Assembly (NCBI RefSeq): GCF_002797495.1
Contig: NZ_PGEZ01000001.1
Span: 124,001-188,000, forward strand
Direction: 5' to 3'
DNA length: 64,000 nucleotides
From: Mumia flava
GTDB lineage: Bacteria > Actinomycetota > Actinomycetes > Propionibacteriales > Nocardioidaceae
This document shows positions 1 through 64,000 of this stretch, piece after piece (the stretch's first letter is position 1; each line of letters starts with the position of its first letter). Position numbers and translations under genes: made by a program. The notes under the pieces are model-generated. The model had not been told where the DNA came from. It was given only the letters and a program-made list of their open reading frames with translations, and made no database searches.

Positions 1-102
1 TGCGCTCGGGGAAGGACGGGGCAGTCACGGGTCGATTCTCCCATCCCACCCCTGACGGCTCGGCGGGCGGCGGCTGTCGGTGGGGCGCGTCAGGATGGGG
101 GC

Positions 103-1641
103 ATGCTCCTCGCCGACGTGGTCGCCACCTCCCGTGCCGTCGCCGCGACCCGCTCCCGTCTGGCGAAGCGCGCGGCGATCGCCGAGCTGCTCGCCGCGAC
201 GCCGCCGGACGCGCTCGAGGTCGTGGTGACCTACCTGGCGGGCGAGCTGCGCCAGCGCCGGACGGGCCTCGGGTGGGCGTCGATGCGGGACCTGCCGGAC
301 CCGGCGGCGGAGCCGTCGCTGGACGTCGTGGACGTCGACGCGGCGTTCGAGACCATGGCGGCGATGTCCGGTCCCGGCTCCGCGGGCGCCCGTACGGACG
401 CCGCCGCAGCGCTGTTCGGGGCCGCGACCGCCGACGAGCAGGCCTACCTGCGCGGCCTGGTCTCCGGGGACGTGCGCCAGGGCGCGCTGGACTCGGTGGT
501 CGCGGATGCCGTGGCGGAGGCCGCGGGGCTGCCCGCGGCGGACGTACGGCGTGCCGTGATGCTGCGCGGCGCGCTCGCGCCCGTCGCGTCGGCGGCGCTG
601 TCCGGCGGGGCGGAGGCGGTGGCGGGGTTCCGGCTCGAGGCGGGGCGCGCGGTCCGGCCCATGCTCGCCTCGAGCGCACCCGACGTCGCGGCGGCGCTGG
701 AGAAGATCGGCGCCGGATCGCCGACGTCGGTCGACACGAAGCTCGACGGTATCCGGATCCAGGTCCACCGGGTCGGCGACGACGTCCGGGTCTACACCCG
801 CAGCCTCGACGACATCACCGAGCGGGTCGGGTCGATCGTGGAGGCCGTCCGGGGTCTGTCGGCGGACACGCTGGTGCTGGACGGAGAGGCGGTGGTGATC
901 GAGCAGGACGGGCGGCCGGCACCGTTCCAGGACATCGCCTCGCTCGGCGCCACCCGGGTGCGTCCGGAGGCCCCCGACCTGTCGTCGGACGACGTACGGG
1001 TTCTGTCGCCGGTGTTCTTCGACGTCCTGCACGTCGACGGCGAGGACCTGATCGACCGTCCGCTGTCCGAGCGCCTCGAGGTGCTGGACCGCCTCGCGCC
1101 GGGGCTGACCGTGCCGCGGTTGCGGACCGCCGACGGCGCCGAGGCGACCACCTTCTTCGACGATGTCGTCGACCGGGGGTACGAAGGCGTCGTGGTCAAG
1201 GCGCTCGACGCCCCGTACGAGGCGGGTCGGCGCGGTGCGGCCTGGGTCAAGGTGAAGCCGCGGCACACCCTGGACCTCGTCGTGCTGGCGGTCGAGTGGG
1301 GGTCCGGTCGGCGCAAGGGCTGGCTGTCGAACATCCACCTGGGCGCCCGCGACCCCGACGGCGGCGGCTTCGTGATGCTCGGCAAGACGTTCAAGGGGAT
1401 GACCGACGAGATCCTGGCGTGGCAGACCGAGCGGTTCACCGAGCTCGCCACGGACGGGACCGACGACTGGGTCGTGACCGTCCGCCCCGAGCAGGTCGTC
1501 GAGATCGCCTTCGACGGAGTCCAGCGGTCGCCTCGCTACCCCGGAGGCGTGGCGCTGCGCTTCGCCCGCGTGCTGCGCTACCGCGACGACAAGCCCGCGG
1601 CAGAGGCCGACACGATCGACGCGGTCCGGGCGCTGCTCTGA
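103..1641 (+). CDS. lig: ATP-dependent DNA ligase
   Basis: A 512-residue ligase that seals nicks in duplex DNA using ATP. The motif DTKLDGIR carries the adenylated lysine (about K213); LDGEAVV, YEGVVVK and AWVKVKP follow as nucleotidyltransferase motifs III, IV and V. Order: helical DNA-binding domain (about 1-190), adenylation domain (about 195-400), OB fold (about 400-510). No primase or nuclease domain is fused, so it resembles the stand-alone actinobacterial type (mycobacterial LigB) rather than LigD; the main replicative ligase is normally the NAD-dependent LigA. The ATG has no clear Shine-Dalgarno sequence; an imperfect -10 (CAGGAT) lies six bases before it. Confidence 0.93.
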   Translation: MLLADVVATSRAVAATRSRLAKRAAIAELLAATPPDALEVVVTYLAGELRQRRTGLGWASMRDLPDPAAEPSLDVVDVDAAFETMAAMSGPGSAGARTDAAAALFGAATADEQAYLRGLVSGDVRQGALDSVVADAVAEAAGLPAADVRRAVMLRGALAPVASAALSGGAEAVAGFRLEAGRAVRPMLASSAPDVAAALEKIGAGSPTSVDTKLDGIRIQVHRVGDDVRVYTRSLDDITERVGSIVEAVRGLSADTLVLDGEAVVIEQDGRPAPFQDIASLGATRVRPEAPDLSSDDVRVLSPVFFDVLHVDGEDLIDRPLSERLEVLDRLAPGLTVPRLRTADGAEATTFFDDVVDRGYEGVVVKALDAPYEAGRRGAAWVKVKPRHTLDLVVLAVEWGSGRRKGWLSNIHLGARDPDGGGFVMLGKTFKGMTDEILAWQTERFTELATDGTDDWVVTVRPEQVVEIAFDGVQRSPRYPGGVALRFARVLRYRDDKPAAEADTIDAVRALL

Positions 1642-1682
1642 CGCGGAGCGGGGTCGTCCTGCCGGTAGCGTGAGTTCCGGGG

Positions 1683-2108
1683 GTGCAGCGCATGGGGCGA
1701 CCACGGAAAGCACGTGAGTCCGACATCGAGGAGGTCGCGCTCGCCCTGCCCCGGGCGGTGATGGTCGCGGGCTGGGGTGGGCTGCCTTCCTACCGGGTCA
1801 GCGGCCGGTTCTTCGTCGGCTACCGCACGCCTCGCCCCGACGCCGTGGACGCCGAGTCCGGCGAGCGGCTCACCGACGTCGTGGTGTTCCGGGTCCCCGA
1901 CGAGGGCGACAAGCTGGCGCTCGTCCAGGGGGACGGGCCGTTCTTCACGACACCCCACTTCGACGGCCACGCCTCCGTCCTGCTCCGGCTCGCGCACCTC
2001 GGCCGGCTCAGCCGCGACGAGCTCGCCGAGGTCATCGTCGACGCCTGGCGCTCGCAGGCAGCTCCGACCGTCGTAGGGCGCTGGGAGGCCGAGCGCCGGG
2101 ACGGCTGA
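1683..2108 (+). CDS. MmcQ/YjbR family protein
   Basis: A small cytoplasmic protein of about 138-141 residues. The segment FFTTPHFDGHASVLLRL followed by a DELAEVIVDAW helix is typical of the MmcQ/YjbR (CyaY-like fold) family, often called DNA-binding although the role is unproven. Start is either GTG at 1683 or the in-frame ATG at 1692; a TAGCGT -10-like box at 1666-1671 would give a leader of only a few bases. It follows the ligase by 41 bases on the same strand and is convergent with the oxidoreductase at 2261-2740. Confidence 0.8.
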   Translation: MQRMGRPRKARESDIEEVALALPRAVMVAGWGGLPSYRVSGRFFVGYRTPRPDAVDAESGERLTDVVVFRVPDEGDKLALVQGDGPFFTTPHFDGHASVLLRLAHLGRLSRDELAEVIVDAWRSQAAPTVVGRWEAERRDG

Positions 2109-2183
2109 GCCCGGTCACCTGACCGGACGACCACTGAATCACCGCAAATCGGACCTGCTCCCCGTCCGAGCGCGCTCTACCGG

Positions 2184-2215
2184 CTCCGAGCGCGCGCTGC
2201 GGGGTGCGCTCGGAG
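2184..2215. terminator. Hairpin between convergent genes
   Basis: CTCCGAGCGC (2184-2193) pairs with GCGCTCGGAG (2206-2215) across a 12-base loop. It lies in the 152-base gap between two convergent genes and could end transcription from either side. The gap also repeats GAGCGCGC and GTGCGCTCGG short words. Confidence 0.4.
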
Positions 2216-2260
2216 TGGGCGAGGTGCGCTCGGTCCCCGGTCTGCGGGATGCCGACGGGC

Positions 2261-2740
2261 TCAGCCGCCGGCGGCGCCCGCGGCACCCGCCGTCGCCAGG
2301 CGGAACCGCACGAGCAGGATCCGCTCCCCCACCTCCAGGGGGATCGGCGCATCGCTGGTGAGCTCGGGGACGCCCAGGCCCTTCGAGACGGTCGCGGCCT
2401 GCCCGGGATGCACCTGGCGGTACTCCTCCAGCAGGTCGACCGACTGCTGCGCGGCCAGAAGGATCGCCGTCGCGGGAGCGGCGGTGTGCTTGCCCCACCA
2501 CAGCCGTACGTGGGGGTCGGCCTGGACGTTGCGGTACCACTGCGACGCGGCGCCGTAGCCGGACGCGACGACGATCCCGTCGCCCTCGTCGAGGACGACC
2601 TCGAGCACCACGTACCGCCGCTCGCCCGACGTGCGCCCGATGTGCTCCACCATCGCCAGCCGCCCGGCGAAGACGCGGCCGAGCCCGACCTTGAACAACC
2701 CGATCGGGGAACGCGCCAGCCAGCGCGGGATCTGCCTCAT
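2261..2740 (-). CDS. Deazaflavin-dependent nitroreductase family protein
   Basis: 159 residues starting MRQIPRW. The pattern GRTSGERRYVVLEVV, then SGYGAASQWYRNVQADP and an LLVRFRL end, is characteristic of the F420/FMN split-barrel family that includes mycobacterial Ddn. Members reduce quinones or nitro compounds with F420H2; the substrate here is unknown. Its ATG overlaps the stop codon of the rhodanese gene by four bases (ATGA), so the two are translationally coupled. A much longer upstream reading frame exists but would run through the rhodanese gene, so the ATG at 2740 is chosen. Confidence 0.85.
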   Translation of the reverse strand: MRQIPRWLARSPIGLFKVGLGRVFAGRLAMVEHIGRTSGERRYVVLEVVLDEGDGIVVASGYGAASQWYRNVQADPHVRLWWGKHTAAPATAILLAAQQSVDLLEEYRQVHPGQAATVSKGLGVPELTSDAPIPLEVGERILLVRFRLATAGAAGAAGG

Positions 2741-3657
2741 CGGTCCTCCTCGTCGTCTCGTTCGTCCGCGGGTTCGTCGCCGGTCGCCACGGGGCGGCTG
2801 GGGTCGGCGATCCACTCGCTCCACGACCCGGCGTACAGGGCCGCGTCGATGCCGATCCGCCGCAGGGCCAGGACCGTACGCGCGGCCGTGACGCCGGAGC
2901 CGCAGTACGCCGCGACCTCCCGCGTGCCGGACCCCGCTCCGCTCTCGCCGATCCCCAGCCCTGCGTACCGCGCGCGGAGCGCTGCGACCGACCGCCACCG
3001 TCCGTCGGCCTCCGCGTCGCCGCCCGCCGGCGCCGACACGGCACCGGGAACGTGGCCGGCGACCGGGTCGATCGGCTCGGCCTCGCCGCGGAACCGCTCA
3101 CCGGTCCGCGCGTCCAGCAGGATCCCGCCCGCCGCCACCTGCGCGGCACCTGCGGCGTCGACGACCGGCAGCGCGCCCGGCGTCCCCGCGAAGTCACCCG
3201 GCGCCACCACCGGCGCCTCTGCGCTCACCGGCAGCCCGGCCGCGCGCCACGCGTCGTACCCGCCGTCCAGCACCGTCACCGTCGCGTGCCCGTAGTCGGT
3301 CAGCAACCACCACGCCCGCGCCGCCGCCGACCCCTCACCGCCGTCGTAGACGATCACCGGCCGGTCCGCCGACACACCGGCCGCCCGCATCGCGGCGACG
3401 AACCGGTCCGGGTCCGGCAACGGGTGCCGGCCGCGCCCGTCGTCGGGCGGATCGGCGAGCGCGGCGTCGAGGTCCACGAACACCGCGCCCGGCATGTGCC
3501 CGGCCTCGTACGCCGCCAGCCCCGGTGGCCCCGTGAGCGACCAGCGGACGTCGAGAACCGTCGGGTGTTCCCCGGGATCGGGCCGGTTCAGCAGGTCAGC
3601 AGCCTGCGCCGCGCTGATCACCGGATCGGACACGTCGGCCTGCCCACGTCGAACCAT
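2737..3657 (-). CDS. sseA: Two-domain sulfurtransferase (rhodanese)
   Basis: 306 residues with two rhodanese domains (about 12-135 and 160-295). The C-terminal active loop is CGSGVTA with the catalytic cysteine near residue 252; the N-terminal domain has aspartate (IVYDGGEGS) at the equivalent position and is inactive, as usual in this family. It transfers sulfane sulfur from thiosulfate or 3-mercaptopyruvate; the loop CxSGxT fits the thiosulfate/mercaptopyruvate group but does not decide the donor. It heads a two-gene operon with the oxidoreductase. The ATG at 3657 lies six bases after a TACCGT -10 box with no Shine-Dalgarno sequence, suggesting a leaderless mRNA. Confidence 0.88.
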   Translation of the reverse strand: MVRRGQADVSDPVISAAQAADLLNRPDPGEHPTVLDVRWSLTGPPGLAAYEAGHMPGAVFVDLDAALADPPDDGRGRHPLPDPDRFVAAMRAAGVSADRPVIVYDGGEGSAAARAWWLLTDYGHATVTVLDGGYDAWRAAGLPVSAEAPVVAPGDFAGTPGALPVVDAAGAAQVAAGGILLDARTGERFRGEAEPIDPVAGHVPGAVSAPAGGDAEADGRWRSVAALRARYAGLGIGESGAGSGTREVAAYCGSGVTAARTVLALRRIGIDAALYAGSWSEWIADPSRPVATGDEPADERDDEEDR

Positions 3658-3663
3658 GGGCAC

Positions 3664-3673
3664 ACGGTAGCCT
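3664..3673. promoter_or_regulatory. Divergent overlapping -10 boxes of sseA and tdk
   Basis: On the minus strand TACCGT (3669-3664) lies six bases before the sseA ATG. On the plus strand TAGCCT (3668-3673) lies eight bases before the tdk GTG. The two boxes share the TA at 3668-3669, and only 24 bases separate the two start codons. Neither gene has a ribosome binding site, so both transcripts are probably leaderless and the promoters should compete. Confidence 0.6.
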
Positions 3674-3681
3674 CGTGCCCC

Positions 3682-4335
3682 GTGGCGAGCCTGCTCTTCT
3701 TCACCGGGACGATGGACAGCGGCAAGTCGACGCTGGCGCTGCAGACCAACCACAACCACGCCGCACGCGGCCGGGTCGGGCGGATCTTCACCAGCCAGGA
3801 CCGCGCCGGCGACGGGCGGCTGTCGAGCCGGCTCGGTCTGTCGACCGAGGCGATCGAGGTCGATCCCGACTTCGGCTTCTGGTCGTACGTGGTGGGTGCG
3901 CTGACGCAGGGCGAGCGGATCGACTACCTGATCTGCGACGAGGCGCAGTTCTACACGGCCGTGCAGGTCGAGGAGCTGGCGCGGATCTCCGACGAGCTGC
4001 AGATCGACGTGTTCGCGTTCGGGATCCTCACCGACTTCCGGACGCGGCTGTTCGAAGGCTCCGCGCGACTGGTCGAGCTCGCCGACCGGATCCAGCCGCT
4101 GCAGGTCGAGGCGCTGTGCTGGTGCGGCAAGCGCGCCACGCACAACGCACGGACCGAGAACGGCGTCATGGTCACCGAGGGCGACCAGATCGTCGTCGGC
4201 GACGTGGAGGACCCTGCGCAGCCGGCGCCGACGGTCGGGTACGAGGTGCTGTGCCGTCAGCACCACCGGCGCCGCATGACCACGGCGCGCGCTCGGGCGG
4301 TCACGACGGTGCCGGACCCCCTGCCGTTCTCCTGA
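3682..4335 (+). CDS. tdk: Thymidine kinase
   Basis: 217 residues; phosphorylates thymidine with ATP in the pyrimidine salvage pathway. Visible features: P-loop GTMDSGKST near the N-terminus, ICDEAQFY (Walker B and catalytic region), and a structural zinc site formed by CWCG and the later LCRQHH segment. This is the type II (TK1-like) family at its normal length. The GTG at 3682 puts the P-loop eight residues from the N-terminus as expected; the longer upstream frame is antisense to sseA. Likely leaderless. Confidence 0.95.
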   Translation: MASLLFFTGTMDSGKSTLALQTNHNHAARGRVGRIFTSQDRAGDGRLSSRLGLSTEAIEVDPDFGFWSYVVGALTQGERIDYLICDEAQFYTAVQVEELARISDELQIDVFAFGILTDFRTRLFEGSARLVELADRIQPLQVEALCWCGKRATHNARTENGVMVTEGDQIVVGDVEDPAQPAPTVGYEVLCRQHHRRRMTTARARAVTTVPDPLPFS

Positions 4336-4415
4336 CCGACTGCTGACGACGGCGGCCCCGCCCGTACGGTCCGCCGTGGCTCACCGATCTGCAGCGAGGG
4401 TCCTGGGCGGTGACC

Positions 4416-4448
4416 TGTGACGGATGCATGGCACTGCCATCCGTCACA
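4416..4448. terminator. Bidirectional hairpin between tdk and phosphodiesterase
   Basis: TGTGACGGATG (4416-4426) pairs perfectly with CATCCGTCACA (4438-4448) around an 11-base loop, in the gap between two convergent genes. Confidence 0.65.
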
Positions 4449-4485
4449 CCGCACCGATCTGGCGGGTCGGCCGCGCGACCCGCAC

Positions 4486-5613
4486 TCAGAGGTCGACGAG
4501 CACCGGAATCCGGGTCTCGGCCTCCGAGATCGACCCGTGGAACCCGACCATCGACATCTCGATCGCGAAGTGGCGCGTGGAGAAGACCGCGAAGTCACCG
4601 AGCCCGAGCACCAGCACGTCGCCGATCCGCGGACGGACACGGTCGTCGATCGTCCCGAACCACCCCGCGTCCTCCGCCTCGTCGCGTGTCACGACCAGCG
4701 CCGCGTCGCCGAACCGTGCCCGCCAGCGCTGCGCGACCTCCTGCTCCGCGCCGGTGCGCGTGTAGAGGTGCCGGAAGCGCGCCTCGCCGGCGAACAGCTG
4801 GACGTCGTCGAGCAGCGACGGCTCGCTCTCGACGTCGAACCGCCCGCCGGCCGGCAGATCGACCATCCCGTGGTCGGCGGTGATCAGCAGGGCGGTCCCA
4901 GGTGCCAGCGCGTCGCGCAGGTCCTGCAGATCGGCGTCGATGCCGCGCAGCCGGTCGCGCCACTGCTGCGACGCGCAGCCGTGCTGGTGCCCGGTGTGGT
5001 CGAGCGTCGACTCGTAGGTGTAGACCAGCGAGCGCGGTGTCGCCTCCGAGACCTCCGCGACCACGTCGGCGCGCTCGTAGATCGAGGCGTACGGGTGGAA
5101 CGGCACGCCGCCCTGGCTGCAGACGGTCAGGCCGGATCCCTCGAACTCCGCCTTGTTGACCGCCGACGTCGGGACTCCGGCCGCATCGATCCGCTCGAGC
5201 ATCGTCGGGTGCGGTTGCCAGGTCCGCGGATCGACCGCGTCGTCCCAGCGCAGCGAGTTGATCACCCGGTCGGTCCCGGGGATCCGGCAGGTGTAGCCGA
5301 CGAGTCCGTGCTGTCCGGCCGGCAGGCCTGTCCCCAGCGACGTGATCGACGTCGCCGTCGTCGACGGCAGCCCGGAACGCAGGGTGTGCCCGCCGTCGAG
5401 GAGCGAGGAGAGGTACGGGGCGAGGTCGCGGTGCTCCGCGAGAAGATCGGCCCCGAGTCCGTCGACCAGCACCACGACGTACCGTGCGGCGCTCGGCAGC
5501 CCGATCCGGTCCGTCCAGCTCGGAACCCCCAGCGCGGCCGCGACGCTCGGCAGGACCGCGTCGATCCGGACGGAGTCGGCGATCGCCCCGCCCGGCACAG
5601 GGTCGGCGCTCAC
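4486..5613 (-). CDS. Alkaline-phosphatase superfamily phosphodiesterase
   Basis: 375 residues of the type I phosphodiesterase/nucleotide pyrophosphatase family. VVLVDGLGADLL supplies metal ligands, GLPSTTATSITSLGTGL holds the nucleophilic threonine, GQHGLVGYTCR follows, and TADHGMVD near residue 280 gives the late metal site. It likely hydrolyses a phosphodiester or pyrophosphate bond; the substrate is unknown. No signal peptide is seen. The GTG start overlaps the stop codon of the upstream DUF5998 gene by four bases (GTGA), so the pair is coupled and the longer frame beginning inside that gene is rejected. Confidence 0.85.
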   Translation of the reverse strand: MSADPVPGGAIADSVRIDAVLPSVAAALGVPSWTDRIGLPSAARYVVVLVDGLGADLLAEHRDLAPYLSSLLDGGHTLRSGLPSTTATSITSLGTGLPAGQHGLVGYTCRIPGTDRVINSLRWDDAVDPRTWQPHPTMLERIDAAGVPTSAVNKAEFEGSGLTVCSQGGVPFHPYASIYERADVVAEVSEATPRSLVYTYESTLDHTGHQHGCASQQWRDRLRGIDADLQDLRDALAPGTALLITADHGMVDLPAGGRFDVESEPSLLDDVQLFAGEARFRHLYTRTGAEQEVAQRWRARFGDAALVVTRDEAEDAGWFGTIDDRVRPRIGDVLVLGLGDFAVFSTRHFAIEMSMVGFHGSISEAETRIPVLVDL

Positions 5614-6242
5614 CGGAGGGGTCGTGAGGTGACGGCCGAGAGCGCGCGGGCGAAACCGAGCAGGCGCGAGACCGCGGCACCGCCCTCGGCGGCAGCGCTG
5701 ACGCGCAGCGAGAAGTCGTCGGCCGAGGACGTCCCGGTGTAGCCGTGGTCCGCCTCGCAGCTGGGGTCCGAGCACGCGGCCGGCTCCAGGTCGAGTCGGT
5801 GCACGGCGCCCCAGCCGATGGTGAGCACGACCTCGGCCGGGTCGACGTCCGCCCGCGCGTCGAGCGCAGCGGACGTCGGGACCGTCCGCGTCACGACTAC
5901 GGACTCGACCGACCGCAGCGCGACCGCCTCCGTGGTGGTCGAGGTGTAGGGCTCGGGGAGCACGTCGTCGGCCGGGTGCTCGTCGGTGTGGGTGAGCAGC
6001 AGCCGCGACGGGGTCAGCAGCAGGACCGTCATGTGGCGGCGCACCTCGTCCCGGTCGAACGTCGGCTCGTGGTGGAGCACGTACGCCGTGACCGGCTCGG
6101 ACGCGAGCGCATCGGCGATGCCGGCGGCGACCACCTGCGGGTAGAACCCGGTGGTCTCGACGTCGGCGGCGAGCTCGGCCGTGCGGTCGGGGACGGTGTC
6201 CCCCGACTCGAGCCGGGCGGTGGACGGGTGTCGGTTGGCCAT
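5610..6242 (-). CDS. DUF5998 family protein
   Basis: 210 residues starting MANRHPSTARL. An actinobacterial protein of unknown function; the sequence has a TFDRDEVRRHMTVLLLTPSRLLLTHTDEH segment resembling a PH-like beta fold and a CSDPSCEADHGYTG segment whose cysteines and histidine could bind a metal. It is consistently coupled here with the phosphodiesterase downstream (four-base overlap). Upstream in-frame residues exist but the ATG at 6242 gives the family-like N-terminus. Assignment to DUF5998 is from recall of the family. Confidence 0.7.
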   Translation of the reverse strand: MANRHPSTARLESGDTVPDRTAELAADVETTGFYPQVVAAGIADALASEPVTAYVLHHEPTFDRDEVRRHMTVLLLTPSRLLLTHTDEHPADDVLPEPYTSTTTEAVALRSVESVVVTRTVPTSAALDARADVDPAEVVLTIGWGAVHRLDLEPAACSDPSCEADHGYTGTSSADDFSLRVSAAAEGGAAVSRLLGFARALSAVTSRPLR

Positions 6243-6307
6243 GAGTTCCAGTCTCGCACCTCCGCCCTGGCGGCGTCGCCGTACTCCCCAGCCTCGCTTC
6301 GGCCCGG

Positions 6308-9019
6308 TCATCCGCGCAACGTGTCGCCGAGGCCGACCGGACTGCTCAGCCGGCGTACGTACCAGTCCCGTCGGTTGTCCGCCGGCGGCGCCACGCGGAG
6401 CCGGGCCTTCAGCACGCGACAGCCGTCCTCGCCCGCCAGGACGGGCTCCATGTGGAGCTCGGCGACCTCCGGGAGGTCGTCCTTGAGCGCCGCGAGCCGC
6501 TGGAGCAGGTCCTCCAGGGCCGCGAGGTCCGCCAGCGGGCCGCCGCGATAGCCGAACAGCAGCGGCGCGGACTTCAGCTCACGGATCATGGCGGCGGCGT
6601 CGACGTCGGACAGCGGGGGGATCCGGTAGCTGCGGTCCTCCAGCAGATCGCTGGCAGCGCCGGCGAGCGAGAACGACAGCAGCGGACCGAACAGCGGATC
6701 CTCGGCGGCGCGGATCGAGACCGGGACCCCGGGCGGCGCGACCTTCTGGACCACGAACGCCGAGCGCTCCGGCGGACCGATGAGGCTGGTCAGCGCCTCC
6801 CAGGCCTCGGCCATGTCGTCCGCGTCGAAGATGTTGCGCCACACGTGCGCGAGGTCCGGCCGGGCGCGCAAGGAGTCCGCGGTCGCCTTCAGCACGACGT
6901 TCCAGCCGAGCTCCTCCCCCGCCGCGACCGCCGCCTCGAGCGTGGGGGCGGGCAGCGACGCCCACAGGTCGATCCCGTACAGCGCGAGGAGCTCCTGCAC
7001 CTGGTCGTCGCTCAGCCAGCCGCCGTCCGGGCCGGGCTGCATCGCGCCGGAGACCAGGGCGTGGGCCCCGTCGCGGTCGATGTCCTCGTAGTGGGCGATC
7101 TCGCCCTGCTCCTGGCCGGACCACGCGGCGTACGTGACGACGCGCGCGAGCGCCCGTACGGCCGACTCCGGACCGGAGTACGACGGGACGGAGCCTCGCC
7201 CGGCAGCGCCTTCGACGTCGGGGACACGGAGCAGCTCGGGGACGCCCTCGGTGCCGAGGAACGTCGAGACGATCGGCTTGTCCGACTGCTCACCGACGGC
7301 GGCCAGGACGTTGGCGACCTCCTCGCCGCTGGTGTTGACGGGCGGGATGTAGACCGCGACGATCGCGTCCACCTCCGGGTTGTCGATCGCCTCGTCCAGC
7401 GCGTGCTCGAAGTCGTCGGCGCCGGCGTCCGCGCCCAGCGCGATCGGGTCGGCGACCTTGAGCCCGAACGACGTGGCGGCGTCGGCGACCAGGAGCGCGA
7501 GGGCGTCGGAGTTGCCGACCACCGAGACGCGGGGGCCGCGCGGAAGCGGCTGGTGCGCCAGCAGCTGCGCCACGTCGAACATCTCGTCCAGGGTGTCGAC
7601 CTGGATGACGCCGGCCTGGCGGAACATCGCGTCGACGGCGGCCTGCGGCGCGGTCGTGGCCCGGACGGCGTGCCCGACCGGGACGCCCTGGGTCGAGCGA
7701 CCCGACTTCACCGCGACGATCGGCTTCTTGCGGCCGACCCGGCGCGCGATCCGGGAGAACTTGCGCGGGTTGCCGATGGACTCGAGGTACAGCAGGACGA
7801 CCTCGGTGGCGTCGTCCTCCTCCCAGTACTGGAGGAGGTCGTTGCCGGAGACGTCGGCGCGGTTCCCGGCGGATACGAAGGTCGACAGGCCTAGACCCCG
7901 CCGGTCGACGTTCTCCAGGATCGCGAGCCCCAGCGCGCCGGACTGGCAGAAGAACCCGACGCGGCCCCGCGGCGGGGTGATCGTCGACAGCGACGCGTTG
8001 AGGCGGACCGCGGAGGAGGTGTTGATCACACCCAGACAGTTCGGGCCGACCAGGCGCAGGCCGTACGAGCGGGCGAGCCCGACGAGGCGACGCTGGCGGC
8101 GGCGCCCCTCCTCGCCGATCTCGGCGAACCCCGAGGAGATCACGACGAGGCCGTGCACACCCTTGGCCGCGCAGTCGAGCACGACCTCGGGCACGGACTC
8201 GGCGGGGACCGCGATGATCGCGAGGTCGACGTCGTTCGGGATGTCCTGCACCGTCTTGTACGCAGGGAGGCCGGACACCGCCTCCGCCTGGGCGTTGACG
8301 GCGTAGACCGCACCGGCGAAGTCGCCGAGCACGAGGTTGCGGATCATCGTCTGGCCGATCGTGTCCTGGCGGCGGCTGGCGCCCACGATCGCGACGGAGC
8401 GGGCGTTGAAGAACCGCTCGATCGACGCCGCCTCGGCACGGTGCTCGCGCGCCTGCATCACGCCGATCGCGGTCTCGGTCGGGTCGATCGGGAAGACCAG
8501 CCGCATCACGCCGTCCTCGACGCTGCGCTCCACGGAGTAGCCCTGGTCGCGGAAGACCTGGATCATCCGGACGTTCTCGGGGAGGACGTCGGCGACGAAC
8601 CGCCGGATCCCCATCTCGCGGCCCGCCTGGGCGAGGTGCTCCAGCAGGAGCTGGCCGAGCCCGCGGCCCTGCTGGTCGTCCTCGACCAGGAACGCGACCT
8701 CGGCCTGGTGGTCGCCGACGGCGTCGTAGCGGCCGACGGCGATGATGTCGGCGCCGATCGTCACGACGAACGCGACCCGCTCGTGGTAGTCGATCTCGGT
8801 GAAACGCTTCACATCGCGCGCGGACAGCGTCGGGTACGGGGCGAAGAACCGGTAGTACTTCGACTGCTCGGACACCCGCGCGTAGAACCGGACGAGCTCG
8901 TCGGCGTCGTCCGGCGTGATCGGCCGCAGGTGCGCGGCTCCCCCGTCGCGCAGGACGACGTCGGCTTCCCAGTGCTCGGGGTAGCGCTCCTGTGCGGAGA
9001 CGACGGTCTGCTCGGTCAC
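6308..9019 (-). CDS. Pat-type protein lysine acetyltransferase (GNAT fused to ADP-forming acyl-CoA synthetase module)
   Basis: 903 residues. An N-terminal GNAT domain (about 20-175, with QQGRGLGQLLLEHL as the acetyl-CoA loop) precedes a CoA-binding Rossmann domain (VAIVGASRRQDTIGQ), a flavodoxin-like ligase domain and a C-terminal ATP-grasp domain. Proteins of this build (Pat of Streptomyces, with GNAT first) acetylate and inactivate acyl-CoA synthetases. The SHTG motif that carries the phosphorylated histidine in true ADP-forming acetyl-CoA synthetases appears replaced (VGHAVRATTAP), in keeping with a regulatory rather than catalytic synthetase module. The GTG start lies seven bases after TAGATT with no Shine-Dalgarno sequence. 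DUF5998 and the phosphodiesterase follow on the same strand. Confidence 0.88.
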   Translation of the reverse strand: MTEQTVVSAQERYPEHWEADVVLRDGGAAHLRPITPDDADELVRFYARVSEQSKYYRFFAPYPTLSARDVKRFTEIDYHERVAFVVTIGADIIAVGRYDAVGDHQAEVAFLVEDDQQGRGLGQLLLEHLAQAGREMGIRRFVADVLPENVRMIQVFRDQGYSVERSVEDGVMRLVFPIDPTETAIGVMQAREHRAEAASIERFFNARSVAIVGASRRQDTIGQTMIRNLVLGDFAGAVYAVNAQAEAVSGLPAYKTVQDIPNDVDLAIIAVPAESVPEVVLDCAAKGVHGLVVISSGFAEIGEEGRRRQRRLVGLARSYGLRLVGPNCLGVINTSSAVRLNASLSTITPPRGRVGFFCQSGALGLAILENVDRRGLGLSTFVSAGNRADVSGNDLLQYWEEDDATEVVLLYLESIGNPRKFSRIARRVGRKKPIVAVKSGRSTQGVPVGHAVRATTAPQAAVDAMFRQAGVIQVDTLDEMFDVAQLLAHQPLPRGPRVSVVGNSDALALLVADAATSFGLKVADPIALGADAGADDFEHALDEAIDNPEVDAIVAVYIPPVNTSGEEVANVLAAVGEQSDKPIVSTFLGTEGVPELLRVPDVEGAAGRGSVPSYSGPESAVRALARVVTYAAWSGQEQGEIAHYEDIDRDGAHALVSGAMQPGPDGGWLSDDQVQELLALYGIDLWASLPAPTLEAAVAAGEELGWNVVLKATADSLRARPDLAHVWRNIFDADDMAEAWEALTSLIGPPERSAFVVQKVAPPGVPVSIRAAEDPLFGPLLSFSLAGAASDLLEDRSYRIPPLSDVDAAAMIRELKSAPLLFGYRGGPLADLAALEDLLQRLAALKDDLPEVAELHMEPVLAGEDGCRVLKARLRVAPPADNRRDWYVRRLSSPVGLGDTLRG

Positions 9020-9026
9020 ACCGAGA

Positions 9027-9032
9027 AATCTA
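9027..9032 (-). promoter_or_regulatory. -10 box of the Pat-type gene
   Basis: TAGATT on the minus strand, seven bases before the GTG start; predicted leaderless transcript. Confidence 0.55.
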
Positions 9033-9066
9033 CCGTCTGCTCCCCAGTCCCGTCCGCCCCGGAGGC

Positions 9067-9072
9067 TAGGGT
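9067..9072 (+). promoter_or_regulatory. -10 box of parC
   Basis: TAGGGT about 48 bases before the parC ATG. Unlike its divergent neighbour, parC has a leader with a ribosome binding site (GGAAGGA, five bases before the ATG). Confidence 0.45.
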
Positions 9073-9119
9073 CGTGACAGGGCGAACGCCCCCGTCACCC
9101 CAGGCTTGGAAGGACACCG

Positions 9120-11579
9120 ATGGCCCGCAGGAGCACGAGCGCACCGCCCCCGGACGACGTCGAGGAGCACATCGTCGACATCGACGTCCGCGAGGAGATG
9201 CGGTCGAGCTTCCTCGAGTACGCGTACTCGGTGATCTACTCGCGCGCGCTCCCCGACGCCCGCGACGGTCTGAAGCCCGTGCAGCGCCGGATCCTCTTCA
9301 CGATGGACGACATGAACCTGCGGCCCGACCGTGGTCACGTCAAGAGCGCGCGCGTCGTCGGCGAAGTGATGGGTCGCCTGCACCCGCACGGCGACTCCGC
9401 GATCTACGACGCGCTCGTCCGGCTGGTGCAGCCGTGGTCCCTGCGCCTGCCGTTCGTCGACGGCCACGGCAACTTCGGGTCCCCGGACGACGGCCCGGCC
9501 GCGATGCGCTACACCGAGTGCCGGATGGACTCCGCCGCGATGGCGATGACCGGGTCGATCGACGAGGACACGGTCGACTTCCGCGCGAACTACGACGGCC
9601 GCGAGACCGAGCCGGTGGTGCTCCCCGCGGCGATCCCGAACCTCCTGGTCAACGGCGCCTCCGGGATCGCGGTCGGCATGGCGACCAACATGGCGCCCCA
9701 CAACCTCGTCGAGGTCGTCTCCGCGCTGCGGCACCTGATCAAGCGACCCGACGCGTCCTTGGACGACCTGATGCGCTTCGTCCCCGGTCCGGACCTGCCG
9801 ACCGGCGGCAAGATCATCGGGCTGGAGGGCGTCCGCGACGCCTACGCCACGGGACGGGGCTCGTTCAAGATGCGCGCGACCGCCCGGATCGAGTCGGTCA
9901 CGCCGCGCCGCAAGGGCATCGTCGTCACCGAGCTCCCCTACAACGTCGGTCCGGAGAAGGTGATCGAGCGGATCAAGACCCTGGTCCAGTCGAAGAAGCT
10001 CCAGGGCATCTCCGACCTGAAGAACCTCACCGACGCCGACGGTCTCCACCTCGTGATCGAGATCAAGAACGGCTTCAACCCCGAGGCGGTCCTCGCGGCT
10101 CTGTACAAGCAGACGCCGCTCGAGGACTCCTTCGGGATCAACAACGTCGCCCTGGTCGACGGGCAGCCCCGCACGCTCGGGCTCAAGGAGCTGCTCGAGG
10201 TCTACCTCGAGCACCGCTTCGACGTCGTCCGGCGGCGCACGGAGTTCCGGCTCGGCAAGGCACGCGACCGGCTGCACCTCGTCGAGGGCCTGCTGATCGC
10301 GATCGTCGACATCGACGAGGTGATCGCACTGATCCGCTCGAGCGACGACCGGCGCCACGCGCACGGACGCCTGATGGAGGTCTTCGACCTGTCGGAGAAG
10401 CAGGCCGAGTACATTCTCGACCTGCAGCTCGGGCGCCTGACGCGGTTCAGCCAGATCGAGCTGGAGCGCGAGGCGGACGAGCTGCGCGCCACGATCACCG
10501 AGCTCGAGGGCATCCTCGCCGACCGCACGGTCCTGGCCGGGCTGGTCTCCGACGAGCTGGCCGAGGTCGCGAAGAAGTTCGGGACCGGTCGCCGTACCGT
10601 CCTGCTCGAGAGCGCCGGGCAGACGGTCTCGACGACCGCGGTGCCGCTCGAGGTGGCCGACGACCCGTGCTTCGTCCTGCTGTCCGGCACGGGCCTGATG
10701 GCGCGGACCGCCGGCGACTCGATCCCCGAGGTCGACGGCTCCCGCCACCCGCACGACGCGATCGTCGCGGCGGCGCCGGCCACGGCTCGCGGCGAGGTCG
10801 GAGCGGTCACGTCGGCGGGACGCCTCGTACGGCTGTCCGTGCTCGATCTGCCGTCGCTCCCCCCGACCGCCGCACCGCCGTCGCTGCAGGGCGGGATCCC
10901 GCTGGCCGAGATCCCGGCGCTCGCGGCCGACGAGCGGGTGCTCGCGCTCACGTCCTTCGACGCCGACGCTCCGGGACTGGCGCTCGCGACGCGCGGCGGC
11001 ACCGTGAAGCGGGTCAAGCCCGAGTTCCTGGCGAGCAAGGACGCGTGGGACGTGATCGCGCTCGACGACGGCGACGAGGTCGTCGGAGCCGCCGCGCTGC
11101 GGACCGGCGACGAGGAGCTGTGCTTCGTGACCTCCGACGCGCAGCTGCTGCGCTTCAACGCGTCGCTCGTGCGGCCGCAGGGCCGTGGCGGCGGTGGCGT
11201 CGCGGGGATCAAGCTGGGCGCGGGCGCGTCGGTGCTGTTCTTCGGCGCGTTCGAGCCGGCCGAGGATGCCGTGGTGGTCACGGTGGCCGGGTCCTCCGAC
11301 GCGCTGCCCGGCACGGAGGCGGGGTCGGTCAAGGTCACGTCGTTCGACGTCTACCCGTCGAAGGGCCGCGCCACCGGCGGCGTCCGGTGCCAGCGGCTGC
11401 TGCGCGGCGAGGACGCGCTCGTGCTGGCGTACGCCGGACGCGGGCCGGCGCTCGCGCAGGGTTCGGCCGGGATCCCCGTGGAGCTGCCGGAGCCGGACAC
11501 GCGCCGCGACGGGTCCGGTGCGCCGGCGTCGCAGCCGATCCTGCGGGTCGCGGCGCCGGTGGCGCGCCAGATCGGCTGA
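9120..11579 (+). CDS. parC: DNA topoisomerase IV subunit A (GyrA/ParC family)
   Basis: 819 residues. Catalytic tyrosine is Y131 in AAMRYTECRM; the quinolone-resistance region reads HPHGDSAIYDALVR with the usual serine and aspartate. Breakage-reunion domain about 30-480, then a beta-pinwheel C-terminal domain. The GyrA box that defines gyrase wrapping (QRRGGKG) is represented only by QGRGGGG, which favours topoisomerase IV over gyrase, together with the nearby separate ParE-like gene. It would decatenate daughter chromosomes with ParE. The stop codon lies inside a 27-base tandem repeat. Confidence 0.88.
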   Translation: MARRSTSAPPPDDVEEHIVDIDVREEMRSSFLEYAYSVIYSRALPDARDGLKPVQRRILFTMDDMNLRPDRGHVKSARVVGEVMGRLHPHGDSAIYDALVRLVQPWSLRLPFVDGHGNFGSPDDGPAAMRYTECRMDSAAMAMTGSIDEDTVDFRANYDGRETEPVVLPAAIPNLLVNGASGIAVGMATNMAPHNLVEVVSALRHLIKRPDASLDDLMRFVPGPDLPTGGKIIGLEGVRDAYATGRGSFKMRATARIESVTPRRKGIVVTELPYNVGPEKVIERIKTLVQSKKLQGISDLKNLTDADGLHLVIEIKNGFNPEAVLAALYKQTPLEDSFGINNVALVDGQPRTLGLKELLEVYLEHRFDVVRRRTEFRLGKARDRLHLVEGLLIAIVDIDEVIALIRSSDDRRHAHGRLMEVFDLSEKQAEYILDLQLGRLTRFSQIELEREADELRATITELEGILADRTVLAGLVSDELAEVAKKFGTGRRTVLLESAGQTVSTTAVPLEVADDPCFVLLSGTGLMARTAGDSIPEVDGSRHPHDAIVAAAPATARGEVGAVTSAGRLVRLSVLDLPSLPPTAAPPSLQGGIPLAEIPALAADERVLALTSFDADAPGLALATRGGTVKRVKPEFLASKDAWDVIALDDGDEVVGAAALRTGDEELCFVTSDAQLLRFNASLVRPQGRGGGGVAGIKLGAGASVLFFGAFEPAEDAVVVTVAGSSDALPGTEAGSVKVTSFDVYPSKGRATGGVRCQRLLRGEDALVLAYAGRGPALAQGSAGIPVELPEPDTRRDGSGAPASQPILRVAAPVARQIG

Positions 11580-11620
11580 GCGCCGGTCGCGCGCCAGATC
11601 GGCTGAGCGCCGGTCGCGCG
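11553..11620 (+). repeat. 27-base tandem repeat spanning the parC stop codon
   Basis: Unit 1 (11553-11579) encodes the last residues APVARQIG and the TGA. Unit 2 (11580-11606) repeats it with one base change, and a partial third copy runs to 11620. The unit length is a multiple of three and each full copy ends in TGA. Confidence 0.85.
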
Positions 11621-11625
11621 GCGAC

Positions 11626-12042
11626 TCACGATCGGTGGCCGGCCTCCTGGACGCCCCACCCGTTGCCGTCGGGGTCGTCGAAGAACACGTACGACATGAA
11701 GTCACCGCGTTCCGGGTCCGGCCCCGGCTTCGGCTCGGGGTCGCCGCGGACGAAGTGCACGATGCCGCCTGACTCGAGCCCGCGGGCCTGCAGCTCCTCG
11801 TAGGCCGCCTCGATGTCGGAGACGACGAGCCGGAGCGACCGTACGGCGCCGGTGCCGGCTCCGACGCCGACCCCGAACGTGATCGAGCACGACGACCCGG
11901 GCGGGGTCAGCTGCACGATCCGGAAGTCGTCGCTGACGTCGTGGTCGACGTCGAGCCGGAACCCGAGTCGCTCGATGTAGAACTCCTTGGCCCGGTCGAC
12001 GTCGGTGACGGGCAACGTCACCAGCTCCAGCTTCCAGTCCAT
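11626..12042 (-). CDS. VOC (glyoxalase/bleomycin resistance) family protein
   Basis: 138 residues starting MDWKLELVTLPVTDVDRAKEFY. Two beta-alpha-beta-beta-beta repeats of the vicinal oxygen chelate fold, ending YVFFDDPDGNGWGVQE, a typical metal-site segment with its late glutamine-glutamate. The substrate cannot be told. A longer frame begins at 12078, but GGAGGT sits seven bases before the ATG at 12042, which is therefore preferred. Confidence 0.85.
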   Translation of the reverse strand: MDWKLELVTLPVTDVDRAKEFYIERLGFRLDVDHDVSDDFRIVQLTPPGSSCSITFGVGVGAGTGAVRSLRLVVSDIEAAYEELQARGLESGGIVHFVRGDPEPKPGPDPERGDFMSYVFFDDPDGNGWGVQEAGHRS

Positions 12043-12167
12043 CGCAACCTCCGGGCCCTCGGCCGGCGTGACCACCACGCGGTCGGCACGAGCGTAGACC
12101 CGCTGGTCTGCACGGACTCATCGCTCCAGGTCCTTTAATCGCTGGAAGCCCGACCTCGTGCGGGCCC

Positions 12168-12173
12168 TATGCT
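12168..12173 (+). promoter_or_regulatory. -10 box of the lprG-P55 operon
   Basis: TATGCT followed by six bases and then the ATG; no ribosome binding site, so the mRNA is probably leaderless. Confidence 0.6.
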
Positions 12174-12179
12174 GTGCCC

Positions 12180-12881
12180 ATGCTTCAGCGCCTCACGCTC
12201 GCGGCGACCGCCGCTGCCCTCGTCCTCACGACCGCCGCGTGCTCCGGTGATGGTGGTGCGGACGACGACGCAGCGGCCGCGGATCCGGCCGATCGCCTGG
12301 CCGCGGCGCAGGCGGTCCTGGACGACGCGACGAGCCTGCACGTGAAGGTGTCGACCGAGAGCATCCCGTCCGGTGTCTCGGGGCTGCTGGAGGCTGACGG
12401 CGTCGGCACCCACGCCCCTGCTTTCTCCGGTGACGTCAAGGTGTCGGTCAGCGGCGTCCCCCTGAACGCCGAGGTGGTCAGCGTCGACGACACCGTCTAC
12501 GCGAAGACGGGGGTCTCCCCCTCGTTCGCACCGCTCGACCCGAAGTCGATCGGCGCACCCGACCCGGCCGACTTCATGCGGGCGGACGACGGGCTCGCGT
12601 CCCTGCTCACGAAGACCGAGAAGGTCGAGGTCGGCGACGAGAGCCGTGACGGCACCGAGGTGCTCACCACGATCACCGGCTGGGTTCCCGGCGAGGACGT
12701 CTGGAAGCTGATCCCGAGCGCACAGCGCGACACCTTCTTCGACGTGACGTACCGCCTGACCGACGACGACGTGCTCCACGACGCGACGCTCGAGGGCTAC
12801 TTCTACGCCCCGATCGAGAAGGTCACCTACACGATCGAGGTCACCGCCTCCGACGAGTCGGTCGACATCACCGCCCCCTGA
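12180..12881 (+). CDS. lprG: LprG-like lipoprotein (LppX_LprAFG family)
   Basis: 233 residues. Signal peptide (1-20) with a lipobox ending TAAC, slightly unusual in having T at -3. The mature part shows the LppX/LprG pattern: DATSLHVKVSTES, then an LEADGVG strand, VSVDDTVYAKTG, a DP-rich loop and YTIEVTASDESVDI. In mycobacteria LprG binds triacylated glycolipids in a hydrophobic pocket and works with the P55 exporter encoded next to it. The same pair occurs here with the stop and start codons overlapping (TGATG), which strongly supports the call. A GTG two codons upstream is possible. Confidence 0.85.
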   Translation: MLQRLTLAATAAALVLTTAACSGDGGADDDAAAADPADRLAAAQAVLDDATSLHVKVSTESIPSGVSGLLEADGVGTHAPAFSGDVKVSVSGVPLNAEVVSVDDTVYAKTGVSPSFAPLDPKSIGAPDPADFMRADDGLASLLTKTEKVEVGDESRDGTEVLTTITGWVPGEDVWKLIPSAQRDTFFDVTYRLTDDDVLHDATLEGYFYAPIEKVTYTIEVTASDESVDITAP

Positions 12882-14653
12882 TGACCGTGGAGGCTCCCGC
12901 ACGTCCCGACCGGGCGGCCCGGACGTTGCTCACGCTCGCCGCGGTCGCGGTCGCGTTCGCCGCGGCCGACACGTACGTCGTGGTCCTGGCGCTGCCCGAC
13001 ATGATGACCTCAGCGGGCATCGGGCTCGACGAACTGCAGCGTGCGGCGCCGATCGTGTCCGGCTTCCTGCTCGGGTACGTGGCGGTGCTGCCGCTGATCG
13101 GGCGGATCGCGGACCTGCGGGGGCGGACCCCGGTGCTGCTCGGGTCGCTGGTGATCTTCGCGTTCGGCTCGGTCGTGACGGCAGCGTCGTACGACCTGGG
13201 CTGGATGGTGGCCGGGCGGTTCCTCCAGGGGCTGGGCGGCGGTGGCCTGGTGCCGGCGACCTTGGCTCTGGTGGCCGACCTGTGGCCGCCGCACCGGCGC
13301 GGCGTCCCGCTCGGAGTGGTCGGTGCCGTCCAGGAGATCGGGGCCGTGGTCGGGCCGCTGTACGGGGCGGTGGTGCTCGCGGTCGGAGACTGGCGGGCGA
13401 TCTTCTGGCTGAACTGCGCCGTCGGGCTCGTGCTCGCGGCCGCGCTGCTGGCGATCCGCGGCGGCTCCCGGGACGGAGCGGACGACTCGTCGGACGGGCC
13501 CGCCCGTACGGGTCTCCCCGACGTGGTCGGAGGGCTGCTCGCGGTGCTCACGACCGCAAGCCTGGCGCTGGTGCTGGCGGAGCCCGCGGCGATCGCGAAC
13601 GACGTCGAGATGGGGCGGATCTTCCTCCCGGTCGTCGGGGAGTCGCGCTGGACGTCGCCGGCCGCGCTGGTCGTGTACGGGCTCGCGCTGGCGTTCGTCG
13701 TGCGCGAGCTGACGGCGCGCCGTCCGCTGGTCGCGCTTCGGACCTGGCCGGCGACGGCACGAGACGTCGACCTCGGGGGTGCGCTGCTGCTCGGGGCCGC
13801 GCTGGGCTGCGTGATCGTGTCGTTCGCGTCGGCCGACCCGGAGCAGGCTGCGGTCTCCGAGGCCGCGGTCGTCCTGCTGCCGGCGGCAGGCGTGCTGCTG
13901 GTGGGGTTCGTGTGGCGGCAGCGCCGGGCGCGCCGACCGCTCGTGCCGGGGTCGGCCGTGGGCCCGCGGCCGGCGTGGGGCGCACTGCTGACGTCGTTCC
14001 TGGTCGGGGCGGCGCTGATCGCCGCGCTGGTCGACATCCCGTTCTTCGCGCGGCTCACCGACCCCGGCTCGTCGCAGCTCGAGGCGGCGCTGGTGCTGCT
14101 GCGCTTCCTGGTGGCGGTGCCGGTCGGTGCGGTCGTCGGCGGGTGGGCGCTCCGGTTCCGGGGTCCTGCGCTGGTGACCGCGGTCGGGATGGCTGCGGCC
14201 TCGGCCTCGTTCTTCGTGATGGCGTCCTGGGAGGCCGGCGCGTTGGACCGTCTGGGCGCGACCGTGGTGCTGGTGGTCGCGGGGCTGGGCTTCGGACTGG
14301 CGCTGGCGCCGGTCAACGCCGCGCTGCTCGACGCGACCCCGACCGAGGTGCACGGCGTCGCCTCCGCGCTGGTCGTGGTCGCGCGGATGGTGGGCATGCT
14401 CGTCGGGATCTCGGTGCTCACGACGCTCGGACTCCGGGCGTACTACGACGCCGCCGCGAAGATCCCGTCCGTCGACGCCCTGTGCGGCGAGGGCGCGAAG
14501 GTCTGCGACGCGTACAACGACGCGCTGATCGACGCCGGTGTCGCCCAGCTCAGCGCCGTCTTCACCGGCGCGGCGGTCTGCGCCGCTCTGGCCGCCGTGG
14601 CTGCGGCATCGCTGCTGCGGTCCGGCCGCACGGTCTCGTCAGCCGACCTGTGA
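12881..14653 (+). CDS. P55-like MFS transporter (14 membrane segments)
   Basis: 590 residues of the DHA2/EmrB-type major facilitator superfamily. Fourteen hydrophobic segments are discernible; GRIADLRGRTPVLLG is the inter-helix 2-3 motif A. In mycobacteria the homologous P55 moves lipids or drugs across the membrane together with LprG. Overlaps the lprG-like gene by one base, so they are translated together. The C-terminal third includes an extracellular loop with two cysteines (ALCGEGAKVCDAYND). Confidence 0.88.
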   Translation: MTVEAPARPDRAARTLLTLAAVAVAFAAADTYVVVLALPDMMTSAGIGLDELQRAAPIVSGFLLGYVAVLPLIGRIADLRGRTPVLLGSLVIFAFGSVVTAASYDLGWMVAGRFLQGLGGGGLVPATLALVADLWPPHRRGVPLGVVGAVQEIGAVVGPLYGAVVLAVGDWRAIFWLNCAVGLVLAAALLAIRGGSRDGADDSSDGPARTGLPDVVGGLLAVLTTASLALVLAEPAAIANDVEMGRIFLPVVGESRWTSPAALVVYGLALAFVVRELTARRPLVALRTWPATARDVDLGGALLLGAALGCVIVSFASADPEQAAVSEAAVVLLPAAGVLLVGFVWRQRRARRPLVPGSAVGPRPAWGALLTSFLVGAALIAALVDIPFFARLTDPGSSQLEAALVLLRFLVAVPVGAVVGGWALRFRGPALVTAVGMAAASASFFVMASWEAGALDRLGATVVLVVAGLGFGLALAPVNAALLDATPTEVHGVASALVVVARMVGMLVGISVLTTLGLRAYYDAAAKIPSVDALCGEGAKVCDAYNDALIDAGVAQLSAVFTGAAVCAALAAVAAASLLRSGRTVSSADL

Positions 14654-14676
14654 GTCGGGTCCCGTCGCCGAACCGA

Positions 14677-14682
14677 TAGTTT
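14677..14682 (+). promoter_or_regulatory. -10 box of the carbonic anhydrase gene
   Basis: TAGTTT exactly six bases before the ATG; leaderless arrangement, no ribosome binding site. Confidence 0.55.
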
Positions 14683-14688
14683 CGGCCC

Positions 14689-15192
14689 ATGGCTGAGAAC
14701 TCCGACTTCGCCGACCTGCTCGATGCCAACCGCGCGTACGCCCAGGACTTCGCGCTGGGTGGTTTCGACGGTGTCGCTCGCGCCGGTGTGGCGATCGTGA
14801 CCTGCATGGACTCGCGGATCGACCCGCTCCGCATGGTCGGCCTGAGCGCCGGCGACGCGAAGATCCTGCGCAACCCCGGGGGGCGCGTGACCGACCAGGT
14901 GCTGGTCGCCCTCGTCCTGGGCACGCATCTGCTGAACGTCGACCGCGTCCTGGTCATCGAGCACACCCGCTGTGCGATGGCGAGCGCCTCGGAGCAGGAG
15001 CTGCAGGGCCGCATCGGGGCCTCGAGCGGCACAGACGCGACCTGGATGTCGCTCGGTGCGATCACCGACCAGCGCGCGGAGCTCGCCGAGTCGGTGCACA
15101 AGATCGCGTCGCACCCGCTGATCCCGGACACGGTCAAGGCCGGCGGTTTCCTCTACGACGTCGACACCGGCCTGCTCGAGCACGTGGTCTGA
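14689..15192 (+). CDS. Beta-class carbonic anhydrase
   Basis: 167 residues. Zinc ligands C39 (TCMDSRID), H92 and C95 (EHTRCAM), with the D41-R43 dyad, are intact. It interconverts carbon dioxide and bicarbonate in the cytoplasm. The short length and sequence resemble the mycobacterial Rv1284 (CanA) group. It stands alone, convergent with parE, and is followed by a repeat-rich gap. Confidence 0.93.
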   Translation: MAENSDFADLLDANRAYAQDFALGGFDGVARAGVAIVTCMDSRIDPLRMVGLSAGDAKILRNPGGRVTDQVLVALVLGTHLLNVDRVLVIEHTRCAMASASEQELQGRIGASSGTDATWMSLGAITDQRAELAESVHKIASHPLIPDTVKAGGFLYDVDTGLLEHVV

Positions 15193-15216
15193 TGCCCCGC
15201 CACCGCGCGCCGTGGT

Positions 15217-15242
15217 GGTCTCCGTAGCCGGCTACGGAGACC
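15217..15242. terminator. Perfect palindrome, likely terminator
   Basis: GGTCTCCGTAGCC followed immediately by its exact complement. It begins 25 bases after the carbonic anhydrase stop codon and is placed to end that transcript; as RNA it would form a 10-11 base-pair stem. Confidence 0.6.
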
Positions 15243-15266
15243 ATCCGGGCGGCAGTGGCTGGCTGC

Positions 15267-15302
15267 GCAGTCTGCGTAGCCAACGCAGTCTGCGTAGCCA
15301 AC
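15267..15302. repeat. 18-base tandem duplication
   Basis: GCAGTCTGCGTAGCCAAC occurs twice without a gap. The end of the second unit (CGTAGCCAACT, 15293-15303) is complementary to AGTTGGCTACG at 15358-15368. Confidence 0.85.
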
Positions 15303-15501
15303 TCGGAAGGCTGTCACTGGGCACGGGAAACCATCAGCGTCAGGTGCGGGTCTGCCCAGTTGGCTACGGAGACCGTCACGGTGCCGCGGACGGCATCCTG
15401 CGCCGTACGCGGGCCGCTGCGGTCGACGACACCAGCCCATTGCGGCGGACGACGCCGGCCGCATTACGCCGATCACGAGCCGGTACGGCGCCGGCCGGAC
15501 G

Positions 15502-17559
15502 TCAGGCGTCGATGCGGTCCATGTCGAGCTCGTACGCGCCCTGGACGATGAACTCCTTGCGCGGCGCGACCTCGTTGCCCATCAGGAGCTCGAAGACACT
15601 GCTCGCTTCCTCGGCGTCGTCGACGGTGAGGCGACGAAGCGTCCGGTGCCGCGGATCCATCGTGGTCTCCGCGAGCTGATCGGCGTCCATCTCACCGAGA
15701 CCCTTGTAGCGCTGGATCGGGTCCTTCCAGCGGAGGTTCTTCTTCGTCAGCTCGGCGAGCTTCCGCTGGAGCTCGTGGTCGGAGTAGGTGTAGACGTACT
15801 TGTCCATCCCCTTCTTGGGGTTCGTCAGCTCGATCCGGTGCAGCGGCGGGACCGCCGAGAACACCCGACCCTCCTCCACCATCGGGCGCATGTAGCGGAA
15901 GAACAGCGTCGCGAGCAGACACCGGATGTGGGCGCCGTCCGCATCCGCGTCGGCCATGAAGATCACCCGGCCGTACCGTGCCTGCTCGAGATCGAACGTG
16001 CGGCCCGACCCGGCCCCGACGACCTGGATGATCGAGGAGCACTCGGCGTTCTTCAGCATGTCGGCGACCGACGACTTCTGGACGTTGAGGATCTTGCCGC
16101 GGATCGGCAGCAGCGCCTGGTACTCAGAGGAGCGCGCCGACTTCGCCGTGCCGAGCGCGGAGTCTCCCTCGACGATGAACAGCTCCGTACGGTCGCCGTC
16201 GTTGCTGCGGCAGTCCGCGAGCTTCGCCGGGAGCGTGCTCGACTCCAGGGCGTTCTTGCGGCGCTGCGTCTCGCGCTGCTGGCGGGCCATCTCCCGGGTC
16301 CGTGCCGCGGCGACGACCTTCTCCATCAGGGCGCGGGCCTTCGGCTTCTGCGCGGTCTTCGTCGAGGTGAGGAACGTCTTGAGCTCGTCGGAGACCACCT
16401 TCGCGACGATCCGCGAGACCGGCGGAGTGCCCAGCACCTCCTTGGTCTGGCCCTCGAACTGCGGCTCGGCGAGCCGGACGGTGACGACCGCGGTCATCCC
16501 CTCCAGCACGTCGTCCTTGATCACGTCCTTGTCGCCGTTCTTCAGCAGGCGGGTCGAACGCAGCACCTCGTTGAACGTCTTGGTGAGAGCGCGCTCGAAC
16601 CCGGCGACGTGCGTCCCGCCCTTCGGCGTCGCGATGATGTTGACGAACGACCGCAGCGTCGTCTCGTAGCCGGTCCCCCACCGCAGGGCCACGTCGACCC
16701 CGAGGTCGCGCTCGACGTCGCCCGGCGTCATGTGACCCTTGTCGTCCAGGATCGGCACCGTCTCGGTGAAGTGGCCGCTGCCCTCCAGGCGCAGCACGTC
16801 GGTGACCGGCCCGTCGGACGCGAGGTAGTCGCAGAACTCCGCGATGCCGCCGTCGTGCTTGAAGCGCTCCTCCGCGGGCTCGGCGCCCCGCTCGTCGCGG
16901 ATCACGATCTCGAGGCCCGGCACCAGGAACGACGTCTGCCGCGCCCGCCCGACCAGCTCGTCGTAGCTGAACTGGGCTCCCTTGATGAAGATCTGCGGGT
17001 CCGCCCAGTAGCGCACCCGCGTGCCGGTCAGCGCCTTCTTGACCCGGCCCGCCTTGTTGAGCCCGCTCGCTGCGGTGAACGGTGCCGTCGGACCCTCGCC
17101 GCCGAACTGCCCCGGCTCGCCGCGCCGGAACGACATCTCCCACGTCGCGCCGCCCTTGTCGACCGCGACGTCGAGCCGGGCCGACAGTGCGTTGACCACC
17201 GACGCCCCCACGCCGTGAAGGCCGCCGGTCGCGACGTACGAGCCGCCGCCGAACTTCCCGCCCGCGTGAAGCTTGGTGAAGACGACCTCGACGCCCGACA
17301 GGCCGGTCTTGGTCTCGGTGTCGACCGGGATGCCGCGACCGTTGTCGCGCACCTCGACCGACCCGTCGGCGTGCAGGATCACCTCGATCGCGTCGCAGTG
17401 CCCGCCGAGCGCCTCGTCCACCGCGTTGTCGATGATCTCCCACAGGCAGTGCATCAGCCCGCGGGTGTCGGTGGATCCGATGTACATCCCCGGGCGCTTG
17501 CGGACGGCCTCGAGGCCCTCCAGCACGAGAAGGTTGCGGGCGTTGTACTCGGTGTCGAT
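15502..17559 (-). CDS. parE: DNA topoisomerase IV subunit B (GyrB/ParE family), non-standard start codon
   Basis: About 685 residues. ATPase domain: EGLEAVRKRPGMYIG, EIIDNAVDEA, DNGRGIP, GLHGVGASVVNALS. Toprim: IVEGDSALGTAKSAR and the metal-binding DADADG. C-terminus QRYKGLGEMDADQL. Partner of ParC. The conserved N-terminal arm YNARNLLV lies upstream of the first GTG (17526), and an in-frame TAG stands at 17593-17595. Between them no ATG, GTG or TTG occurs. AAGGAG (17566-17571) stands six bases before an ATC codon at 17559, which I take as the initiator. The fallback start at 17526 would cut off the arm. The promoter box at 17590-17595 allows a leader of about 24 bases. Confidence 0.85.
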   Translation of the reverse strand: MDTEYNARNLLVLEGLEAVRKRPGMYIGSTDTRGLMHCLWEIIDNAVDEALGGHCDAIEVILHADGSVEVRDNGRGIPVDTETKTGLSGVEVVFTKLHAGGKFGGGSYVATGGLHGVGASVVNALSARLDVAVDKGGATWEMSFRRGEPGQFGGEGPTAPFTAASGLNKAGRVKKALTGTRVRYWADPQIFIKGAQFSYDELVGRARQTSFLVPGLEIVIRDERGAEPAEERFKHDGGIAEFCDYLASDGPVTDVLRLEGSGHFTETVPILDDKGHMTPGDVERDLGVDVALRWGTGYETTLRSFVNIIATPKGGTHVAGFERALTKTFNEVLRSTRLLKNGDKDVIKDDVLEGMTAVVTVRLAEPQFEGQTKEVLGTPPVSRIVAKVVSDELKTFLTSTKTAQKPKARALMEKVVAAARTREMARQQRETQRRKNALESSTLPAKLADCRSNDGDRTELFIVEGDSALGTAKSARSSEYQALLPIRGKILNVQKSSVADMLKNAECSSIIQVVGAGSGRTFDLEQARYGRVIFMADADADGAHIRCLLATLFFRYMRPMVEEGRVFSAVPPLHRIELTNPKKGMDKYVYTYSDHELQRKLAELTKKNLRWKDPIQRYKGLGEMDADQLAETTMDPRHRTLRRLTVDDAEEASSVFELLMGNEVAPRKEFIVQGAYELDMDRIDA

Positions 17560-17589
17560 GACGCGCTCCTTGGTCGAGGGGACGAGCCC

Positions 17590-17595
17590 AATCTA
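17590..17595 (-). promoter_or_regulatory. -10 box of parE
   Basis: TAGATT on the minus strand. Transcription from about 17583 would give a 24-base leader containing AAGGAG, consistent with initiation at 17559. Confidence 0.5.
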
Positions 17596-17799
17596 CCGAG
17601 CGCCGCCGACGCTCCTGCGTCCCCGGCCGCCCCGGCGTCCCGGCGTGTCGCCACGTCGCGCCGTACGGGCGGGGTCGTGCCCCTCGCCGCCGGGGCCACG
17701 CCGTACGTGTCCCTCGCCACACCGCGCCGCGCGTCGTCACGATCGGTTGCCACGAGCCGGTACGGTCGAACGTGACGCCGCATCGCGAGAACGGTGTCC

Positions 17800-17826
17800 G
17801 GGAACACCAGCCCGTGATTGGATGTT
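17800..17826 (+). promoter_or_regulatory. ECF sigma (SigR/SigE/SigH-type) promoter
   Basis: GGGAAC (17800-17805), an 18-base spacer and GTT (17824-17826) match the actinobacterial ECF consensus GGGAAY-N18-GTT. The predicted leader is about 40 bases, ending in a purine-rich ribosome binding site before the GTG at 17874. Confidence 0.6.
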
Positions 17827-17873
17827 GATCCGGGTAGACGATCAAGGGCTACCACGAGAGGAAGAGGTCAGAC

Positions 17874-18104
17874 GTGACGACTGCCGTTGCCCCCGACGCT
17901 GCCCTCAGCGCCGCCGACCGCTGCGACCGCTGCGGCGCCCAGGCCTACGTCCGTGTCGAGATGTCGAACGGGTTCGAGTTGCTCTTCTGCGCGCACCACG
18001 CGCGCCGGCACGACGAGAAGCTGCGCGAGGTCGCGTCGACGATCCACGACGAGTCCGACAAGCTCCACGAGACCCCGGCGACCGCCGTCGACGAGGAGCG
18101 CTGA
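17874..18104 (+). CDS. DUF7455 small zinc-ribbon protein
   Basis: 76 residues. C17-x2-C20 and C39-x2-H42 (RCDRCGAQAYV and LLFCAHHARRH) form a probable zinc site, followed by a charged helix. The family is widespread in actinobacteria with no known function. GTG start preceded by GAGGAAGAGG. The strong terminator at 18127 makes it a single-gene unit. Its ECF-type promoter suggests stress induction, which is inference. Confidence 0.85.
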   Translation: MTTAVAPDAALSAADRCDRCGAQAYVRVEMSNGFELLFCAHHARRHDEKLREVASTIHDESDKLHETPATAVDEER

Positions 18105-18126
18105 GCGACACCTCTCACCGCACGTC

Positions 18127-18163
18127 CGAGGGGCCCCGTACCGATCCGGTACGGGGCCCCTCG
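18127..18163 (+). terminator. Strong terminator after the DUF7455 gene
   Basis: A perfect 17 base-pair stem (18127-18143 with 18147-18163) with a three-base ATC loop, rich in G and C. Confidence 0.85.
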
Positions 18164-18195
18164 TGCGTGCGGTCAGCGTGGCGGCCCGCCGGTGG

Positions 18196-20259
18196 CTACC
18201 ACGATGCGCTCGAACCCCGCACCCAGCGAGGACGGACCGCCAATCCGTCCAGATGAGCGCGATGCTCAGCCGCGTTCAGACGGACCGCACCGTTCGCTTC
18301 GCTCCGGCCGACCGCTGCCAGGAGGTGCTTCTTCCGGGCTTTGTACTTCGCCTTCGGACGGAGGTGGGTCGGCTTCTTCCCGGCGAGCTTGACCCAGAAT
18401 CCCCGGGAGGTCGAGGTCACGTACTGGAGCACGTAGACCTTGGAGCCGCGCTTGATCCGCGGCAGCACCACGCTCGGCCGGGCGACAGAGCGACCGGTGC
18501 TCGACTCGACCAGGATCGCCTTGCGGTCGACGTACCGCTTGCCGCGCACCACGCGTGCCTTGCGGCGGATCCGGACCTCGTCGTCGGTGAACATGCGCGC
18601 CGAGCACCCGATCCATCGCCACCGGCCGACACGACCGAAGCGGTCGTTCGGCCTGACCTGCAGGCACACGATCGTGCCGGGCTGGATCCGGATCCGCCGC
18701 TCGGTCTTCTGTGTCGCCTTGAGCCGCCGCCACCGTTGAGACATCCGGCCGGCACGCTGCGAGGTCGTCGTGACCCGGAGGTCGTAGTGAGCGATCCCCG
18801 ATGCGTCCCACGGTCGCTTCCACCGGAATCGCGCCACGGGCTTGAGGGTGACCTTCGGAACGCGGCCCCGGACCTCTCCAACCGGCGGACGCAGGTCCAA
18901 CGCCCAGCGCGTCGAGGCGTAGGTCGAGGGGTCCGCGGCAGCCATCGCCCGCACGCGCACACGGTGGTCGTCCTCGTACTGGAGAATCTCCGCCTGGTAC
19001 GGGCTCGCGCACGTCTTGAAGAAGTCGAGGTCCGAGGCGCACTCCCACAGCCAGGTCTCCGACGGGTTCGCCGGCTCGAAGCCGATCACGGGCAGCTTGG
19101 TGTCGGTGTACCGGCTCGGGGCATGGGTGATCCTCACCCGAGGCGCGAACCGTGCCGGCACGCTCCTGACCAGGTAGCGGCGACCGTACTCGACCGTCAC
19201 CAGGGCCAACCCCCGCCGCGTCGGCGTGATCGTCAGCATCTGCCCGTACCGGTCCCTGAACGCCAGGTAGTTTCCCCCCGTTCGGGGTGTCAGGTCCACC
19301 CTCTTCCACGTCCGACCGTCCACGCTGCGCAGAAACATCGTGTCGGGGGTGAAGCTCCGGGGGACACCGATCACGTAGCCGTCCCCCGAGCTGCTCACGG
19401 TGAGCTCTGACGGGCGGGAATCGGAAACGGTCGTCGGCTTGCTCCACACGGTGCCGTCCGCCGACCGGCGAGTCATCAGCCCGTCGGAGCCCGTGTACGC
19501 GACCACGAATCCGGCCGGCCCCGCCATGAGCTCCGTGTCCCGTGGCCCGGACGCGAGCTCGAGGTCGTCGGGCCAGGTCACGGCCCGGTCGTGCGAGACG
19601 ACCGCGCGGAGGTCCCCGAGGTCCTCGTACATGACCGCGACGTCGTCGCCGGCGACCGCGACCCCGTCGGCGTCGATGCCCGGGAGGACCACTTCCCAGT
19701 CCTGTCCGCCGTCGACGCTGACCATGATCGCGTCGTTGCGGGCCGTCTGCGGCTGCGAGCGAGCGGCCACGACGACGGTGTCACCGTCCACGGCGAGCTG
19801 TCCGCCGTCCTGGCCCGGGACCCCGATGACCGGGTACGTCGCCACCCGCTCACGCGTCGCCGTGTCCCACACGTCGAGCTCCATCGTGCTGTCGCCGGGA
19901 TTCGCCAGCACGTACGCACGGTTGCCGGCGACGACCAGGTCGACCCAGGCTGCCCCGGTTCGGTGGACGGGAGCTCGCATGGTCCGCCCGCCGTCGGTCG
20001 AGAGGTTGATGGCGTAGCCGGCGTCCTCCGCACGGACGCCGACCACGCGATCTCCGTCGGCGCGCAGACGCTCGAACGACTGACCGACACTCCGCTCCTG
20101 AGCGGACCACACGGACCCAGCGGGCAGGCTCCAGGTCCCGACTGCCGCGACCGCCGGCTCGACGGGCAGCGCAACGACCAGCCCGCCGACCACCGCGAGC
20201 ATCACGGCCAGCACCACCGCCGGCAGCCGTCGTTCGGACGTCCTGCGCTGGTGGCGCAT
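18196..20259 (-). CDS. Secreted paralog 1: Asp-box beta-propeller plus shared C-terminal modules
   Basis: 687 residues, function unknown. Signal peptide (1-39, ending AVAA). Five Asp-box-like motifs near 87, 181, 222, 266 and 312 (for example SVDGGQDW, SADGTVW, SVDGRTW) are spaced about 44 apart after the first, like blades of a sialidase-type propeller; sialidase catalytic residues were not identified. Residues 375-460 form an Ig-like domain with two cysteines (WLWECASD, CASPY). Residues 470-687 carry modules shared with the three following paralogs: GTIVCLQVRPNDRFGRVGRW, VVRGKRY and a C-terminal GLAVRPRWV. Start supported by GAGGAGGAG. Promoter layout is shared with paralog 4. Confidence 0.8.
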   Translation of the reverse strand: MRHQRRTSERRLPAVVLAVMLAVVGGLVVALPVEPAVAAVGTWSLPAGSVWSAQERSVGQSFERLRADGDRVVGVRAEDAGYAINLSTDGGRTMRAPVHRTGAAWVDLVVAGNRAYVLANPGDSTMELDVWDTATRERVATYPVIGVPGQDGGQLAVDGDTVVVAARSQPQTARNDAIMVSVDGGQDWEVVLPGIDADGVAVAGDDVAVMYEDLGDLRAVVSHDRAVTWPDDLELASGPRDTELMAGPAGFVVAYTGSDGLMTRRSADGTVWSKPTTVSDSRPSELTVSSSGDGYVIGVPRSFTPDTMFLRSVDGRTWKRVDLTPRTGGNYLAFRDRYGQMLTITPTRRGLALVTVEYGRRYLVRSVPARFAPRVRITHAPSRYTDTKLPVIGFEPANPSETWLWECASDLDFFKTCASPYQAEILQYEDDHRVRVRAMAAADPSTYASTRWALDLRPPVGEVRGRVPKVTLKPVARFRWKRPWDASGIAHYDLRVTTTSQRAGRMSQRWRRLKATQKTERRIRIQPGTIVCLQVRPNDRFGRVGRWRWIGCSARMFTDDEVRIRRKARVVRGKRYVDRKAILVESSTGRSVARPSVVLPRIKRGSKVYVLQYVTSTSRGFWVKLAGKKPTHLRPKAKYKARKKHLLAAVGRSEANGAVRLNAAEHRAHLDGLAVRPRWVRGSSASW

Positions 20260-20310
20260 GCGCTCCTCCTCGTCGGGCGGACGCGCACCCGGGTCGCGAC
20301 TCGCCCCGGC

Positions 20311-20369
20311 AGCCTACGAGTCGAAGCCCGCCGGACTGGATGGTCTCGGCAACGATCCGATATCGATCG
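20311..20369 (-). promoter_or_regulatory. Promoter and conserved operator of secreted paralog 1
   Basis: The -10 box TAGGCT (20316-20311) lies 52 bases from the ATG. Thirty-one bases upstream of it is a 22-base element (20348-20369) with core CGATCCGATATCGATCG (plus strand), identical except for one base to one placed in the same way before paralog 4. It abuts the stop codon of paralog 2. Confidence 0.6.
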
Positions 20370-21470
20370 TCAGCGGCGTGCCCACCGTGGGACCACGACC
20401 ACGCCCTCCAGGACCACGACTCGGCGCGTGAGGTCGCCGCGCACCCGGACATGGCCGGACCGTCGCGCCCTCAACCAGTGGAGCTCGGTGACCCGGCCGT
20501 GGCGGGCACTGCCGCGCCGGTGCGTCACGAATCCGATCGTGCGGGACCGACGCCCTGGCAGCGACGCCACGGCGATCCCGGTCCGGCGCGAGCGGGTGAC
20601 CACGAGCGCGACCCGCGAGCCCGCACGAGCCCGGACGCGCGCCACGTCACCGTGGTCACGCAGGATCGCGGCCCAGCCGCCGGAGAAACGCCGACCCCTG
20701 ATCCGGCGGACGTCGTCGCTGAACCGGGTCCGCGTCAGTCCGTACGCACGGGTTGCGCACCCGACGTCGTGCCACGAGCCCACCCGGCCGACCTGGTCGT
20801 GGGGCCGCACCTGGACGCACACGCTCTCGCCCCGCCGCAGGCGCACCACGGTGGAACGGAGATCCGGTCCGCGCAGCGTCCCGTGGCGCGTCCAGGTCGG
20901 ACGACGCGCGTGCGAGGCACCCCGTCGGACGCGGACGTCGACCGACGTCACACGCGTGTCGTCGACCGCCTTCCACCGGAAGGCGACGCGTCGCTTCGCC
21001 ACCGACCGTTGGCGGAGCCGATCGGGCACGTCCCCGACGTCGGGTCGGTCGAGGTCGACCGTCCACGCGATCTTCCGCCACGCGAACAACAGCGTCGACC
21101 CGTCCGGGGAACGCTGCGTCGCGTCCACGAAGAACCAGCTGGACGGGGCGGGACCCACGTACTCGAAGACACCCCGACCCAGGTGGGTGCAGCGGACGTA
21201 CGTGACGCGCGGACCACCGAAGTAGCAGTCGACGTCGAGGTTGTCGTTGTCGTCGGCACCGACGACCCGGAACGCGATCTCGACCTCGTCAGGCCACCCC
21301 TTGGAAAGACCCGGCTTCCGCAGGACCTCCAGACGCGCCTCCGGCTGCTGGCTCTCAGCCGCGACCGCGGCCGGGGCACCGGTCGGCACCAGCGCCAGCA
21401 GCGCTCCGAGCAGCGCGATCGTGAGTGAGAACGAGAGCGGATCGGTCGAGCGGCGCCGTGCGGGGGTCAA
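20370..21470 (-). CDS. Secreted paralog 2
   Basis: 366 residues, function unknown. TTG start supported by AGGAG eight bases upstream; signal peptide about 1-38 (LGALLALVPTGAPAAVAA). An Ig-like domain with two cysteines (VDCYFGG, YVRCTH) and a closing WTVDLDRP is followed by RVAFRWKAVDDT, ESVCVQVRPHDQVGRVGSW, a second cysteine (VGCATRAY), IRGRRF and the terminal VVVVPRWARR. These line up with the shared modules of its neighbours, but this copy is the most diverged in the last third. Very arginine-rich. Confidence 0.75.
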   Translation of the reverse strand: MTPARRRSTDPLSFSLTIALLGALLALVPTGAPAAVAAESQQPEARLEVLRKPGLSKGWPDEVEIAFRVVGADDNDNLDVDCYFGGPRVTYVRCTHLGRGVFEYVGPAPSSWFFVDATQRSPDGSTLLFAWRKIAWTVDLDRPDVGDVPDRLRQRSVAKRRVAFRWKAVDDTRVTSVDVRVRRGASHARRPTWTRHGTLRGPDLRSTVVRLRRGESVCVQVRPHDQVGRVGSWHDVGCATRAYGLTRTRFSDDVRRIRGRRFSGGWAAILRDHGDVARVRARAGSRVALVVTRSRRTGIAVASLPGRRSRTIGFVTHRRGSARHGRVTELHWLRARRSGHVRVRGDLTRRVVVLEGVVVVPRWARR

Positions 21471-21523
21471 CGTGCGGTCTCCTGTGGGTCAGCGGTGCAC
21501 CGACATCGGTCCGGCGCCGAGGG

Positions 21524-21529
21524 TCTCTA
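21524..21529 (-). promoter_or_regulatory. Possible -10 box of secreted paralog 2
   Basis: TCGTAGAGA on the minus strand resembles the TCGTAGGCT of paralog 1 and lies 54 bases from the TTG start. Upstream at 21569-21578 the ten bases TCGGATCGTT match part of the operator before paralogs 1 and 4, but in the opposite orientation. Confidence 0.35.
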
Positions 21530-21628
21530 CGAAAACGCAGGTTGCACGGTGGGTTCCAGCGCCGGGCTCGGATCGTTACGACGCTGTGACGCCTTGAGCG
21601 CCAGCGCCTATCTTGCTGCGTCGACCGA

Positions 21629-22786
21629 TCAGCACCGGGGCGGCCAGACGTTCCGTTCGACCCACCGCGGCGCGAAGCCGATGCCCTCGAGAAGAGCGCC
21701 TCGCTCCGGGTCCCCCGATCGGACGGAGACGCGTCCCGTGCGGTCGGTGGGCACGGAGATCCAGTCGATCACCCTGTGACGCTTGCGGCGGACGCGGTTC
21801 CGGTAGACCACGGTCCATCTGGTAGAGCACCGGGTCCTCGGTCCCTTCGCGCGGAAGCGCTCCCCGCCCTTGCGCGCGGTGTAGACGATCACCGGCCTGG
21901 ACCCACGTGGGACCCGCAGCGAGATTCTCGACTTCGTCGGTTTGGGCGGGAGTCGAACCGCACGCCCGTTCGCGAAGCGCTTGCCCTTGACGATCGAGTA
22001 CTGGCCGAGCAACCGATGATCCCGGAGACGGAACACCCGGCTGACGCACTGCCGCAGGGTGGCTCGCTCGCGCCAGCGAGACTGGTTGCCCGCGCGGTCG
22101 CGAAAGCGCACATCGGCACAGACGACCTCGCCGGGCCTGACCCGCAGCGTCACCGACCGGGTCGCCACGCCCTGCAGCCTGCGGGGGTAGGTCCACGGCG
22201 GTCGACGCTTCGCGCGCGCTGACGACCGGGTGATCCGGACGTCCATCTCAGCGAATCCCGACCCGTACGGCTCATCGACCGTCTCCCATCGGAACGTGGT
22301 CCGAGGCCGCGTCGTGACGTGGAACCTCGAGTCGGTCCCCGCGTAGATCGGTGACCCGCCGGGCGGGATGTTGTCCCAGAGCCAGTGACGCTCGGCGACG
22401 GCGAGCACCTCGCCCGTACGTGTGTCGTGGGCTTCGACCCGGACGAAGACCCGTTGGTCCCTCCCCGTCCCGACGGGTGCGTAGGGGCTGTCGCACCCTT
22501 CGAACGGCAGGTTGTCCGACTCACACCTGAACGAGATCTGGTGCTCGCGCTCGGGGTCGGTGCTGCCCCGCAGCTCGAACTCGATCAACGGCTCGTAGTC
22601 GCTCGTGAACCGCCAGGGAGCCTGGGTGAACACGAACCTCAGGTCGTCCTCCGCCTCCGCGGCCGACGTCGGCGCGACGACGAGCCCCGTCACGACGAGC
22701 AGGCTTGCCAGCACCGCCAGCCACCTCGGTCGCGAACCGTGCTCTCGCGAGACGTCATGAGGCTGTCCCGTGATCCGGCGAGCCAT
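21629..22786 (-). CDS. Secreted paralog 3
   Basis: 385 residues, function unknown. Signal peptide about 1-43 (VLASLLVVTGLVVAPTSAA). Ig-like domain with cysteines (SFRCESDNLPFEGCDSPY) and RHWLWDNIPP; second sandwich domain TTFRWETVDE ... PWTYPRRLQGVATRSVTLRV, GEVVCADVRFRDRAGNQSRW, QCVSRVFRLRDHR; last module VKGKRFANGRAVRLPP, WISVPTDRTGRVSVRSGDPE and terminal GIGFAPRWV. It is closest to paralog 4, whose stop codon is 42 bases upstream, so the two probably form one transcript. Confidence 0.8.
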   Translation of the reverse strand: MARRITGQPHDVSREHGSRPRWLAVLASLLVVTGLVVAPTSAAEAEDDLRFVFTQAPWRFTSDYEPLIEFELRGSTDPEREHQISFRCESDNLPFEGCDSPYAPVGTGRDQRVFVRVEAHDTRTGEVLAVAERHWLWDNIPPGGSPIYAGTDSRFHVTTRPRTTFRWETVDEPYGSGFAEMDVRITRSSARAKRRPPWTYPRRLQGVATRSVTLRVRPGEVVCADVRFRDRAGNQSRWRERATLRQCVSRVFRLRDHRLLGQYSIVKGKRFANGRAVRLPPKPTKSRISLRVPRGSRPVIVYTARKGGERFRAKGPRTRCSTRWTVVYRNRVRRKRHRVIDWISVPTDRTGRVSVRSGDPERGALLEGIGFAPRWVERNVWPPRC

Positions 22787-22828
22787 GTCAGTCCTTCCTT
22801 CGAACCAGCGGGTCGAGCGCTTCCCTCA

Positions 22829-23998
22829 TCACAGGTCTGAGTAGCAGATCCAGTCGTGCGGGTAGACCCACCGCGGGGCGAAGCCGATGCCCTGCACGAA
22901 CTGGCGTCGGTCCCAATCCCCCGCTCGGATCGAGACACGTCCGCTGCGTCGCATCGGCAGGCGGATCTCCTCGACCAGACCGTGCCGGTTCCGGCGGTCC
23001 CGGATGTCGATCCAGTCCCTTCTCGGGAAGCAGCCGGCCTTCGGCCCGCGCGCAACGAGGAACTCGTCGCCCTTGCGCTTGCTGAAGACGACGAACGGGG
23101 TCGCCCGACGGGGGACGCGCACCGAGATCCTCGCCTTGACGGACGAGGGAGGGAGGCGCATCGAACGACCACCTGGAAAACGCTTGCCCCTGACGATCTT
23201 CACGGGTCCGCGCCGACGGTGATCGCGGGGACGGAACACGCGGCTGGCGCACACGCGTCCGGAGGCCGCCCAGATGGTCTGATTCCCGACGCGGTCGCGC
23301 AGGCGCGGCTGCACGCACACCACCTGACCCGGCTTCACGTGCACCCGCACCGACCGGGTGGTGATTCCGCGCAGCCGGCGCGGGTAGGTCCAGGGCCGCG
23401 ACCGCTCGGATCGTAGCGACGTTCGTGAGACGCGCACGTCCATTGAAGCGAAACCAGAGCGTGCGACGCCCCGGTCCGTGATCCGCCACCGAAAGGTCGC
23501 CGTCGGCTCAGCGATGATGCGGAACGAGTAGTACTCGCCTCGTTGGACGGCGGAGGCGAACGGCTCCTCCTCGTCGAGAGTCCACCGACGCTCGGCGACC
23601 GCGATCAGCTCTTCCGTCTCCCGGTCGATGGCTTCGACACGCACGTGGCCCTGGGACACCCGATTCATCGGATGCTCCGGAGTGTAGGGACTTGAGCAGG
23701 TCACGACGGGCTGGCTGTGAGAACGACACCGGAACGCGACATCATGGCCGTTCGCGCCGCGCAGTTCGAACGCGAGCGTGGGCGAGGGATATCTCTGTCC
23801 GATGATCCGCCCCGGCGCTCGGGTGAACACGATTCTGGGATCGTCCTCGGCCTCCGCGCTCGCCGTCGGCACGAGCGAGAGGCCCGAAGCGACCAAGACG
23901 ACAGCCATTCCGGCCTTCAGCACCGACGTCAGCCGACCACGGCGATTCTCACGGCCCGACGGCCCGTTCCTTCGTGCCGTCATCCGTCGGCGGCGCAT
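22829..23998 (-). CDS. Secreted paralog 4
   Basis: 389 residues, function unknown. Signal peptide about 1-49 with a long arginine-rich head. The same three modules as paralog 3 in the same order: Ig-like domain (FRCRSHSQPVVTCSSPY), sandwich domain (ATFRWRITD, PWTYPRRLRGITTRSVRVHV, GQVVCVQPRLRDRVGNQT, CASRVFRPRDHR) and C-terminal module (IVRGKRFPGGRSMRLPP, GRVSIRAGDWD, GIGFAPRWV). First gene of the probable 4-3 operon. Start at 23998 fits a GGAAGGA ribosome binding site. Codon use looks less strictly GC-ending than in neighbours. Confidence 0.8.
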   Translation of the reverse strand: MRRRRMTARRNGPSGRENRRGRLTSVLKAGMAVVLVASGLSLVPTASAEAEDDPRIVFTRAPGRIIGQRYPSPTLAFELRGANGHDVAFRCRSHSQPVVTCSSPYTPEHPMNRVSQGHVRVEAIDRETEELIAVAERRWTLDEEEPFASAVQRGEYYSFRIIAEPTATFRWRITDRGVARSGFASMDVRVSRTSLRSERSRPWTYPRRLRGITTRSVRVHVKPGQVVCVQPRLRDRVGNQTIWAASGRVCASRVFRPRDHRRRGPVKIVRGKRFPGGRSMRLPPSSVKARISVRVPRRATPFVVFSKRKGDEFLVARGPKAGCFPRRDWIDIRDRRNRHGLVEEIRLPMRRSGRVSIRAGDWDRRQFVQGIGFAPRWVYPHDWICYSDL

Positions 23999-24049
23999 GC
24001 CCGTTCCTTCCGTCGGCGGCCGTGCCCACGCGACGCGGTCCGACCGTGC

Positions 24050-24108
24050 ACGCTAACGGGGATCGTGCGCCGATCGGGTTGCGCCCGGCAACGATCCGGT
24101 ATCGATCG
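24050..24108 (-). promoter_or_regulatory. Promoter and conserved operator of secreted paralogs 4 and 3
   Basis: The -10 box TAGCGT (24055-24050) is 52 bases from the ATG, and the 22-base element (24087-24108, core CGATCCGGTATCGATCG) starts 31 bases further up: the same distances as before paralog 1. It lies between divergent genes and could also influence the DUF456 gene. Confidence 0.6.
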
Positions 24109-24143
24109 CCGCTCCCCCGACCGGGTTTGGCACCCTTGTCCGA

Positions 24144-24626
24144 ATGGACACCCTCGGCACCGTGCTCGTCGGCCTCGCGATCCTCGTCGGGATCGCCGGG
24201 ATCATCGTCCCGATCCTCCCCGGGTCGCTGCTGGTCTGGATCGCGATCGTGGTCTGGGCGGTCGTCGTCGCCGAGCCGGCGGCCTGGGCCGTGCTGGTCG
24301 CCGCCACGGTGGTGTACGGCGCGACGCTGGTCGTGCAGTACGCGATCCCGGGGCGGCGACTGCAGCGCGCCGGCGTCCCGGGCCGCGCGATGCTGCTCGG
24401 GTTCGTGCTCGGAGTCATCGGGTTCTTCGTGATCCCTGTGCTGGGACTGTTCGTCGGATTCGTGCTGGGCGTCTACCTGCACGAGCTCGCGCGGCACCGC
24501 ACGCACGAGGGCGCATGGACCGCGACGGTGCACGCGATGAAGGCGGCCGGGCTGTCGATCCTCATCGAGCTCGCCGGCGCGATGATCTCGACCAGCCTCT
24601 GGGTTGCCGGCGTGGTTCTGACCTGA
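24144..24626 (+). CDS. DUF456 membrane protein
   Basis: 160 residues with about four to five membrane segments (ILVGIAGIIVPILPGSLLVW; VLGVIGFFVIPVLGLFVGFVLG) and an HELARHR loop, typical of DUF456. Function unknown. Divergent from the secreted paralogs. No good ribosome binding site precedes the ATG. Confidence 0.85.
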   Translation: MDTLGTVLVGLAILVGIAGIIVPILPGSLLVWIAIVVWAVVVAEPAAWAVLVAATVVYGATLVVQYAIPGRRLQRAGVPGRAMLLGFVLGVIGFFVIPVLGLFVGFVLGVYLHELARHRTHEGAWTATVHAMKAAGLSILIELAGAMISTSLWVAGVVLT

Positions 24627-24644
24627 GCCGACGCCCCCCGCCGG

Positions 24645-25010
24645 TCAGTCGCCGGGGCAGTCTTCCCCGGCGAACGCCACGCCGTCGAGGTCGGCGGCGG
24701 TCACCTCGAACCGGTAGCAGGCGACCTCGTCCTTCTCGTTGAACGCCCAGTCGGTGGTCGTCCGCTCGTACCGCACGACGATCGCCAGGTCAGGCGCGTC
24801 GTCACCGTGCTCGGCCGCGCCGGTCGCCGACACGACGGTGCCGTACCGGGTCCACGTCGACAGCGTGCTCGCGTCACGCGCCCCGCGGAACAGTCCGAGG
24901 TCGAAGCGGTTGCGGTCCAGGTCCGCCTGCCGCCAGGCCCACGAGTGACCGCACCCGCCGAGCACGAGCACGCTCGCGAGCACGACCAGCAAGACCAGGA
25001 TCCGGCGCAT
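24645..25010 (-). CDS. Small lipoprotein
   Basis: 121 residues beginning MRRILVLLVVLASVLVLGGC: a textbook lipoprotein signal with lipobox LGGC. The mature part has two further cysteines (VACYRFE and GEDCPGD) that may form a disulfide. No family recognised. GGAGG lies eight bases before the ATG at 25010, so the longer upstream frame is rejected. Convergent with the DUF456 gene, 18 bases apart. Confidence 0.75.
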   Translation of the reverse strand: MRRILVLLVVLASVLVLGGCGHSWAWRQADLDRNRFDLGLFRGARDASTLSTWTRYGTVVSATGAAEHGDDAPDLAIVVRYERTTTDWAFNEKDEVACYRFEVTAADLDGVAFAGEDCPGD

Positions 25011-25066
25011 GCTGCCAGCCTCCCCGCCCGTGGCGCCGTACGACAGCGCTCCCGTACTCAGGTTCC

Positions 25067-25119
25067 ACGAACGACGATGCATCCGGACCCGTCAGTGGCC
25101 CGGATGCATCATCGTTCGT
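25067..25119 (-). terminator. Terminator of the rhomboid gene
   Basis: A 20 base-pair hairpin (25067-25086 with 25100-25119). The single non-Watson-Crick position is a G-U pair in minus-strand RNA but a C-A mismatch in plus-strand RNA, so it serves the minus strand. Confidence 0.75.
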
Positions 25120-25139
25120 CAGGAGGGACGGCCGGCAGA

Positions 25140-25745
25140 TCACCACGGGATGCCGCGACGGGGGCGCTCGGAGTTGTCGCGACGACCGAGCCACCACGCC
25201 ATGCCGATCCCGGCCAGCGCCCCGCAGAGGTGCCCCTCCCACGAGATCCCCGGCTGGCCCGGAAGGACACCCCCGACGATCCCGCCGTACAGCACGACGA
25301 CCACGATCGCGACCAGCACCGCGACGATCCGCCGCGTCACGATCCCCCACACCACGAGGAACGCGGCGTACCCGTAGATCAGACCGCTCGCACCGACGTG
25401 GATCGAGTACGGCGCACCGATGAGCCAGGTCCCGAGCCCGCCGAGCAGCACGATGCCGAGCGTCGCCGGCCAGAACCGCCCGCGGGCCGTGTACGCCAGC
25501 AGGCTGCCGAGCACCAGGAACGCCGTCGTGTTCGCGATCAGGTGGTCGAACCCGGCGTGCAGGAACGGTGCCGCGAGGATGCCGTACAGCCCGTCGGTCG
25601 CACGCGGCACGATGCCGTGCTGGTCGAGGTAGACGCTCGGGAGCGTGTCGACCAGCTCGAGCAGCCACATCGCGCCGAGCAGGACGAGCACCGGCACGAT
25701 CGGACCGAGCGCGTTGCGTCGCGTCGGGGTGGTCGGTGTCGTCAT
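25140..25745 (-). CDS. Rhomboid family intramembrane serine protease
   Basis: 201 residues, six predicted membrane segments. The catalytic pair is the serine of GASGLIYG and the histidine of WEGHLCGALAG; AAPFLHAGFDHLIANT is the usual histidine/asparagine loop. Cleaves membrane proteins within the bilayer; targets unknown. The ATG at 25745 lies seven bases after TAGCCT, with no ribosome binding site; the longer upstream frame begins in an arginine-rich non-family stretch. Confidence 0.9.
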   Translation of the reverse strand: MTTPTTPTRRNALGPIVPVLVLLGAMWLLELVDTLPSVYLDQHGIVPRATDGLYGILAAPFLHAGFDHLIANTTAFLVLGSLLAYTARGRFWPATLGIVLLGGLGTWLIGAPYSIHVGASGLIYGYAAFLVVWGIVTRRIVAVLVAIVVVVLYGGIVGGVLPGQPGISWEGHLCGALAGIGMAWWLGRRDNSERPRRGIPW

Positions 25746-25752
25746 GCGATCC

Positions 25753-25758
25753 AGGCTA
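25753..25758 (-). promoter_or_regulatory. -10 box of the rhomboid gene
   Basis: TAGCCT on the minus strand, seven bases before the ATG; leaderless arrangement. Confidence 0.55.
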
Positions 25759-25884
25759 TCGGCGCGGGCCAGGGAGCGGTCTCGACGAGCTCGACCGGCG
25801 AAGCGACGAGCTCGGCAGAGGGGCATCAGCTCACCCGACGAGCACCAGCCGCCGGTTGAGCCTGCCGAGACCGCGTCGGACGAA

Positions 25885-27171
25885 TCAGTCGAGGTAGTCG
25901 CGCAGGACCTGCGAGCGCGACGGGTGACGCAGCTTGCTCATCGTCTTCGACTCGATCTGGCGGATCCGCTCGCGGGTCACGCCGTAGACCTTGCCGATCT
26001 CGTCGAGCGTCTTCGGCTGACCGTCGGTCAGGCCGAAGCGCATCGAGACCACGCCGGCCTCGCGCTCGGAGAGCGTGTCGAGCACCGCGTGCAGCTGCTC
26101 CTGCAGCAGCGTGAACGACACCGCGTCGGCCGGGACGATCGCCTCGGAGTCCTCGATCAGATCGCCGAACTCGGAGTCGCCGTCCTCGCCGAGCGGCGTG
26201 TGCAGGCTGATCGGCTCGCGGCCGTACTTCTGGACCTCGACGACCTTCTCCGGCGTCATGTCGAGCTCGGTGGCGAGCTCCTCCGGCGTGGGCTCGCGGC
26301 CCAGGTCCTGCAGCATCTGCCGCTGGACACGGGCGAGCTTGTTGATCACCTCGACCATGTGGACCGGGATGCGGATCGTACGGGCCTGGTCGGCCATCGC
26401 CCGGGTGATCGCCTGGCGGATCCACCAGGTCGCGTACGTCGAGAACTTGAAGCCCTTGGTGTAGTCGAACTTCTCGACCGCGCGGATCAGACCGAGGTTG
26501 CCCTCCTGGATCAGGTCCAGGAACAGCATGCCGCGGCCCGTGTAGCGCTTGGCCAGGGAGACGACGAGGCGGAGGTTGGCCTCGAGGAGGTGGTTCTTCG
26601 CGCGGCGACCGTCCTCGACGATCCACTCGAGCTCCTCGGTCATCGACTCCGACAGCCGCTTGCCCGTGGCGAGCTTCTCCTCGGCGAAGAGGCCGGCCTC
26701 GATCCGCTTGGCGAGCTCGACCTCCTGGCCGGCGTTCAGCAGGGAGACCTTGCCGATCTGCTTCAGGTAGTCCTTGACCGGGTCGGCCGTCGCGCCGGCG
26801 ACGGTGACCTGCTGCTCCGGCTCGTCGGTGTCGTCGGCAGCCGAGATGGTGAAGCCCGACGCCTCGTCCTCCTTGAGGGTCGGATCGGTCTTCAGATCCT
26901 TCTCGAACTCGGCGTCCGGGATGTCCGGGAGAACCTTCTTGCCGTTCTCGTCGACGACCACGGTGGCGACGGTCGCCGCGGCGGACGCCTTCTTGCCGGC
27001 GCTCTTCGCGGGCGCCTTCTTCGCAGGCGCCTTCTTCGCGGGGGCCTTCTTGGCGGCCGCCTTCTTCGCGGTTGTCGGACTCGATCCGGTCGAGGACTTC
27101 ACGCTGGTGCGCGCGCTACTGGCCTGCGCGGCGACGGTCTTGCGTGCTCGGCTGTCGGACGCTGAAACCAC
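25885..27171 (-). CDS. sigA: Principal RNA polymerase sigma factor (RpoD/SigA/HrdB)
   Basis: 428 residues. Region 1.2 [16 protein letters not shown], region 2 [26 protein letters not shown] with [16 protein letters not shown] for -10 recognition, region 3, and region 4.2 [20 protein letters not shown] for -35 recognition. Directs housekeeping transcription. The N-terminal 60 residues are lysine-alanine rich and encoded by near-perfect 15-base repeats. GTG start with AAGGGAG seven bases before it. Together with the second factor at 34791 this gives the SigA/SigB pair common in actinobacteria. Confidence 0.95.
27007..27071 (-). repeat. 15-base repeats coding the lysine-alanine tract of sigA
   Basis: About four near-identical copies encoding KKAPA units in the N-terminal extension of the sigma factor. 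Confidence 0.75.
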
Positions 27172-27374
27172 GAGGTGACTCCCTTGGGGGGTGTTCGGAC
27201 CAAAGGTCGCTGCAGGCGTTCAAGGGCGCGGTCCACCGGCCTCCCGTCAACCGCGGCGCTCGTCCCAGTGTGCCACGCGCTCTCACGGAACCACGAACAC
27301 CCTGGCGGTCGAAATCAGACCGTGACCTTCCGCGGCCGCGGTCGAGCGGCTCGACACCTCGAGCCGAGGGCGAC

Positions 27375-27779
27375 TCAGCTGTCGGCCTTGACCGCCATCA
27401 CCGGGCACTTGGAGTCGAGCAGCACCCGCTGCGCGTTGCTCCCGAGGATCAGCTTGCCGACCGGCGAGCGGCGGCGCAGCCCGATCACGATGAAGTCCGC
27501 GTCGGTCTCGGTCGCGACCTTGACCAGGTCGTCGGCCGGGTCCATCCCGCGGACGAGCTGGCGGACCTCCGAGCTCACGCCGGTGTCGGCGAGCTTCTCG
27601 CGGACCTCGGCGAGCTGGGCCTCGGTCTGGACTGCGTCCTCGTCGTCGAACTCGCGGCCGCCCCGGTGCGAGTTCACCACCACGAGGTGGGCCTCTCGGA
27701 GCCTCGCCTCCTCGATCGCGCGCGCGAGAGCTGCGTGCCCCTCGGGCTTCGGGACGTAACCGACGACGATGGTGCCCAT
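27375..27779 (-). CDS. Universal stress protein family
   Basis: 134 residues, single UspA domain: MGTIVVGYVP at the start and IVIGLRRRSPVGKLILGSNAQRVLLDSKCPVMAV at the end, the latter holding the G-x2-G-x9-G(S/T) ATP-binding pattern. Probably a nucleotide-binding stress protein; no other function visible. Ribosome binding site GAGGAGCG is seen upstream. Divergent from the small gene at 27878. Confidence 0.88.
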   Translation of the reverse strand: MGTIVVGYVPKPEGHAALARAIEEARLREAHLVVVNSHRGGREFDDEDAVQTEAQLAEVREKLADTGVSSEVRQLVRGMDPADDLVKVATETDADFIVIGLRRRSPVGKLILGSNAQRVLLDSKCPVMAVKADS

Positions 27780-27877
27780 CCGCTCCTCCTCTGTGGGTTG
27801 CTCACCCCGACCCTAGCCCCTCGCGCGGCTGTGGACACCCGGAGCGCGAACGCCCAGATCTGGGTCAGGATCAGGAC

Positions 27878-28339
27878 GTGGTGTCCGCTCCCCGGGGTCC
27901 CGTCCCCGACCTCCCCGACCTGGATCCGATCACGGCCTCGTCGCTCGCTCGCGACCTCGTGGGCGAGCGCTCGGCACGCTGCGGGCACGGCAAGGCCGAT
28001 CCGCGGTTCCGGCTGCTCGCGGTCGGCGAGGGCGGCCGGATCGCCGACGTGGGGTGGTGGGACGCGCCGGAGCCGGCCGCGCTCACCGTCGACGACGAGC
28101 TCCGCCGCCAGGTCGTGCTCCGGCTGACGTCGGGCTCCGGGGACGACCCGCGCGCCTACATCGGAGTGTGGGAGCGCCACGGTGACCTGCAGCCGACGAC
28201 CAGCGACGCGGCGTGGTGGTCCGCGGTCCGCACGGTCGTCTCGTCCCCGAGCGCCCTGCTGGTCGTGACGCGGTACGGCTGGCGCGCCTGGCCGGACGGC
28301 CCGCAGCGCCAGTGGGCGCGGGTGCGGCCGCGGAGCTGA
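27878..28339 (+). CDS. Hypothetical protein
   Basis: 153 residues, not recognised. No signal peptide or membrane segment. It has an ITASSLARDLVGERSARCGHGKADPRFRLLAVGEGG segment, three or four tryptophans (DVGWWDAPEP, DAAWWSAVRT, RAWPDG) and a likely alpha/beta composition. The start is GTG at 27878 or 27881 after AGGA. Codon use fits the genome, so I believe it is a real gene. It ends 16 bases before the convergent glutamate-cysteine ligase family gene. Confidence 0.6.
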   Translation: MVSAPRGPVPDLPDLDPITASSLARDLVGERSARCGHGKADPRFRLLAVGEGGRIADVGWWDAPEPAALTVDDELRRQVVLRLTSGSGDDPRAYIGVWERHGDLQPTTSDAAWWSAVRTVVSSPSALLVVTRYGWRAWPDGPQRQWARVRPRS

Positions 28340-28355
28340 CGCCGCGCGCCGGCCG

Positions 28356-29834
28356 CTAGCCGACGTCCCAGGTGTGCACCGGCTCGTTGCTGTGCATCCG
28401 CTCGCGGTACTCGTGGGTGAGCTGCCGCAGCACCTCGGCGCGCTCGCTGATCCCGGAGGCACGCAGCCGGTCGAAGGTCGCGACCTGCCACGTCGTGCCG
28501 TTGCGACCGGTGAGGCAGCGCTGCTCGATGATCCCCAGGTAGCGGTCCCGCTCGGCCGGGTCGACGCCGAACGTGTCGAGCCCGTCGGCCGCCAGCGGGA
28601 GCAACCGCCGCAGCACGAGCTCGCTCGCGCCGACCGTCCCGACGCCCGGCCAGTAGACCTGGGCCTCGATCCCGTCGCGAGCACCGTGGTGGAAGTTCTC
28701 TTCGGCGGCGCTGAACGACATCTGGGTCCACAGCGGCCGGTCCGCCATGCTCAGGGTCCGGACGAGCCCGAAGAAGAACGCGGCGTTCGCGACCGTGTCG
28801 ACGACGGTCGGGCCGGCGGGGAGGACGCGGTTCTCGACGCGCAGGTGGGGCTGGTCTCCGACGACCGCGTAGATCGGGCGGTTCCACCGGTAGATCGTGC
28901 CGTTGTGGAGGGTCAGCTCGGCGAGCCGTGGCACGTCACCGGCCGCGAGGACGGCCGCCGGGTCCTCGTCGTCGAGCACCGGCAGCAGCGCCGGGAAGTA
29001 GCGGACGTTCTCTTCGAACAGGTCGAAGATCGACGTCACCCACCGCTCTCCGAACCACACGCGCGGGCGGACGCCCTGAGCCTTGAGCTCCTCGCTGCGC
29101 GTGTCGGTCGCCTGCTCGAACATGGGGATCCTGGTCTCGGCCCACAGCTGCTTGCCGAGCGCGAACGGCGAGTTCGCGCCGACGGCCAGCTGGATCCCGG
29201 CGATCGCCTGTGCGGCGTTCCAGTGGTCGGCGAACTCGTCCGGACCGACCTGGAGGTGCAGCTGGACACTCGTGCAGGCCGCCTCCGGCATGATCGAGTC
29301 CGCGGTGCTGCGCAGCCGCTCCGCACCGTCGATCGCCAGCGCGATGTCCTCGCCGCGCGCTGCCAGGATCTGCTCCGACAGCAGGGCGTAGCGGGGGTTG
29401 GCCGAGATCGTGGTCGGCGTGATGTGACCCGGCCCGAGCGTGGGCATGATCCCGATCATCAGCAGGTGGGCCCCGATCCCGGCGGCTCGCTGCTCGGCGT
29501 GGTTCAGGTCGTCGCGGATCGTCTTCTCGTACGACCCGAGACCGTCGGCGTCGAGGGGCCGCGGGTCGATGTTGATCTCGAGGTTGAACTGGCCGAGCTC
29601 GGTCTGGAAGTCCTCGTCGGCGATCTCCTCCAGCACCTCGGCGTTGCGCAGGGCCGGCTCCCCCGACTCGTCGACCAGGTTGAGCTCGATCTCGATCCCG
29701 GTCAGTGGTCGGGCGGCGTCGAACCGGGTGTCACGGAGCATCCGTGAGAACACGTCGAGGCACGAGCGCACCTTCTCGCGGAAGGCCGTACGGTCCTCCC
29801 GGCTGAACACCTGGTCGTCGACGTCCTGACCCAT
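28356..29834 (-). CDS. Glutamate-cysteine ligase family 2 protein
   Basis: 492 residues of the GCS2 (YbdK/EgtA-like) family. TGIEIELNLVDESGEPA opens the ATP-grasp-like core, FNLEINIDPRPL, ACTSVQLHLQVGPDEF and HLRVENRVLPAGPTVVDT carry the substrate and metal sites. Such enzymes join glutamate and cysteine; actinobacteria mostly use mycothiol, so its product here is uncertain. The ATG at 29834 is preceded by GGGGAG at six bases and preferred over an in-frame TTG two codons earlier. Confidence 0.85.
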   Translation of the reverse strand: MGQDVDDQVFSREDRTAFREKVRSCLDVFSRMLRDTRFDAARPLTGIEIELNLVDESGEPALRNAEVLEEIADEDFQTELGQFNLEINIDPRPLDADGLGSYEKTIRDDLNHAEQRAAGIGAHLLMIGIMPTLGPGHITPTTISANPRYALLSEQILAARGEDIALAIDGAERLRSTADSIMPEAACTSVQLHLQVGPDEFADHWNAAQAIAGIQLAVGANSPFALGKQLWAETRIPMFEQATDTRSEELKAQGVRPRVWFGERWVTSIFDLFEENVRYFPALLPVLDDEDPAAVLAAGDVPRLAELTLHNGTIYRWNRPIYAVVGDQPHLRVENRVLPAGPTVVDTVANAAFFFGLVRTLSMADRPLWTQMSFSAAEENFHHGARDGIEAQVYWPGVGTVGASELVLRRLLPLAADGLDTFGVDPAERDRYLGIIEQRCLTGRNGTTWQVATFDRLRASGISERAEVLRQLTHEYRERMHSNEPVHTWDVG

Positions 29835-29867
29835 GGCCAACTCCCCTCGCGCCGTCGCGCTCCCAGA

Positions 29868-30914
29868 CTAGGAGACCCGCGGCGATTCGCGCACGCCTGC
29901 GGCACCGAGCGCGTCGCCGGGCATCTCCCACGAGCGTGGGTCCAGGCAGTGCGTCAGGGCCTTCTGCACGAGCGCGGCCATCGAGCAGTCGGGGTCGAGA
30001 TCCTCCACCCGGTCGAGCGCGCACTGGGCTTGCGCGCCGTCCCCGCTGAGCCAGGCGGCGAAGGCCGCGAGGCACAGCGGCGCGACCACCCAGCGCTGCG
30101 GGACCCGGGTCGCGACCGTGCGCCACAGCCCGAGGGCGTCGGGCGCCGTCGCACGGTCGATCCGCGCCCACGCCACGTCGCGGACTCCCACGAGCGAGCT
30201 CCAGACCGCCAGGGTCGCGATCTCCTCCGCGCCCGGCGCTCCGCGGGCCCCCAGGCGGTCGAGGACGTCGCGCACCCGCTGCGCCCCGGCCCGCGCCAGC
30301 TCGGTCTCGAGCGAGCGCCGGGTGCGACGCCCCTCCCGCCTGAGCTCACGACGCAGCCGCACCATCCGGGCGCGCTCCCTCGACACGGCGGCCGCGACCT
30401 CGTCGACCAGCGGACCGCTCTGCGGTGCGAACCGGCGTTCGAGGGCCTCCCGGTCGGGCAGCACCTCGACACCGCGGAAGACCGCCTCCGCCAGCATCGG
30501 CGACGTCGCGGCGTCGCACGGGACACCCTCGGGCGGGCAGCAGCCCGGGTCGTCGCAGAGCAGGGAGTACGCCCGTCGACCGTCGAAGCGCGCGGCCTCG
30601 CACACGTCGACGTCGTGTCGGGCCAACGCGGCCTCCAGGGCGGCCACGGCCTCGTCCGCCACGCCGGCGTGCTCGGCGAACGCGATCACGACCACCGCGT
30701 CGGGCTGCTGGGAGGCCAGGTGGGCGGCGAGGAGCTCGGTGAGCTCGGTGAGCTCTCCGAGCTCCGGCAGGTCGGCACGCAGCCGGAACCCGATCCGCCC
30801 GCCGGGCCCGTGCAGGCAGAACGCGACCAGCGAGTCGCGGGGGTGGAATCCGAGCAGGATCGGCACGACGCCGACGAGGTCGGCGAGGCTGCGGGCGCGA
30901 AGGACGTCAGGCAT
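29868..30914 (-). CDS. DUF4192 family protein
   Basis: 348 residues. The N-terminus LADLVGVVPILLGFHPRDSLVAFCL and the C-terminal RWVVAPLCLAAFAAWLSGDGAQAQCALDRVEDLDPDCSMA are hallmarks of DUF4192, an actinobacterial family of unknown role. A cysteine cluster lies at about 122-135 (LLCDDPGCCPPEGVPC). It lies 33 bases upstream of the glutamate-cysteine ligase gene on the same strand, so the two may be cotranscribed. Confidence 0.85.
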   Translation of the reverse strand: MPDVLRARSLADLVGVVPILLGFHPRDSLVAFCLHGPGGRIGFRLRADLPELGELTELTELLAAHLASQQPDAVVVIAFAEHAGVADEAVAALEAALARHDVDVCEAARFDGRRAYSLLCDDPGCCPPEGVPCDAATSPMLAEAVFRGVEVLPDREALERRFAPQSGPLVDEVAAAVSRERARMVRLRRELRREGRRTRRSLETELARAGAQRVRDVLDRLGARGAPGAEEIATLAVWSSLVGVRDVAWARIDRATAPDALGLWRTVATRVPQRWVVAPLCLAAFAAWLSGDGAQAQCALDRVEDLDPDCSMAALVQKALTHCLDPRSWEMPGDALGAAGVRESPRVS

Positions 30915-31030
30915 GCGTCCCCCGTGGCGCGTACGGGGCCGTCCGACCGTGTGGAGACCACCGCTGTGGATGCGGGGGCGTTGGGGACCACCGCCGGACG
31001 ACCGTCACTCCCGACCGCGACAATGACGGC

Positions 31031-32374
31031 ATGCGGCGCCACGCCACCGTCCTCCACCTCGACCTCGATGCGTTCTTCGCCGCCGTCGAGCAGCGCGACA
31101 AGCCGTCGCTGCGCGGCAAGCCCGTCGTCGTCGGCGGACTGGGGCCGCGCGGCGTCGTGTCCACCGCGTCGTACGAGGCGCGCGTCTACGGCGTCCGCTC
31201 GGCGATGCGGACCGCCGAGGCCCGCGCGCGCTGCCCCCACGCCGCGTACCTCGGCGGTCGCTTCGACGCCTACCGCGCCGCCAGTCGGATCGTGATGGAC
31301 CGCCTGCGCGAGCTCTCGGCGCTCGTCGAGCCGATGTCGCTCGACGAGGCGTTCGTCGACCTCGCCGCGTCCGACGAGGCGCGCGACCTCGATCCCGACG
31401 CACTCCACGCGATCGCCGAGCAGGTCCGTGCCGACGTCGCGTCCCGGACGGGTGGGCTGACCGCCTCGGTCGGCATCGGCACCTCCAAGCTGATGGCGAA
31501 GATCGCGAGCGAGCTCGCCAAGCCCGACGGGGTCCGCGTGATCCCGCCCGGCACCGAGGCGGACGTCCTCGGCCCGATGTCGGCCCGAGCGATCCCCGGC
31601 GTCGGTCCCGCCACCGCCGAGCGGCTGCGCCGGATCGGCGTGACCACCGTCGACGAGGTCCGCGCGGTCGCCGACGACGATCTGCGCTCGCTGCTCGGCC
31701 GCTCCTCGGGCGCGGCGCTGGCCGCCCTCGCGCGCGGGATCGACCCCCGCCCGGTCGTCGCCGAGCGCGAGGCCAAGTCCGTGAGCGTCGAGGACACCTT
31801 CGAGATCGACCTGACCGACCCGCGGGTGCTCGGCGACATCGCGGAGCGGATGGGCCGGCGCGTCGCCGAGCGCCTCGCACGCTCCGGGCTCTCCGGACGG
31901 ACCGTCACCCTCAAGGTCCGTCACCACGACTTCGAGACGCACACCCGCTCGACCACGCTGGCCGGTCCCACCGACGACGCCCGGGTGATCGTCCGCACGG
32001 CCCGGTCGCTGCTGTCCGAGGTCGACACCAGCGGCGGGATCCGCCTGATCGGGGTCGGGATGTCCGGGCTGGCCGACTGGGTCCAGGACGACCTGTTCAG
32101 CGGTGCCCCCGAGAAGCACGAGCCGGTCGACGCACCCGACCCCGACCCGACGGTCACGACCGCAGGAGCCCGCGCCCGCCCCGGCGGACCCGGCGGCCGC
32201 CGCTGGGTGCCCGGCGCCGACGTCGTGCACGACGAGCACGGTCCGGGATGGGTCTGGGGATCGGGTCTGGGGCGCGTCACGGTCCGCTTCGAGACCCGCC
32301 TGTCCGGACCCGGCCCCGTACGCACCCTGGACGCGGACGACCCCGCGTTGCGAGCGGGTACGGTCGAGGCATGA
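31031..32374 (+). CDS. dinB: DNA polymerase IV (Y family)
   Basis: 447 residues; error-prone translesion polymerase. LHLDLDAFFAAVEQ and SLDEAFVDL give the catalytic acids, ASVGIGTSKLMAKIAS and IPGVGPATAERL the thumb. QDDLF at 352-356 is a beta-clamp binding motif. Unusually, about 90 further residues follow: a linker, then PGADVVHDEHGPGWVWGSG and VTVRFET, resembling the Tudor-like end of UvrD/PcrA helicases. The gene shares ATGA with the peptidase gene downstream. Confidence 0.93.
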   Translation: MRRHATVLHLDLDAFFAAVEQRDKPSLRGKPVVVGGLGPRGVVSTASYEARVYGVRSAMRTAEARARCPHAAYLGGRFDAYRAASRIVMDRLRELSALVEPMSLDEAFVDLAASDEARDLDPDALHAIAEQVRADVASRTGGLTASVGIGTSKLMAKIASELAKPDGVRVIPPGTEADVLGPMSARAIPGVGPATAERLRRIGVTTVDEVRAVADDDLRSLLGRSSGAALAALARGIDPRPVVAEREAKSVSVEDTFEIDLTDPRVLGDIAERMGRRVAERLARSGLSGRTVTLKVRHHDFETHTRSTTLAGPTDDARVIVRTARSLLSEVDTSGGIRLIGVGMSGLADWVQDDLFSGAPEKHEPVDAPDPDPTVTTAGARARPGGPGGRRWVPGADVVHDEHGPGWVWGSGLGRVTVRFETRLSGPGPVRTLDADDPALRAGTVEA

Positions 32375-34518
32375 GCACCCCTCCCGTCGCCAAGAAGCAG
32401 CCGCAGGTCCGGGTCCATCACGGTGACGAGGTGGTCGACGACTACGAGTGGCTGCGCGACCCGGAGAACGCCGACACCCTCGCGTACCTCGAGGCCGAGA
32501 ACGCCTACGCGGCCGAGCGGACCGCCCACCTGGAGGACCTGCGGGACCGACTCTTCGAGGAGACCCGCTCGCGGATCCAGGAGACCGACCTGTCGGTGCC
32601 GGTCCGGCGCGGTGACTGGTGGTACTACGCCCGGACCTTCGAGGGCCGCGAGTACGCGGTGCACTGCCGCTGTCCGGTCGACGACCCCACCGACTGGACT
32701 CCCCCGACCCTGGAGGTGGCGGACGGCTCGGTCGCCGACATCCCGGGCGAGCAGGTGCTGCTCGACGCCAACGCCGAGGCCGAGGGACACGACTTCTTCT
32801 CGCTCGGTGCCCTCAGCGTGAGCCGCGACGGCCACCTGCTCGCGTACTCGACGGACACGACCGGCGACGAACGCTTCACCCTGCGGGTCAAGGACCTGAG
32901 GACCGGCGAGGTGCACCCGGACGAGATCGCCGGGGTGTCCTACGGCGCGACCTGGTCGCTCGACGCGACCCACCTGTTCTACTCGACCGTGGACGACGCG
33001 TGGCGACCCGACAAGGTCTGGCGGCACGCGCTGGGCAGCGCGGCGGCCGAGGATGCGCTGGTCTTCCACGAGACCGACGAGCGCTACTTCACCGGCGTCG
33101 GCGCGACCCGCAGCGACCGCTACCTCATGGTCGTCTCGTCCTCGAAGGTCACGAGCGAGGTCCGGGTGCTCGACGCCGCCGACCCGACCGGCGACTTCCG
33201 TGTCGTCGCGCGGCGCCGCGACGGGATCGAGTACTCCGTCGAGCACGCCGTGATCGGCGGCGAGGACCGCTTCCTCGTCCTGCACAACGACGCGGCCGTG
33301 AACTTCACGCTCGCCAGCGTCGGCGTCGACGACCCCTCGCCGCAGCACTGGCGCACGGAGATCGCCCACTCCGACCAGGTCCGCCTCGAGGACGTCGACG
33401 CGTTCGCCGACTTCCTCGCCGTGAGCATGCGCAAGGACGCCCTCGCCCAGGTCGCACTGATCCGGCTCGACGGTCTCGCCGCAGGCGCGCCGCTCCCCGA
33501 GGCCGAGCCGATCGCCTTCGACGAGCCGCTGTTCACCTCCGGCCTCGGCTCGAACCCGGAGTGGGACCAGCCGCTCGTCAGGATCGGCTACACCTCCTTC
33601 GTCACACCCGAGACCGTCTACGACTACCTCGTCGGCTCCGGCGAGCTCGTGCTGCGTCGCCGTCAGCCGGTCCTCGGCGGCTACGACCCGGCCGACTACG
33701 AGCAGCACCGCGAGTGGGTCGTCGCCCGCGACGGTACGCACGTCCCCGTGTCGGTGGTCGTGCGCCGCGGGGTTCCCCGCGACGGCAGTGCGCCGGCCAT
33801 GATCTACGGGTACGGCGCCTACGAGGCGAGCATGGACCCGTCGTTCCGCGTCTCCCGGCTGTCGCTGCTCGACCGCGGGATGGTGTTCGCGGTCGCGCAC
33901 GTGCGCGGCGGCGGCGAGATGGGACGCGGCTGGTACGACGACGGCAAGATGCTGGCGAAGAAGAACACCTTCACCGACTTCGTCGACTGCGCCCGTCACC
34001 TCGCCACGACCGGGTGGACCTCGGCGGACCGGCTCGTCGCCGAGGGCGGCAGCGCCGGCGGGCTGCTGATGGGGGCGGTCGCCAACGACGCACCGGACGC
34101 GTTCGCCGGGATCCTCGCGGTGGTCCCGTTCGTCGACGCGCTGACGTCGATCCTCGACCCCTCGCTCCCCCTGACCGTGATCGAGTGGGACGAGTGGGGC
34201 GACCCCCTGCACGACCCGGACGTCTACGCCTACATGAAGTCCTACACGCCGTACGAGAACGTCCGCGAGCAGGACTACCCGCGGATCCTCGCCGTGACGA
34301 GTCTGCACGACACACGCGTCCTGTACGTCGAGCCGGCCAAGTGGGTCGCTCGGCTGCGCGACGTCGCGGGGGCCGACGTCCTGCTCAAGACCGAGATGTC
34401 GGCCGGCCACGGCGGCGTCAGCGGTCGGTACGAGTCGTGGAAGGAGCGGGCCTACGAGCTGGCCTGGGTGATCGACGTCGCCGGCGCCCCGTACGAACCC
34501 GTCCCGTCGTCGACGTGA
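32371..34518 (+). CDS. S9 family prolyl oligopeptidase (oligopeptidase B type)
   Basis: 715 residues. Seven-bladed propeller (about 70-420) and alpha/beta-hydrolase domain. Catalytic triad: S561 in GGSAGG, D647 in SLHDTRV, H680 in SAGHGG. The N-terminal HHGDEVVDDYEWLRDPENADTLAYLEAEN is typical of the family. Cytoplasmic cleavage of short peptides. Four-base overlap with dinB indicates coupling. Confidence 0.93.
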   Translation: MSTPPVAKKQPQVRVHHGDEVVDDYEWLRDPENADTLAYLEAENAYAAERTAHLEDLRDRLFEETRSRIQETDLSVPVRRGDWWYYARTFEGREYAVHCRCPVDDPTDWTPPTLEVADGSVADIPGEQVLLDANAEAEGHDFFSLGALSVSRDGHLLAYSTDTTGDERFTLRVKDLRTGEVHPDEIAGVSYGATWSLDATHLFYSTVDDAWRPDKVWRHALGSAAAEDALVFHETDERYFTGVGATRSDRYLMVVSSSKVTSEVRVLDAADPTGDFRVVARRRDGIEYSVEHAVIGGEDRFLVLHNDAAVNFTLASVGVDDPSPQHWRTEIAHSDQVRLEDVDAFADFLAVSMRKDALAQVALIRLDGLAAGAPLPEAEPIAFDEPLFTSGLGSNPEWDQPLVRIGYTSFVTPETVYDYLVGSGELVLRRRQPVLGGYDPADYEQHREWVVARDGTHVPVSVVVRRGVPRDGSAPAMIYGYGAYEASMDPSFRVSRLSLLDRGMVFAVAHVRGGGEMGRGWYDDGKMLAKKNTFTDFVDCARHLATTGWTSADRLVAEGGSAGGLLMGAVANDAPDAFAGILAVVPFVDALTSILDPSLPLTVIEWDEWGDPLHDPDVYAYMKSYTPYENVREQDYPRILAVTSLHDTRVLYVEPAKWVARLRDVAGADVLLKTEMSAGHGGVSGRYESWKERAYELAWVIDVAGAPYEPVPSST

Positions 34519-34721
34519 TGCTCATCACATTCTGAGCCATCTCGGCGTCCAGCCCCCGTGGAAGCAGCCGGATCCCACCCGTACGACCAGGTGGCCGGCC
34601 ACGTGATCGCCTGTGATTGCAGGGTCTGGCGGCACGTTGTCCCGGATTCCGCGGTTGTGACCTAAGAAACGGCTGAGACGGGCACTCCTAGCACGCCCCG
34701 TACGTCTTTTCCAGTGCCGGA

Positions 34722-34749
34722 CGGAATCAGACGGCCAGATCGGGTGTTG
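34722..34749 (+). promoter_or_regulatory. ECF sigma (SigE/SigH/SigR-type) promoter of the second sigma gene
   Basis: CGGAAT (34722-34727), 18 bases, GTTG (34746-34749). Leader of about 36 bases. In mycobacteria sigB is transcribed from promoters of this class, in agreement with the position here. Confidence 0.65.
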
Positions 34750-34790
34750 TGACCCGGTGAGCACAGACGACAACGAGGGAGCTGGTCTGC

Positions 34791-35744
34791 GTGACGACAG
34801 CAACGACTCAGGTGCGCGAGCGCGTCGAGGGACGAGACAGCGTCGGGATGTATCTCGACGAGATCTCGCGCACTCCGCTGCTCGACGCCGCTCGGGAGGT
34901 CGAGCTGAGCAAGGCCATCGAGGCGGGTCTGCTGGCCAAGCACCTGCTCGAGGAGGGCCGGATCGGCCGCCGCAAGGGCGGTGCGCCGAAGTCCGCCACC
35001 CAGGAGGAGCTGGAGTGGATGGTCGCCGAGGGTGACCGCGCCATCGACGAGTTCATCACCGCGAACCTCCGCCTGGTCGTCTCGATCGCCCGCAAGTACG
35101 GCCGGTCGCAGATGCCGCTGCTGGACCTCGTCCAGGAGGGCAACACCGGCCTGATCCGCGCGGTCGAGAAGTTCGACTACCGCAAGGGCTTCAAGTTCTC
35201 CACCTACGCGACCTGGTGGGTCCGCCAGGCGATCACCCGCGGCATCGCGCAGCAGGGTCGCGTGGTTCGCCTCCCGGTCCACGTGGTCGAGGAGCTGAAC
35301 CAGGTCGGCGCCGCGCGTCGCAACCTGGAGCGCCAGCTCGGCTACGAGCCGGACGCCTCCGAGATCGCCGAGGAGCTGGGGATGGACGTCGAGCGCGTCC
35401 TCGACCTGATCTCCTGGGGCCGTGACCACGTGAGCCTCGACTCGCCGGTCGACGAGGACGGCGACACCTCGCTCGGCGACCTGGTCGCCCGCGAGACCCA
35501 GCCCGGCCCGGACCACGCGGTCCTCGACACCGAGTCCCGCGACCGGCTGTCGGGTCTCGTCGAGCACCTCGGCGAGCGCGAGGCGGACATCATCCGGTGC
35601 CGCTACGGCCTCCTCGACGGCCGTCAGCACAAGCTGGCCGACATCGGCAAGCGGCACGGCATCTCGGCGGAGCGGGTGCGCCAGCTCGAGCGGGAGGCCA
35701 TCCAGCGGCTCCGCAAGATCGCGGACCCCGACCTGGCGGCCTGA
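34791..35744 (+). CDS. sigB: SigB-type RNA polymerase sigma factor
   Basis: 317 residues. Regions 1.2 (DSVGMYLDEISRTPLLDAAREVEL), 2 ([42 protein letters not shown]), 3 and 4 (GISAERVRQLEREAIQRL) without the long lysine-rich head of the principal factor. A group 2 sigma factor for stress or stationary phase. GTG start with GAGGGAG at eight bases. The ECF-type promoter upstream would place it under another sigma factor. Confidence 0.9.
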   Translation: MTTATTQVRERVEGRDSVGMYLDEISRTPLLDAAREVELSKAIEAGLLAKHLLEEGRIGRRKGGAPKSATQEELEWMVAEGDRAIDEFITANLRLVVSIARKYGRSQMPLLDLVQEGNTGLIRAVEKFDYRKGFKFSTYATWWVRQAITRGIAQQGRVVRLPVHVVEELNQVGAARRNLERQLGYEPDASEIAEELGMDVERVLDLISWGRDHVSLDSPVDEDGDTSLGDLVARETQPGPDHAVLDTESRDRLSGLVEHLGEREADIIRCRYGLLDGRQHKLADIGKRHGISAERVRQLEREAIQRLRKIADPDLAA

Positions 35745-35751
35745 CGAAGAC

Positions 35752-35779
35752 CCACGTCCCGCAACGGCGCGGGGCGTGG
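35752..35779. terminator. Hairpin between sigB and coaE
   Basis: CCACGTCCCGC (35752-35762) with GCGGGGCGTGG (35769-35779), eleven pairs with one mismatch or wobble, in the short gap between convergent genes. Confidence 0.55.
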
Positions 35780-35780
35780 C

Positions 35781-36365
35781 TCACGACGTCAGCGTCTCCC
35801 ACAGGGAGTCGACGGACTGCGTGAGCTCCTCCAGCGAACCGGTGTTGTCGACCACGTGGTCGGCAGCACCGGTTCGTCGTTCCCGGGTGGCCTGGGCGGT
35901 GATCCTCGCCCGCGCGTCGACCTCCGCCATCCCCCGCTGCTGCACCAGACGCTCGACCTGCGTCTCGGTCGGGACGTCGACGACGACCACCACGTCGTAC
36001 GCGTCGGTCTGTCCCGTCTCGACCAGCAGCGGGACGTCGTGGACCACGACCGCGTCCTCGCCGGCGGCGCGCTCCAGCTCGGCCGCCCGCGCACGCACGA
36101 GGGGGTGCACGATCGCCTCGAGGTCCCGCCGCGCGGCGTCGTCAGCGAACACGATCGCACCCAGCGCCGGCCGGTCGAGGCGCCCGTCCGCGTCGAGGAC
36201 CCCGTCGCCGAAGCGCGCGACGACCGCGGCCAGCCCCTCGGTCCCGGGCTCGACCACCTCGCGCGAGAGCAGGTCCGAGTCGATCACGACCGCACCGCGC
36301 TCAGCGAGGAGCGCGCTCACCGTGCTCTTGCCGGAGCCGATCCCACCGGTGAGCCCGACCCTCAT
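35781..36365 (-). CDS. coaE: Dephospho-CoA kinase
   Basis: 194 residues; last step of coenzyme A synthesis. P-loop [12 protein letters not shown] at the N-terminus, [14 protein letters not shown] for the acceptor site, and [10 protein letters not shown]. Normal family length. The ATG at 36365 shares ATGA with the upstream lipoate-ligase family gene, so they are coupled; the very long frame upstream runs through that gene. Confidence 0.94.
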
Positions 36366-37135
36366 GCCGACGGCCGCACGGACGTCCGACCGATCCGGTG
36401 GTCGTCGGCCAGGTCGTACGCGCGGTTCAGCGTCGACGAGTCCAGCGACGCGACCTCCACGTCGGTCATCGAGCGGTACCCCTCGAGCAGCGCATCGAGG
36501 ACGTGCCGCTGGTCCAGCCACGGCGCCTCCTCGAGGACCGAGCCGATCGAGCGCCGGCGCATCGGGACGTCGAGGCGGTGGTGCGCGACCGGCATCGCCG
36601 CACGCAGCGCAGGGCCGTCGCCGACCACCACGATCGCGGAGAACAACCACGCCCCGCGGACGATCCGCTGCGCGGTGCCGACCAGCTTGGTGGTCCCGCG
36701 CGCGTTCAGGCTGTACTCGCCCGGGCAGTACTCGCCGGGGACCGGGCCGACGCGCGCGTCGATCCCCAGGCGCCCCAGGACGTCCCCCAGCAGCATGCCG
36801 TAGTCGCGGAACCGGTCCCGCATCCCCGAGCCCGGATCCGGGTCCGGGCTGACGTGGTCGATCACCAGGGTCTGCTCCGTGTACATCGCGAGCCGCCCCC
36901 CGGCGCCGCGGACGACCGGCGCGAACCCGAGGGCCCTGCACGCGGCCGCGGCCGATCCGAAGCCCGGCCTGCGCAGATCGGTCCTGCCGAAGGCAGCGAC
37001 CGGCCCCGGCGGCGAGCTGATCCGGACGGTCGGCCCGATCACACCCTCCGAGGCCTGGCGCAGCAACGCCGTCGCGACCGCGATGTCGACGGTCGGATCC
37101 GGATCGGCCGGAGCCGGGTCGAGGAGAATGCGCAC
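36362..37135 (-). CDS. Lipoate-protein ligase / octanoyltransferase family protein
   Basis: 257 residues of the BPL/LPL fold. [10 protein letters not shown] stands for the RRxGGG lipoate loop, [11 protein letters not shown] and [11 protein letters not shown] (candidate catalytic lysine) follow, as in LplA/LipM relatives. Likely transfers a lipoyl or octanoyl group to a carrier protein, though the changed first loop leaves the substrate open. GTG start lies six bases after TAGCCT, no ribosome binding site. Heads an operon with coaE. Confidence 0.8.
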
Positions 37136-37141
37136 GCGGAC

Positions 37142-37147
37142 AGGCTA
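37142..37147 (-). promoter_or_regulatory. -10 box of the lipoate-ligase family gene
   Basis: TAGCCT on the minus strand, exactly six bases before the GTG start; leaderless arrangement. Confidence 0.55.
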
Positions 37148-37169
37148 CCGACCGCCGAGTGCCGGGCAT

Positions 37170-37205
37170 GACGAAGCCCCCACCCGATCGGGTGGGGGCT
37201 TCGTC
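37170..37205 (-). terminator. Terminator of rpsA
   Basis: A perfect 36-base palindrome (two arms of 18), beginning 18 bases after the rpsA stop codon. It also ends in front of the next operon. Confidence 0.85.
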
Positions 37206-37223
37206 GTCAGCTCAGCGAACCGG

Positions 37224-38705
37224 TCAGCCGCCGGTCAGCTTGTCGCGCAGCGCCTGCAGCGCCTCGTCCGAGGCGAGCGAGCCGCCGCCGCCGCCGCTGC
37301 TGGGCTGCGACTCCTGCGCCGGCGCCGCCGACGAGTAGGAGCCACCGCTCGGCTGGCCGGCGTCGCGCGCGGCCGTCTCGGCCTCGGCGACCTGCTTCTT
37401 GTGGGCCTCCCAGCGCGCGTGGGCCTCGGCGTACTGCCGCTCCCAGGTCTCGCGCTGCTCGTCGTACCCCTCGCGCCACTCGCCGGTCTCCGGGTCGAAG
37501 CCCTCGGGGTAGATGTAGTTGCCCTGCTCGTCGTAGGACGACGCCATGCCGTACAGCGTGGGGTCGAACTCGTCGGCGTCCTGCGCGACCTCGGTCTCGT
37601 TCGCCTGCTTCAGCGAGAGCGAGATCCGACGACGCTCGAGGTCGATGTCGATGATCTTGACCATCACCGCGTCGCCGACCTGGACGACCTGCTCCGGGAT
37701 CTCGACGTGGCGCTCGGCCAGCTCCGAGATGTGGACCAGGCCCTCGATGCCCTCCTCGACGCGCACGAACGCACCGAACGGGACGAGCTTGGTGACCTTG
37801 CCCGGGACGATCTGACCGATCTGGTGGGTCCGGGCGAAGTGCTGCCACGGATCCTCCTGCGTCGCCTTCAGCGACAGCGAGACGCGCTCGCGGTCCATGT
37901 CGACCTCGAGCACCTCGACGGTGACCTCGTCGCCCACGGCGACGACCTCGCTCGGGTGGTCGATGTGCTTCCACGACAGCTCGGAGACGTGGACCAGGCC
38001 GTCGACGCCGCCGAGATCGACGAACGCACCGAAGTTGACGATCGAGGAGACGACACCCTTGCGGATCTGCCCCTTCGCCAGCTGGGTGAGGAAGTTCTGG
38101 CGAACCTCCGACTGGGTCTGCTCCAGCCACGCGCGACGCGACAGCACCACGTTGTTGCGGTTCTTGTCGAGCTCGATGATCTTCGCCTCGAGCTTCTGGC
38201 CGACGTACGGGGCGAGGTCGCGGACACGCCGCATCTCGACGAGCGAGGCGGGCAGGAAGCCGCGCAGACCGATGTCCAGGATGAGGCCACCCTTGACGAC
38301 CTCGATGACGGTGCCCTCGACGACGCCGTCCTCGTCCTTGATCTTCTCGATGTCGCCCCAGGCGCGCTCGTACTGCGCCCGCTTCTTCGAGAGGATCAGG
38401 CGGCCCTCCTTGTCCTCCTTCTGAAGGACGAGCGCCTCCACGGCGTCACCGACCGAGACGACCTCGTTCGGATCCACGTCGTGCTTGATGGACAGCTCCC
38501 GCGAGGGAATGACACCTTCGGTCTTGTAGCCGATGTCGAGGAGAACCTCGTCCCGATCGACCTTGACGATGGTGCCGTCGACGATGTCACCGTCGTTGAA
38601 GTACTTGATGGTCTTGTCGACCTCGGCGAGGAAGTCTTCCTCGGATCCGATGTCGTTGACCGCAACCTGCGGAGTTGCGGGGGCTGTCTGGATGCTGCTC
38701 GTCAT
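37224..38705 (-). CDS. rpsA: 30S ribosomal protein S1
   Basis: 493 residues with four S1 RNA-binding domains (about 40-110, 127-195, 215-285, 300-370; for example GVVSSIVNFGAFVDLGGVDGLVHVSELSW and GKVTKLVPFGAFVRVEEGIEGLVHISEL). Recruits mRNA to the ribosome. The four-domain form with a long polar glycine-serine rich tail is normal for actinobacteria. ATG at 38705 chosen because MTSSIQTAPATPQVAVNDIGSEEDF matches the family N-terminus. Confidence 0.95.
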   Translation of the reverse strand: MTSSIQTAPATPQVAVNDIGSEEDFLAEVDKTIKYFNDGDIVDGTIVKVDRDEVLLDIGYKTEGVIPSRELSIKHDVDPNEVVSVGDAVEALVLQKEDKEGRLILSKKRAQYERAWGDIEKIKDEDGVVEGTVIEVVKGGLILDIGLRGFLPASLVEMRRVRDLAPYVGQKLEAKIIELDKNRNNVVLSRRAWLEQTQSEVRQNFLTQLAKGQIRKGVVSSIVNFGAFVDLGGVDGLVHVSELSWKHIDHPSEVVAVGDEVTVEVLEVDMDRERVSLSLKATQEDPWQHFARTHQIGQIVPGKVTKLVPFGAFVRVEEGIEGLVHISELAERHVEIPEQVVQVGDAVMVKIIDIDLERRRISLSLKQANETEVAQDADEFDPTLYGMASSYDEQGNYIYPEGFDPETGEWREGYDEQRETWERQYAEAHARWEAHKKQVAEAETAARDAGQPSGGSYSSAAPAQESQPSSGGGGGSLASDEALQALRDKLTGG

Positions 38706-38978
38706 AGAGGAATGGGCTCCGATGAATGGATAGAGTCGTCGTCGTGCGCGCGGCAGACCCTGAGTCGCGACGTGCCGAGTGATTGCATGAGAAGCAGTGC
38801 GCCCGACGTGGCGCGAGCATGAACCCGCTCCGTCTGAGGTCATGCGAGTCCACAACGCACCATCCAGGGTACGGGGTGGCGCCCAGGAGGGTCAACGCGG
38901 GGCGTCCGCCGATCGCCCGGAACGACAGGCGACGCGCCGCGCGGTCCCGGCCAGGCGGACCCGCTCGGGCGGACCCGG

Positions 38979-40262
38979 TCAGGCCGCCGGCGCCAGGAAC
39001 GCCGTGAGCGCCGCGGCGTACTGGTGCGGGTCGTGCGCCCCCATCAGCTCCCGCGCAGCGTGCATCGCCAGCTGAGGAGCCCCCACGTCGACGGTCGGCA
39101 TGCCGGTCCGTGACGCGGTGATCGGGCCCACCGTGGAGCCGCACGGCAGGTCCGCGCGGTGCTCGTAGCGCTGGAGCGGCACCCCCGCGACCTCGCAGGC
39201 CAGCGCGAACGCCGCCGTGCCGGTCGCGTCGGTGGCGTAGCGGAGATTCGGGTGGACCTTCAGCACCGGGCCGCCGTTCGCGACGATCCGGTGCCCGGGC
39301 TCGTGACGGTCGGGGTAGTTCGGGTGGGTGGCGTGCGCCATGTCGCCCGACGCGCACACCGAGCCGGCGATCGCACGGTGGTACTCGTCGCGCCCTCCTC
39401 CGGCGGCCACGACGACCCGCTCGATCACCGTGGTCAGCAGGTCCGAGAACGCACCGCGGTCCGACATCGACCCGACCTCCTCGTGGTCGAAGAGGACCAG
39501 GAGCGGCACGACCCCGGCAGCGGGCTGCTCGACCGCGGCGAGCAGCGCCTGCATGCCGGCCCAGCAGGTCACCTGGTTGTCCAGGCGCGGAGCGGCGAGC
39601 AGGTCGCTGCGCGGGCCGAGGAGCCGGCTCGCGGTCAGGTCGTGGGTCATGAGCTCGAAGGCGAGGACGTCGTCGCGCGCGACCTCGAGCCGCCGCGCGA
39701 CGTCGGAGAGCAGGTCGGAGCCGTCCCCCGTGCCGTAGACGGCGTCGAGGTGACGCTGCGGGTCGAGCTGGACGCCCTTGCGCTCCTCCGACAGGTGGAT
39801 CGCCAGCTGCGGAACGGTCAGCACCGGCTCGTCCAGCAGCACGAGCCGCGTCGCGACCGCATCGCCGTCGCGGACGCTGACGCGGCCCGACAGACCCAGG
39901 TCGCGATCCAGCCAGGAGTTCAGCCACGCCCCGCCGTACGGCTGGAGCGCGATCGTCTCCCAGCCCGCGCTGGTGCGGTCGTGGTGCTGCTTGACCCGCA
40001 GGTTCGGTGAGTCGGTGTGTCCGCCGACGACGCGGAACGAGCTCGCGGGGCCGGTCGCGGACTCGGTCGACCAGGCGACGAGCGAACCGCCCCGGACGAG
40101 GAAGTGCCGGCCGGGCTCCGCCGGCCAGGCCAGGGTCTCGTCCACCTCGGCGAACCCGGCCGCCCGCAGGCGAGCGGCGACGGTCCCGCAGACGTGGAAC
40201 GGCGACGGCGAGGCGTCGACGAAGGCACAGAGGTCGTGAGCGGCAGCACTGGACTCAGTCAT
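38979..40262 (-). CDS. apeB: M18 family aspartyl aminopeptidase
   Basis: 427 residues. Metal-binding segments [27 protein letters not shown] and [15 protein letters not shown] are intact. Removes N-terminal acidic residues from peptides in the cytoplasm as a dodecamer (family knowledge). Separate transcription unit after rpsA is likely: 273 bases separate it from the rpsA start. Confidence 0.92.
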
Positions 40263-40291
40263 CGGGAGCCAGTCTGCCGCACCGACGACAA

Positions 40292-40334
40292 CGAGCCCGC
40301 CGCCGACCCCGGGGAGGGGTCGGCGGCGGGCTCG
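40292..40334 (-). terminator. Terminator of the DUF3068 gene
   Basis: A perfect 19 base-pair stem (40292-40310 with 40316-40334) and a five-base loop, just after the DUF3068 stop codon. Confidence 0.85.
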
Positions 40335-40355
40335 GCCGGACGAGCGTCCGTGGCG

Positions 40356-41411
40356 TCAGGCCGTGGCCTTGCGCCGGCCGCCGGCGGCGGTCTCGCCGTC
40401 GGCAGGGCCCGGCTCCGCGGGCGTGTCGTCGTCGGACGGCGTCGACCCGGACCGGTTCGCGCGCAGCAGCAGGAAACCGCCGAGCAGCACCAGCAGGACA
40501 CCGAGCACGGTGGCGACCACCGGGATCTCGGTGCGGACCAGACCGAGCAGCATCGCCTTCGACTCGTACTCGTCGACGGTGGCGCTGACGGTCTCCTCGT
40601 CGTACCCGAGAGTCGCGTCCGTGATCGTCAGGCGCGGAGAGCCGTCGACCTCCAGCGTGGCGAACTGCTCCTCCTGGCCCTTGATGATGACGCCGGTCTC
40701 GGGCTCGACCCACAGGGTCCGGGTGTTGGAGTAGATCCGCTCGGCGTTCAAGGAGGCGACGTCCTCGCCGACGAGGCTGCCCGGGACCTCCTGGGTGGCG
40801 ATCTGGACCGGCTCGATCGTCTGCACGAACCGGTAGACCGTCAGGCCCTCGATCTCCTCGGTCGCCTCGTACTCGGCGGGGACCGCCTTGCGCACCGAGC
40901 CGTCCCAGAACTCGACGGACTCCTTCTGGGTGTTGAACGGGAACTTGAAGTAGTTGCCCGAGAAGGAGAACGGCTGGATCGTCTGTCCGCCGCTCTCGGT
41001 CATCGCACCCGACCAGCGGACGGTCTCCGCGGTGTGACGGTCGAACGGCACCAGGTCACGGGTCGCACTGAGCGCGTCCTCGGCCGCCGTCCCCGGGGGC
41101 GCGGTGTAGGAGAACGTGTCCCAGACGGCGACGTCCTCGTCGAGGTCCTCGCTGGCTTCTTCGCTCAGCTCGACCTTCCCGACGACGGTGCGCCGCGACT
41201 CCAGCGGCCCCGTCTCGACAGCAGGCCCACCGGTCGCGCCGACGTTCAGGTACGTGGCGTCGTCGCCCGGAGCGGTCTTCGAGACCGTCTCCGTGTCCTG
41301 GTCGAGCGGAACGACAGCAAGCTCGTCGTAGGCGTAGAACTTGGCCAGCACCGCGATGCCCAGCAAGAACACGCCGAGGAGGAGGGCGACGAACCCTGTC
41401 TTCTTCCCCAC
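40356..41411 (-). CDS. DUF3068 (PorA family) membrane protein
   Basis: 351 residues: a membrane helix at about 7-27, a large exported beta-rich domain (28-300) and a second helix at about 305-328, then a polar tail. Motifs DTFSYTAPPGTAAEDA, FPFNTQKESVEFWDG and TLWVEPETGVIIKGQEEQ are those of DUF3068, an actinobacterial envelope family of unknown role. GAAGGGAG precedes the ATG. Divergent from the sulfotransferase-like gene. Confidence 0.88.
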   Translation of the reverse strand: MGKKTGFVALLLGVFLLGIAVLAKFYAYDELAVVPLDQDTETVSKTAPGDDATYLNVGATGGPAVETGPLESRRTVVGKVELSEEASEDLDEDVAVWDTFSYTAPPGTAAEDALSATRDLVPFDRHTAETVRWSGAMTESGGQTIQPFSFSGNYFKFPFNTQKESVEFWDGSVRKAVPAEYEATEEIEGLTVYRFVQTIEPVQIATQEVPGSLVGEDVASLNAERIYSNTRTLWVEPETGVIIKGQEEQFATLEVDGSPRLTITDATLGYDEETVSATVDEYESKAMLLGLVRTEIPVVATVLGVLLVLLGGFLLLRANRSGSTPSDDDTPAEPGPADGETAAGGRRKATA

Positions 41412-41552
41412 CGAAACTCCCTTCAGGTGATGATGATCTGCGGCACACTACCAAGGAGTAGCCTCCGCGGTCTCGGTCGATGGGGGCAGCGGCACGTCTC
41501 AGTTCGGTCACGGTGCCCCCGAAGTCGTCAGGAACGGGTCGACTGCACCGGG

Positions 41553-41558
41553 TAGCGT
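41553..41558 (+). promoter_or_regulatory. -10 box of the arylsulfotransferase-like gene
   Basis: TAGCGT eight bases before the ATG; probable leaderless or near-leaderless mRNA. Confidence 0.45.
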
Positions 41559-41566
41559 GCGGTTCC

Positions 41567-43729
41567 ATGCGTCCGATCCTCGTCGCGCTGGTGCTCGGGC
41601 TCGTCGGCGCGACGGTCGCTCTCGCACCGTCCGCGCCCGACGCGCACGCCGACGCCGCACCCACCCGTACGCTCGCCGTCGCGGGAGCCGGAGTCGGGAT
41701 GTTCCCCGCGTTCGACCCGGCCGTCGAGCGCTACGCGGTGACGTCGGCGACCGACGAGATCACCGCACTGACGATCACGGCGACGACGAGCGACCCGGAC
41801 GGCACGGTGCGGATCAACGGCCGTCCCGCCACCGGCGCCCGTACGATCTCGGGCCTGAGGCCCGGCGACGAGGTCTCGGTGATCTTCTCCGACAGCGGCG
41901 GGACGGCCGTGCACGCGCTGTTCGTCACCCCGGCCGGGTTCCCGACCCTCGAGCGGGTCGATGTCGGCGGCGACGGCGCCGGGATGCAGCCAGGCCACAC
42001 GTTGCTCACGCTGACCACGTTCTTCGACGGACGGACGTACGAGGCCGCCGTGGACGCGAACGGCGTCCCGGTCTACGCCCGTCGGACCCCGAGCTCGACG
42101 GACTTCAAGCGGCAGCCCGACGGCAGACTCACCGTCTTTCGAGCGACCGAGACGGCGGGGCGGACCGGGTCCGCGATGGCCGTGCTGGACGACCGCATGG
42201 ACGAGGTCGCGCGGTACGAGACGGTCGGCCTCGTCAACACCGACCCCCATGACTCCCTGGTGCTCCCGGACGGCACCCTGTACCTCATCGCGTACGAGCC
42301 CGATCCCGCCACCGGGCGGACCGACGCGGTGATCCAGCACCTCTCCGCATCACGCGATGTGCTGTGGGAGTGGAGCTCGGCCGATCACGTCGATCCCGAT
42401 GCCGAGGCGGTGATCGACGCCGCCGGCGACTACGCGCACATCAACTCGATCGCCCTGATGCCCGACGGCGACGTCCTCGCGTCGTTCCGCCACCTCAGCT
42501 CCGTCTTCAAGATCGCGCGGACCGCCCACGACGGGTACGCCGAGGGTGAGGTCGTCTGGAAGCTGGGGGGCCGCGACAGCACCTTCGCCTTCGTCGACGA
42601 GCTCGGTGCTCCCATCCCCGGCGACGGCGGACCGTGCGCCCAGCACACCGCGACCGTGGTCGGCGACGACCGGATCCTGCTCTTCGACAACGGCGCATGG
42701 GCCCCGGGCCCGCTCTGCATCGACCCGGCGGATCCGACCGGGCCGGTGGTCGCCCGGACCCCGACCCGCGTCACCGAGTACGCCCTCGACACCGCCGCCG
42801 GGACGGCGACGCCGGTCTGGAACTACGAGGTCCCGGACCGGTACGCGATCTTCGCCGGCTCGGCCGAGCGCCTCGACAACGGCAACACGCTCGTGTCCTG
42901 GGCCTCGGAGCGCAAGGCGCTCGTCACCGAGGTGGATGCCGCGGGCGACCCGGTGTGGGAGCTCGTCGACCCCGCCTCTCCCAGCGACCTGAACCAGCGG
43001 CGTGCGAGCTACCGGGCGTTCCGCACGCCGGTCCCCGACGCCGTCGCGCCACGGGTGAGCCTGACCGGGCTGCCTGCGGGAAGCACGTACACCGAGGGCG
43101 CACGGGTGACGCCGCGCTACGCCTGCACCGACCGCGGCGGTTCGAGCCTGCGCACGTGCCGGGTCAGCGGCCTGAGGAACGGCCGGCTCGACACCTCCTC
43201 GCCCGGGCAGGCCCAGGTGCGCGTCTCCGCCACCGACGGCGCCGGCCACCGGACCGTGCTGACCCGCTCCTACCGCGTGGCCGCCGCGGCGCCGCCGCCC
43301 CGCTACCGGCCGGACGCGTCCGTACGGCGAGCCGACCGGCGCACCTACCGTGGCGACGGCGTGGTCGGTGCGGCCGGCCGCCAGACCGTGAAGGCGGGGA
43401 TCGAGCGCCGCGGCCGCCGGGTCTTCGTCGTCCGGATCCGCAACACCGGCAACCGTCCCGAGCGGTTCCGGCTGCGCGGGAAGGCGGGAAACCGCAGGTT
43501 CGCCGTGACGTACCGCGTCGGAGGCCGGGACCGGACCCGCGCCGTCGTGCGGGGACGGTTCCGGACCGTACGGCTCGCTCCGGGGAGGTCGACGCTGGTC
43601 AAGGTCGCGGTCCGCCGGGCACGTTCGGCACCCGCCGGAGCGGAGCGGCGCTTCACCCTCCGAGCGACGTCGACGCACGGTCCCCGCCGTGACACGGTGG
43701 GCGCCCGCGTCGTCGCCCGCCGCCGTTAG
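41567..43729 (+). CDS. Secreted arylsulfotransferase (ASST) family protein
   Basis: 720 residues. Signal peptide 1-25 (VALVLGLVGATVALAPSA). A cadherin-like sandwich (30-125: FDPAVERYAVTSATD), then a propeller resembling arylsulfotransferase_2: DPHDSLVLPDGTLYLIAYE, DYAHINSIALMPDGDVLASFRHLSSVFKI, CAQHTATVVGDDRILLFDNG, SAERLDNGNTLVSWASE. Histidines in HDS, HIN and QHT lie where the family has its active-site histidines. C-terminal Ig-like and CARDB-like domains follow. It would transfer sulfate from a phenolic donor outside the cell; donor and acceptor are unknown, and some relatives may not be enzymes. First gene of the envelope region. Confidence 0.8.
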   Translation: MRPILVALVLGLVGATVALAPSAPDAHADAAPTRTLAVAGAGVGMFPAFDPAVERYAVTSATDEITALTITATTSDPDGTVRINGRPATGARTISGLRPGDEVSVIFSDSGGTAVHALFVTPAGFPTLERVDVGGDGAGMQPGHTLLTLTTFFDGRTYEAAVDANGVPVYARRTPSSTDFKRQPDGRLTVFRATETAGRTGSAMAVLDDRMDEVARYETVGLVNTDPHDSLVLPDGTLYLIAYEPDPATGRTDAVIQHLSASRDVLWEWSSADHVDPDAEAVIDAAGDYAHINSIALMPDGDVLASFRHLSSVFKIARTAHDGYAEGEVVWKLGGRDSTFAFVDELGAPIPGDGGPCAQHTATVVGDDRILLFDNGAWAPGPLCIDPADPTGPVVARTPTRVTEYALDTAAGTATPVWNYEVPDRYAIFAGSAERLDNGNTLVSWASERKALVTEVDAAGDPVWELVDPASPSDLNQRRASYRAFRTPVPDAVAPRVSLTGLPAGSTYTEGARVTPRYACTDRGGSSLRTCRVSGLRNGRLDTSSPGQAQVRVSATDGAGHRTVLTRSYRVAAAAPPPRYRPDASVRRADRRTYRGDGVVGAAGRQTVKAGIERRGRRVFVVRIRNTGNRPERFRLRGKAGNRRFAVTYRVGGRDRTRAVVRGRFRTVRLAPGRSTLVKVAVRRARSAPAGAERRFTLRATSTHGPRRDTVGARVVARRR

Positions 43730-43785
43730 CGACGGTCCGCGGGTCGCTGAGGCACCGGCGCCCCAGGGCCCGGAGCGCCCGGCAC

Positions 43786-43791
43786 TACACT
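43786..43791 (+). promoter_or_regulatory. -10 box of the membrane protein gene
   Basis: TACACT seven bases before the GTG start; leaderless arrangement. Confidence 0.5.
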
Positions 43792-43798
43792 CCCTGCG

Positions 43799-45637
43799 GT
43801 GAGCACCCTGGCTGCGGACACGAGTCGCGCGATCCGGAGCCTGATCCCCGCAGGCACCACGCGCGGCCAGGTGGTCACGGCCGTCGCGGTCGCGATGATC
43901 CTCGCCCAGGTCGCGCTCCGTGCCTGGGCGACAGCCGGCGGCTGGTTCTACACCGACGACTTCATCTTCCTGTCCGACCTCGCCCGCGACGGGTTCTCCC
44001 TCGAGCACGTGCTGGCCCCGCACGACGCCCAGGTCATGCCGCTCGGCCTGCTGCTCGCTGCAGCGGTCGGCTCCGCGGGCGGGTTCGCGTGGGAGTGGGC
44101 CGCGGTCGAGATCGTGGCGCTCCAGGCGGCCGCGTCGGTCTCCTGCCTCGTGATGCTGCGGACGCTGTTCGGCCCACGCCCGGGCATCCTGCTGGCGCTC
44201 GGCTGGTACCTCACGTCGACCCTCGTCGTCCCGTCGACCATGTGGTGGGCGGTCGCGCTCAACCAGCTGCCGCTGCAGATCGTCCTCTTCCTGGCGGTCT
44301 CGGCGCACGTCGTCTACCTGCGCACCCGACGCGTGCGGTACGCGGTCGCGACCACCGCCGTCCTCGTCGTGGGCTACCTCGCCTACGCGAAGACGGCCGT
44401 CGTGCCGTTGCTGCTCGCCCTCCTGACCGTCCTGTGGTTCTCCTCGGGCGGGCCGCGCCGGCGCATCCTCGGCCCGCTGCGGCGGTTCTGGCCGGCGTGG
44501 CTGCTCTACGGGGCGGTGACCGCCGTGTACGCGGCCGTGTACGTCGCCGTGGTGGAGTCGATCAACCGGCTCCCCGGGCGCTCCGAGATCGACGGCCTGC
44601 TGGACGCGATGGTCCGCGAGACCGTCGTCCCCAGCCTGGTCGGAGGACCCTGGAGGTGGCAGGTGTTCAACGACCCGCTCCAGGTCGCGGCGCCGCAGGG
44701 CTGGGCGGCCGCGGCGGCCGCCGTGGCCGTGATCCTCGCGCTCGCGTACGTCCTGCTCACGCGCTCCCGCGCTGCACGGTCGCTCCTGCTCTGCGTGCTC
44801 TCCCTCGCGGCCAGCTTCGCGCTGCTCGCGACCAGCCGCGCGCAGGGGCTCGGCGCGCTCGTCGGGCTCGAGCCGCGCTACGTCTCGGACCTCGCCCCCG
44901 TCGTCGTGCTGGCCGGCGCCGCGATGTGCATGCCCGTCCTCGGTGCGATCGAGCCGAGCCGACGGCGCGAGCCTCCGCTGCTCGCGTGGACTCCCCCGCG
45001 GTGGGTCCCGGTCGCGGCCTGCGCCGCGCTCGTCGTCGGCGCCGCGGTCTCGACCGTGACCTACGTCGCGCCGTGGCACCGCGACTACCCGACCCGGGCC
45101 TTCGTCGAGCAGGCGGTGGAGGAGCTCGCCGACCAGCCGATCGTCCCGGCACTCGCCGACGTCTCCGTGCCGGACGACGTGATGTGGTCCAACACCTACC
45201 CGTACAACACGCCCTCCCACCTGCTCGCCCCCGTCGACGACCTCTTCACGACCCCGCGCATCGGTGAGGACCTCCAGGTGCTGAACGAGCTCGGCGAGCT
45301 CGCGCCCGCCTGGGTCCCCGAGGGCGTCGACGCGGTCACGGACACCGGCTCCGAGTGCGGCACGCTCGTCGAGGGACCGACCGAGATCGCGTTCCCGACG
45401 ACGGCCTACGACTACCCTGAGCAGTGGCTCGCGATCTCCTACCTCGCCTTCGGGCCCGGCACCGTGACGGTCGAGACTCCACGCGAGTCGTTCGAGGCCG
45501 CAGCGCGCAAGGGAGCCCACACGATGTACGTCGACACCGTCGGCAACCTCGACGCGATCACCCTGACGCCGCCCGAGGGCGTGCGGATGTGCGTGAGCCG
45601 CGTCGTCGTCGGTGACCTCCTGGCCGGTTTCTCATGA
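43799..45637 (+). CDS. Polytopic GT-C-like membrane protein
   Basis: 612 residues with about ten to twelve membrane segments. D53-D54 in FYTDDFIFL, just after the first helix, is the position of the acidic pair in GT-C glycosyltransferases that use polyprenyl-linked sugars. The last 170 residues are an extracellular domain with two cysteines (SECGTLV, VRMCVSR). The sugar transferred is unknown. Four-base overlap with the acyltransferase gene makes them one operon. Confidence 0.72.
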   Translation: MSTLAADTSRAIRSLIPAGTTRGQVVTAVAVAMILAQVALRAWATAGGWFYTDDFIFLSDLARDGFSLEHVLAPHDAQVMPLGLLLAAAVGSAGGFAWEWAAVEIVALQAAASVSCLVMLRTLFGPRPGILLALGWYLTSTLVVPSTMWWAVALNQLPLQIVLFLAVSAHVVYLRTRRVRYAVATTAVLVVGYLAYAKTAVVPLLLALLTVLWFSSGGPRRRILGPLRRFWPAWLLYGAVTAVYAAVYVAVVESINRLPGRSEIDGLLDAMVRETVVPSLVGGPWRWQVFNDPLQVAAPQGWAAAAAAVAVILALAYVLLTRSRAARSLLLCVLSLAASFALLATSRAQGLGALVGLEPRYVSDLAPVVVLAGAAMCMPVLGAIEPSRRREPPLLAWTPPRWVPVAACAALVVGAAVSTVTYVAPWHRDYPTRAFVEQAVEELADQPIVPALADVSVPDDVMWSNTYPYNTPSHLLAPVDDLFTTPRIGEDLQVLNELGELAPAWVPEGVDAVTDTGSECGTLVEGPTEIAFPTTAYDYPEQWLAISYLAFGPGTVTVETPRESFEAAARKGAHTMYVDTVGNLDAITLTPPEGVRMCVSRVVVGDLLAGFS

Positions 45638-46890
45638 GCACCACGGCTGATGCCGCCGCCGACCCGCTCGTGCCCGAGCGCGACGGCCGACCCGACCCGC
45701 AGAGCGTCTACCCCGTCCTCGACTCGTTGCGGGCCGTGGCCGCGATCGCGGTCGTCGCGACCCATGTCGCCTTCCTCAGCGGCTACTCCTCGACCGAGGG
45801 GTGGGGGACGCTCACGGCGCGCCTCGAGGTCGGGGTGGCGATCTTCTTCGTGCTGTCGGGATTCCTGCTGAGCCAGCCGTACCTGAAGGAGGCGGCGGCG
45901 CCGTCAGGGTTCCCCTCGACGCGGCACTACCTCTGGAAGCGGGCGATCCGCATCCTGCCGGTCTACTGGGTGAGCGTCGTCGCCGCACTGCTCCTGGTCG
46001 AGCAGCCCGAACCGCTCACGGCCTCGACGTGGTGGCACAACCTGACGCTGACCACGCTGTACGGGCAGGAGCCGTTCCCGCTCGGGCTCGGGCAGATGTG
46101 GAGCCTCGGCGTCGAGGTGACGTTCTACCTGATCCTGCCGCTGCTGGGGTGGTTCGCCGTCAAGGTCGTCTGCCGTCGAGGATGGCATCCCCGCGCGCTC
46201 CACGGTGTCGCAGCGGCGATGGTCCTGATCAGCGTCGCGTGGGACCTCGGCCTGGCCGGACTCGCGCCGGACAGCCTGTTCCTGGCCCCGCAGTGGCTGC
46301 CGGCGTACCTCGGCTGGTTCGGGGTCGGGCTGTCCCTCGCCGTCGTGACGACCGGGGCAGGCGTGTCGGCGCCGGACTCCCGCTGGTCGCAGTGGGTGCG
46401 CCACGCCGGCGCGAGCCCCTGGACGTGCTGGGGCATCGCGCTCGCTCTCCTCGCCGTCGCCTCGACACCGCTCGCCGGCCCCAGCGGGCTGGTGGCCCCC
46501 ACCGCGGCGGAGACCACGGTGCGCACGCTGCTCTACGGCGCGATCGCCGGGATGCTCGTTCTGCCCGGCGTGCTGGCCCCACCGGCCACGAGGTTCGCCC
46601 GGCTCATGTCGGCGCCTGCCCTGCGCCACCTCGGCCGCACCTCGTACAGCCTCTTCTGCTGCCACCTCATCGTGCTCCACCTGCTGTACGAGTGGAGGGA
46701 CTTCGAGATCGGTGGAGGGCAGGGCCCGATGATCTTCGCGTGGACCCTGGCCCTCAGCCTGGTGGTCGCCGAGGTGCTCTACCGGGTCGTCGAGCGTCCG
46801 GCGATGCGGCTGAGGAACCTCGGCCGCAGGCGAGGTCCGGGCACCACCAGCGAGGCGACCACGCCGAGCGACGCGACCACCAGCAGCTGA
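45634..46890 (+). CDS. Acyltransferase-3 family membrane protein
   Basis: 418 residues, about ten membrane segments. YPVLDSLRAVAAIAVVATHVAF holds the conserved arginine and histidine, VAIFFVLSGFLLSQPYL and KRAIRILPVYW follow: the OafA/NodX-like family that O-acylates surface sugars or lipids. Start overlaps the upstream gene (ATGA). Its last 112 bases overlap, antisense, the end of the aftD coding region. Confidence 0.88.
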   Translation: MSTTADAAADPLVPERDGRPDPQSVYPVLDSLRAVAAIAVVATHVAFLSGYSSTEGWGTLTARLEVGVAIFFVLSGFLLSQPYLKEAAAPSGFPSTRHYLWKRAIRILPVYWVSVVAALLLVEQPEPLTASTWWHNLTLTTLYGQEPFPLGLGQMWSLGVEVTFYLILPLLGWFAVKVVCRRGWHPRALHGVAAAMVLISVAWDLGLAGLAPDSLFLAPQWLPAYLGWFGVGLSLAVVTTGAGVSAPDSRWSQWVRHAGASPWTCWGIALALLAVASTPLAGPSGLVAPTAAETTVRTLLYGAIAGMLVLPGVLAPPATRFARLMSAPALRHLGRTSYSLFCCHLIVLHLLYEWRDFEIGGGQGPMIFAWTLALSLVVAEVLYRVVERPAMRLRNLGRRRGPGTTSEATTPSDATTSS

Positions 46891-49800
46891 GGCCACGCGA
46901 GCTCACCGGCCCAGCCGGCCGAGCCGCCCCACGGACGTGCGGCGTAGCCGATCGCCGCGACCAGGAGCACGCACCCGGCGATCCATGCGAGGTCGTCCGC
47001 GGCCGCGCGTCGGCGCAGCGCACGCCCGAGCGCCCACGACCCGAGGGCGACCACCGCGCCGGCCGTCCCTGCGACCAGCCCGACCCCGAGGAGGAGAGCC
47101 GCCAGCAGGACGCCGCCGTGCCGACGACGACGCAGCGGCGTCGGGGCCGGCGCGGGATCCCGGCGGACGAAGAGCACGAGGAACAGCGCGAGGAAGGTCA
47201 GCGCGCCCACGACCAGCCCCGCGCGGTACGTCGAGTTGGGCTCGTAGTCGATGCTCAGCCGGTCGCTGCCGGCCGGTACGACCCAGCCCTGCTGCCACCC
47301 GTTCACCTGACGCGACGCGCGCCCCTCCGCGTCGCGCCATCCGGCGTTCACGTTCTCCGCGACCGTGACGAGGGTCGGCTCGTCCACCTCGCCGAACGTG
47401 AGCGTCCTGGCGTCGGTGCTCCACTCCTCGCGGTCCGCCCGTGCCGCCGCGGTCGCCGGCTCCGGGGAGCCGAGCGTCAGTCCGAGCGGCCGGGTGACGC
47501 CGTCTCCGACGACGCGGATCCGGTTCGCACCCTCGCTCAGTCGCAGCCGGTCGGCCCCGCAGACCTCCGCACGCATGTCGGCACCGGACAGCAGATCGGC
47601 CGCGGAGCCCGCCGGCCGGGTCTGCAGCAGCCGCCCGTTGACCTCCAGCGTGGGCCCGAGCCCGCACCGGCCCCATGCCTGGGTGGACGGCACCTGCGGG
47701 AACAGGCCCGTTCCCGGGAGCCTGACCTCGCTGACCCCGACGGGCAGGTCGTCGATCCCGCCGAACGCACCGAACGCACCTACCGGGTCCGTGGAACGCA
47801 GATGGACCTCGACCCGGTCCGTGCGGACCGCAGGGAACCGCGCGACGCCGTCCGCGTCCACCGCCACCTCGTGCTCGGTCCCGTCCGGGAACCGCAGGAT
47901 CGCCTCCGTCGGAGCGGAGGCCGCGAGCGACGGGGACGTCTGCAGCTGGATCCGGTCGATCCTCCGCTGCCCCACCCAGGACAGGGCGAGGGTCGGGTCC
48001 TCGTCGGTCGGGTCCGCGACCCACCCGGTCCGCGGGTCGGCGTCGATCGCTCGTACGACGCTGTTGGCAGGCTCCTCGGTGAGGTACGAGCTCGCCCGGA
48101 CCGCCGCCAGCCGCCCGGACTGGATCGCGTCGTCGAAGCCCGCGCCACCGACACCGGTGACCGTGAGCTCCGGCGTGTACTGCGCCGCGCGGGGAAGCGC
48201 CAGCTCGCGGTCGAGCACACGACCGTCCTCGCCCCACTGGGACGCACCCGCGACGCACGTGGTGACGCTGCCGGTCGGCAGGCACCCGACGCGTTCGGAC
48301 CCGTCCACGCCGATCTGGATCTGCCGCGGCGGGTCCCACCCCTCGGGCAGCCGCGGCATCACGAGCGGACGGGTCACGTCGATCCCGTCGACCGCGACCT
48401 CGGCGATCGTGAGCGGCTCCAGCAGGGTGCCGCGACCGGACACCCGGATCGCATCGGTGGCCCCGTCCGGCAGAGCGACGGGCGTCGGCTCTCCCCCCTG
48501 CGCCGTGGTCTCGACGGACCCGGCGTCGGTGGTGACGACGATCCTGCGCGAGACGCCCGGCGGATCGCCGGTCGTGATCGTCGCCGTCGGCGCGCTGGTC
48601 GGCTGGCCGAGGTCGATCACGATCCACGAGTCGGTCTCCCCCGCGGCGGCACGCCAGCTCGTGCGCGGGTCGCCGTCGAAGGCCGACCACGGCTGGTCGG
48701 CCGGCACCACGGGGCCGCTCGCGTCGGCCCACGCCTGCGACGAGGAGGCCGTGATCCGCTCGGCCCCGTCGAGTCGCCGGACCGACGTACCGCGATCGGT
48801 CGGACTCACGACGTAGTCGTGGACGGGGCGCTCCAGCGTGTACGGCTGGTCGGCGGTCATCGACGCGGAGCGGTTGCGCACCACCCGGCCGAAGGTCGCC
48901 TCCTGCCGTCGGTCCGCGTCCGAGAGCACGACCGGGCCGGTCGGGCCCTCCCCGTCGTCGAGGTCGTCGACGAGCAGGGCGTTCACACCGGCGATGCTGC
49001 CCTGCTCGTCGGCCCGCAGCAGCGCCTGGGGGCCGCCGACGACCACGGGTGTCCCGTCGAGCGGCTGCGTCGACGCCGGGCCGCCCGCCGCGCCGACGAC
49101 CGCGAAGATCTCGATCGCCGGCCGCTGCGCCTGCACCCCTTGGTTGACGAACACCGTGCGGCCCTCGTCGGTCTCGACCGTGCGAGCGCTGCCGAGCGTG
49201 GGCCCGAACCTCGCCACCGGAACCACGCCGGGCGTCTGCGCCAGCGTCGCGTAGACCCGTTCGGGGTCGGTGTGCTGGTCGCCGGGCTCCAGGTCGTTGC
49301 GGACCACGAGGAACCGCACGCCGCTGCGCTGCAGGTACGCAGCCAGCCCTGCGGAGCCGCGCCCGGTCGCGAGCCGCTGCTCGATCACGTCCATGGTGCG
49401 GATGTTGCCGCCGGGGGCGAGCGGGATGACGTTGCGGACGGCCCACGGGCTCTCGGCCAGCGGCTGGAGCACCTCGTCGCCGGTCCGACCCCACAGGTAC
49501 GAGCCGAACGGCGAGGCCGGCTCGAGCAGCGCCCGCGTGCCGTCGTCGCGTGCGGCGAGCCAGTCCGCCGCCTCCTGCCAGTACGCCGGGACGTCGGTGA
49601 AGGTCCCGCGGTTCGCGAGCTGACCCGTCCACGCGGGGACCGTCGCGCCGAGCAGCGCCGCGCACGCCAGGACCGTGACGCCGAGGGCGAGCGGCGACCG
49701 CGTCGGCTCCACCGAGGGCCGCCGGCCGGCGCGGGCGCGGGCCGTGCCGGACAGGGCGGCGAGCAGGTGGACGAGCCCGAGCACGAGCGGGATCCGCAGG

Positions 49801-50897
49801 ACGAGATCGAACTTGTGCGTGTTGCGCAACGGCGCGAGCGCCCCGTCGAGCGCCTGCTGAACGCTCGCGGCGCCCCACCCGTCGACGGTGCCGGTGTGAC
49901 CGAGCGTGACCAGCACGAGCCCGAGGACGACGCCGGACAGCAGGAAGGCCCGGTGCGGGGTGCCGCGGCGCGCGATCCCGACGAGCCCCAACGCGGTGAC
50001 CGCCGCGCCGTTGACGATCAGGGCGACCGAACGCAGCAGGTCGTTGCCGGCGACCGAGTTCGTGTCGACGTACGGCACCCAGTCGCTGGTCCCACGCAGC
50101 GCGTCGTACACCGTCGCGGGGAACGTCGTCACCGACGCGCTCTCGATGTAGTCGAGGAACGGAGGGCTGTAGCTCCCGAGCAGGAACAGCGGGATCAACC
50201 ACCACGCCGTTCCCAGCAGGACGAACGCGGGCCACCACAGCATCAGTGCGCGACGGCGCGGGCTGGGCGCCGCCATCAGCAGCCAGAGGGCACCCAGCGG
50301 GATCACGGCGAAGGTCGCGACCGCGTTCACCCCGCCGACGCAGGCGACCGCGAACGCGCTCGCCGCCGCCATCCAGCGCGGGTCGCCGCGACGGAGCCCG
50401 ATCACCAGCGGCACCAGGACCCACGGGGCGAGCGCCATCGGCCAGACCTCGATCGACGACGGCCCGATCACCGTGAGGATCCGCGGCGACAGGGCGTACG
50501 CGAGACCGCCGACGATCCGGCTCAGGTCGGTGCCGAGCCCCATCGCGGAGGCCAGCTTGACCATCCCGAGGAAGGCCAGGACCAGCAGCGCGGACCACCA
50601 CAGCCGCTGGACCACCCACGGGTCGATCGACGCGAGCTTCCCTGCGAGGAAGAACGGACCCATCGGGAACAGGTACCCGTACGCCTGATTCTGGACCTGC
50701 CCGAACGCCCCGACGGAGTCCCACATGGACAGCGCCCGGGCGAGGAACCCTCCCGGGTCGACGACCAGGTCGAGCTTCGTGTCGGTGACGACGCGACCCG
50801 GGCTCTGGACGAACGTCAGGGCGACCAGACCGAGCGCGACGGCACCGAGCCGGAACCTCCGGGTGAAGCGGTCGGAGTCTGCGGATCGCGTGGTCAC
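46779..50897 (-). CDS. aftD: AftD-like alpha-(1->3)-arabinofuranosyltransferase
   Basis: 1372 residues. A GT-C membrane domain (about 1-420) with the signature VVTDTKLDLVVDPGGFL (D39 and D43 near the first loop), SWDSV-like SMWDSVGAFGQVQNQAYGYLFPMGPFF, then large extracellular sandwich domains resembling discoidin/carbohydrate-binding folds, and about three C-terminal membrane helices. In mycobacteria AftD adds arabinofuranose branches to arabinogalactan and lipoarabinomannan. The start is GTG, sharing GTGA with the methyltransferase stop upstream. The 3' end overlaps the convergent acyltransferase gene. Confidence 0.88.
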   Translation of the reverse strand: MTTRSADSDRFTRRFRLGAVALGLVALTFVQSPGRVVTDTKLDLVVDPGGFLARALSMWDSVGAFGQVQNQAYGYLFPMGPFFLAGKLASIDPWVVQRLWWSALLVLAFLGMVKLASAMGLGTDLSRIVGGLAYALSPRILTVIGPSSIEVWPMALAPWVLVPLVIGLRRGDPRWMAAASAFAVACVGGVNAVATFAVIPLGALWLLMAAPSPRRRALMLWWPAFVLLGTAWWLIPLFLLGSYSPPFLDYIESASVTTFPATVYDALRGTSDWVPYVDTNSVAGNDLLRSVALIVNGAAVTALGLVGIARRGTPHRAFLLSGVVLGLVLVTLGHTGTVDGWGAASVQQALDGALAPLRNTHKFDLVLRIPLVLGLVHLLAALSGTARARAGRRPSVEPTRSPLALGVTVLACAALLGATVPAWTGQLANRGTFTDVPAYWQEAADWLAARDDGTRALLEPASPFGSYLWGRTGDEVLQPLAESPWAVRNVIPLAPGGNIRTMDVIEQRLATGRGSAGLAAYLQRSGVRFLVVRNDLEPGDQHTDPERVYATLAQTPGVVPVARFGPTLGSARTVETDEGRTVFVNQGVQAQRPAIEIFAVVGAAGGPASTQPLDGTPVVVGGPQALLRADEQGSIAGVNALLVDDLDDGEGPTGPVVLSDADRRQEATFGRVVRNRSASMTADQPYTLERPVHDYVVSPTDRGTSVRRLDGAERITASSSQAWADASGPVVPADQPWSAFDGDPRTSWRAAAGETDSWIVIDLGQPTSAPTATITTGDPPGVSRRIVVTTDAGSVETTAQGGEPTPVALPDGATDAIRVSGRGTLLEPLTIAEVAVDGIDVTRPLVMPRLPEGWDPPRQIQIGVDGSERVGCLPTGSVTTCVAGASQWGEDGRVLDRELALPRAAQYTPELTVTGVGGAGFDDAIQSGRLAAVRASSYLTEEPANSVVRAIDADPRTGWVADPTDEDPTLALSWVGQRRIDRIQLQTSPSLAASAPTEAILRFPDGTEHEVAVDADGVARFPAVRTDRVEVHLRSTDPVGAFGAFGGIDDLPVGVSEVRLPGTGLFPQVPSTQAWGRCGLGPTLEVNGRLLQTRPAGSAADLLSGADMRAEVCGADRLRLSEGANRIRVVGDGVTRPLGLTLGSPEPATAAARADREEWSTDARTLTFGEVDEPTLVTVAENVNAGWRDAEGRASRQVNGWQQGWVVPAGSDRLSIDYEPNSTYRAGLVVGALTFLALFLVLFVRRDPAPAPTPLRRRRHGGVLLAALLLGVGLVAGTAGAVVALGSWALGRALRRRAAADDLAWIAGCVLLVAAIGYAARPWGGSAGWAGELAWPQLLVVASLGVVASLVVPGPRLRPRFLSRIAGRSTTR

Positions 50898-51661
50898 CGC
50901 TTGCGGCCGACGATCAGCAGGTTCCACGAGGTCACCTCCCGCAGCACCGGAACGTGGAGCGTCCACTGCGCCCACCAGGGGTGGTAGCGCGGGATCGTCG
51001 CGACGACGTCGAGCGCGTCGCAGCGTCGCGCCCAGCGCAGCCCGGCCGCCGCGGTCAGCGCGAACATCTGCGACCCGAAGTCGTTCTTCGGCCGTCTGCC
51101 GTGCTTGCGCGCGTACCGGTCGGCGGCGTAGCGCCCGCCCAGGTAGTGCCACGGCGACGTCTCGTGGCCACCCCACGGACCCCACCACAGCGTGTACGAG
51201 AGGTAGACGATCCCGCCCGGCCGCGTCACCCGGACCATCTCGTCGGCCATCCGCCACGGGTCGGGCACGTGCTCGAGCGCGTTGGAGGAGTACGCGACGT
51301 CGACGGAGTCGTCCGCGAACGGCAGCCGCTGGCCGTCGCCGCCGACGCGTCCCGCCAGCGCGTCCGGCGCGTACGCCGCGTCCAGCTCGCTCGCGTCCGG
51401 GTCGAGGAGCACGTAGTGCGCCCCCGCACGGGCGAACGACGGCGCGAAGTATCCCTTGCCACCGCCGACGTCGAGCACGCGTGCGCCCTCCAGCGACGTC
51501 CACCGACCGAGCTGCTCGACCGAGTCGTCACCCAGGACGGTGTAGAAGTGCTCGGGGTCGCTCTGCTCCTCGCCGAACGCCCGCAGCAGACGGACCGAGC
51601 GCGCCAGGTCGGGGCGTGCGCGACCGGTCCGGGACGACGAGGCCGAGACGTGGGGTGACAC
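50894..51661 (-). CDS. Class I SAM-dependent methyltransferase
   Basis: 255 residues. LDVGGGKGYFAPSF is the SAM-binding motif I, LPFADDSVDVAYSSNALEHVPDP the motif II-III region. Substrate unknown; the coupling (four-base overlap) with aftD suggests a glycan or glycolipid. GTG start six bases after TACCTT, no ribosome binding site. Confidence 0.87.
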   Translation of the reverse strand: MSPHVSASSSRTGRARPDLARSVRLLRAFGEEQSDPEHFYTVLGDDSVEQLGRWTSLEGARVLDVGGGKGYFAPSFARAGAHYVLLDPDASELDAAYAPDALAGRVGGDGQRLPFADDSVDVAYSSNALEHVPDPWRMADEMVRVTRPGGIVYLSYTLWWGPWGGHETSPWHYLGGRYAADRYARKHGRRPKNDFGSQMFALTAAAGLRWARRCDALDVVATIPRYHPWWAQWTLHVPVLREVTSWNLLIVGRKR

Positions 51662-51667
51662 CCGGAG

Positions 51668-51716
51668 AAGGTACCCGACGCGAGGGTGGGACTCGTCACC
51701 TACTCGCTGGTAGCGT
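51668..51716. promoter_or_regulatory. Divergent -10 boxes for methyltransferase-aftD and GT4
   Basis: Minus strand TACCTT (51673-51668), six bases before the methyltransferase GTG. Plus strand TAGCGT (51711-51716), seven bases before the GT4 GTG. Both arrangements are leaderless; the two start codons are 62 bases apart. Confidence 0.55.
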
Positions 51717-51723
51717 CGATCGG

Positions 51724-52854
51724 GTGAGCTCCCTCCCAGCGCACGCCGATCGACCGCACGTGCTGCTCTGCAACTGGCGCGACCTCCGCAACCCCGAAGG
51801 CGGCGGGTCCGAGCGCTACGTCGAGCAGGTCGCGCGCGGCCTGGTCCGCCGCGGCAACGACGTCACGATCTTCTGCGCTGCCCACGAGCACGCGCCGGAC
51901 GACGAGGTCGTCGACGGCGTCCGCTACGTCCGCCGCGGCACCAAGACCGGGGTCTACCCGCACGCGCTCGCGCGTCTCCTGCTGCGCCGCTTCGGGCGGG
52001 TGGACGTCGTGGTCGACGTCCAGAACGGCCTTCCGTTCTTCACCCGCCTCGTGACCCGACGGCCGGTCGTCGTGCTCGTGCACCACGTCCACCGGGAGCA
52101 GTGGCCCGTCGTCTACCCCGGTCCGATCGGCCGCGTCGGCTGGTGGATCGAGTCGTGGCTCGCGCCGCGGCTGTACCGTCGCAGCCGCTACGTCGCGGTC
52201 TCCACCGCCACGCGCGACGAGCTGGTCGACCTCGGCGTCGACGCCGACCGGATCGACATCGTCCACAACGGCAACGACGTCGCGGACTCCGACCTGCCGG
52301 CACGCTCGGACAGCCCGCGCCTGTGCGTGGTGGGCCGGCTCGTCCCGCACAAGCGGGTCGAGCACGCGATCGACGTGGTCGCCGCGCTCGCACCGCAGAT
52401 CGACGGACTGCACCTCGACGTCGTCGGCGACGGCTGGTGGCACGACAACCTGGTCGCGTACGCCGCCGAGCGGGGCGTGGCGGACCGCGTCACGTTCCAC
52501 GGATTCGTCGACGACCGGACGAAGAACGAGATCTACGGGCAGGCCTGGGTCATGCTGCTGCCGTCCCTGAAGGAGGGCTGGGGCATCGTGATCGGCGAGG
52601 CCGGCACGCACGCCACCCCGACGATCGCGTACGCCTCGGCCGGCGGCACGCGGGAGTCGATCGACCACGACGTCTCCGGGGTCCTCGTCGACACCGAGGC
52701 CGAGCTGACCGAGGCGGCGCGGCGGCTGCTCACCGACACCGCCGAGCGCGGCCGTCTCGGCAAGGGCGCACGGGAGAAGTGCCACGCGTACACGTGGGAG
52801 CAGACGACGAGGGACTTCGCCACCGTGGTGACGAAGTCCCTCGTGAAGTCCTGA
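51724..52854 (+). CDS. GT4 family glycosyltransferase
   Basis: 376 residues of the GT-B fold. N-terminal NPEGGGSERYVEQVARGLVRRG, central VVGRLVPHKRVEHAIDVV and the C-terminal EGWGIVIGEAGTHATPTIAY with the paired acidic residues of GT4 (E-x7-E). Uses a nucleotide-sugar to extend a cytoplasmic glycan precursor; sugar unknown. A much longer upstream frame is antisense to the methyltransferase. Confidence 0.88.
   Translation: MSSLPAHADRPHVLLCNWRDLRNPEGGGSERYVEQVARGLVRRGNDVTIFCAAHEHAPDDEVVDGVRYVRRGTKTGVYPHALARLLLRRFGRVDVVVDVQNGLPFFTRLVTRRPVVVLVHHVHREQWPVVYPGPIGRVGWWIESWLAPRLYRRSRYVAVSTATRDELVDLGVDADRIDIVHNGNDVADSDLPARSDSPRLCVVGRLVPHKRVEHAIDVVAALAPQIDGLHLDVVGDGWWHDNLVAYAAERGVADRVTFHGFVDDRTKNEIYGQAWVMLLPSLKEGWGIVIGEAGTHATPTIAYASAGGTRESIDHDVSGVLVDTEAELTEAARRLLTDTAERGRLGKGAREKCHAYTWEQTTRDFATVVTKSLVKS
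52807..52844 (+). terminator. Hairpin within the end of the GT4 gene
   Basis: ACGAGGGACTTCG (52807-52819) pairs with CGAAGTCCCTCGT (52832-52844). It overlaps the last codons and may terminate transcription just past the stop. Confidence 0.45.
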
Positions 52855-52886
52855 GCGTCCCCGCGCCCCCCGCGCGGGTCTGCTTC

Positions 52887-53033
52887 CTACTCGCCGGCGC
52901 CGTAGGGGACGACCTGCGTCTGCGGCTCGGCCGGGCTCGACTCGCTGTTGACCGAGACCACACCGACGACGGTCGCTCCTGCGAGAGCCGCGCCGGCGAT
53001 GAGGGCGACGACGCCCGTGATCACGCTACCCAC
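52887..53033 (-). CDS. DUF2613 microprotein
   Basis: 48 residues, MGSVITGVVALIAGAALAGA at the start: one membrane helix or signal anchor, then a polar tail ending PYGAGE. It matches the DUF2613 family, whose mycobacterial member (Rv0236A) is encoded next to aftD, as here. GTG start with GAGGAGG six bases before it. It lies 23 bases after the membrane protein gene at 53057-54742 on the same strand, so they form an operon. Confidence 0.8.
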   Translation of the reverse strand: MGSVITGVVALIAGAALAGATVVGVVSVNSESSPAEPQTQVVPYGAGE

Positions 53034-53056
53034 CAGTTACCTCCTCGGGATCGGCG

Positions 53057-54742
53057 TCATCGTAGCAGCCGCAGCGCGCGTTCCCCAGCGCCTTCGAGCA
53101 CTTCCCCGAACGCGTCGGAGCCAGGGCCGGACGCGCCCGGGCCCGGGTCGTACGAGCCGGCGGACGCATCGAGCGCCGCAGCGGCGGACGGGAGGGCGTA
53201 CAGGTCGACGACACCCGTCATCACGACCGGCCGCAGGTCCTCCAGGAACGCCGTCAGATCCGCCGCGTCCGCGCCCGGCGCGTCCCGGTCGACGACCACG
53301 AGGCCGATGTCCTCCTCGCGCAGCGCGGCGGACGGATCGGGGGACGCGAGCGCCCCCGCGACGGCCCGGGCACGCGGGTCCTCGCCGGCGATCACCCGCC
53401 CCGAGACCACCAGGTCGTCGGACACGACGGTGTCGCGCGGGAAGTAGCGACCGGACGGGTCGAGCACCGGGTGGCGGTGGTTCCACGACGGAGCGCGGTA
53501 GGCGTCGAACGGCAGCACGAGCACGTCCCCCTCGACGTCGCTGTCCGCGACCGCTGCCGCGACCTCGTCGTACGCGGCCGGGTACGCGACCGGACGTAGG
53601 GTGCCGGCGGCTCCCCAGGCGAGATCGGGCATCACCGCGATCGGCAGCAGCACCGCGACCACGAGCACACCTCGACCGGCGAAGCCGTCAGCGACCCGCC
53701 GAACGACGAAGCCCACGCCCGCCGCGACCCCCGCGGCCTCCAGCGGTGCCAGCAGCGCGAGATAGCGCGCGCCGTCACGCAGCAGCCCCGCGCCCGGAAC
53801 CTCCACGACCAGCCACCGCAACAGGTCGGGGGCGAGCGTGCCGACGAGGGACAGCGCGAGCCCGACCGCCGCCGCCGGCAGGAGCGCGGCCACGAGGTGC
53901 CGCGACGCTCCCCCGGCCCGCCACGCCACCACCACACCGAGGGTCACCACAGCGACGAGCAGAGCCGTGGCGATGGCGGCCGTCGCCAGCGTGCGCGAGG
54001 TCGGCACGACCTGGGCGTTCCAGACGCCGCCGAGCGACAGGGCCGTCCCGAGGGTGCCGAGCATCCCCTCGGCGCGCAGCGCGAACGCCTCGACGCCGCC
54101 GGGGTCGCTGCGTCCGGTGCTCGGCCGCGAGAGCCCGGCGACGATCCACGGCAGGTTGACCACGACCGCGACGACCAGCGGGCGCCAGCACCGTCGAGCG
54201 GCCACCGAGACGGCGAGGATCACCCCGATGATCCCCGATGCCGGGGTCATCGCCGTCGCCGCCAGCGCGAGCACGAGGCGCAGCCACGGCGTCGGTCGCC
54301 CGGCGCGCACCTCCAGGCATGCCGACACCAGCCACGGCAGGCCCGCGTACCCCACCAGCAGCGGCCACTGACCCAGCACCAGCCGCTCGGCGACGTACGG
54401 GTTCCAGACGAACCAGGTCGCCCCGGCCAGAGCCGCACCCAGACCGAACGGCCGCTCGAGCAGGCGGAGCGCCCCGGCGCCGGCCAGTCCGAGAGCGGCG
54501 ACCAGGATGACCTTCTGGAGCAGCCACCCCGGCACGACCAGGCTCGCGACCGCGACCACCGCGTCCGACGGCACCGCACGCGGGGCGGCCGTCCCCAGCC
54601 CCCACACGTCCGCACGGGTCACGTCCAGCCGCGGAACGAACACCATGTCGTAGGACAGCACGTACCCGGAGGCGAGCAGCGGAGCACAGACCGCGAGTGC
54701 GAGCACCCACGGCCACACGCTCCCGATGCGTCGTCGCCCCAT
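53057..54742 (-). CDS. Polytopic membrane protein, GT-C-like
   Basis: 561 residues with about ten to twelve membrane segments. SYDMVFVPRLDVTRADVWG near residue 30 is a conserved acidic loop after the first helix; TWFVWNPYVAERLVLGQWPLLVGY follows. A C-terminal extracellular domain starts near 390 (LVLPFDAYRAPSWNHRHPV). Probably involved in polymer or glycolipid assembly, by context with aftD, DUF2613 and the flippase. Function not known. The ATG has no ribosome binding site. Confidence 0.7.
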   Translation of the reverse strand: MGRRRIGSVWPWVLALAVCAPLLASGYVLSYDMVFVPRLDVTRADVWGLGTAAPRAVPSDAVVAVASLVVPGWLLQKVILVAALGLAGAGALRLLERPFGLGAALAGATWFVWNPYVAERLVLGQWPLLVGYAGLPWLVSACLEVRAGRPTPWLRLVLALAATAMTPASGIIGVILAVSVAARRCWRPLVVAVVVNLPWIVAGLSRPSTGRSDPGGVEAFALRAEGMLGTLGTALSLGGVWNAQVVPTSRTLATAAIATALLVAVVTLGVVVAWRAGGASRHLVAALLPAAAVGLALSLVGTLAPDLLRWLVVEVPGAGLLRDGARYLALLAPLEAAGVAAGVGFVVRRVADGFAGRGVLVVAVLLPIAVMPDLAWGAAGTLRPVAYPAAYDEVAAAVADSDVEGDVLVLPFDAYRAPSWNHRHPVLDPSGRYFPRDTVVSDDLVVSGRVIAGEDPRARAVAGALASPDPSAALREEDIGLVVVDRDAPGADAADLTAFLEDLRPVVMTGVVDLYALPSAAAALDASAGSYDPGPGASGPGSDAFGEVLEGAGERALRLLR

Positions 54743-54763
54743 CAGGCATGGTTATATCGCCTG
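54743..54763. promoter_or_regulatory. 21-base divergent promoter region
   Basis: Only 21 bases separate the ATG of the minus-strand membrane protein from the GTG of the flippase. The AT-rich core (54752-54757) reads TTATAT on the plus strand, six bases before the GTG; on the minus strand TATAAC lies eight bases before the ATG. Both messages would be leaderless and the boxes overlap. Confidence 0.5.
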
Positions 54764-55993
54764 GTGCCGACCGAACCCAGCCGATCGCGTCGACCCGCGG
54801 CGGAGACCGTGAGCGCCGGGGGCCGCGTCGCCGCCGCCATGATGGTGCAGAACATCGGCGCCTACGGCTTCAATCTCGTCGCCGCACGGATTCTCGACGT
54901 CCCCGATCTGGGCGCCCTGACAGCCCTGCTCGGCGTCATCCTCGTCGCGAACGTCGGCATGCTTGCGGTCCAGACCACGACCGCGCGCCGCATCGCGGTG
55001 AAGCCCGACGACGCGGAGGCCATCGCCGGCCGCGCCACCGTGACCGCGCTCGTGATCGGCCTCGCGGCGACCGTCGTCGTCGCCCTGGCCAGCCCCGTCC
55101 TCGCGCCCGTGCTCCAGCTGGACTCGGTGTGGCCGCTGGTGCTCTGCGGCGCGACCGTCCTTCCGCTCACCCTCATGGGAGCGGCAGCCGGTGTCGCCCA
55201 GGGCCAGCAGCGGTGGGGAGCGCTGTCGGTCATCTACGTCGCCAACGGCGTCGGCCGCGTCGTGCTCGGCACCGCCGCCATCCTCGTCGTCGCCACCCCG
55301 ACGGCAGCGATCGCCGGCGTGCTGGTCGGCGCGTGGGTGCCGGTGCTCGCCGGGATCCGCTTGCTCCATCTGCGCCACGTGCGCAGCGTCGGGTACATGT
55401 GGGAGGTCGCGGCAGGATCGCACGCGATGCTCGCGTTCCTCGTCCTCAGCAACCTCGATGCCCTGCTGGGCCGGGCGGTGCTCACCGAGCACGAGAGCGG
55501 GCTGTACGGGGCGGGGCTGATCCTCACCAAGGCGGCGCTCTTCCTCCCCCAGTTCGTCGCGATCGTCGTGTTCCCCCGGCTCGCCAAGGCCGGCGCGGAC
55601 CGGGCCCGCTCACGCGCGGTCGCCGCCGTCGCCGTCCTCGGGCTGATCGCGACGGCCATGACTGCGTTGCTGCCCTGGCTCGCGCTGATCCTCGTCGGCG
55701 GGGACAAGTACGTCGAGGTCGAGGGACGGCTGTGGCTCTTCGCGCTCGAGGGCTCCGTGCTCGCGCTCGTCCAGCTGCTGGTCTTCGATGCGCTCGCCCG
55801 CAGATCGCACACGATCGTGGCCCTGCTGTGGGGCGCGAGCGTGGTGGTCGGCGGGGTCACGTTGCTCACGCCGATCGGAATCACAGGTCTCACCCTGACG
55901 ATGACCCTCACCGCGTCCGTGGTGGCCGCGATCGCCTGGGTGCTCGCGCAGCGTCCCGTGGGGCGGCCGATGGGACGTCCGGTCGGCGGCTGA
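54764..55993 (+). CDS. Polysaccharide flippase-like (MOP superfamily) protein
   Basis: 409 residues with about twelve membrane segments: GGRVAAAMMVQNIGAYGFNLVAARIL at the start is typical of Wzx/MurJ-like transporters, as is ESGLYGAGLILTKAALFLPQFVAIVVFPRL. Likely flips a lipid-linked sugar to the outer face. Start GTG at 54764, or GTG at 54809 if translated from a leader (GGAG near it). Confidence 0.82.
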   Translation: MPTEPSRSRRPAAETVSAGGRVAAAMMVQNIGAYGFNLVAARILDVPDLGALTALLGVILVANVGMLAVQTTTARRIAVKPDDAEAIAGRATVTALVIGLAATVVVALASPVLAPVLQLDSVWPLVLCGATVLPLTLMGAAAGVAQGQQRWGALSVIYVANGVGRVVLGTAAILVVATPTAAIAGVLVGAWVPVLAGIRLLHLRHVRSVGYMWEVAAGSHAMLAFLVLSNLDALLGRAVLTEHESGLYGAGLILTKAALFLPQFVAIVVFPRLAKAGADRARSRAVAAVAVLGLIATAMTALLPWLALILVGGDKYVEVEGRLWLFALEGSVLALVQLLVFDALARRSHTIVALLWGASVVVGGVTLLTPIGITGLTLTMTLTASVVAAIAWVLAQRPVGRPMGRPVGG

Positions 55994-56053
55994 CGCGAGC
56001 ACGGCCCGCGGGCGACCGTACCCCGACGACCCGGATCAGTCCCGCCGGCCGGC

Positions 56054-58750
56054 TCAGTGCCCGGCTTCGTGCCAGGACCGGCCCACGCCCACCGACACGT
56101 CCAGTGGTACGGCGAGCTCCGCCGCCGACGCCATCTGGGCCCGCACGAGCGCCTCCACGTCGTCACGCTCCCCTGCGGGCACCTCGAGCACCAGCTCGTC
56201 GTGGACCTGGAGCAGCATCCGCGAGCGCAGCCCGGAGTCGCGCAGCGCCGCGTGCACGCCGAGCATCGCGACCTTGATGATGTCGGCGGCCGAGCCCTGG
56301 ATCGGGGCGTTCAAGGCCATCCGCTCCGCCATCTCGCGACGCTGCCGGTTGTCGCTGGTCAGGTCCGGCAGGTAGCGGCGCCGCCCCATGATCGTCTCGG
56401 TGAACCCGCTGCGCCGTGCCTCGTCGACGATCCCCCGCAGGTAGTCGCGCACACCGCCGAACCGGGCGAAGTACTCGTCCATCAGCCCTTGCGCCTCCCG
56501 GGCCTCGATCCCGAGCTGCTGACTCAGGCCGTACGCCGACAGGCCGTACGCGAGGCCGTAGTTCATCGCCTTGATCCGGGAGCGCATCCCGACCTCGATC
56601 GCGTCCGGCTCGACCTCGAACACGCGAGCCGCCATCTGGGTGTGGAAGTCCTCACCGGAGTGGAACGCGTCGATCAGCCCCTGGTCCTCCGACAGGTGGG
56701 CCATGATCCGCATCTCGATCTGCCTGTAGTCGGCGGTCAGCAGCGTCTCGAACCCGTCCCCCACGACGAACGCCTCGCGGATCCGGCGCCCGGACTCGGT
56801 GCGGATCGGGATGTTCTGGAGGTTGGGGTCGGCCGAGCTGAGCCGCCCGGTCGCCGCGATCGTCTGGTTGTAGGTCGTATGGATCCGGTCGTCCGGCGCG
56901 ACCGTCTTGCGCAGGCCCTCGACCGTCTGCCGGAGCCGGGTCGCGTCCCGGTGGTCGAGCAGGTGCGACAGGAACGGGTGCTCGGTCTTCACGAACAGCG
57001 ACTGCAGGGCATCGGCGTCGGTCGTGTAGCCGGTCTTGGTGCGCTTCGTCTTCGGCATGCCGAGCTCGTCGAACAGCACCACCTGCAGCTGCTTGGGCGA
57101 CCCGAGGTTGATCTCCTTGCCGATCACCGCGAACGCCTCGTCAGCGGCGTTGCGGACCCGGTCGGCGAACTCCGACTCGAGGGTGTCCAGCGCGTCGGTG
57201 TCGACGGCGATCCCGATCTGCTCCATGTCGGCGAGGACGTCGACGAGCGGGAGCTCCACGTCAGCGAGCAGTGCGCGGCCGCCCCGCGCCTCCAGCTCGT
57301 CGTCGAGCGCGCCTCCCAGCTCGCGGACCGCGGCCGCCTGGACCATCACCGTCTGCGCGGCGGCGTCCTCGTCGACGTCCAAGGTCAGCTGGTCGCCGTG
57401 GTCGTCGACCCGCAGCTCGCGGTGCAGCGTCCGCAGCGCGAGGTCCTCGAGATCGTACGAACGCTGGTCGGGGCGCGAGAGGTAGGCCGCCAGGGCGGTG
57501 TCGGACTCGAGACCGGCGAGCTGCCAGCCCTGGGCGCGCAGCGCCAGGAGCGGTCCCTTCGCGTCGTGCATGACCTTCTGACGGCCCGGGTCGGCGAGCC
57601 ATCCGGCGAAGGCCGTGTCGTCCTCAGGGGTCAGCTGCGTGACGTCGAACCAGGCCGCGTGGCCGCTCTGCGCCGCCAGCGCGACCGCGTCGACGCGGCC
57701 GGTGCCGCGTCCCCACGCGCCGTCGACGACCACGCCCGTACGCGTCCCCTCGCCCGCATGCTCCGCCAGCCAGGCGCCGAGCGCGCCCTCGGCCAGGCGC
57801 AGGCCCTCGACCTCGAAACCGGACTCCGCCTCCGGCTCCTCCGTGGACAACGTCTGGAACAACCGGTCGCGCAGCACGCGGAACTCCAGCTGGTCGAAGA
57901 CCCGGTGCACCCCGTCGCGGTCCCAGGCCTGCAGCGCGAGGTCCGCGCTGGTCACCGGCAGGTCGAGATCACGGATCAGGGCGTTGATCCGGCGGTTGCG
58001 GACCACGTCGCCGAGATGGTCCCGGAAGGACTGCCCCGCCTTGCCCGGCACCTGATCGGCATCGCGGACCAGCGCGTCGAGACCCCCGAACTTCGCGAGC
58101 CACTTGGCTGCCGTCTTCGGACCGACCCCCGGGACACCGGGAAGGTTGTCGCTCGTCTCGCCCACCAGCGCCGCGAGGTCCGGGTAGGACTCCGGCGCCA
58201 CGCCGTACTTCTCCTCCACCGCCTCCGGAGTCATCCGCGCCAGGTCGGAGACCCCCTTGCGGGGGTAGAGCACGGTCGTGCGGTCCGTGACGAGCTGCAG
58301 TGCGTCGCGGTCGCCCGTACAGATCAGCACCTCGAAGCCGTCCGCCTCCGCGCGGGTCGCGAGCGTGCCGATGATGTCGTCGGCCTCGTACCCCTCCAGC
58401 TCGAGGTAACGGACCTGGAGGGCGTCGAGAACCTCCTTGACGAGCGCCACCTGGCCGCTGAACTCGTCGGGCGACTTCGAACGATTCGCCTTGTACTCCG
58501 CGTACTCCTCGGAGCGGAACGTCTGCCGCGACACGTCGAAGGCCACGGCGAGGTGGGTCGGCTGCTCGTCGCGGAGCACGTTGATCAGCATCGACGTGAA
58601 GCCGTACACCGCGTTGGTGTGCTGGCCGGTGGTGGTCGAGAAGTTCTCCACCGGCAGGGCGAAGAACGCCCGGTAGGCCACCGAGTGGCCGTCGATCAGC
58701 AGCAGCCGGGGGGTGTCGGGCGTCGTCGCATCGGCGGTCGTCGAGTCCAC
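56054..58750 (-). CDS. polA: DNA polymerase I
   Basis: 898 residues. 5'-3' exonuclease (1-310: LLLIDGHSVAYRAFFAL, LEGYEADDIIGTLA, GVPGVGPKTAAKWL), a degenerate 3'-5' exonuclease domain (310-500) and the polymerase (500-898): motif A TADYRQIEMRIMAHLSED, O-helix RIKAMNYGLAYGLSAYGL, motif C LLQVHDELVLEVP. Repairs gaps and removes RNA primers. GTG start exactly six bases after TAGAGT. Confidence 0.96.
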   Translation of the reverse strand: MDSTTADATTPDTPRLLLIDGHSVAYRAFFALPVENFSTTTGQHTNAVYGFTSMLINVLRDEQPTHLAVAFDVSRQTFRSEEYAEYKANRSKSPDEFSGQVALVKEVLDALQVRYLELEGYEADDIIGTLATRAEADGFEVLICTGDRDALQLVTDRTTVLYPRKGVSDLARMTPEAVEEKYGVAPESYPDLAALVGETSDNLPGVPGVGPKTAAKWLAKFGGLDALVRDADQVPGKAGQSFRDHLGDVVRNRRINALIRDLDLPVTSADLALQAWDRDGVHRVFDQLEFRVLRDRLFQTLSTEEPEAESGFEVEGLRLAEGALGAWLAEHAGEGTRTGVVVDGAWGRGTGRVDAVALAAQSGHAAWFDVTQLTPEDDTAFAGWLADPGRQKVMHDAKGPLLALRAQGWQLAGLESDTALAAYLSRPDQRSYDLEDLALRTLHRELRVDDHGDQLTLDVDEDAAAQTVMVQAAAVRELGGALDDELEARGGRALLADVELPLVDVLADMEQIGIAVDTDALDTLESEFADRVRNAADEAFAVIGKEINLGSPKQLQVVLFDELGMPKTKRTKTGYTTDADALQSLFVKTEHPFLSHLLDHRDATRLRQTVEGLRKTVAPDDRIHTTYNQTIAATGRLSSADPNLQNIPIRTESGRRIREAFVVGDGFETLLTADYRQIEMRIMAHLSEDQGLIDAFHSGEDFHTQMAARVFEVEPDAIEVGMRSRIKAMNYGLAYGLSAYGLSQQLGIEAREAQGLMDEYFARFGGVRDYLRGIVDEARRSGFTETIMGRRRYLPDLTSDNRQRREMAERMALNAPIQGSAADIIKVAMLGVHAALRDSGLRSRMLLQVHDELVLEVPAGERDDVEALVRAQMASAAELAVPLDVSVGVGRSWHEAGH

Positions 58751-58756
58751 GGCCCG

Positions 58757-58762
58757 ACTCTA
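58757..58762 (-). promoter_or_regulatory. -10 box of polA
   Basis: TAGAGT on the minus strand, six bases before the GTG start; leaderless arrangement. Confidence 0.55.
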
Positions 58763-58800
58763 ACGGCCCCCACCGACGATTCGGGGCGGGGCGAGGACCG

Positions 58801-59409
58801 TCAGTCGGACCGGGCGCGCCCGACCGGCTCCGTGAGCGTGCGGCGCAGCGACCGGCGGACGGCGATCAGCCGCCCCGCCCCCTTGCTGCTCGTCGTCCGG
58901 ATCGCCGAGCGGGCCGCCAGGACACGGACCCGCGCGGCCCGCACCGTCGCGTACTGGCCGAACCCCAGCCGGGTCAGGAACCGGTGCGCGTCCCGCGACG
59001 CCGACGGCGCCCAGGCGAAGACCATCTCGCTGTCGACGTCGTCGGCGACCTCGGCGACCGTCGCGAGGAGGGCCGAGGCGACCCCCCGCCTCCGGAAGTC
59101 CGGATGGACCAGCAGGTCGCTGACGACCGGCGTGCGCTCGACGTGGATCGGCGAGACCTGGGCGACGCTGAGGTGAAGAGCACCGGCCACGCGCCCCCCG
59201 CACGTCGCCACGTACAGACTCCGGTCGTGGCAGGCCGCGCCGTACCGCAGGGCCTCGGCGGCCTCCTCCGGGGTCGGCGGCGGCCGGTCCAGGACACCGT
59301 GGTGCGGCTCGCCCGCCCGGGCCTCGCTCACGCACCTGCGCCACAGGTCGATCAGCTCCGACGCGTCGTCCGGCCGTGCCTCACGCACGTCGATCGGGAG
59401 ACGACCCAC
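58801..59409 (-). CDS. GNAT family N-acetyltransferase
   Basis: 202 residues. DVREARPDDASELIDLWRR at the start, VSDLLVHPDFRRRGVASALLATV as the acetyl-CoA binding motif A, and RFLTRLGFGQY near the end of the fold; a basic tail of about 45 residues follows. Acceptor unknown. GTG at 59409 preceded by AAGGAGG; the longer frame upstream is antisense to the DUF554 gene. Confidence 0.85.
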   Translation of the reverse strand: MGRLPIDVREARPDDASELIDLWRRCVSEARAGEPHHGVLDRPPPTPEEAAEALRYGAACHDRSLYVATCGGRVAGALHLSVAQVSPIHVERTPVVSDLLVHPDFRRRGVASALLATVAEVADDVDSEMVFAWAPSASRDAHRFLTRLGFGQYATVRAARVRVLAARSAIRTTSSKGAGRLIAVRRSLRRTLTEPVGRARSD

Positions 59410-59524
59410 CGTGCCTCCTTCCGTGCGTCTCGGACCGGTCGGGGGCCGGACGGACGCGAAGTGCAACACTACGCCTTGGCGGCCCGCGGTGTCTTGTGGT
59501 CGAGACGGATCGGAGGCGTGCGAC

Positions 59525-60265
59525 GTGTTCATCGGCTTCGGGACGGTCGTGAACGTCGTCGCCGTGCTCGTCGGGTCCGGGATCGGCCTGCTCGCCGGCC
59601 ACCGGATGCCCGCCCGCACCCGCTCGGTCGTCACCGACGGCCTCGGGCTGGTCACGCTCCTGATCGCGGCCCTGTCCGCCTCGGCGGTCGTCGACCCCGT
59701 GCTGTCGGACGAGATCGGCAGCAGCGCCCCCGTGCTCGTCGTGCTGGGATCGGTCCTGATCGGCGGGATCATCGGCTCCCTGCTGCGGATCGAGCACCGG
59801 CTGGAGAGCCTCGGTGCCGTGCTGCAGGCCAGGCTCGGGGGCCAGGAGGGCGGCCGCGCCCAGTTCGTCGAGGGCTTCGTCACGGCGTCCTTGGTCTTCT
59901 GCGTCGGCCCGCTGACCATCCTCGGCTCGATCACCGACGGCCTCGGGGGCGGCGCCGAGCAGCTGCTCCTCAAGTCCGCGCTGGACCTGTTCGCCGCCAT
60001 CGCCTTCGCTGCGGCCCTCGGCGTCGGCGTGATGGCCTCCGCGCTGGCGGTCGGCGTCTTCCAGGGGGCCCTGACGCTCCTGGGCGCCCTGCTCGGCTCC
60101 TTCGTGCCCGAGGCGCACGTCGTCGCCCTGACCGCGACCGGCGGCGTCCTGCTGGTCGGCGTCGCTCTGCGCCTGTTGAATCTGAGGCCGGTCGCCGTCG
60201 GCGACATGCTGCCCGCTCTCCTCGTCGCACCCGTGCTCGTCCAGGTCGCCGCCGCCCTGGCATGA
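59525..60265 (+). CDS. DUF554 membrane protein
   Basis: 246 residues, about seven membrane segments. FIGFGTVVNVVAVLVGSGIGLL and the internal GFVTASLVFCVGPLTILGSITDGL are characteristic of DUF554, a family of unknown transport-like function. GTG start with GGAGG eight bases upstream. Divergent from the acetyltransferase gene. Confidence 0.88.
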   Translation: MFIGFGTVVNVVAVLVGSGIGLLAGHRMPARTRSVVTDGLGLVTLLIAALSASAVVDPVLSDEIGSSAPVLVVLGSVLIGGIIGSLLRIEHRLESLGAVLQARLGGQEGGRAQFVEGFVTASLVFCVGPLTILGSITDGLGGGAEQLLLKSALDLFAAIAFAAALGVGVMASALAVGVFQGALTLLGALLGSFVPEAHVVALTATGGVLLVGVALRLLNLRPVAVGDMLPALLVAPVLVQVAAALA

Positions 60266-60460
60266 TCTTCGGCCGGTCGGCTCGCACCGACCAGGCCACG
60301 GTTGTGCAACGATGTCGAATCGATCCTTCGATGACACGCGGCTGCAACGAATCAATGGGTATTGTCACGTCGAGCTTCGGCAGGCCGGGCCGTACGACGG
60401 CCACGACGAGCCGGAGCTGAGACGGGACACCACCCACGACCCGCAGGACAGGAGCCCGAC

Positions 60461-61768
60461 GTGCGACTGCGAATCGCAGCCCTCCTCGCGCTGCTGATCG
60501 GGGCCGGCGTACTGATCGCCGGAGCCCCGACTGCCAGCGCAACACCACAATCCACCGGCGTGACCGCCTCCGAAGAGGATCCGACGTCGGTCGTTCGGGG
60601 CAGGATCACCAACCCGGCCGACGACGGCGCCGGCGTCGCCGGCGCGACGATCGTGATCACGCCGCCGGAGGGCGAGCCGATCAGCATCGAGACCGGTGAC
60701 GACGGATCGTTCGAGGCTGAGGTCCCGGCCCTCGGTGCGACCGAGATCGAGCTGGACACCGATTCGCTGCCCGACGGGGTCGAGCTCCGCGAGGGCGCAC
60801 GCAACCCGCTGACCGTGACCCTGAACTCCGGACGCCCGAGCATCACCGTCGCGTTCGCGATCGGCCCGGACACGCGCCAGGTCAGCCAGTGGTACGACGA
60901 CATCCCGCAGCTGATCTACCAGGGCATCTACTTCGGCACGATCCTGGCGCTCGGCTCGCTGGGCCTGTCGATGATCTTCGGCACGACCGGCCTGTCGAAC
61001 TTCGCGCACGGCGAGCTCGTGACCTTCGGTGCGATCGTCACCTACCTGTTCAACAGCAACGGCATGTCGATCTGGCTCGCCGGCCTGTGCGCGATCGCGC
61101 TCGGTCTGGCGTTCGGCTGGGTCCAGGACCGCGTGCTGTGGAGACCCTTGCGACATCGCGGCACGACGTTGATCGCGATGATGATCGTGTCGATCGGACT
61201 CCAGTTCTTCCTCCGGTACGGCTACGGCTTCCTCACCGGCGGCGAGACCGAGACGTACCGCGACTTCACGACGCCGACCGGCTACTCGCTCGGCCCGATC
61301 TCGTACACGCTGCGTGACCTCTTCTTCCTGGTGGTCGCCGCCGTGCTCCTGCTGGTCGTGACCCAGGCGCTGTCCCGTACGCGGCTGGGACGCGCGACGC
61401 GCGCGGTCGCCGACAACCCGGCGCTCGCCGCGTCCAGCGGGATCAACACCGACCGCGTGATCACGATCGTGTGGGTCGGCGGCACGGCGCTCGCCGCGAT
61501 CTGCGGCATCATGCTGGGATTCACCCAGGCTGTGAAGTTCGACCTCGGAGCCCAGATCCTGCTCGTCATGTTCGCGGCCGTCGTCGTCGGCGGCCTCGGC
61601 ACGATCGGCGGCGCGATCCTGGGAAGCATCCTGGTCGGTCTGATGATCGAGCTCTCGACACTGGTCGTGCCGTCGGAGCTCAAGTTCGCGACGGCGCTGA
61701 TCCTTCTGGTCGTCATCCTCCTCTTCCGACCCCAGGGACTGCTGGGTCGGAAGGAACGAATCGGCTGA
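60461..61768 (+). CDS. livH: Branched-chain amino-acid type ABC permease (LivH) with exported N-terminal domain
   Basis: 435 residues. A signal peptide (1-27, ending TASA) and a beta-sandwich resembling carboxypeptidase-regulatory domains (about 45-125: VRGRITNPADDGAGVAGATIVIT) precede a normal LivH permease (from about 145: GIYFGTILALGSLGLSMIFGTTGLSNFAHGELVTFGAIV). It would import leucine-type amino acids or urea/amides; no binding protein gene is in the window. GTG start with AGGAG six bases before it. First gene of a four-gene operon. Confidence 0.88.
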   Translation: MRLRIAALLALLIGAGVLIAGAPTASATPQSTGVTASEEDPTSVVRGRITNPADDGAGVAGATIVITPPEGEPISIETGDDGSFEAEVPALGATEIELDTDSLPDGVELREGARNPLTVTLNSGRPSITVAFAIGPDTRQVSQWYDDIPQLIYQGIYFGTILALGSLGLSMIFGTTGLSNFAHGELVTFGAIVTYLFNSNGMSIWLAGLCAIALGLAFGWVQDRVLWRPLRHRGTTLIAMMIVSIGLQFFLRYGYGFLTGGETETYRDFTTPTGYSLGPISYTLRDLFFLVVAAVLLLVVTQALSRTRLGRATRAVADNPALAASSGINTDRVITIVWVGGTALAAICGIMLGFTQAVKFDLGAQILLVMFAAVVVGGLGTIGGAILGSILVGLMIELSTLVVPSELKFATALILLVVILLFRPQGLLGRKERIG

Positions 61769-61789
61769 CGGCGGGAAGGAGCACACATC

Positions 61790-62767
61790 ATGGATCTCTC
61801 GATCTTCGAATCCGCACTCCGCGCCGCTGTCGGCGTCACCGCGGTCTACTACTGCCTGGCAGCGGTCGGGCTCAACGTGCAGTTCGGGTACGCCGGGCTG
61901 CTCAACTTCGGCCAGGCCGCGTTCCTCGCCGTCGGCGGGTACGGCCTGGCGGCGTCGATCATCTACTGGGACTTCCCGTTCTTCGGCGGGATCGCCTTCG
62001 GCCTCCTGCTCTCGGTGATCCTCGCGCTGCTGCTGGGCATCCCGACCCTGCGGCTGCGAGCCGACTACCTCGCGATCGCCACGATCGCCACCGCCGAAGC
62101 GATCCGACTCTTCGTCGGCGCCGCGTACAAGGACGTCTTCCGGGGCCGTGACGGCCTGTCGGGCTTCACCCAGGCGTTCGTCGACCGCAACCCCTACACC
62201 GACTCGTTCCTCGGCTTCCGTCCGAACGACCTCTGGGTGATGACGATCGGGTGGATCCTGATCGCGATCACGTCGCTGTTCGTGTGGCTGCTGATGCGTT
62301 CCCCGTGGGGCCGCGTGCTCAAGGCGATCCGCGAGGACGAGGAAGCGGTGCGCAGCCTCGGCAAGAACGTCTACGCCTACAAGATGCAGGCGCTGGTGCT
62401 CGGCGGTGTGATCGGCTGCCTCGGCGGCTTCATCCTTGCCCTCGGCCAGAACAGCGTGCAGCCGGACAACTTCAACTCCGACCTCACCTTCATCGTCTAC
62501 ACGATCCTGATCCTCGGCGGCGCCGCGCGGGTGATCGGCCCGATCTTCGGAGCCGTCGCCTTCTGGGGCGTCTACAGCCTGGGCGGATCGATCCTGCGCG
62601 AGCTGACCCGCGGCGTCGACCCGGTGATCCCGCGCAGCATCATGGAGTCCAACGACGTCGGCAACGTCCAGTTCATGCTGACCGGTCTCGCACTGATGCT
62701 GCTGATCGTGTACCGCCCGCAAGGCGTCTTCGGAGACCGGAAGGAGATCGCGCTCGATGCCCGATAA
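61790..62767 (+). CDS. livM: Branched-chain amino-acid type ABC permease (LivM)
   Basis: 325 residues, about ten membrane segments. GLNVQFGYAGLLNFGQAAFLAVGGYG and the cytoplasmic coupling segment GRVLKAIREDEEAVRSLGKNVYAYKMQALVLGG are typical LivM. Pairs with LivH. Starts 21 bases after livH with GGAAGGAG, and its end overlaps livG by 11 bases. Confidence 0.92.
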   Translation: MDLSIFESALRAAVGVTAVYYCLAAVGLNVQFGYAGLLNFGQAAFLAVGGYGLAASIIYWDFPFFGGIAFGLLLSVILALLLGIPTLRLRADYLAIATIATAEAIRLFVGAAYKDVFRGRDGLSGFTQAFVDRNPYTDSFLGFRPNDLWVMTIGWILIAITSLFVWLLMRSPWGRVLKAIREDEEAVRSLGKNVYAYKMQALVLGGVIGCLGGFILALGQNSVQPDNFNSDLTFIVYTILILGGAARVIGPIFGAVAFWGVYSLGGSILRELTRGVDPVIPRSIMESNDVGNVQFMLTGLALMLLIVYRPQGVFGDRKEIALDAR

Positions 62768-63668
62768 CACCACCCAGGCCCCAGGGCCCGCCGCGTCGGA
62801 CAGCACGTCCGGCGAGACCGACGCGATCCTGGTCGCCGAGAACATCACCCGCACGTTCGGCGGCCTGACCGCCGTCGACGTCGACCGGGTCGAGGTGCCG
62901 CGGCACAAGATCACGGCGCTGATCGGCCCGAACGGCGCCGGCAAGACGACCTTCTTCAACCTGCTCACCGGGTTCGACCAGCCCGACAGCGGCGACTGGT
63001 GGTTCAACGGCCGGTCGCTCAAGGGCGTCGGCGCGCACAAGGTCGCGCGGATGGGGATGGTCCGTACCTTCCAGCTCACGAAGGTCCTCTCGAAGCTCAC
63101 GGTCCTCGAGAACATGCGTCTCGGCGCCACCGACCAGGTGGGCGAGCGGTTCTGGGCGGCGGCGATCCGCGCGATCTGGCGCGGGCAGGAGGACGCCGTC
63201 ACGGTCCGTGCTCGCGAGCTGCTCGCGCGGTTCAAGCTCGATCACATGGAGGACGAGTTCGCCGGCGCTCTGTCGGGCGGGCAGCGCAAGCTGCTCGAGA
63301 TGTCCCGCGCGCTCATGGTCGGGCCCGAGCTCGTGATGCTCGACGAGCCGATGGCCGGCGTCAACCCGGCGTTGAAGCAGTCGCTGCTCGACCACGTCAA
63401 GCAGCTCCGCGAGGAAGGCATGACCGTGCTCTTCGTCGAGCACGACATGGACATGGTCCGGAACATCTCCGACCACGTCATCGTGATGGCGGCCGGCAAG
63501 GTCGTCACCGAGGGCACTCCCGACGAGGTGATGTCGGACCAGCGTGTGATCGACGCCTACCTCGGCGCACACCACGAGACCGACCTCACCGAGGATCACG
63601 AGGTCGAGCGGATGGCCGAGGAGCTGGCCGCCGGCTCGACGCGCAAGGCCGAGGAGGACGACGCATGA
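62757..63668 (+). CDS. livG: ABC transporter ATPase (LivG)
   Basis: 303 residues. Walker A GPNGAGKTT, signature LSGGQRKLLEMSRAL, Walker B LVMLDEPMAGVNP, switch histidine in VEHDMD. About 25 extra residues at the N-terminus and 40 acidic residues at the C-terminus flank the core. Overlaps livM by 11 bases and livF by four (ATGA). Confidence 0.93.
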   Translation: MPDNTTQAPGPAASDSTSGETDAILVAENITRTFGGLTAVDVDRVEVPRHKITALIGPNGAGKTTFFNLLTGFDQPDSGDWWFNGRSLKGVGAHKVARMGMVRTFQLTKVLSKLTVLENMRLGATDQVGERFWAAAIRAIWRGQEDAVTVRARELLARFKLDHMEDEFAGALSGGQRKLLEMSRALMVGPELVMLDEPMAGVNPALKQSLLDHVKQLREEGMTVLFVEHDMDMVRNISDHVIVMAAGKVVTEGTPDEVMSDQRVIDAYLGAHHETDLTEDHEVERMAEELAAGSTRKAEEDDA

Positions 63669-64000
63669 GCACCCAGGAGACACCCGCGAAGGACGACGGC
63701 CGCGAGGCTCACCTCGCCGCCTCCTCGAACGCGATCCTGCGCGCGGACAACCTGGTCGCCGGATACATCCCCGGCGTCAACATCCTCGACGGCACCGACC
63801 TCTACTGCAACGAGGGCGAGCTCGTCGGCATCATCGGCCCGAACGGCGCCGGCAAGTCGACGCTTCTCAAGGCCATGTTCGGCCTGGTGAAGATCCACGA
63901 GGGTGCGGTGACGCTGCGCGGCGACGACATCACCAACGAACGGGCCGACGTGCTCGTCCGCAAGGGGATCGGATTCGTGCCGCAGACGGAGAACGTCTTC
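63665..64000 (+). CDS. livF: ABC transporter ATPase (LivF), cut by the window edge
   Basis: The first 112 residues are present. After a polar lead of about 25 residues comes LRADNLVAGYIPGVNILDGTDL and Walker A GPNGAGKSTLLKAMFGL, then RKGIGFVPQTENVF around the Q-loop. The remainder lies beyond 64000. Second ATPase of the liv transporter, coupled to livG. Confidence 0.9.
   Translation, partial: MSTQETPAKDDGREAHLAASSNAILRADNLVAGYIPGVNILDGTDLYCNEGELVGIIGPNGAGKSTLLKAMFGLVKIHEGAVTLRGDDITNERADVLVRKGIGFVPQTENVF

Follow-up and report, generated by a model that had tools for sequence, protein, structure and literature searches.

Going by its title, a report by Gaskell from 1995 is said to describe a three-domain order in the sialidase of Micromonospora viridifaciens (GH33; 2ber). 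As far as that source goes, this is an exported actinobacterial protein in which an Asp-box propeller, an Ig-like domain and a galactose-binding-type jelly roll follow each other, as is predicted for P0001, one of the four Mumia flava proteins discussed here. The sialidase differs in having one sandwich domain before the jelly roll, whereas P0001 has two and lacks the RIP motif, and in having a propeller, which the other three proteins (P0002-P0004) lack. The carbohydrate-binding modules of family CBM35, which bind uronic acid or galactose, and the related CBM6 fold are jelly-roll beta-sandwiches, which is likewise the fold predicted for the C-terminal module (M3) of our proteins; 14 CBM_35 domains from the order start with an EAE calcium site and end with N-x-D, and M3 lacks both (by eye). 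BT0996-C of Bacteroides thetaiotaomicron is a basic module of the CBM6/35 fold that lacks the usual binding signatures and, according to PMC9843283, binds polygalacturonate electrostatically. M3 is like it in predicted jelly roll, high basic charge and lack of the usual signatures, whereas BT0996-C is lysine- rather than arginine-rich and belongs to a pectin-degrading enzyme. Finally, exoproteins of Actinomycetota (e.g. L025, L028, L055-L059 and L087) carry at the C-terminus an unnamed pair of an FN3 domain and M3, which is related to modules M2-M3 of our proteins through orthologs in other Mumia genomes; DDR, CPxCG and a final DG are retained in the canonical copies and largely lost from ours.

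Our preferred reading, to which we give an even chance, is that the four proteins are exported surface proteins of glycan-binding type, in which M2-M3 would provide tethering to an anionic wall polymer, with P0001 as the original and P0002-P0004 as copies without the propeller.

Gene order and modules of the cluster

The window, i.e. the whole stretch of 64,000 nucleotides of the M. flava genome that was analysed, contains four intact and neighbouring open reading frames on the minus strand: P0001 (18196-20259, 687 aa), P0002 (20370-21470, 366 aa, TTG start), P0003 (21629-22786, 385 aa) and P0004 (22829-23998, 389 aa). Judged by eye, each begins like a signal peptide and is preceded by a purine-rich sequence of ribosome-binding type, and from their sequences all four proteins are probably exported. 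A genome search with P0004 returned its three paralogs as the only other homologs (E 1.6e-95, 1.2e-20 and 2.1e-18; 20 of 20 candidates scored), and the cluster of four consecutive minus-strand paralogs described in the first-pass annotation is thereby borne out.

The paralogs were aligned pairwise, module by module, and compared with 300 shuffles per pair. M2 (z 13.8-40.5) and M3 (z 4.1-41.5) came out as homologous in all six pairs, which shows homology outside the Ig-like part in all four proteins, with the M3 pair P0002-P0001 scoring 65, below the best shuffle (74), and the pair P0004-P0001 scoring 58, barely above it (56). For M1 we obtained z 7.4-36.6 in the three pairs without P0002 and only -0.8 to 2.7 in the three pairs with it. 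Since the M1 values collapse in the P0002 pairs, the three shared modules that had been reported in order for the whole cluster hold for P0001, P0003 and P0004, while P0002 has M2 and M3 only, preceded by a stretch in which no homology to the other M1s could be detected. The motifs GKRF, GRVS(I/V)R and GIGFAPRWV occur literally in P0003 and P0004, while P0001 (GKRY, GAVRL and GLAVRPRWV) and P0002 (GRRF, GHVRVR and GVVVVPRWA) carry variants.

On the minus strand M1, which is Ig-like with two Cys in P0001, covers 18895-19149 in P0001 (z 11.6 to P0004 and 7.4 to P0003), 22373-22651 in P0003 and 23573-23848 in P0004. M2, which is FN3-like, covers 18607-18894, 20760-21044, 22049-22372 and 23252-23572 in P0001 to P0004, and M3, in the same order, 18196-18606, 20370-20759, 21629-22048 and 22829-23251. 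These assignments are based on module alignment against shuffles (M1 of P0004; M2 of P0001, P0002 and P0004) or on alignment and charge (M3 of the same three), and for P0003 on its predicted model and the structural matches, together with alignment for M1 and M2. M3 is seen directly to be the last domain in all four, immediately after M2. The Pfam fn3 model gave no match in the window proteins; elsewhere, fn3 (cut-off 25) gives 28.7 (L107), 30.5 (L118) and 24.7 (L087) over the stretch that directly precedes M3.

Fold, charge and relatives of M3

Mature P0003 was modelled with AF2 (mean pLDDT 74.7, pTM 0.64, alignment depth 7 sequences), and the model includes a low-confidence stretch in M3 (residues ~271-300, pLDDT 48-61). 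The top 14 structural matches of this model (Z 10.1-8.5) end in M3 and comprise CBM35s, jelly-roll tails of carbohydrate enzymes, a xanthan lyase and Cry toxins. The predicted M3 aligns with 2w47 (CBM35) at Z 10.0 and 3.1 Å over 127 residues and with 2wz8 at Z 9.9, and the M1-M2 pair, which resembles tandem FN3 domains, matches FN3 pairs at Z 8.4 and below; Foldseek's own ranking is headed by FN3 chains with low TM-scores and not by CBMs. A CBM35-type jelly roll is hence the predicted fold of M3. Membership of CBM35 by sequence was rejected: PF16990 (CBM35) matched neither the window proteins at E 1 nor 13 canonical M3s at E 10, and nothing in the M. flava genome at E 1e-8, and a profile of the 14 CBM_35 domains gave 5.6% with canonical M3, 1.7% with the Mumia orthologs and 0.1% with the window copies (hhalign). 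No Pfam or NCBIfam model matched M3 at its cut-off, and sequence searches of the PDB gave nothing convincing (best E 0.37 for P0004 and 0.83 for the M3 profile).

Of 296 genomes sampled from the class at least 70 have C-terminal domains of M3 type, and of 296 from the phylum at least 25. The profiles are linked via the Mumia orthologs (A8-A9 97.9%, A9-A7 98.7%; hhalign), and direct comparison of window M3 with canonical M3 gives 66.5%; a search of the M. flava genome with the canonical profile, in which 15 of 65 candidates were scored, did not find the window copies at E 1e-5. Judged from these profiles, window M3 is divergent but related to a C-terminal domain that is widespread in actinobacteria, and is not an invention of this locus. 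The earlier suggestion of a possibly new C-terminal domain thus stands in so far as no Pfam or NCBIfam model covers it, and has to be given up in so far as M3 has relatives across the phylum and a known predicted fold. A generic literature search, judged by titles and the start of abstracts, did not bring up a recognisable M2-M3 module, although a published description may well exist.

In 47 of the 50 best loci M3 is the last domain of the protein, one of the 47 (L101) being cut by a stop inside M3, and the cargo in front of it is unrelated, with GH25, Rv2525c-like hydrolase, PD40, Kelch, PKD/Big and pentapeptide domains (20 of the 50 loci scanned, ~500 residues). As to the conserved residues, P0001 keeps DD and DG and P0002-P0004 have neither (by eye), and CPxCG is absent from all four window M3s and from the propeller-type orthologs. 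Because the linking orthologs also lack CPxCG, DDR/CPxCG/DG were not used as defining. Close to the end, all 13 canonical M3s examined have an Asp that is replaced by Glu or Gln in P0002-P0004, and M3 function may have drifted in view of this exchange and the missing CPxCG pair.

Several weak matches were also recorded. Seven of 13 canonical M3s match zf-ChsH2 around CPxCG (best E 0.02), and this zinc ribbon was taken as chance; single canonical members match Thioredoxin_10 (E 0.0038) and an ice-binding model (E 0.002). CE2_N, likewise rejected, gave one match, in the M3-like region of L134 (E 1.8e-5, 25.2 bits, cut-off 27.9), and its sequences came from one of 149 genomes of the phylum, too few for profile comparison.

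Charge, which can be read directly, is basic in 24 of 24 M3 copies: the four in the window (+24 to +29), the four Mumia orthologs (+11 to +19), two short relatives and 14 remoter relatives (+7 to +25 per 120 aa). The Mumia propellers, five in number, have charges from neutral to acidic (0 to -16), so that the basic M3 in Mumia is not a matter of general composition. Taking the fold, the charge and the accompanying domains together, the proteins most likely act in adhesion or envelope binding. The acidic glycans bound might also be foreign (plant pectin, fungal or other bacterial capsules), the proteins then being adhesins or binders in soil or rhizosphere instead of own-wall anchors. This would agree with several of the best structural matches being CBMs of plant-polysaccharide enzymes, with the rhizosphere origin of another Mumia strain, as given in its source, and with the polygalacturonate binding described in PMC9843283 for BT0996-C, a basic module of the same fold. 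However, because the scanned cargo has GH25 and Rv2525c-like hydrolase and no pectin enzyme (20 loci, ~500 residues before M3), own-wall targeting is the better fit, and we consider foreign targets rather unlikely.

Copies beside parE and the propeller of P0001

The locus lies beside parE. M. flava has four copies, four other Mumia genomes have one each at the same place, and none was found in a fifth; the P0001 orthologs are 28-31% identical compared with 85-89% for parE. In the tree P0002-P0004 group together (90/84), as do P0003 and P0004 (100/98). Local amplification, as proposed in the first-pass annotation, is supported by this grouping and by the copy-number variation observed in the six genomes (4/1/1/1/1/0). 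The best reading is that P0001, by its position, is the ancestral gene and that P0002-P0004 are propeller-less copies.

A 23-bp element is located upstream of P0004 (24086-24108, minus strand), 87 bases from the start codon and with TAGCGT beginning 30 nt behind it; with one difference it is also found upstream of P0001 (20347-20369, minus strand), at the same start distance and with TAGGCT 30 nt behind (hand counts). An MtrA box upstream of cluster genes is a lead: the repeat is perfect 5' of P0002, at the described spacing, and 5' of two of the four orthologs, where it is one base closer (equalled by 0-2 of 500 shuffles). Of the other orthologs one has a weaker box (47 of 500) and one has none (499 of 500), no fit was seen at P0001, P0004 and P0003 (270, 253 and 500 of 500 shuffles as good), and over the whole window both spacings are at chance level. 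A hairpin of 17 pairs just behind P0001 (18127-18163, minus strand) is a probable terminator, and the 96-nt stretch containing it folds at -71.5 kcal/mol (z -7.4), a stability that none of 200 shuffles attained.

P0002-P0004 might also be copies of the C-terminal half of the propeller gene that are drifting and have largely lost their function, as suggested by their ~30% identity to P0001, the M1 of P0002 that is past recognition, the loss of residues conserved in canonical M3s, and a third-codon-position GC of 0.82-0.87 compared with 0.95 in parE and sigA. We consider this unlikely, since the three reading frames are intact, still start like export signals and retain ribosome-binding-type sequences and the four Cys common to all paralogs, and P0004 has the 23-bp element at the same distance as P0001.

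Some 330 additional N-terminal residues of P0001 (19150-20139, minus strand), overlooked in the first list of modules, which was incomplete to that extent, are predicted to form a beta-propeller (Z 18.6 to the PLL lectin 5c9l, tied with WD40 propellers). With a slightly relaxed consensus two Asp boxes were found in P0001, neither with the perfect consensus, and three in each of the four orthologs (0 of 1000 shuffles had as many in each case); P0001 has two further boxes that agree with the short form given in PMC2716378. That P0001 is an active sialidase-like glycosidase, with the small proteins as accessory binders, could be argued from its top Foldseek match, the M. viridifaciens sialidase with its propeller, Ig and jelly roll (E 4.3e-10, TM only 0.25), from the Pfam BNR_2 scores of the orthologs (37.1, 34.6 and 27.7 bits, two of three above the cut-off of 31.4; P0001 itself without a match) and from the low score of P0001 with the NCBIfam model of the glycosylhydrolase family F510_1955 (19.3 bits against a cut-off of 175). 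Against this, the (Y/F)RIP motif of GH33 sialidases, enzymes with an arginine triad, a Tyr and a Glu in the active site, is absent from all five Mumia propellers and structural re-ranking puts PLL lectins level with WD40 propellers, which makes such an activity very unlikely.

The charge of the very basic M3 could in addition mean nucleic-acid binding, but that the proteins are secreted binders of DNA or RNA, toxins or phage decoys is most improbable, as the predicted folds are extracellular-type sandwiches, a search of 50,697 phage and 72,556 plasmid records with one canonical M2-M3 query (from L062) yielded nothing at E 1e-5, and the Cas6-type matches, which would point to CRISPR, are weak, confined to P0004 among the four paralogs (PF08798 16.6 bits, cut-off 25; PADLOC Cas6e 15.1 bits, E 0.0057) and taken as chance.

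A possible docking tail

The secretion, binding, ligand and tethering that we infer for surface proteins of glycan-binding type would fit together as follows. M2 would be an FN3-like spacer and M3 a strongly basic C-terminal jelly roll, and M2-M3 would keep the proteins on the cell surface mainly through charge, by binding an anionic polymer of the wall or an acidic polysaccharide similar to it. P0001 would be the original gene, with the Asp-box propeller as cargo, and P0002-P0004 propeller-less copies that would have arisen in this lineage and diverged fast. More tentatively, and with less than even confidence, we suggest that M2-M3 is an undescribed, phylum-wide and non-covalent docking tail on the cell's own anionic wall polymers, a basic jelly roll placed by many Actinomycetota at the C-terminus of unrelated exported cargo, which in M. 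flava has been freed from the propeller and multiplied as stand-alone binders, two of the four genes sharing an upstream element.

Should M3 serve generally for docking, a location that can be tested could be given to many of the exported actinobacterial proteins now listed as "hypothetical", and the missing M3 family model could be built from the M3 sequences collected here. The Mumia cluster, moreover, represents a natural series, with a propeller protein, three propeller-less copies and a relative without a gene at that place, which would be suited for testing what the tail does without its cargo.

Four paralogous genes, their modules and upstream elements

The open reading frames P0001 to P0004 (minus strand; 18196-20259, 20370-21470, 21629-22786 and 22829-23998) are flanked by sigA-type and parE/gyrB-type genes (flanks named by eye) in a Mumia (Nocardioidaceae) genome of 4.4 Mb. 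That they form a cluster of four paralogs, as the first-pass annotation had stated, is borne out by a genome search with P0004, in which all 20 of 20 candidates were scored and the hits fell at four places and no more; the same number came from a profile built on the shared region (11 of 43 candidates scored).

The modules were compared using 300 shuffles per pair of proteins as the null. The FN3-like module (M2) exceeded the null in all six pairs (z 13.8-40.5), and the basic C-terminal module (M3) gave z 4.1-41.5, with the weakest pair, P0002-P0001, scoring 65, below the best shuffle (74), and the second weakest, P0004-P0001, scoring 58 vs a best shuffle of 56. Since both of these pairs involve P0001, most of the connection between its M3 and the others comes from the propeller-type orthologs in other Mumia genomes; against one of these, L023, M3 of P0001 and P0002 gave z 13.7 and 13.8. 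The Ig-like module (M1) is common to P0001, P0003 and P0004 (z 7.4-36.6), while the stretch at this position in P0002 had no detectable relation to the other M1s (z -0.8 to 2.7). Hence, the suggestion that all four proteins share three modules stands for M2 and M3 but not, judged by shuffle z, for M1 in P0002, and the literal motifs listed in the annotation are present in P0003 and P0004 but confined to those two. Four cysteines are common to P0001-P0004, and M3 of P0003 and P0004 has two additional ones.

Preceding P0001 and P0004 are 23-bp elements (minus strand; 20347-20369 and 24086-24108, respectively), which show one difference and are 87 bases from the start in each case, with the hexamers TAGGCT (P0001) and TAGCGT (P0004) 30 nt further on (hand count). 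The genome has these two sites and none besides at up to three mismatches, and inspection by eye places the core CGRATCGTTRC or a one-base variant at approximately -92 to -100 upstream of three of the four Mumia orthologs. An MtrA direct repeat known from Streptomyces (PMC13189361 and PMC5650626) fits the region before P0002 and two ortholog sites, the latter one base closer, and there is no fit upstream of P0001 and P0004. Perfect, MtrA-box-like GTnAC direct repeats are located at 21575-21590 and ahead of the L049 and L050 propeller genes; across the whole window such repeats have chance-level frequency. Behind P0001, a 17-pair hairpin without a T run (18127-18163; 96-nt stretch, -71.5 kcal/mol) is a probable terminator.

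The propeller gene and the origin of the cluster

P0001 is larger than its paralogs, and its N-terminal part is predicted to be a beta-propeller, where the model quality (pLDDT 69, pTM 0.45) permits a domain-level reading only. Relaxed Asp boxes in P0001 and four Mumia orthologs were more numerous than in any of 1000 shuffles, and two of three ortholog propellers scanned passed the Pfam BNR_2 cut-off; the propeller of P0001 itself had no BNR_2 match in the Pfam scan. The Foldseek list for P0001 was headed, at a low TM-score (0.25), by the M. viridifaciens sialidase, in which the domain order is much like the propeller - Ig - FN3 - jelly roll of P0001. The RIP motif, according to an excerpt of PMC9782813 a common feature of non-viral sialidases, is missing from all five Mumia propellers.

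The proposed local amplification is supported by the presence of four copies here vs one propeller-type homolog, detected with P0003, in four of the five other Mumia genomes. In the fifth, Pv 4-285, P0003 matched only part of a different protein of 2,100 residues, also ending in FN3 and M3, and its sigA-to-parE stretch had no match to any of P0001-P0004. The genomes of zg.B17, M. quercus and G003 retain the order sigA - rhomboid-like - DUF456-like (opposite strand) - propeller gene - parE (names by eye); for M. xiangluensis, sigA is outside the stretch compared. P0001 and its orthologs share 28-31% identity, vs 85-89% in parE, 69-75% in the neighbouring DUF456-like gene and 38-52% in a small gene of lipoprotein-like type, itself fast and not found in M. 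quercus. The 2,100-residue protein is present in four of the five genomes (L012, L014, L015 and L016), with FN3 and the common form of M3 ("canonical M3") at the end in both copies read (L012 and L014); searches of the window's own genome with P0003, P0004 and the shared-region and canonical M3 profiles did not find it (11 of 43 and 15 of 65 candidates scored for the two profiles).

A tree built from 27 selected rows, where the letter composition of P0002 and P0004 differs from that of the alignment, gave support of 90/84 for P0002-P0004, 100/98 for P0003 with P0004 and only 53/80 for all four copies. An economical history would start from a single propeller gene, of which one copy would have lost its propeller, with further duplications then following in this Mumia lineage; the deeper forks are weak.

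Distribution and cargo of the C-terminal module

The window profile matched 35 of 197 genomes of the family and an ortholog profile 56 of 147 genomes of the order, where some matches span M1 or M2 only; some window-profile family matches are due to chance, two being helicase tails. Many of the remaining matches end in the recognisable canonical form, and 13 of these were aligned. Profile comparison gave 98.7% for canonical M3 vs the Mumia orthologs and 97.9% for the orthologs vs the window copies, and just 66.5% for canonical M3 vs the window copies directly; on the window's own genome, where 15 of 65 candidates were scored, the canonical profile gave nothing at E 1e-5. Judged from sequence, M3 belongs with a widespread C-terminal module, to which it is tied through the Mumia orthologs. 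The earlier idea of a possibly new domain holds in part: no Pfam or NCBIfam model attained its cut-off for M3, but this link makes M3 a divergent relative of a widespread module.

The canonical profile detected the module in at least 70 genomes out of 296 from the class and at least 25 out of 296 from the phylum; the two samples overlap, and scoring was limited to 15 candidates in any one genome, which makes the counts lower bounds. In 47 of the 50 best loci from these searches, no more than 25 residues lie between the end of the match and the stop, one of the 47 (L101) being cut by a stop within M3 and some of the 50 being close relatives. In L134, L135 and L136 an M3-like domain is followed by approximately 105 further residues, and the M3-like domain of L134 gives a weak CE2_N match, which might connect it to a jelly roll that already has a name. 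Assemblies of 1.0-1.7 Mb from one family, 60-100% complete (L107, L108, L110, L112, L113 and L114), each carry one or two long proteins with M3.

Pfam scans of 20 of the 50 best loci identified as cargo an Rv2525c-like hydrolase (L087, L095; also L025, outside the 20), GH25 (L125), subtilase (L134, M3 not last), PD40 (L102, L117), Kelch (L120), PKD with Big_13 (L104), Big_9 (L089) and pentapeptide repeats (L107); fn3 alone was seen in L097 and L118, Ig matches alone, below cut-off, in L094, L109 and L111, and five loci had no Pfam match. Other Nocardioidaceae have short M2-M3 proteins lacking propeller or cargo (L024, L029, L032, L033, L034 and L036); five of these six group at 100/99 in the 27-row tree, and in five of six the C-terminus is PRW or PSW followed by a few more residues.

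Fold, charge and likely role

When mature P0003 is modelled, M3 begins near residue 202 and has pLDDT 77-94 in 10 of 14 ten-residue blocks, 48-61 at approximately 271-300 and 51 in the tail. The structural comparison of this model opens with 14 rows (Z 10.1-8.5; alignments of 111-133 residues, every one ending at 327-340), which were assigned to M3 from lengths and ends, as the comparison gives first and last aligned residues only; they comprise a pectate-lyase binding domain, CBM35s, GH115, GH43 and GH30 tails, xanthan lyase and Cry toxins, and FN3 pairs come next, for M1-M2. Foldseek's own ranking of P0003 has FN3 chains on top, with low TM-scores. That M3 is a CBM35 by sequence was rejected in the Pfam, own-genome and profile comparisons.

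All 24 M3 copies for which charge was measured are basic (net +7 to +29), and the five Mumia propellers have net charges of 0 to -16. According to PMC9843283, BT0996-C, a basic domain of the same fold that lacks the usual signatures, relies on charge to bind polygalacturonate and does so less well in 150 mM salt. Because of the predicted fold, the basic charge, the BT0996-C precedent, the C-terminal position and the mixed cargo, the best reading, to which we give an even chance, is that M3 might act in charge-driven docking on an anionic polymer, either the own wall or a foreign glycan. The amplification that gave P0001-P0004, putatively exported surface proteins, is real and specific to this lineage; it is of an ordinary kind, but the Mumia cluster exposes a common, unnamed C-terminal module.
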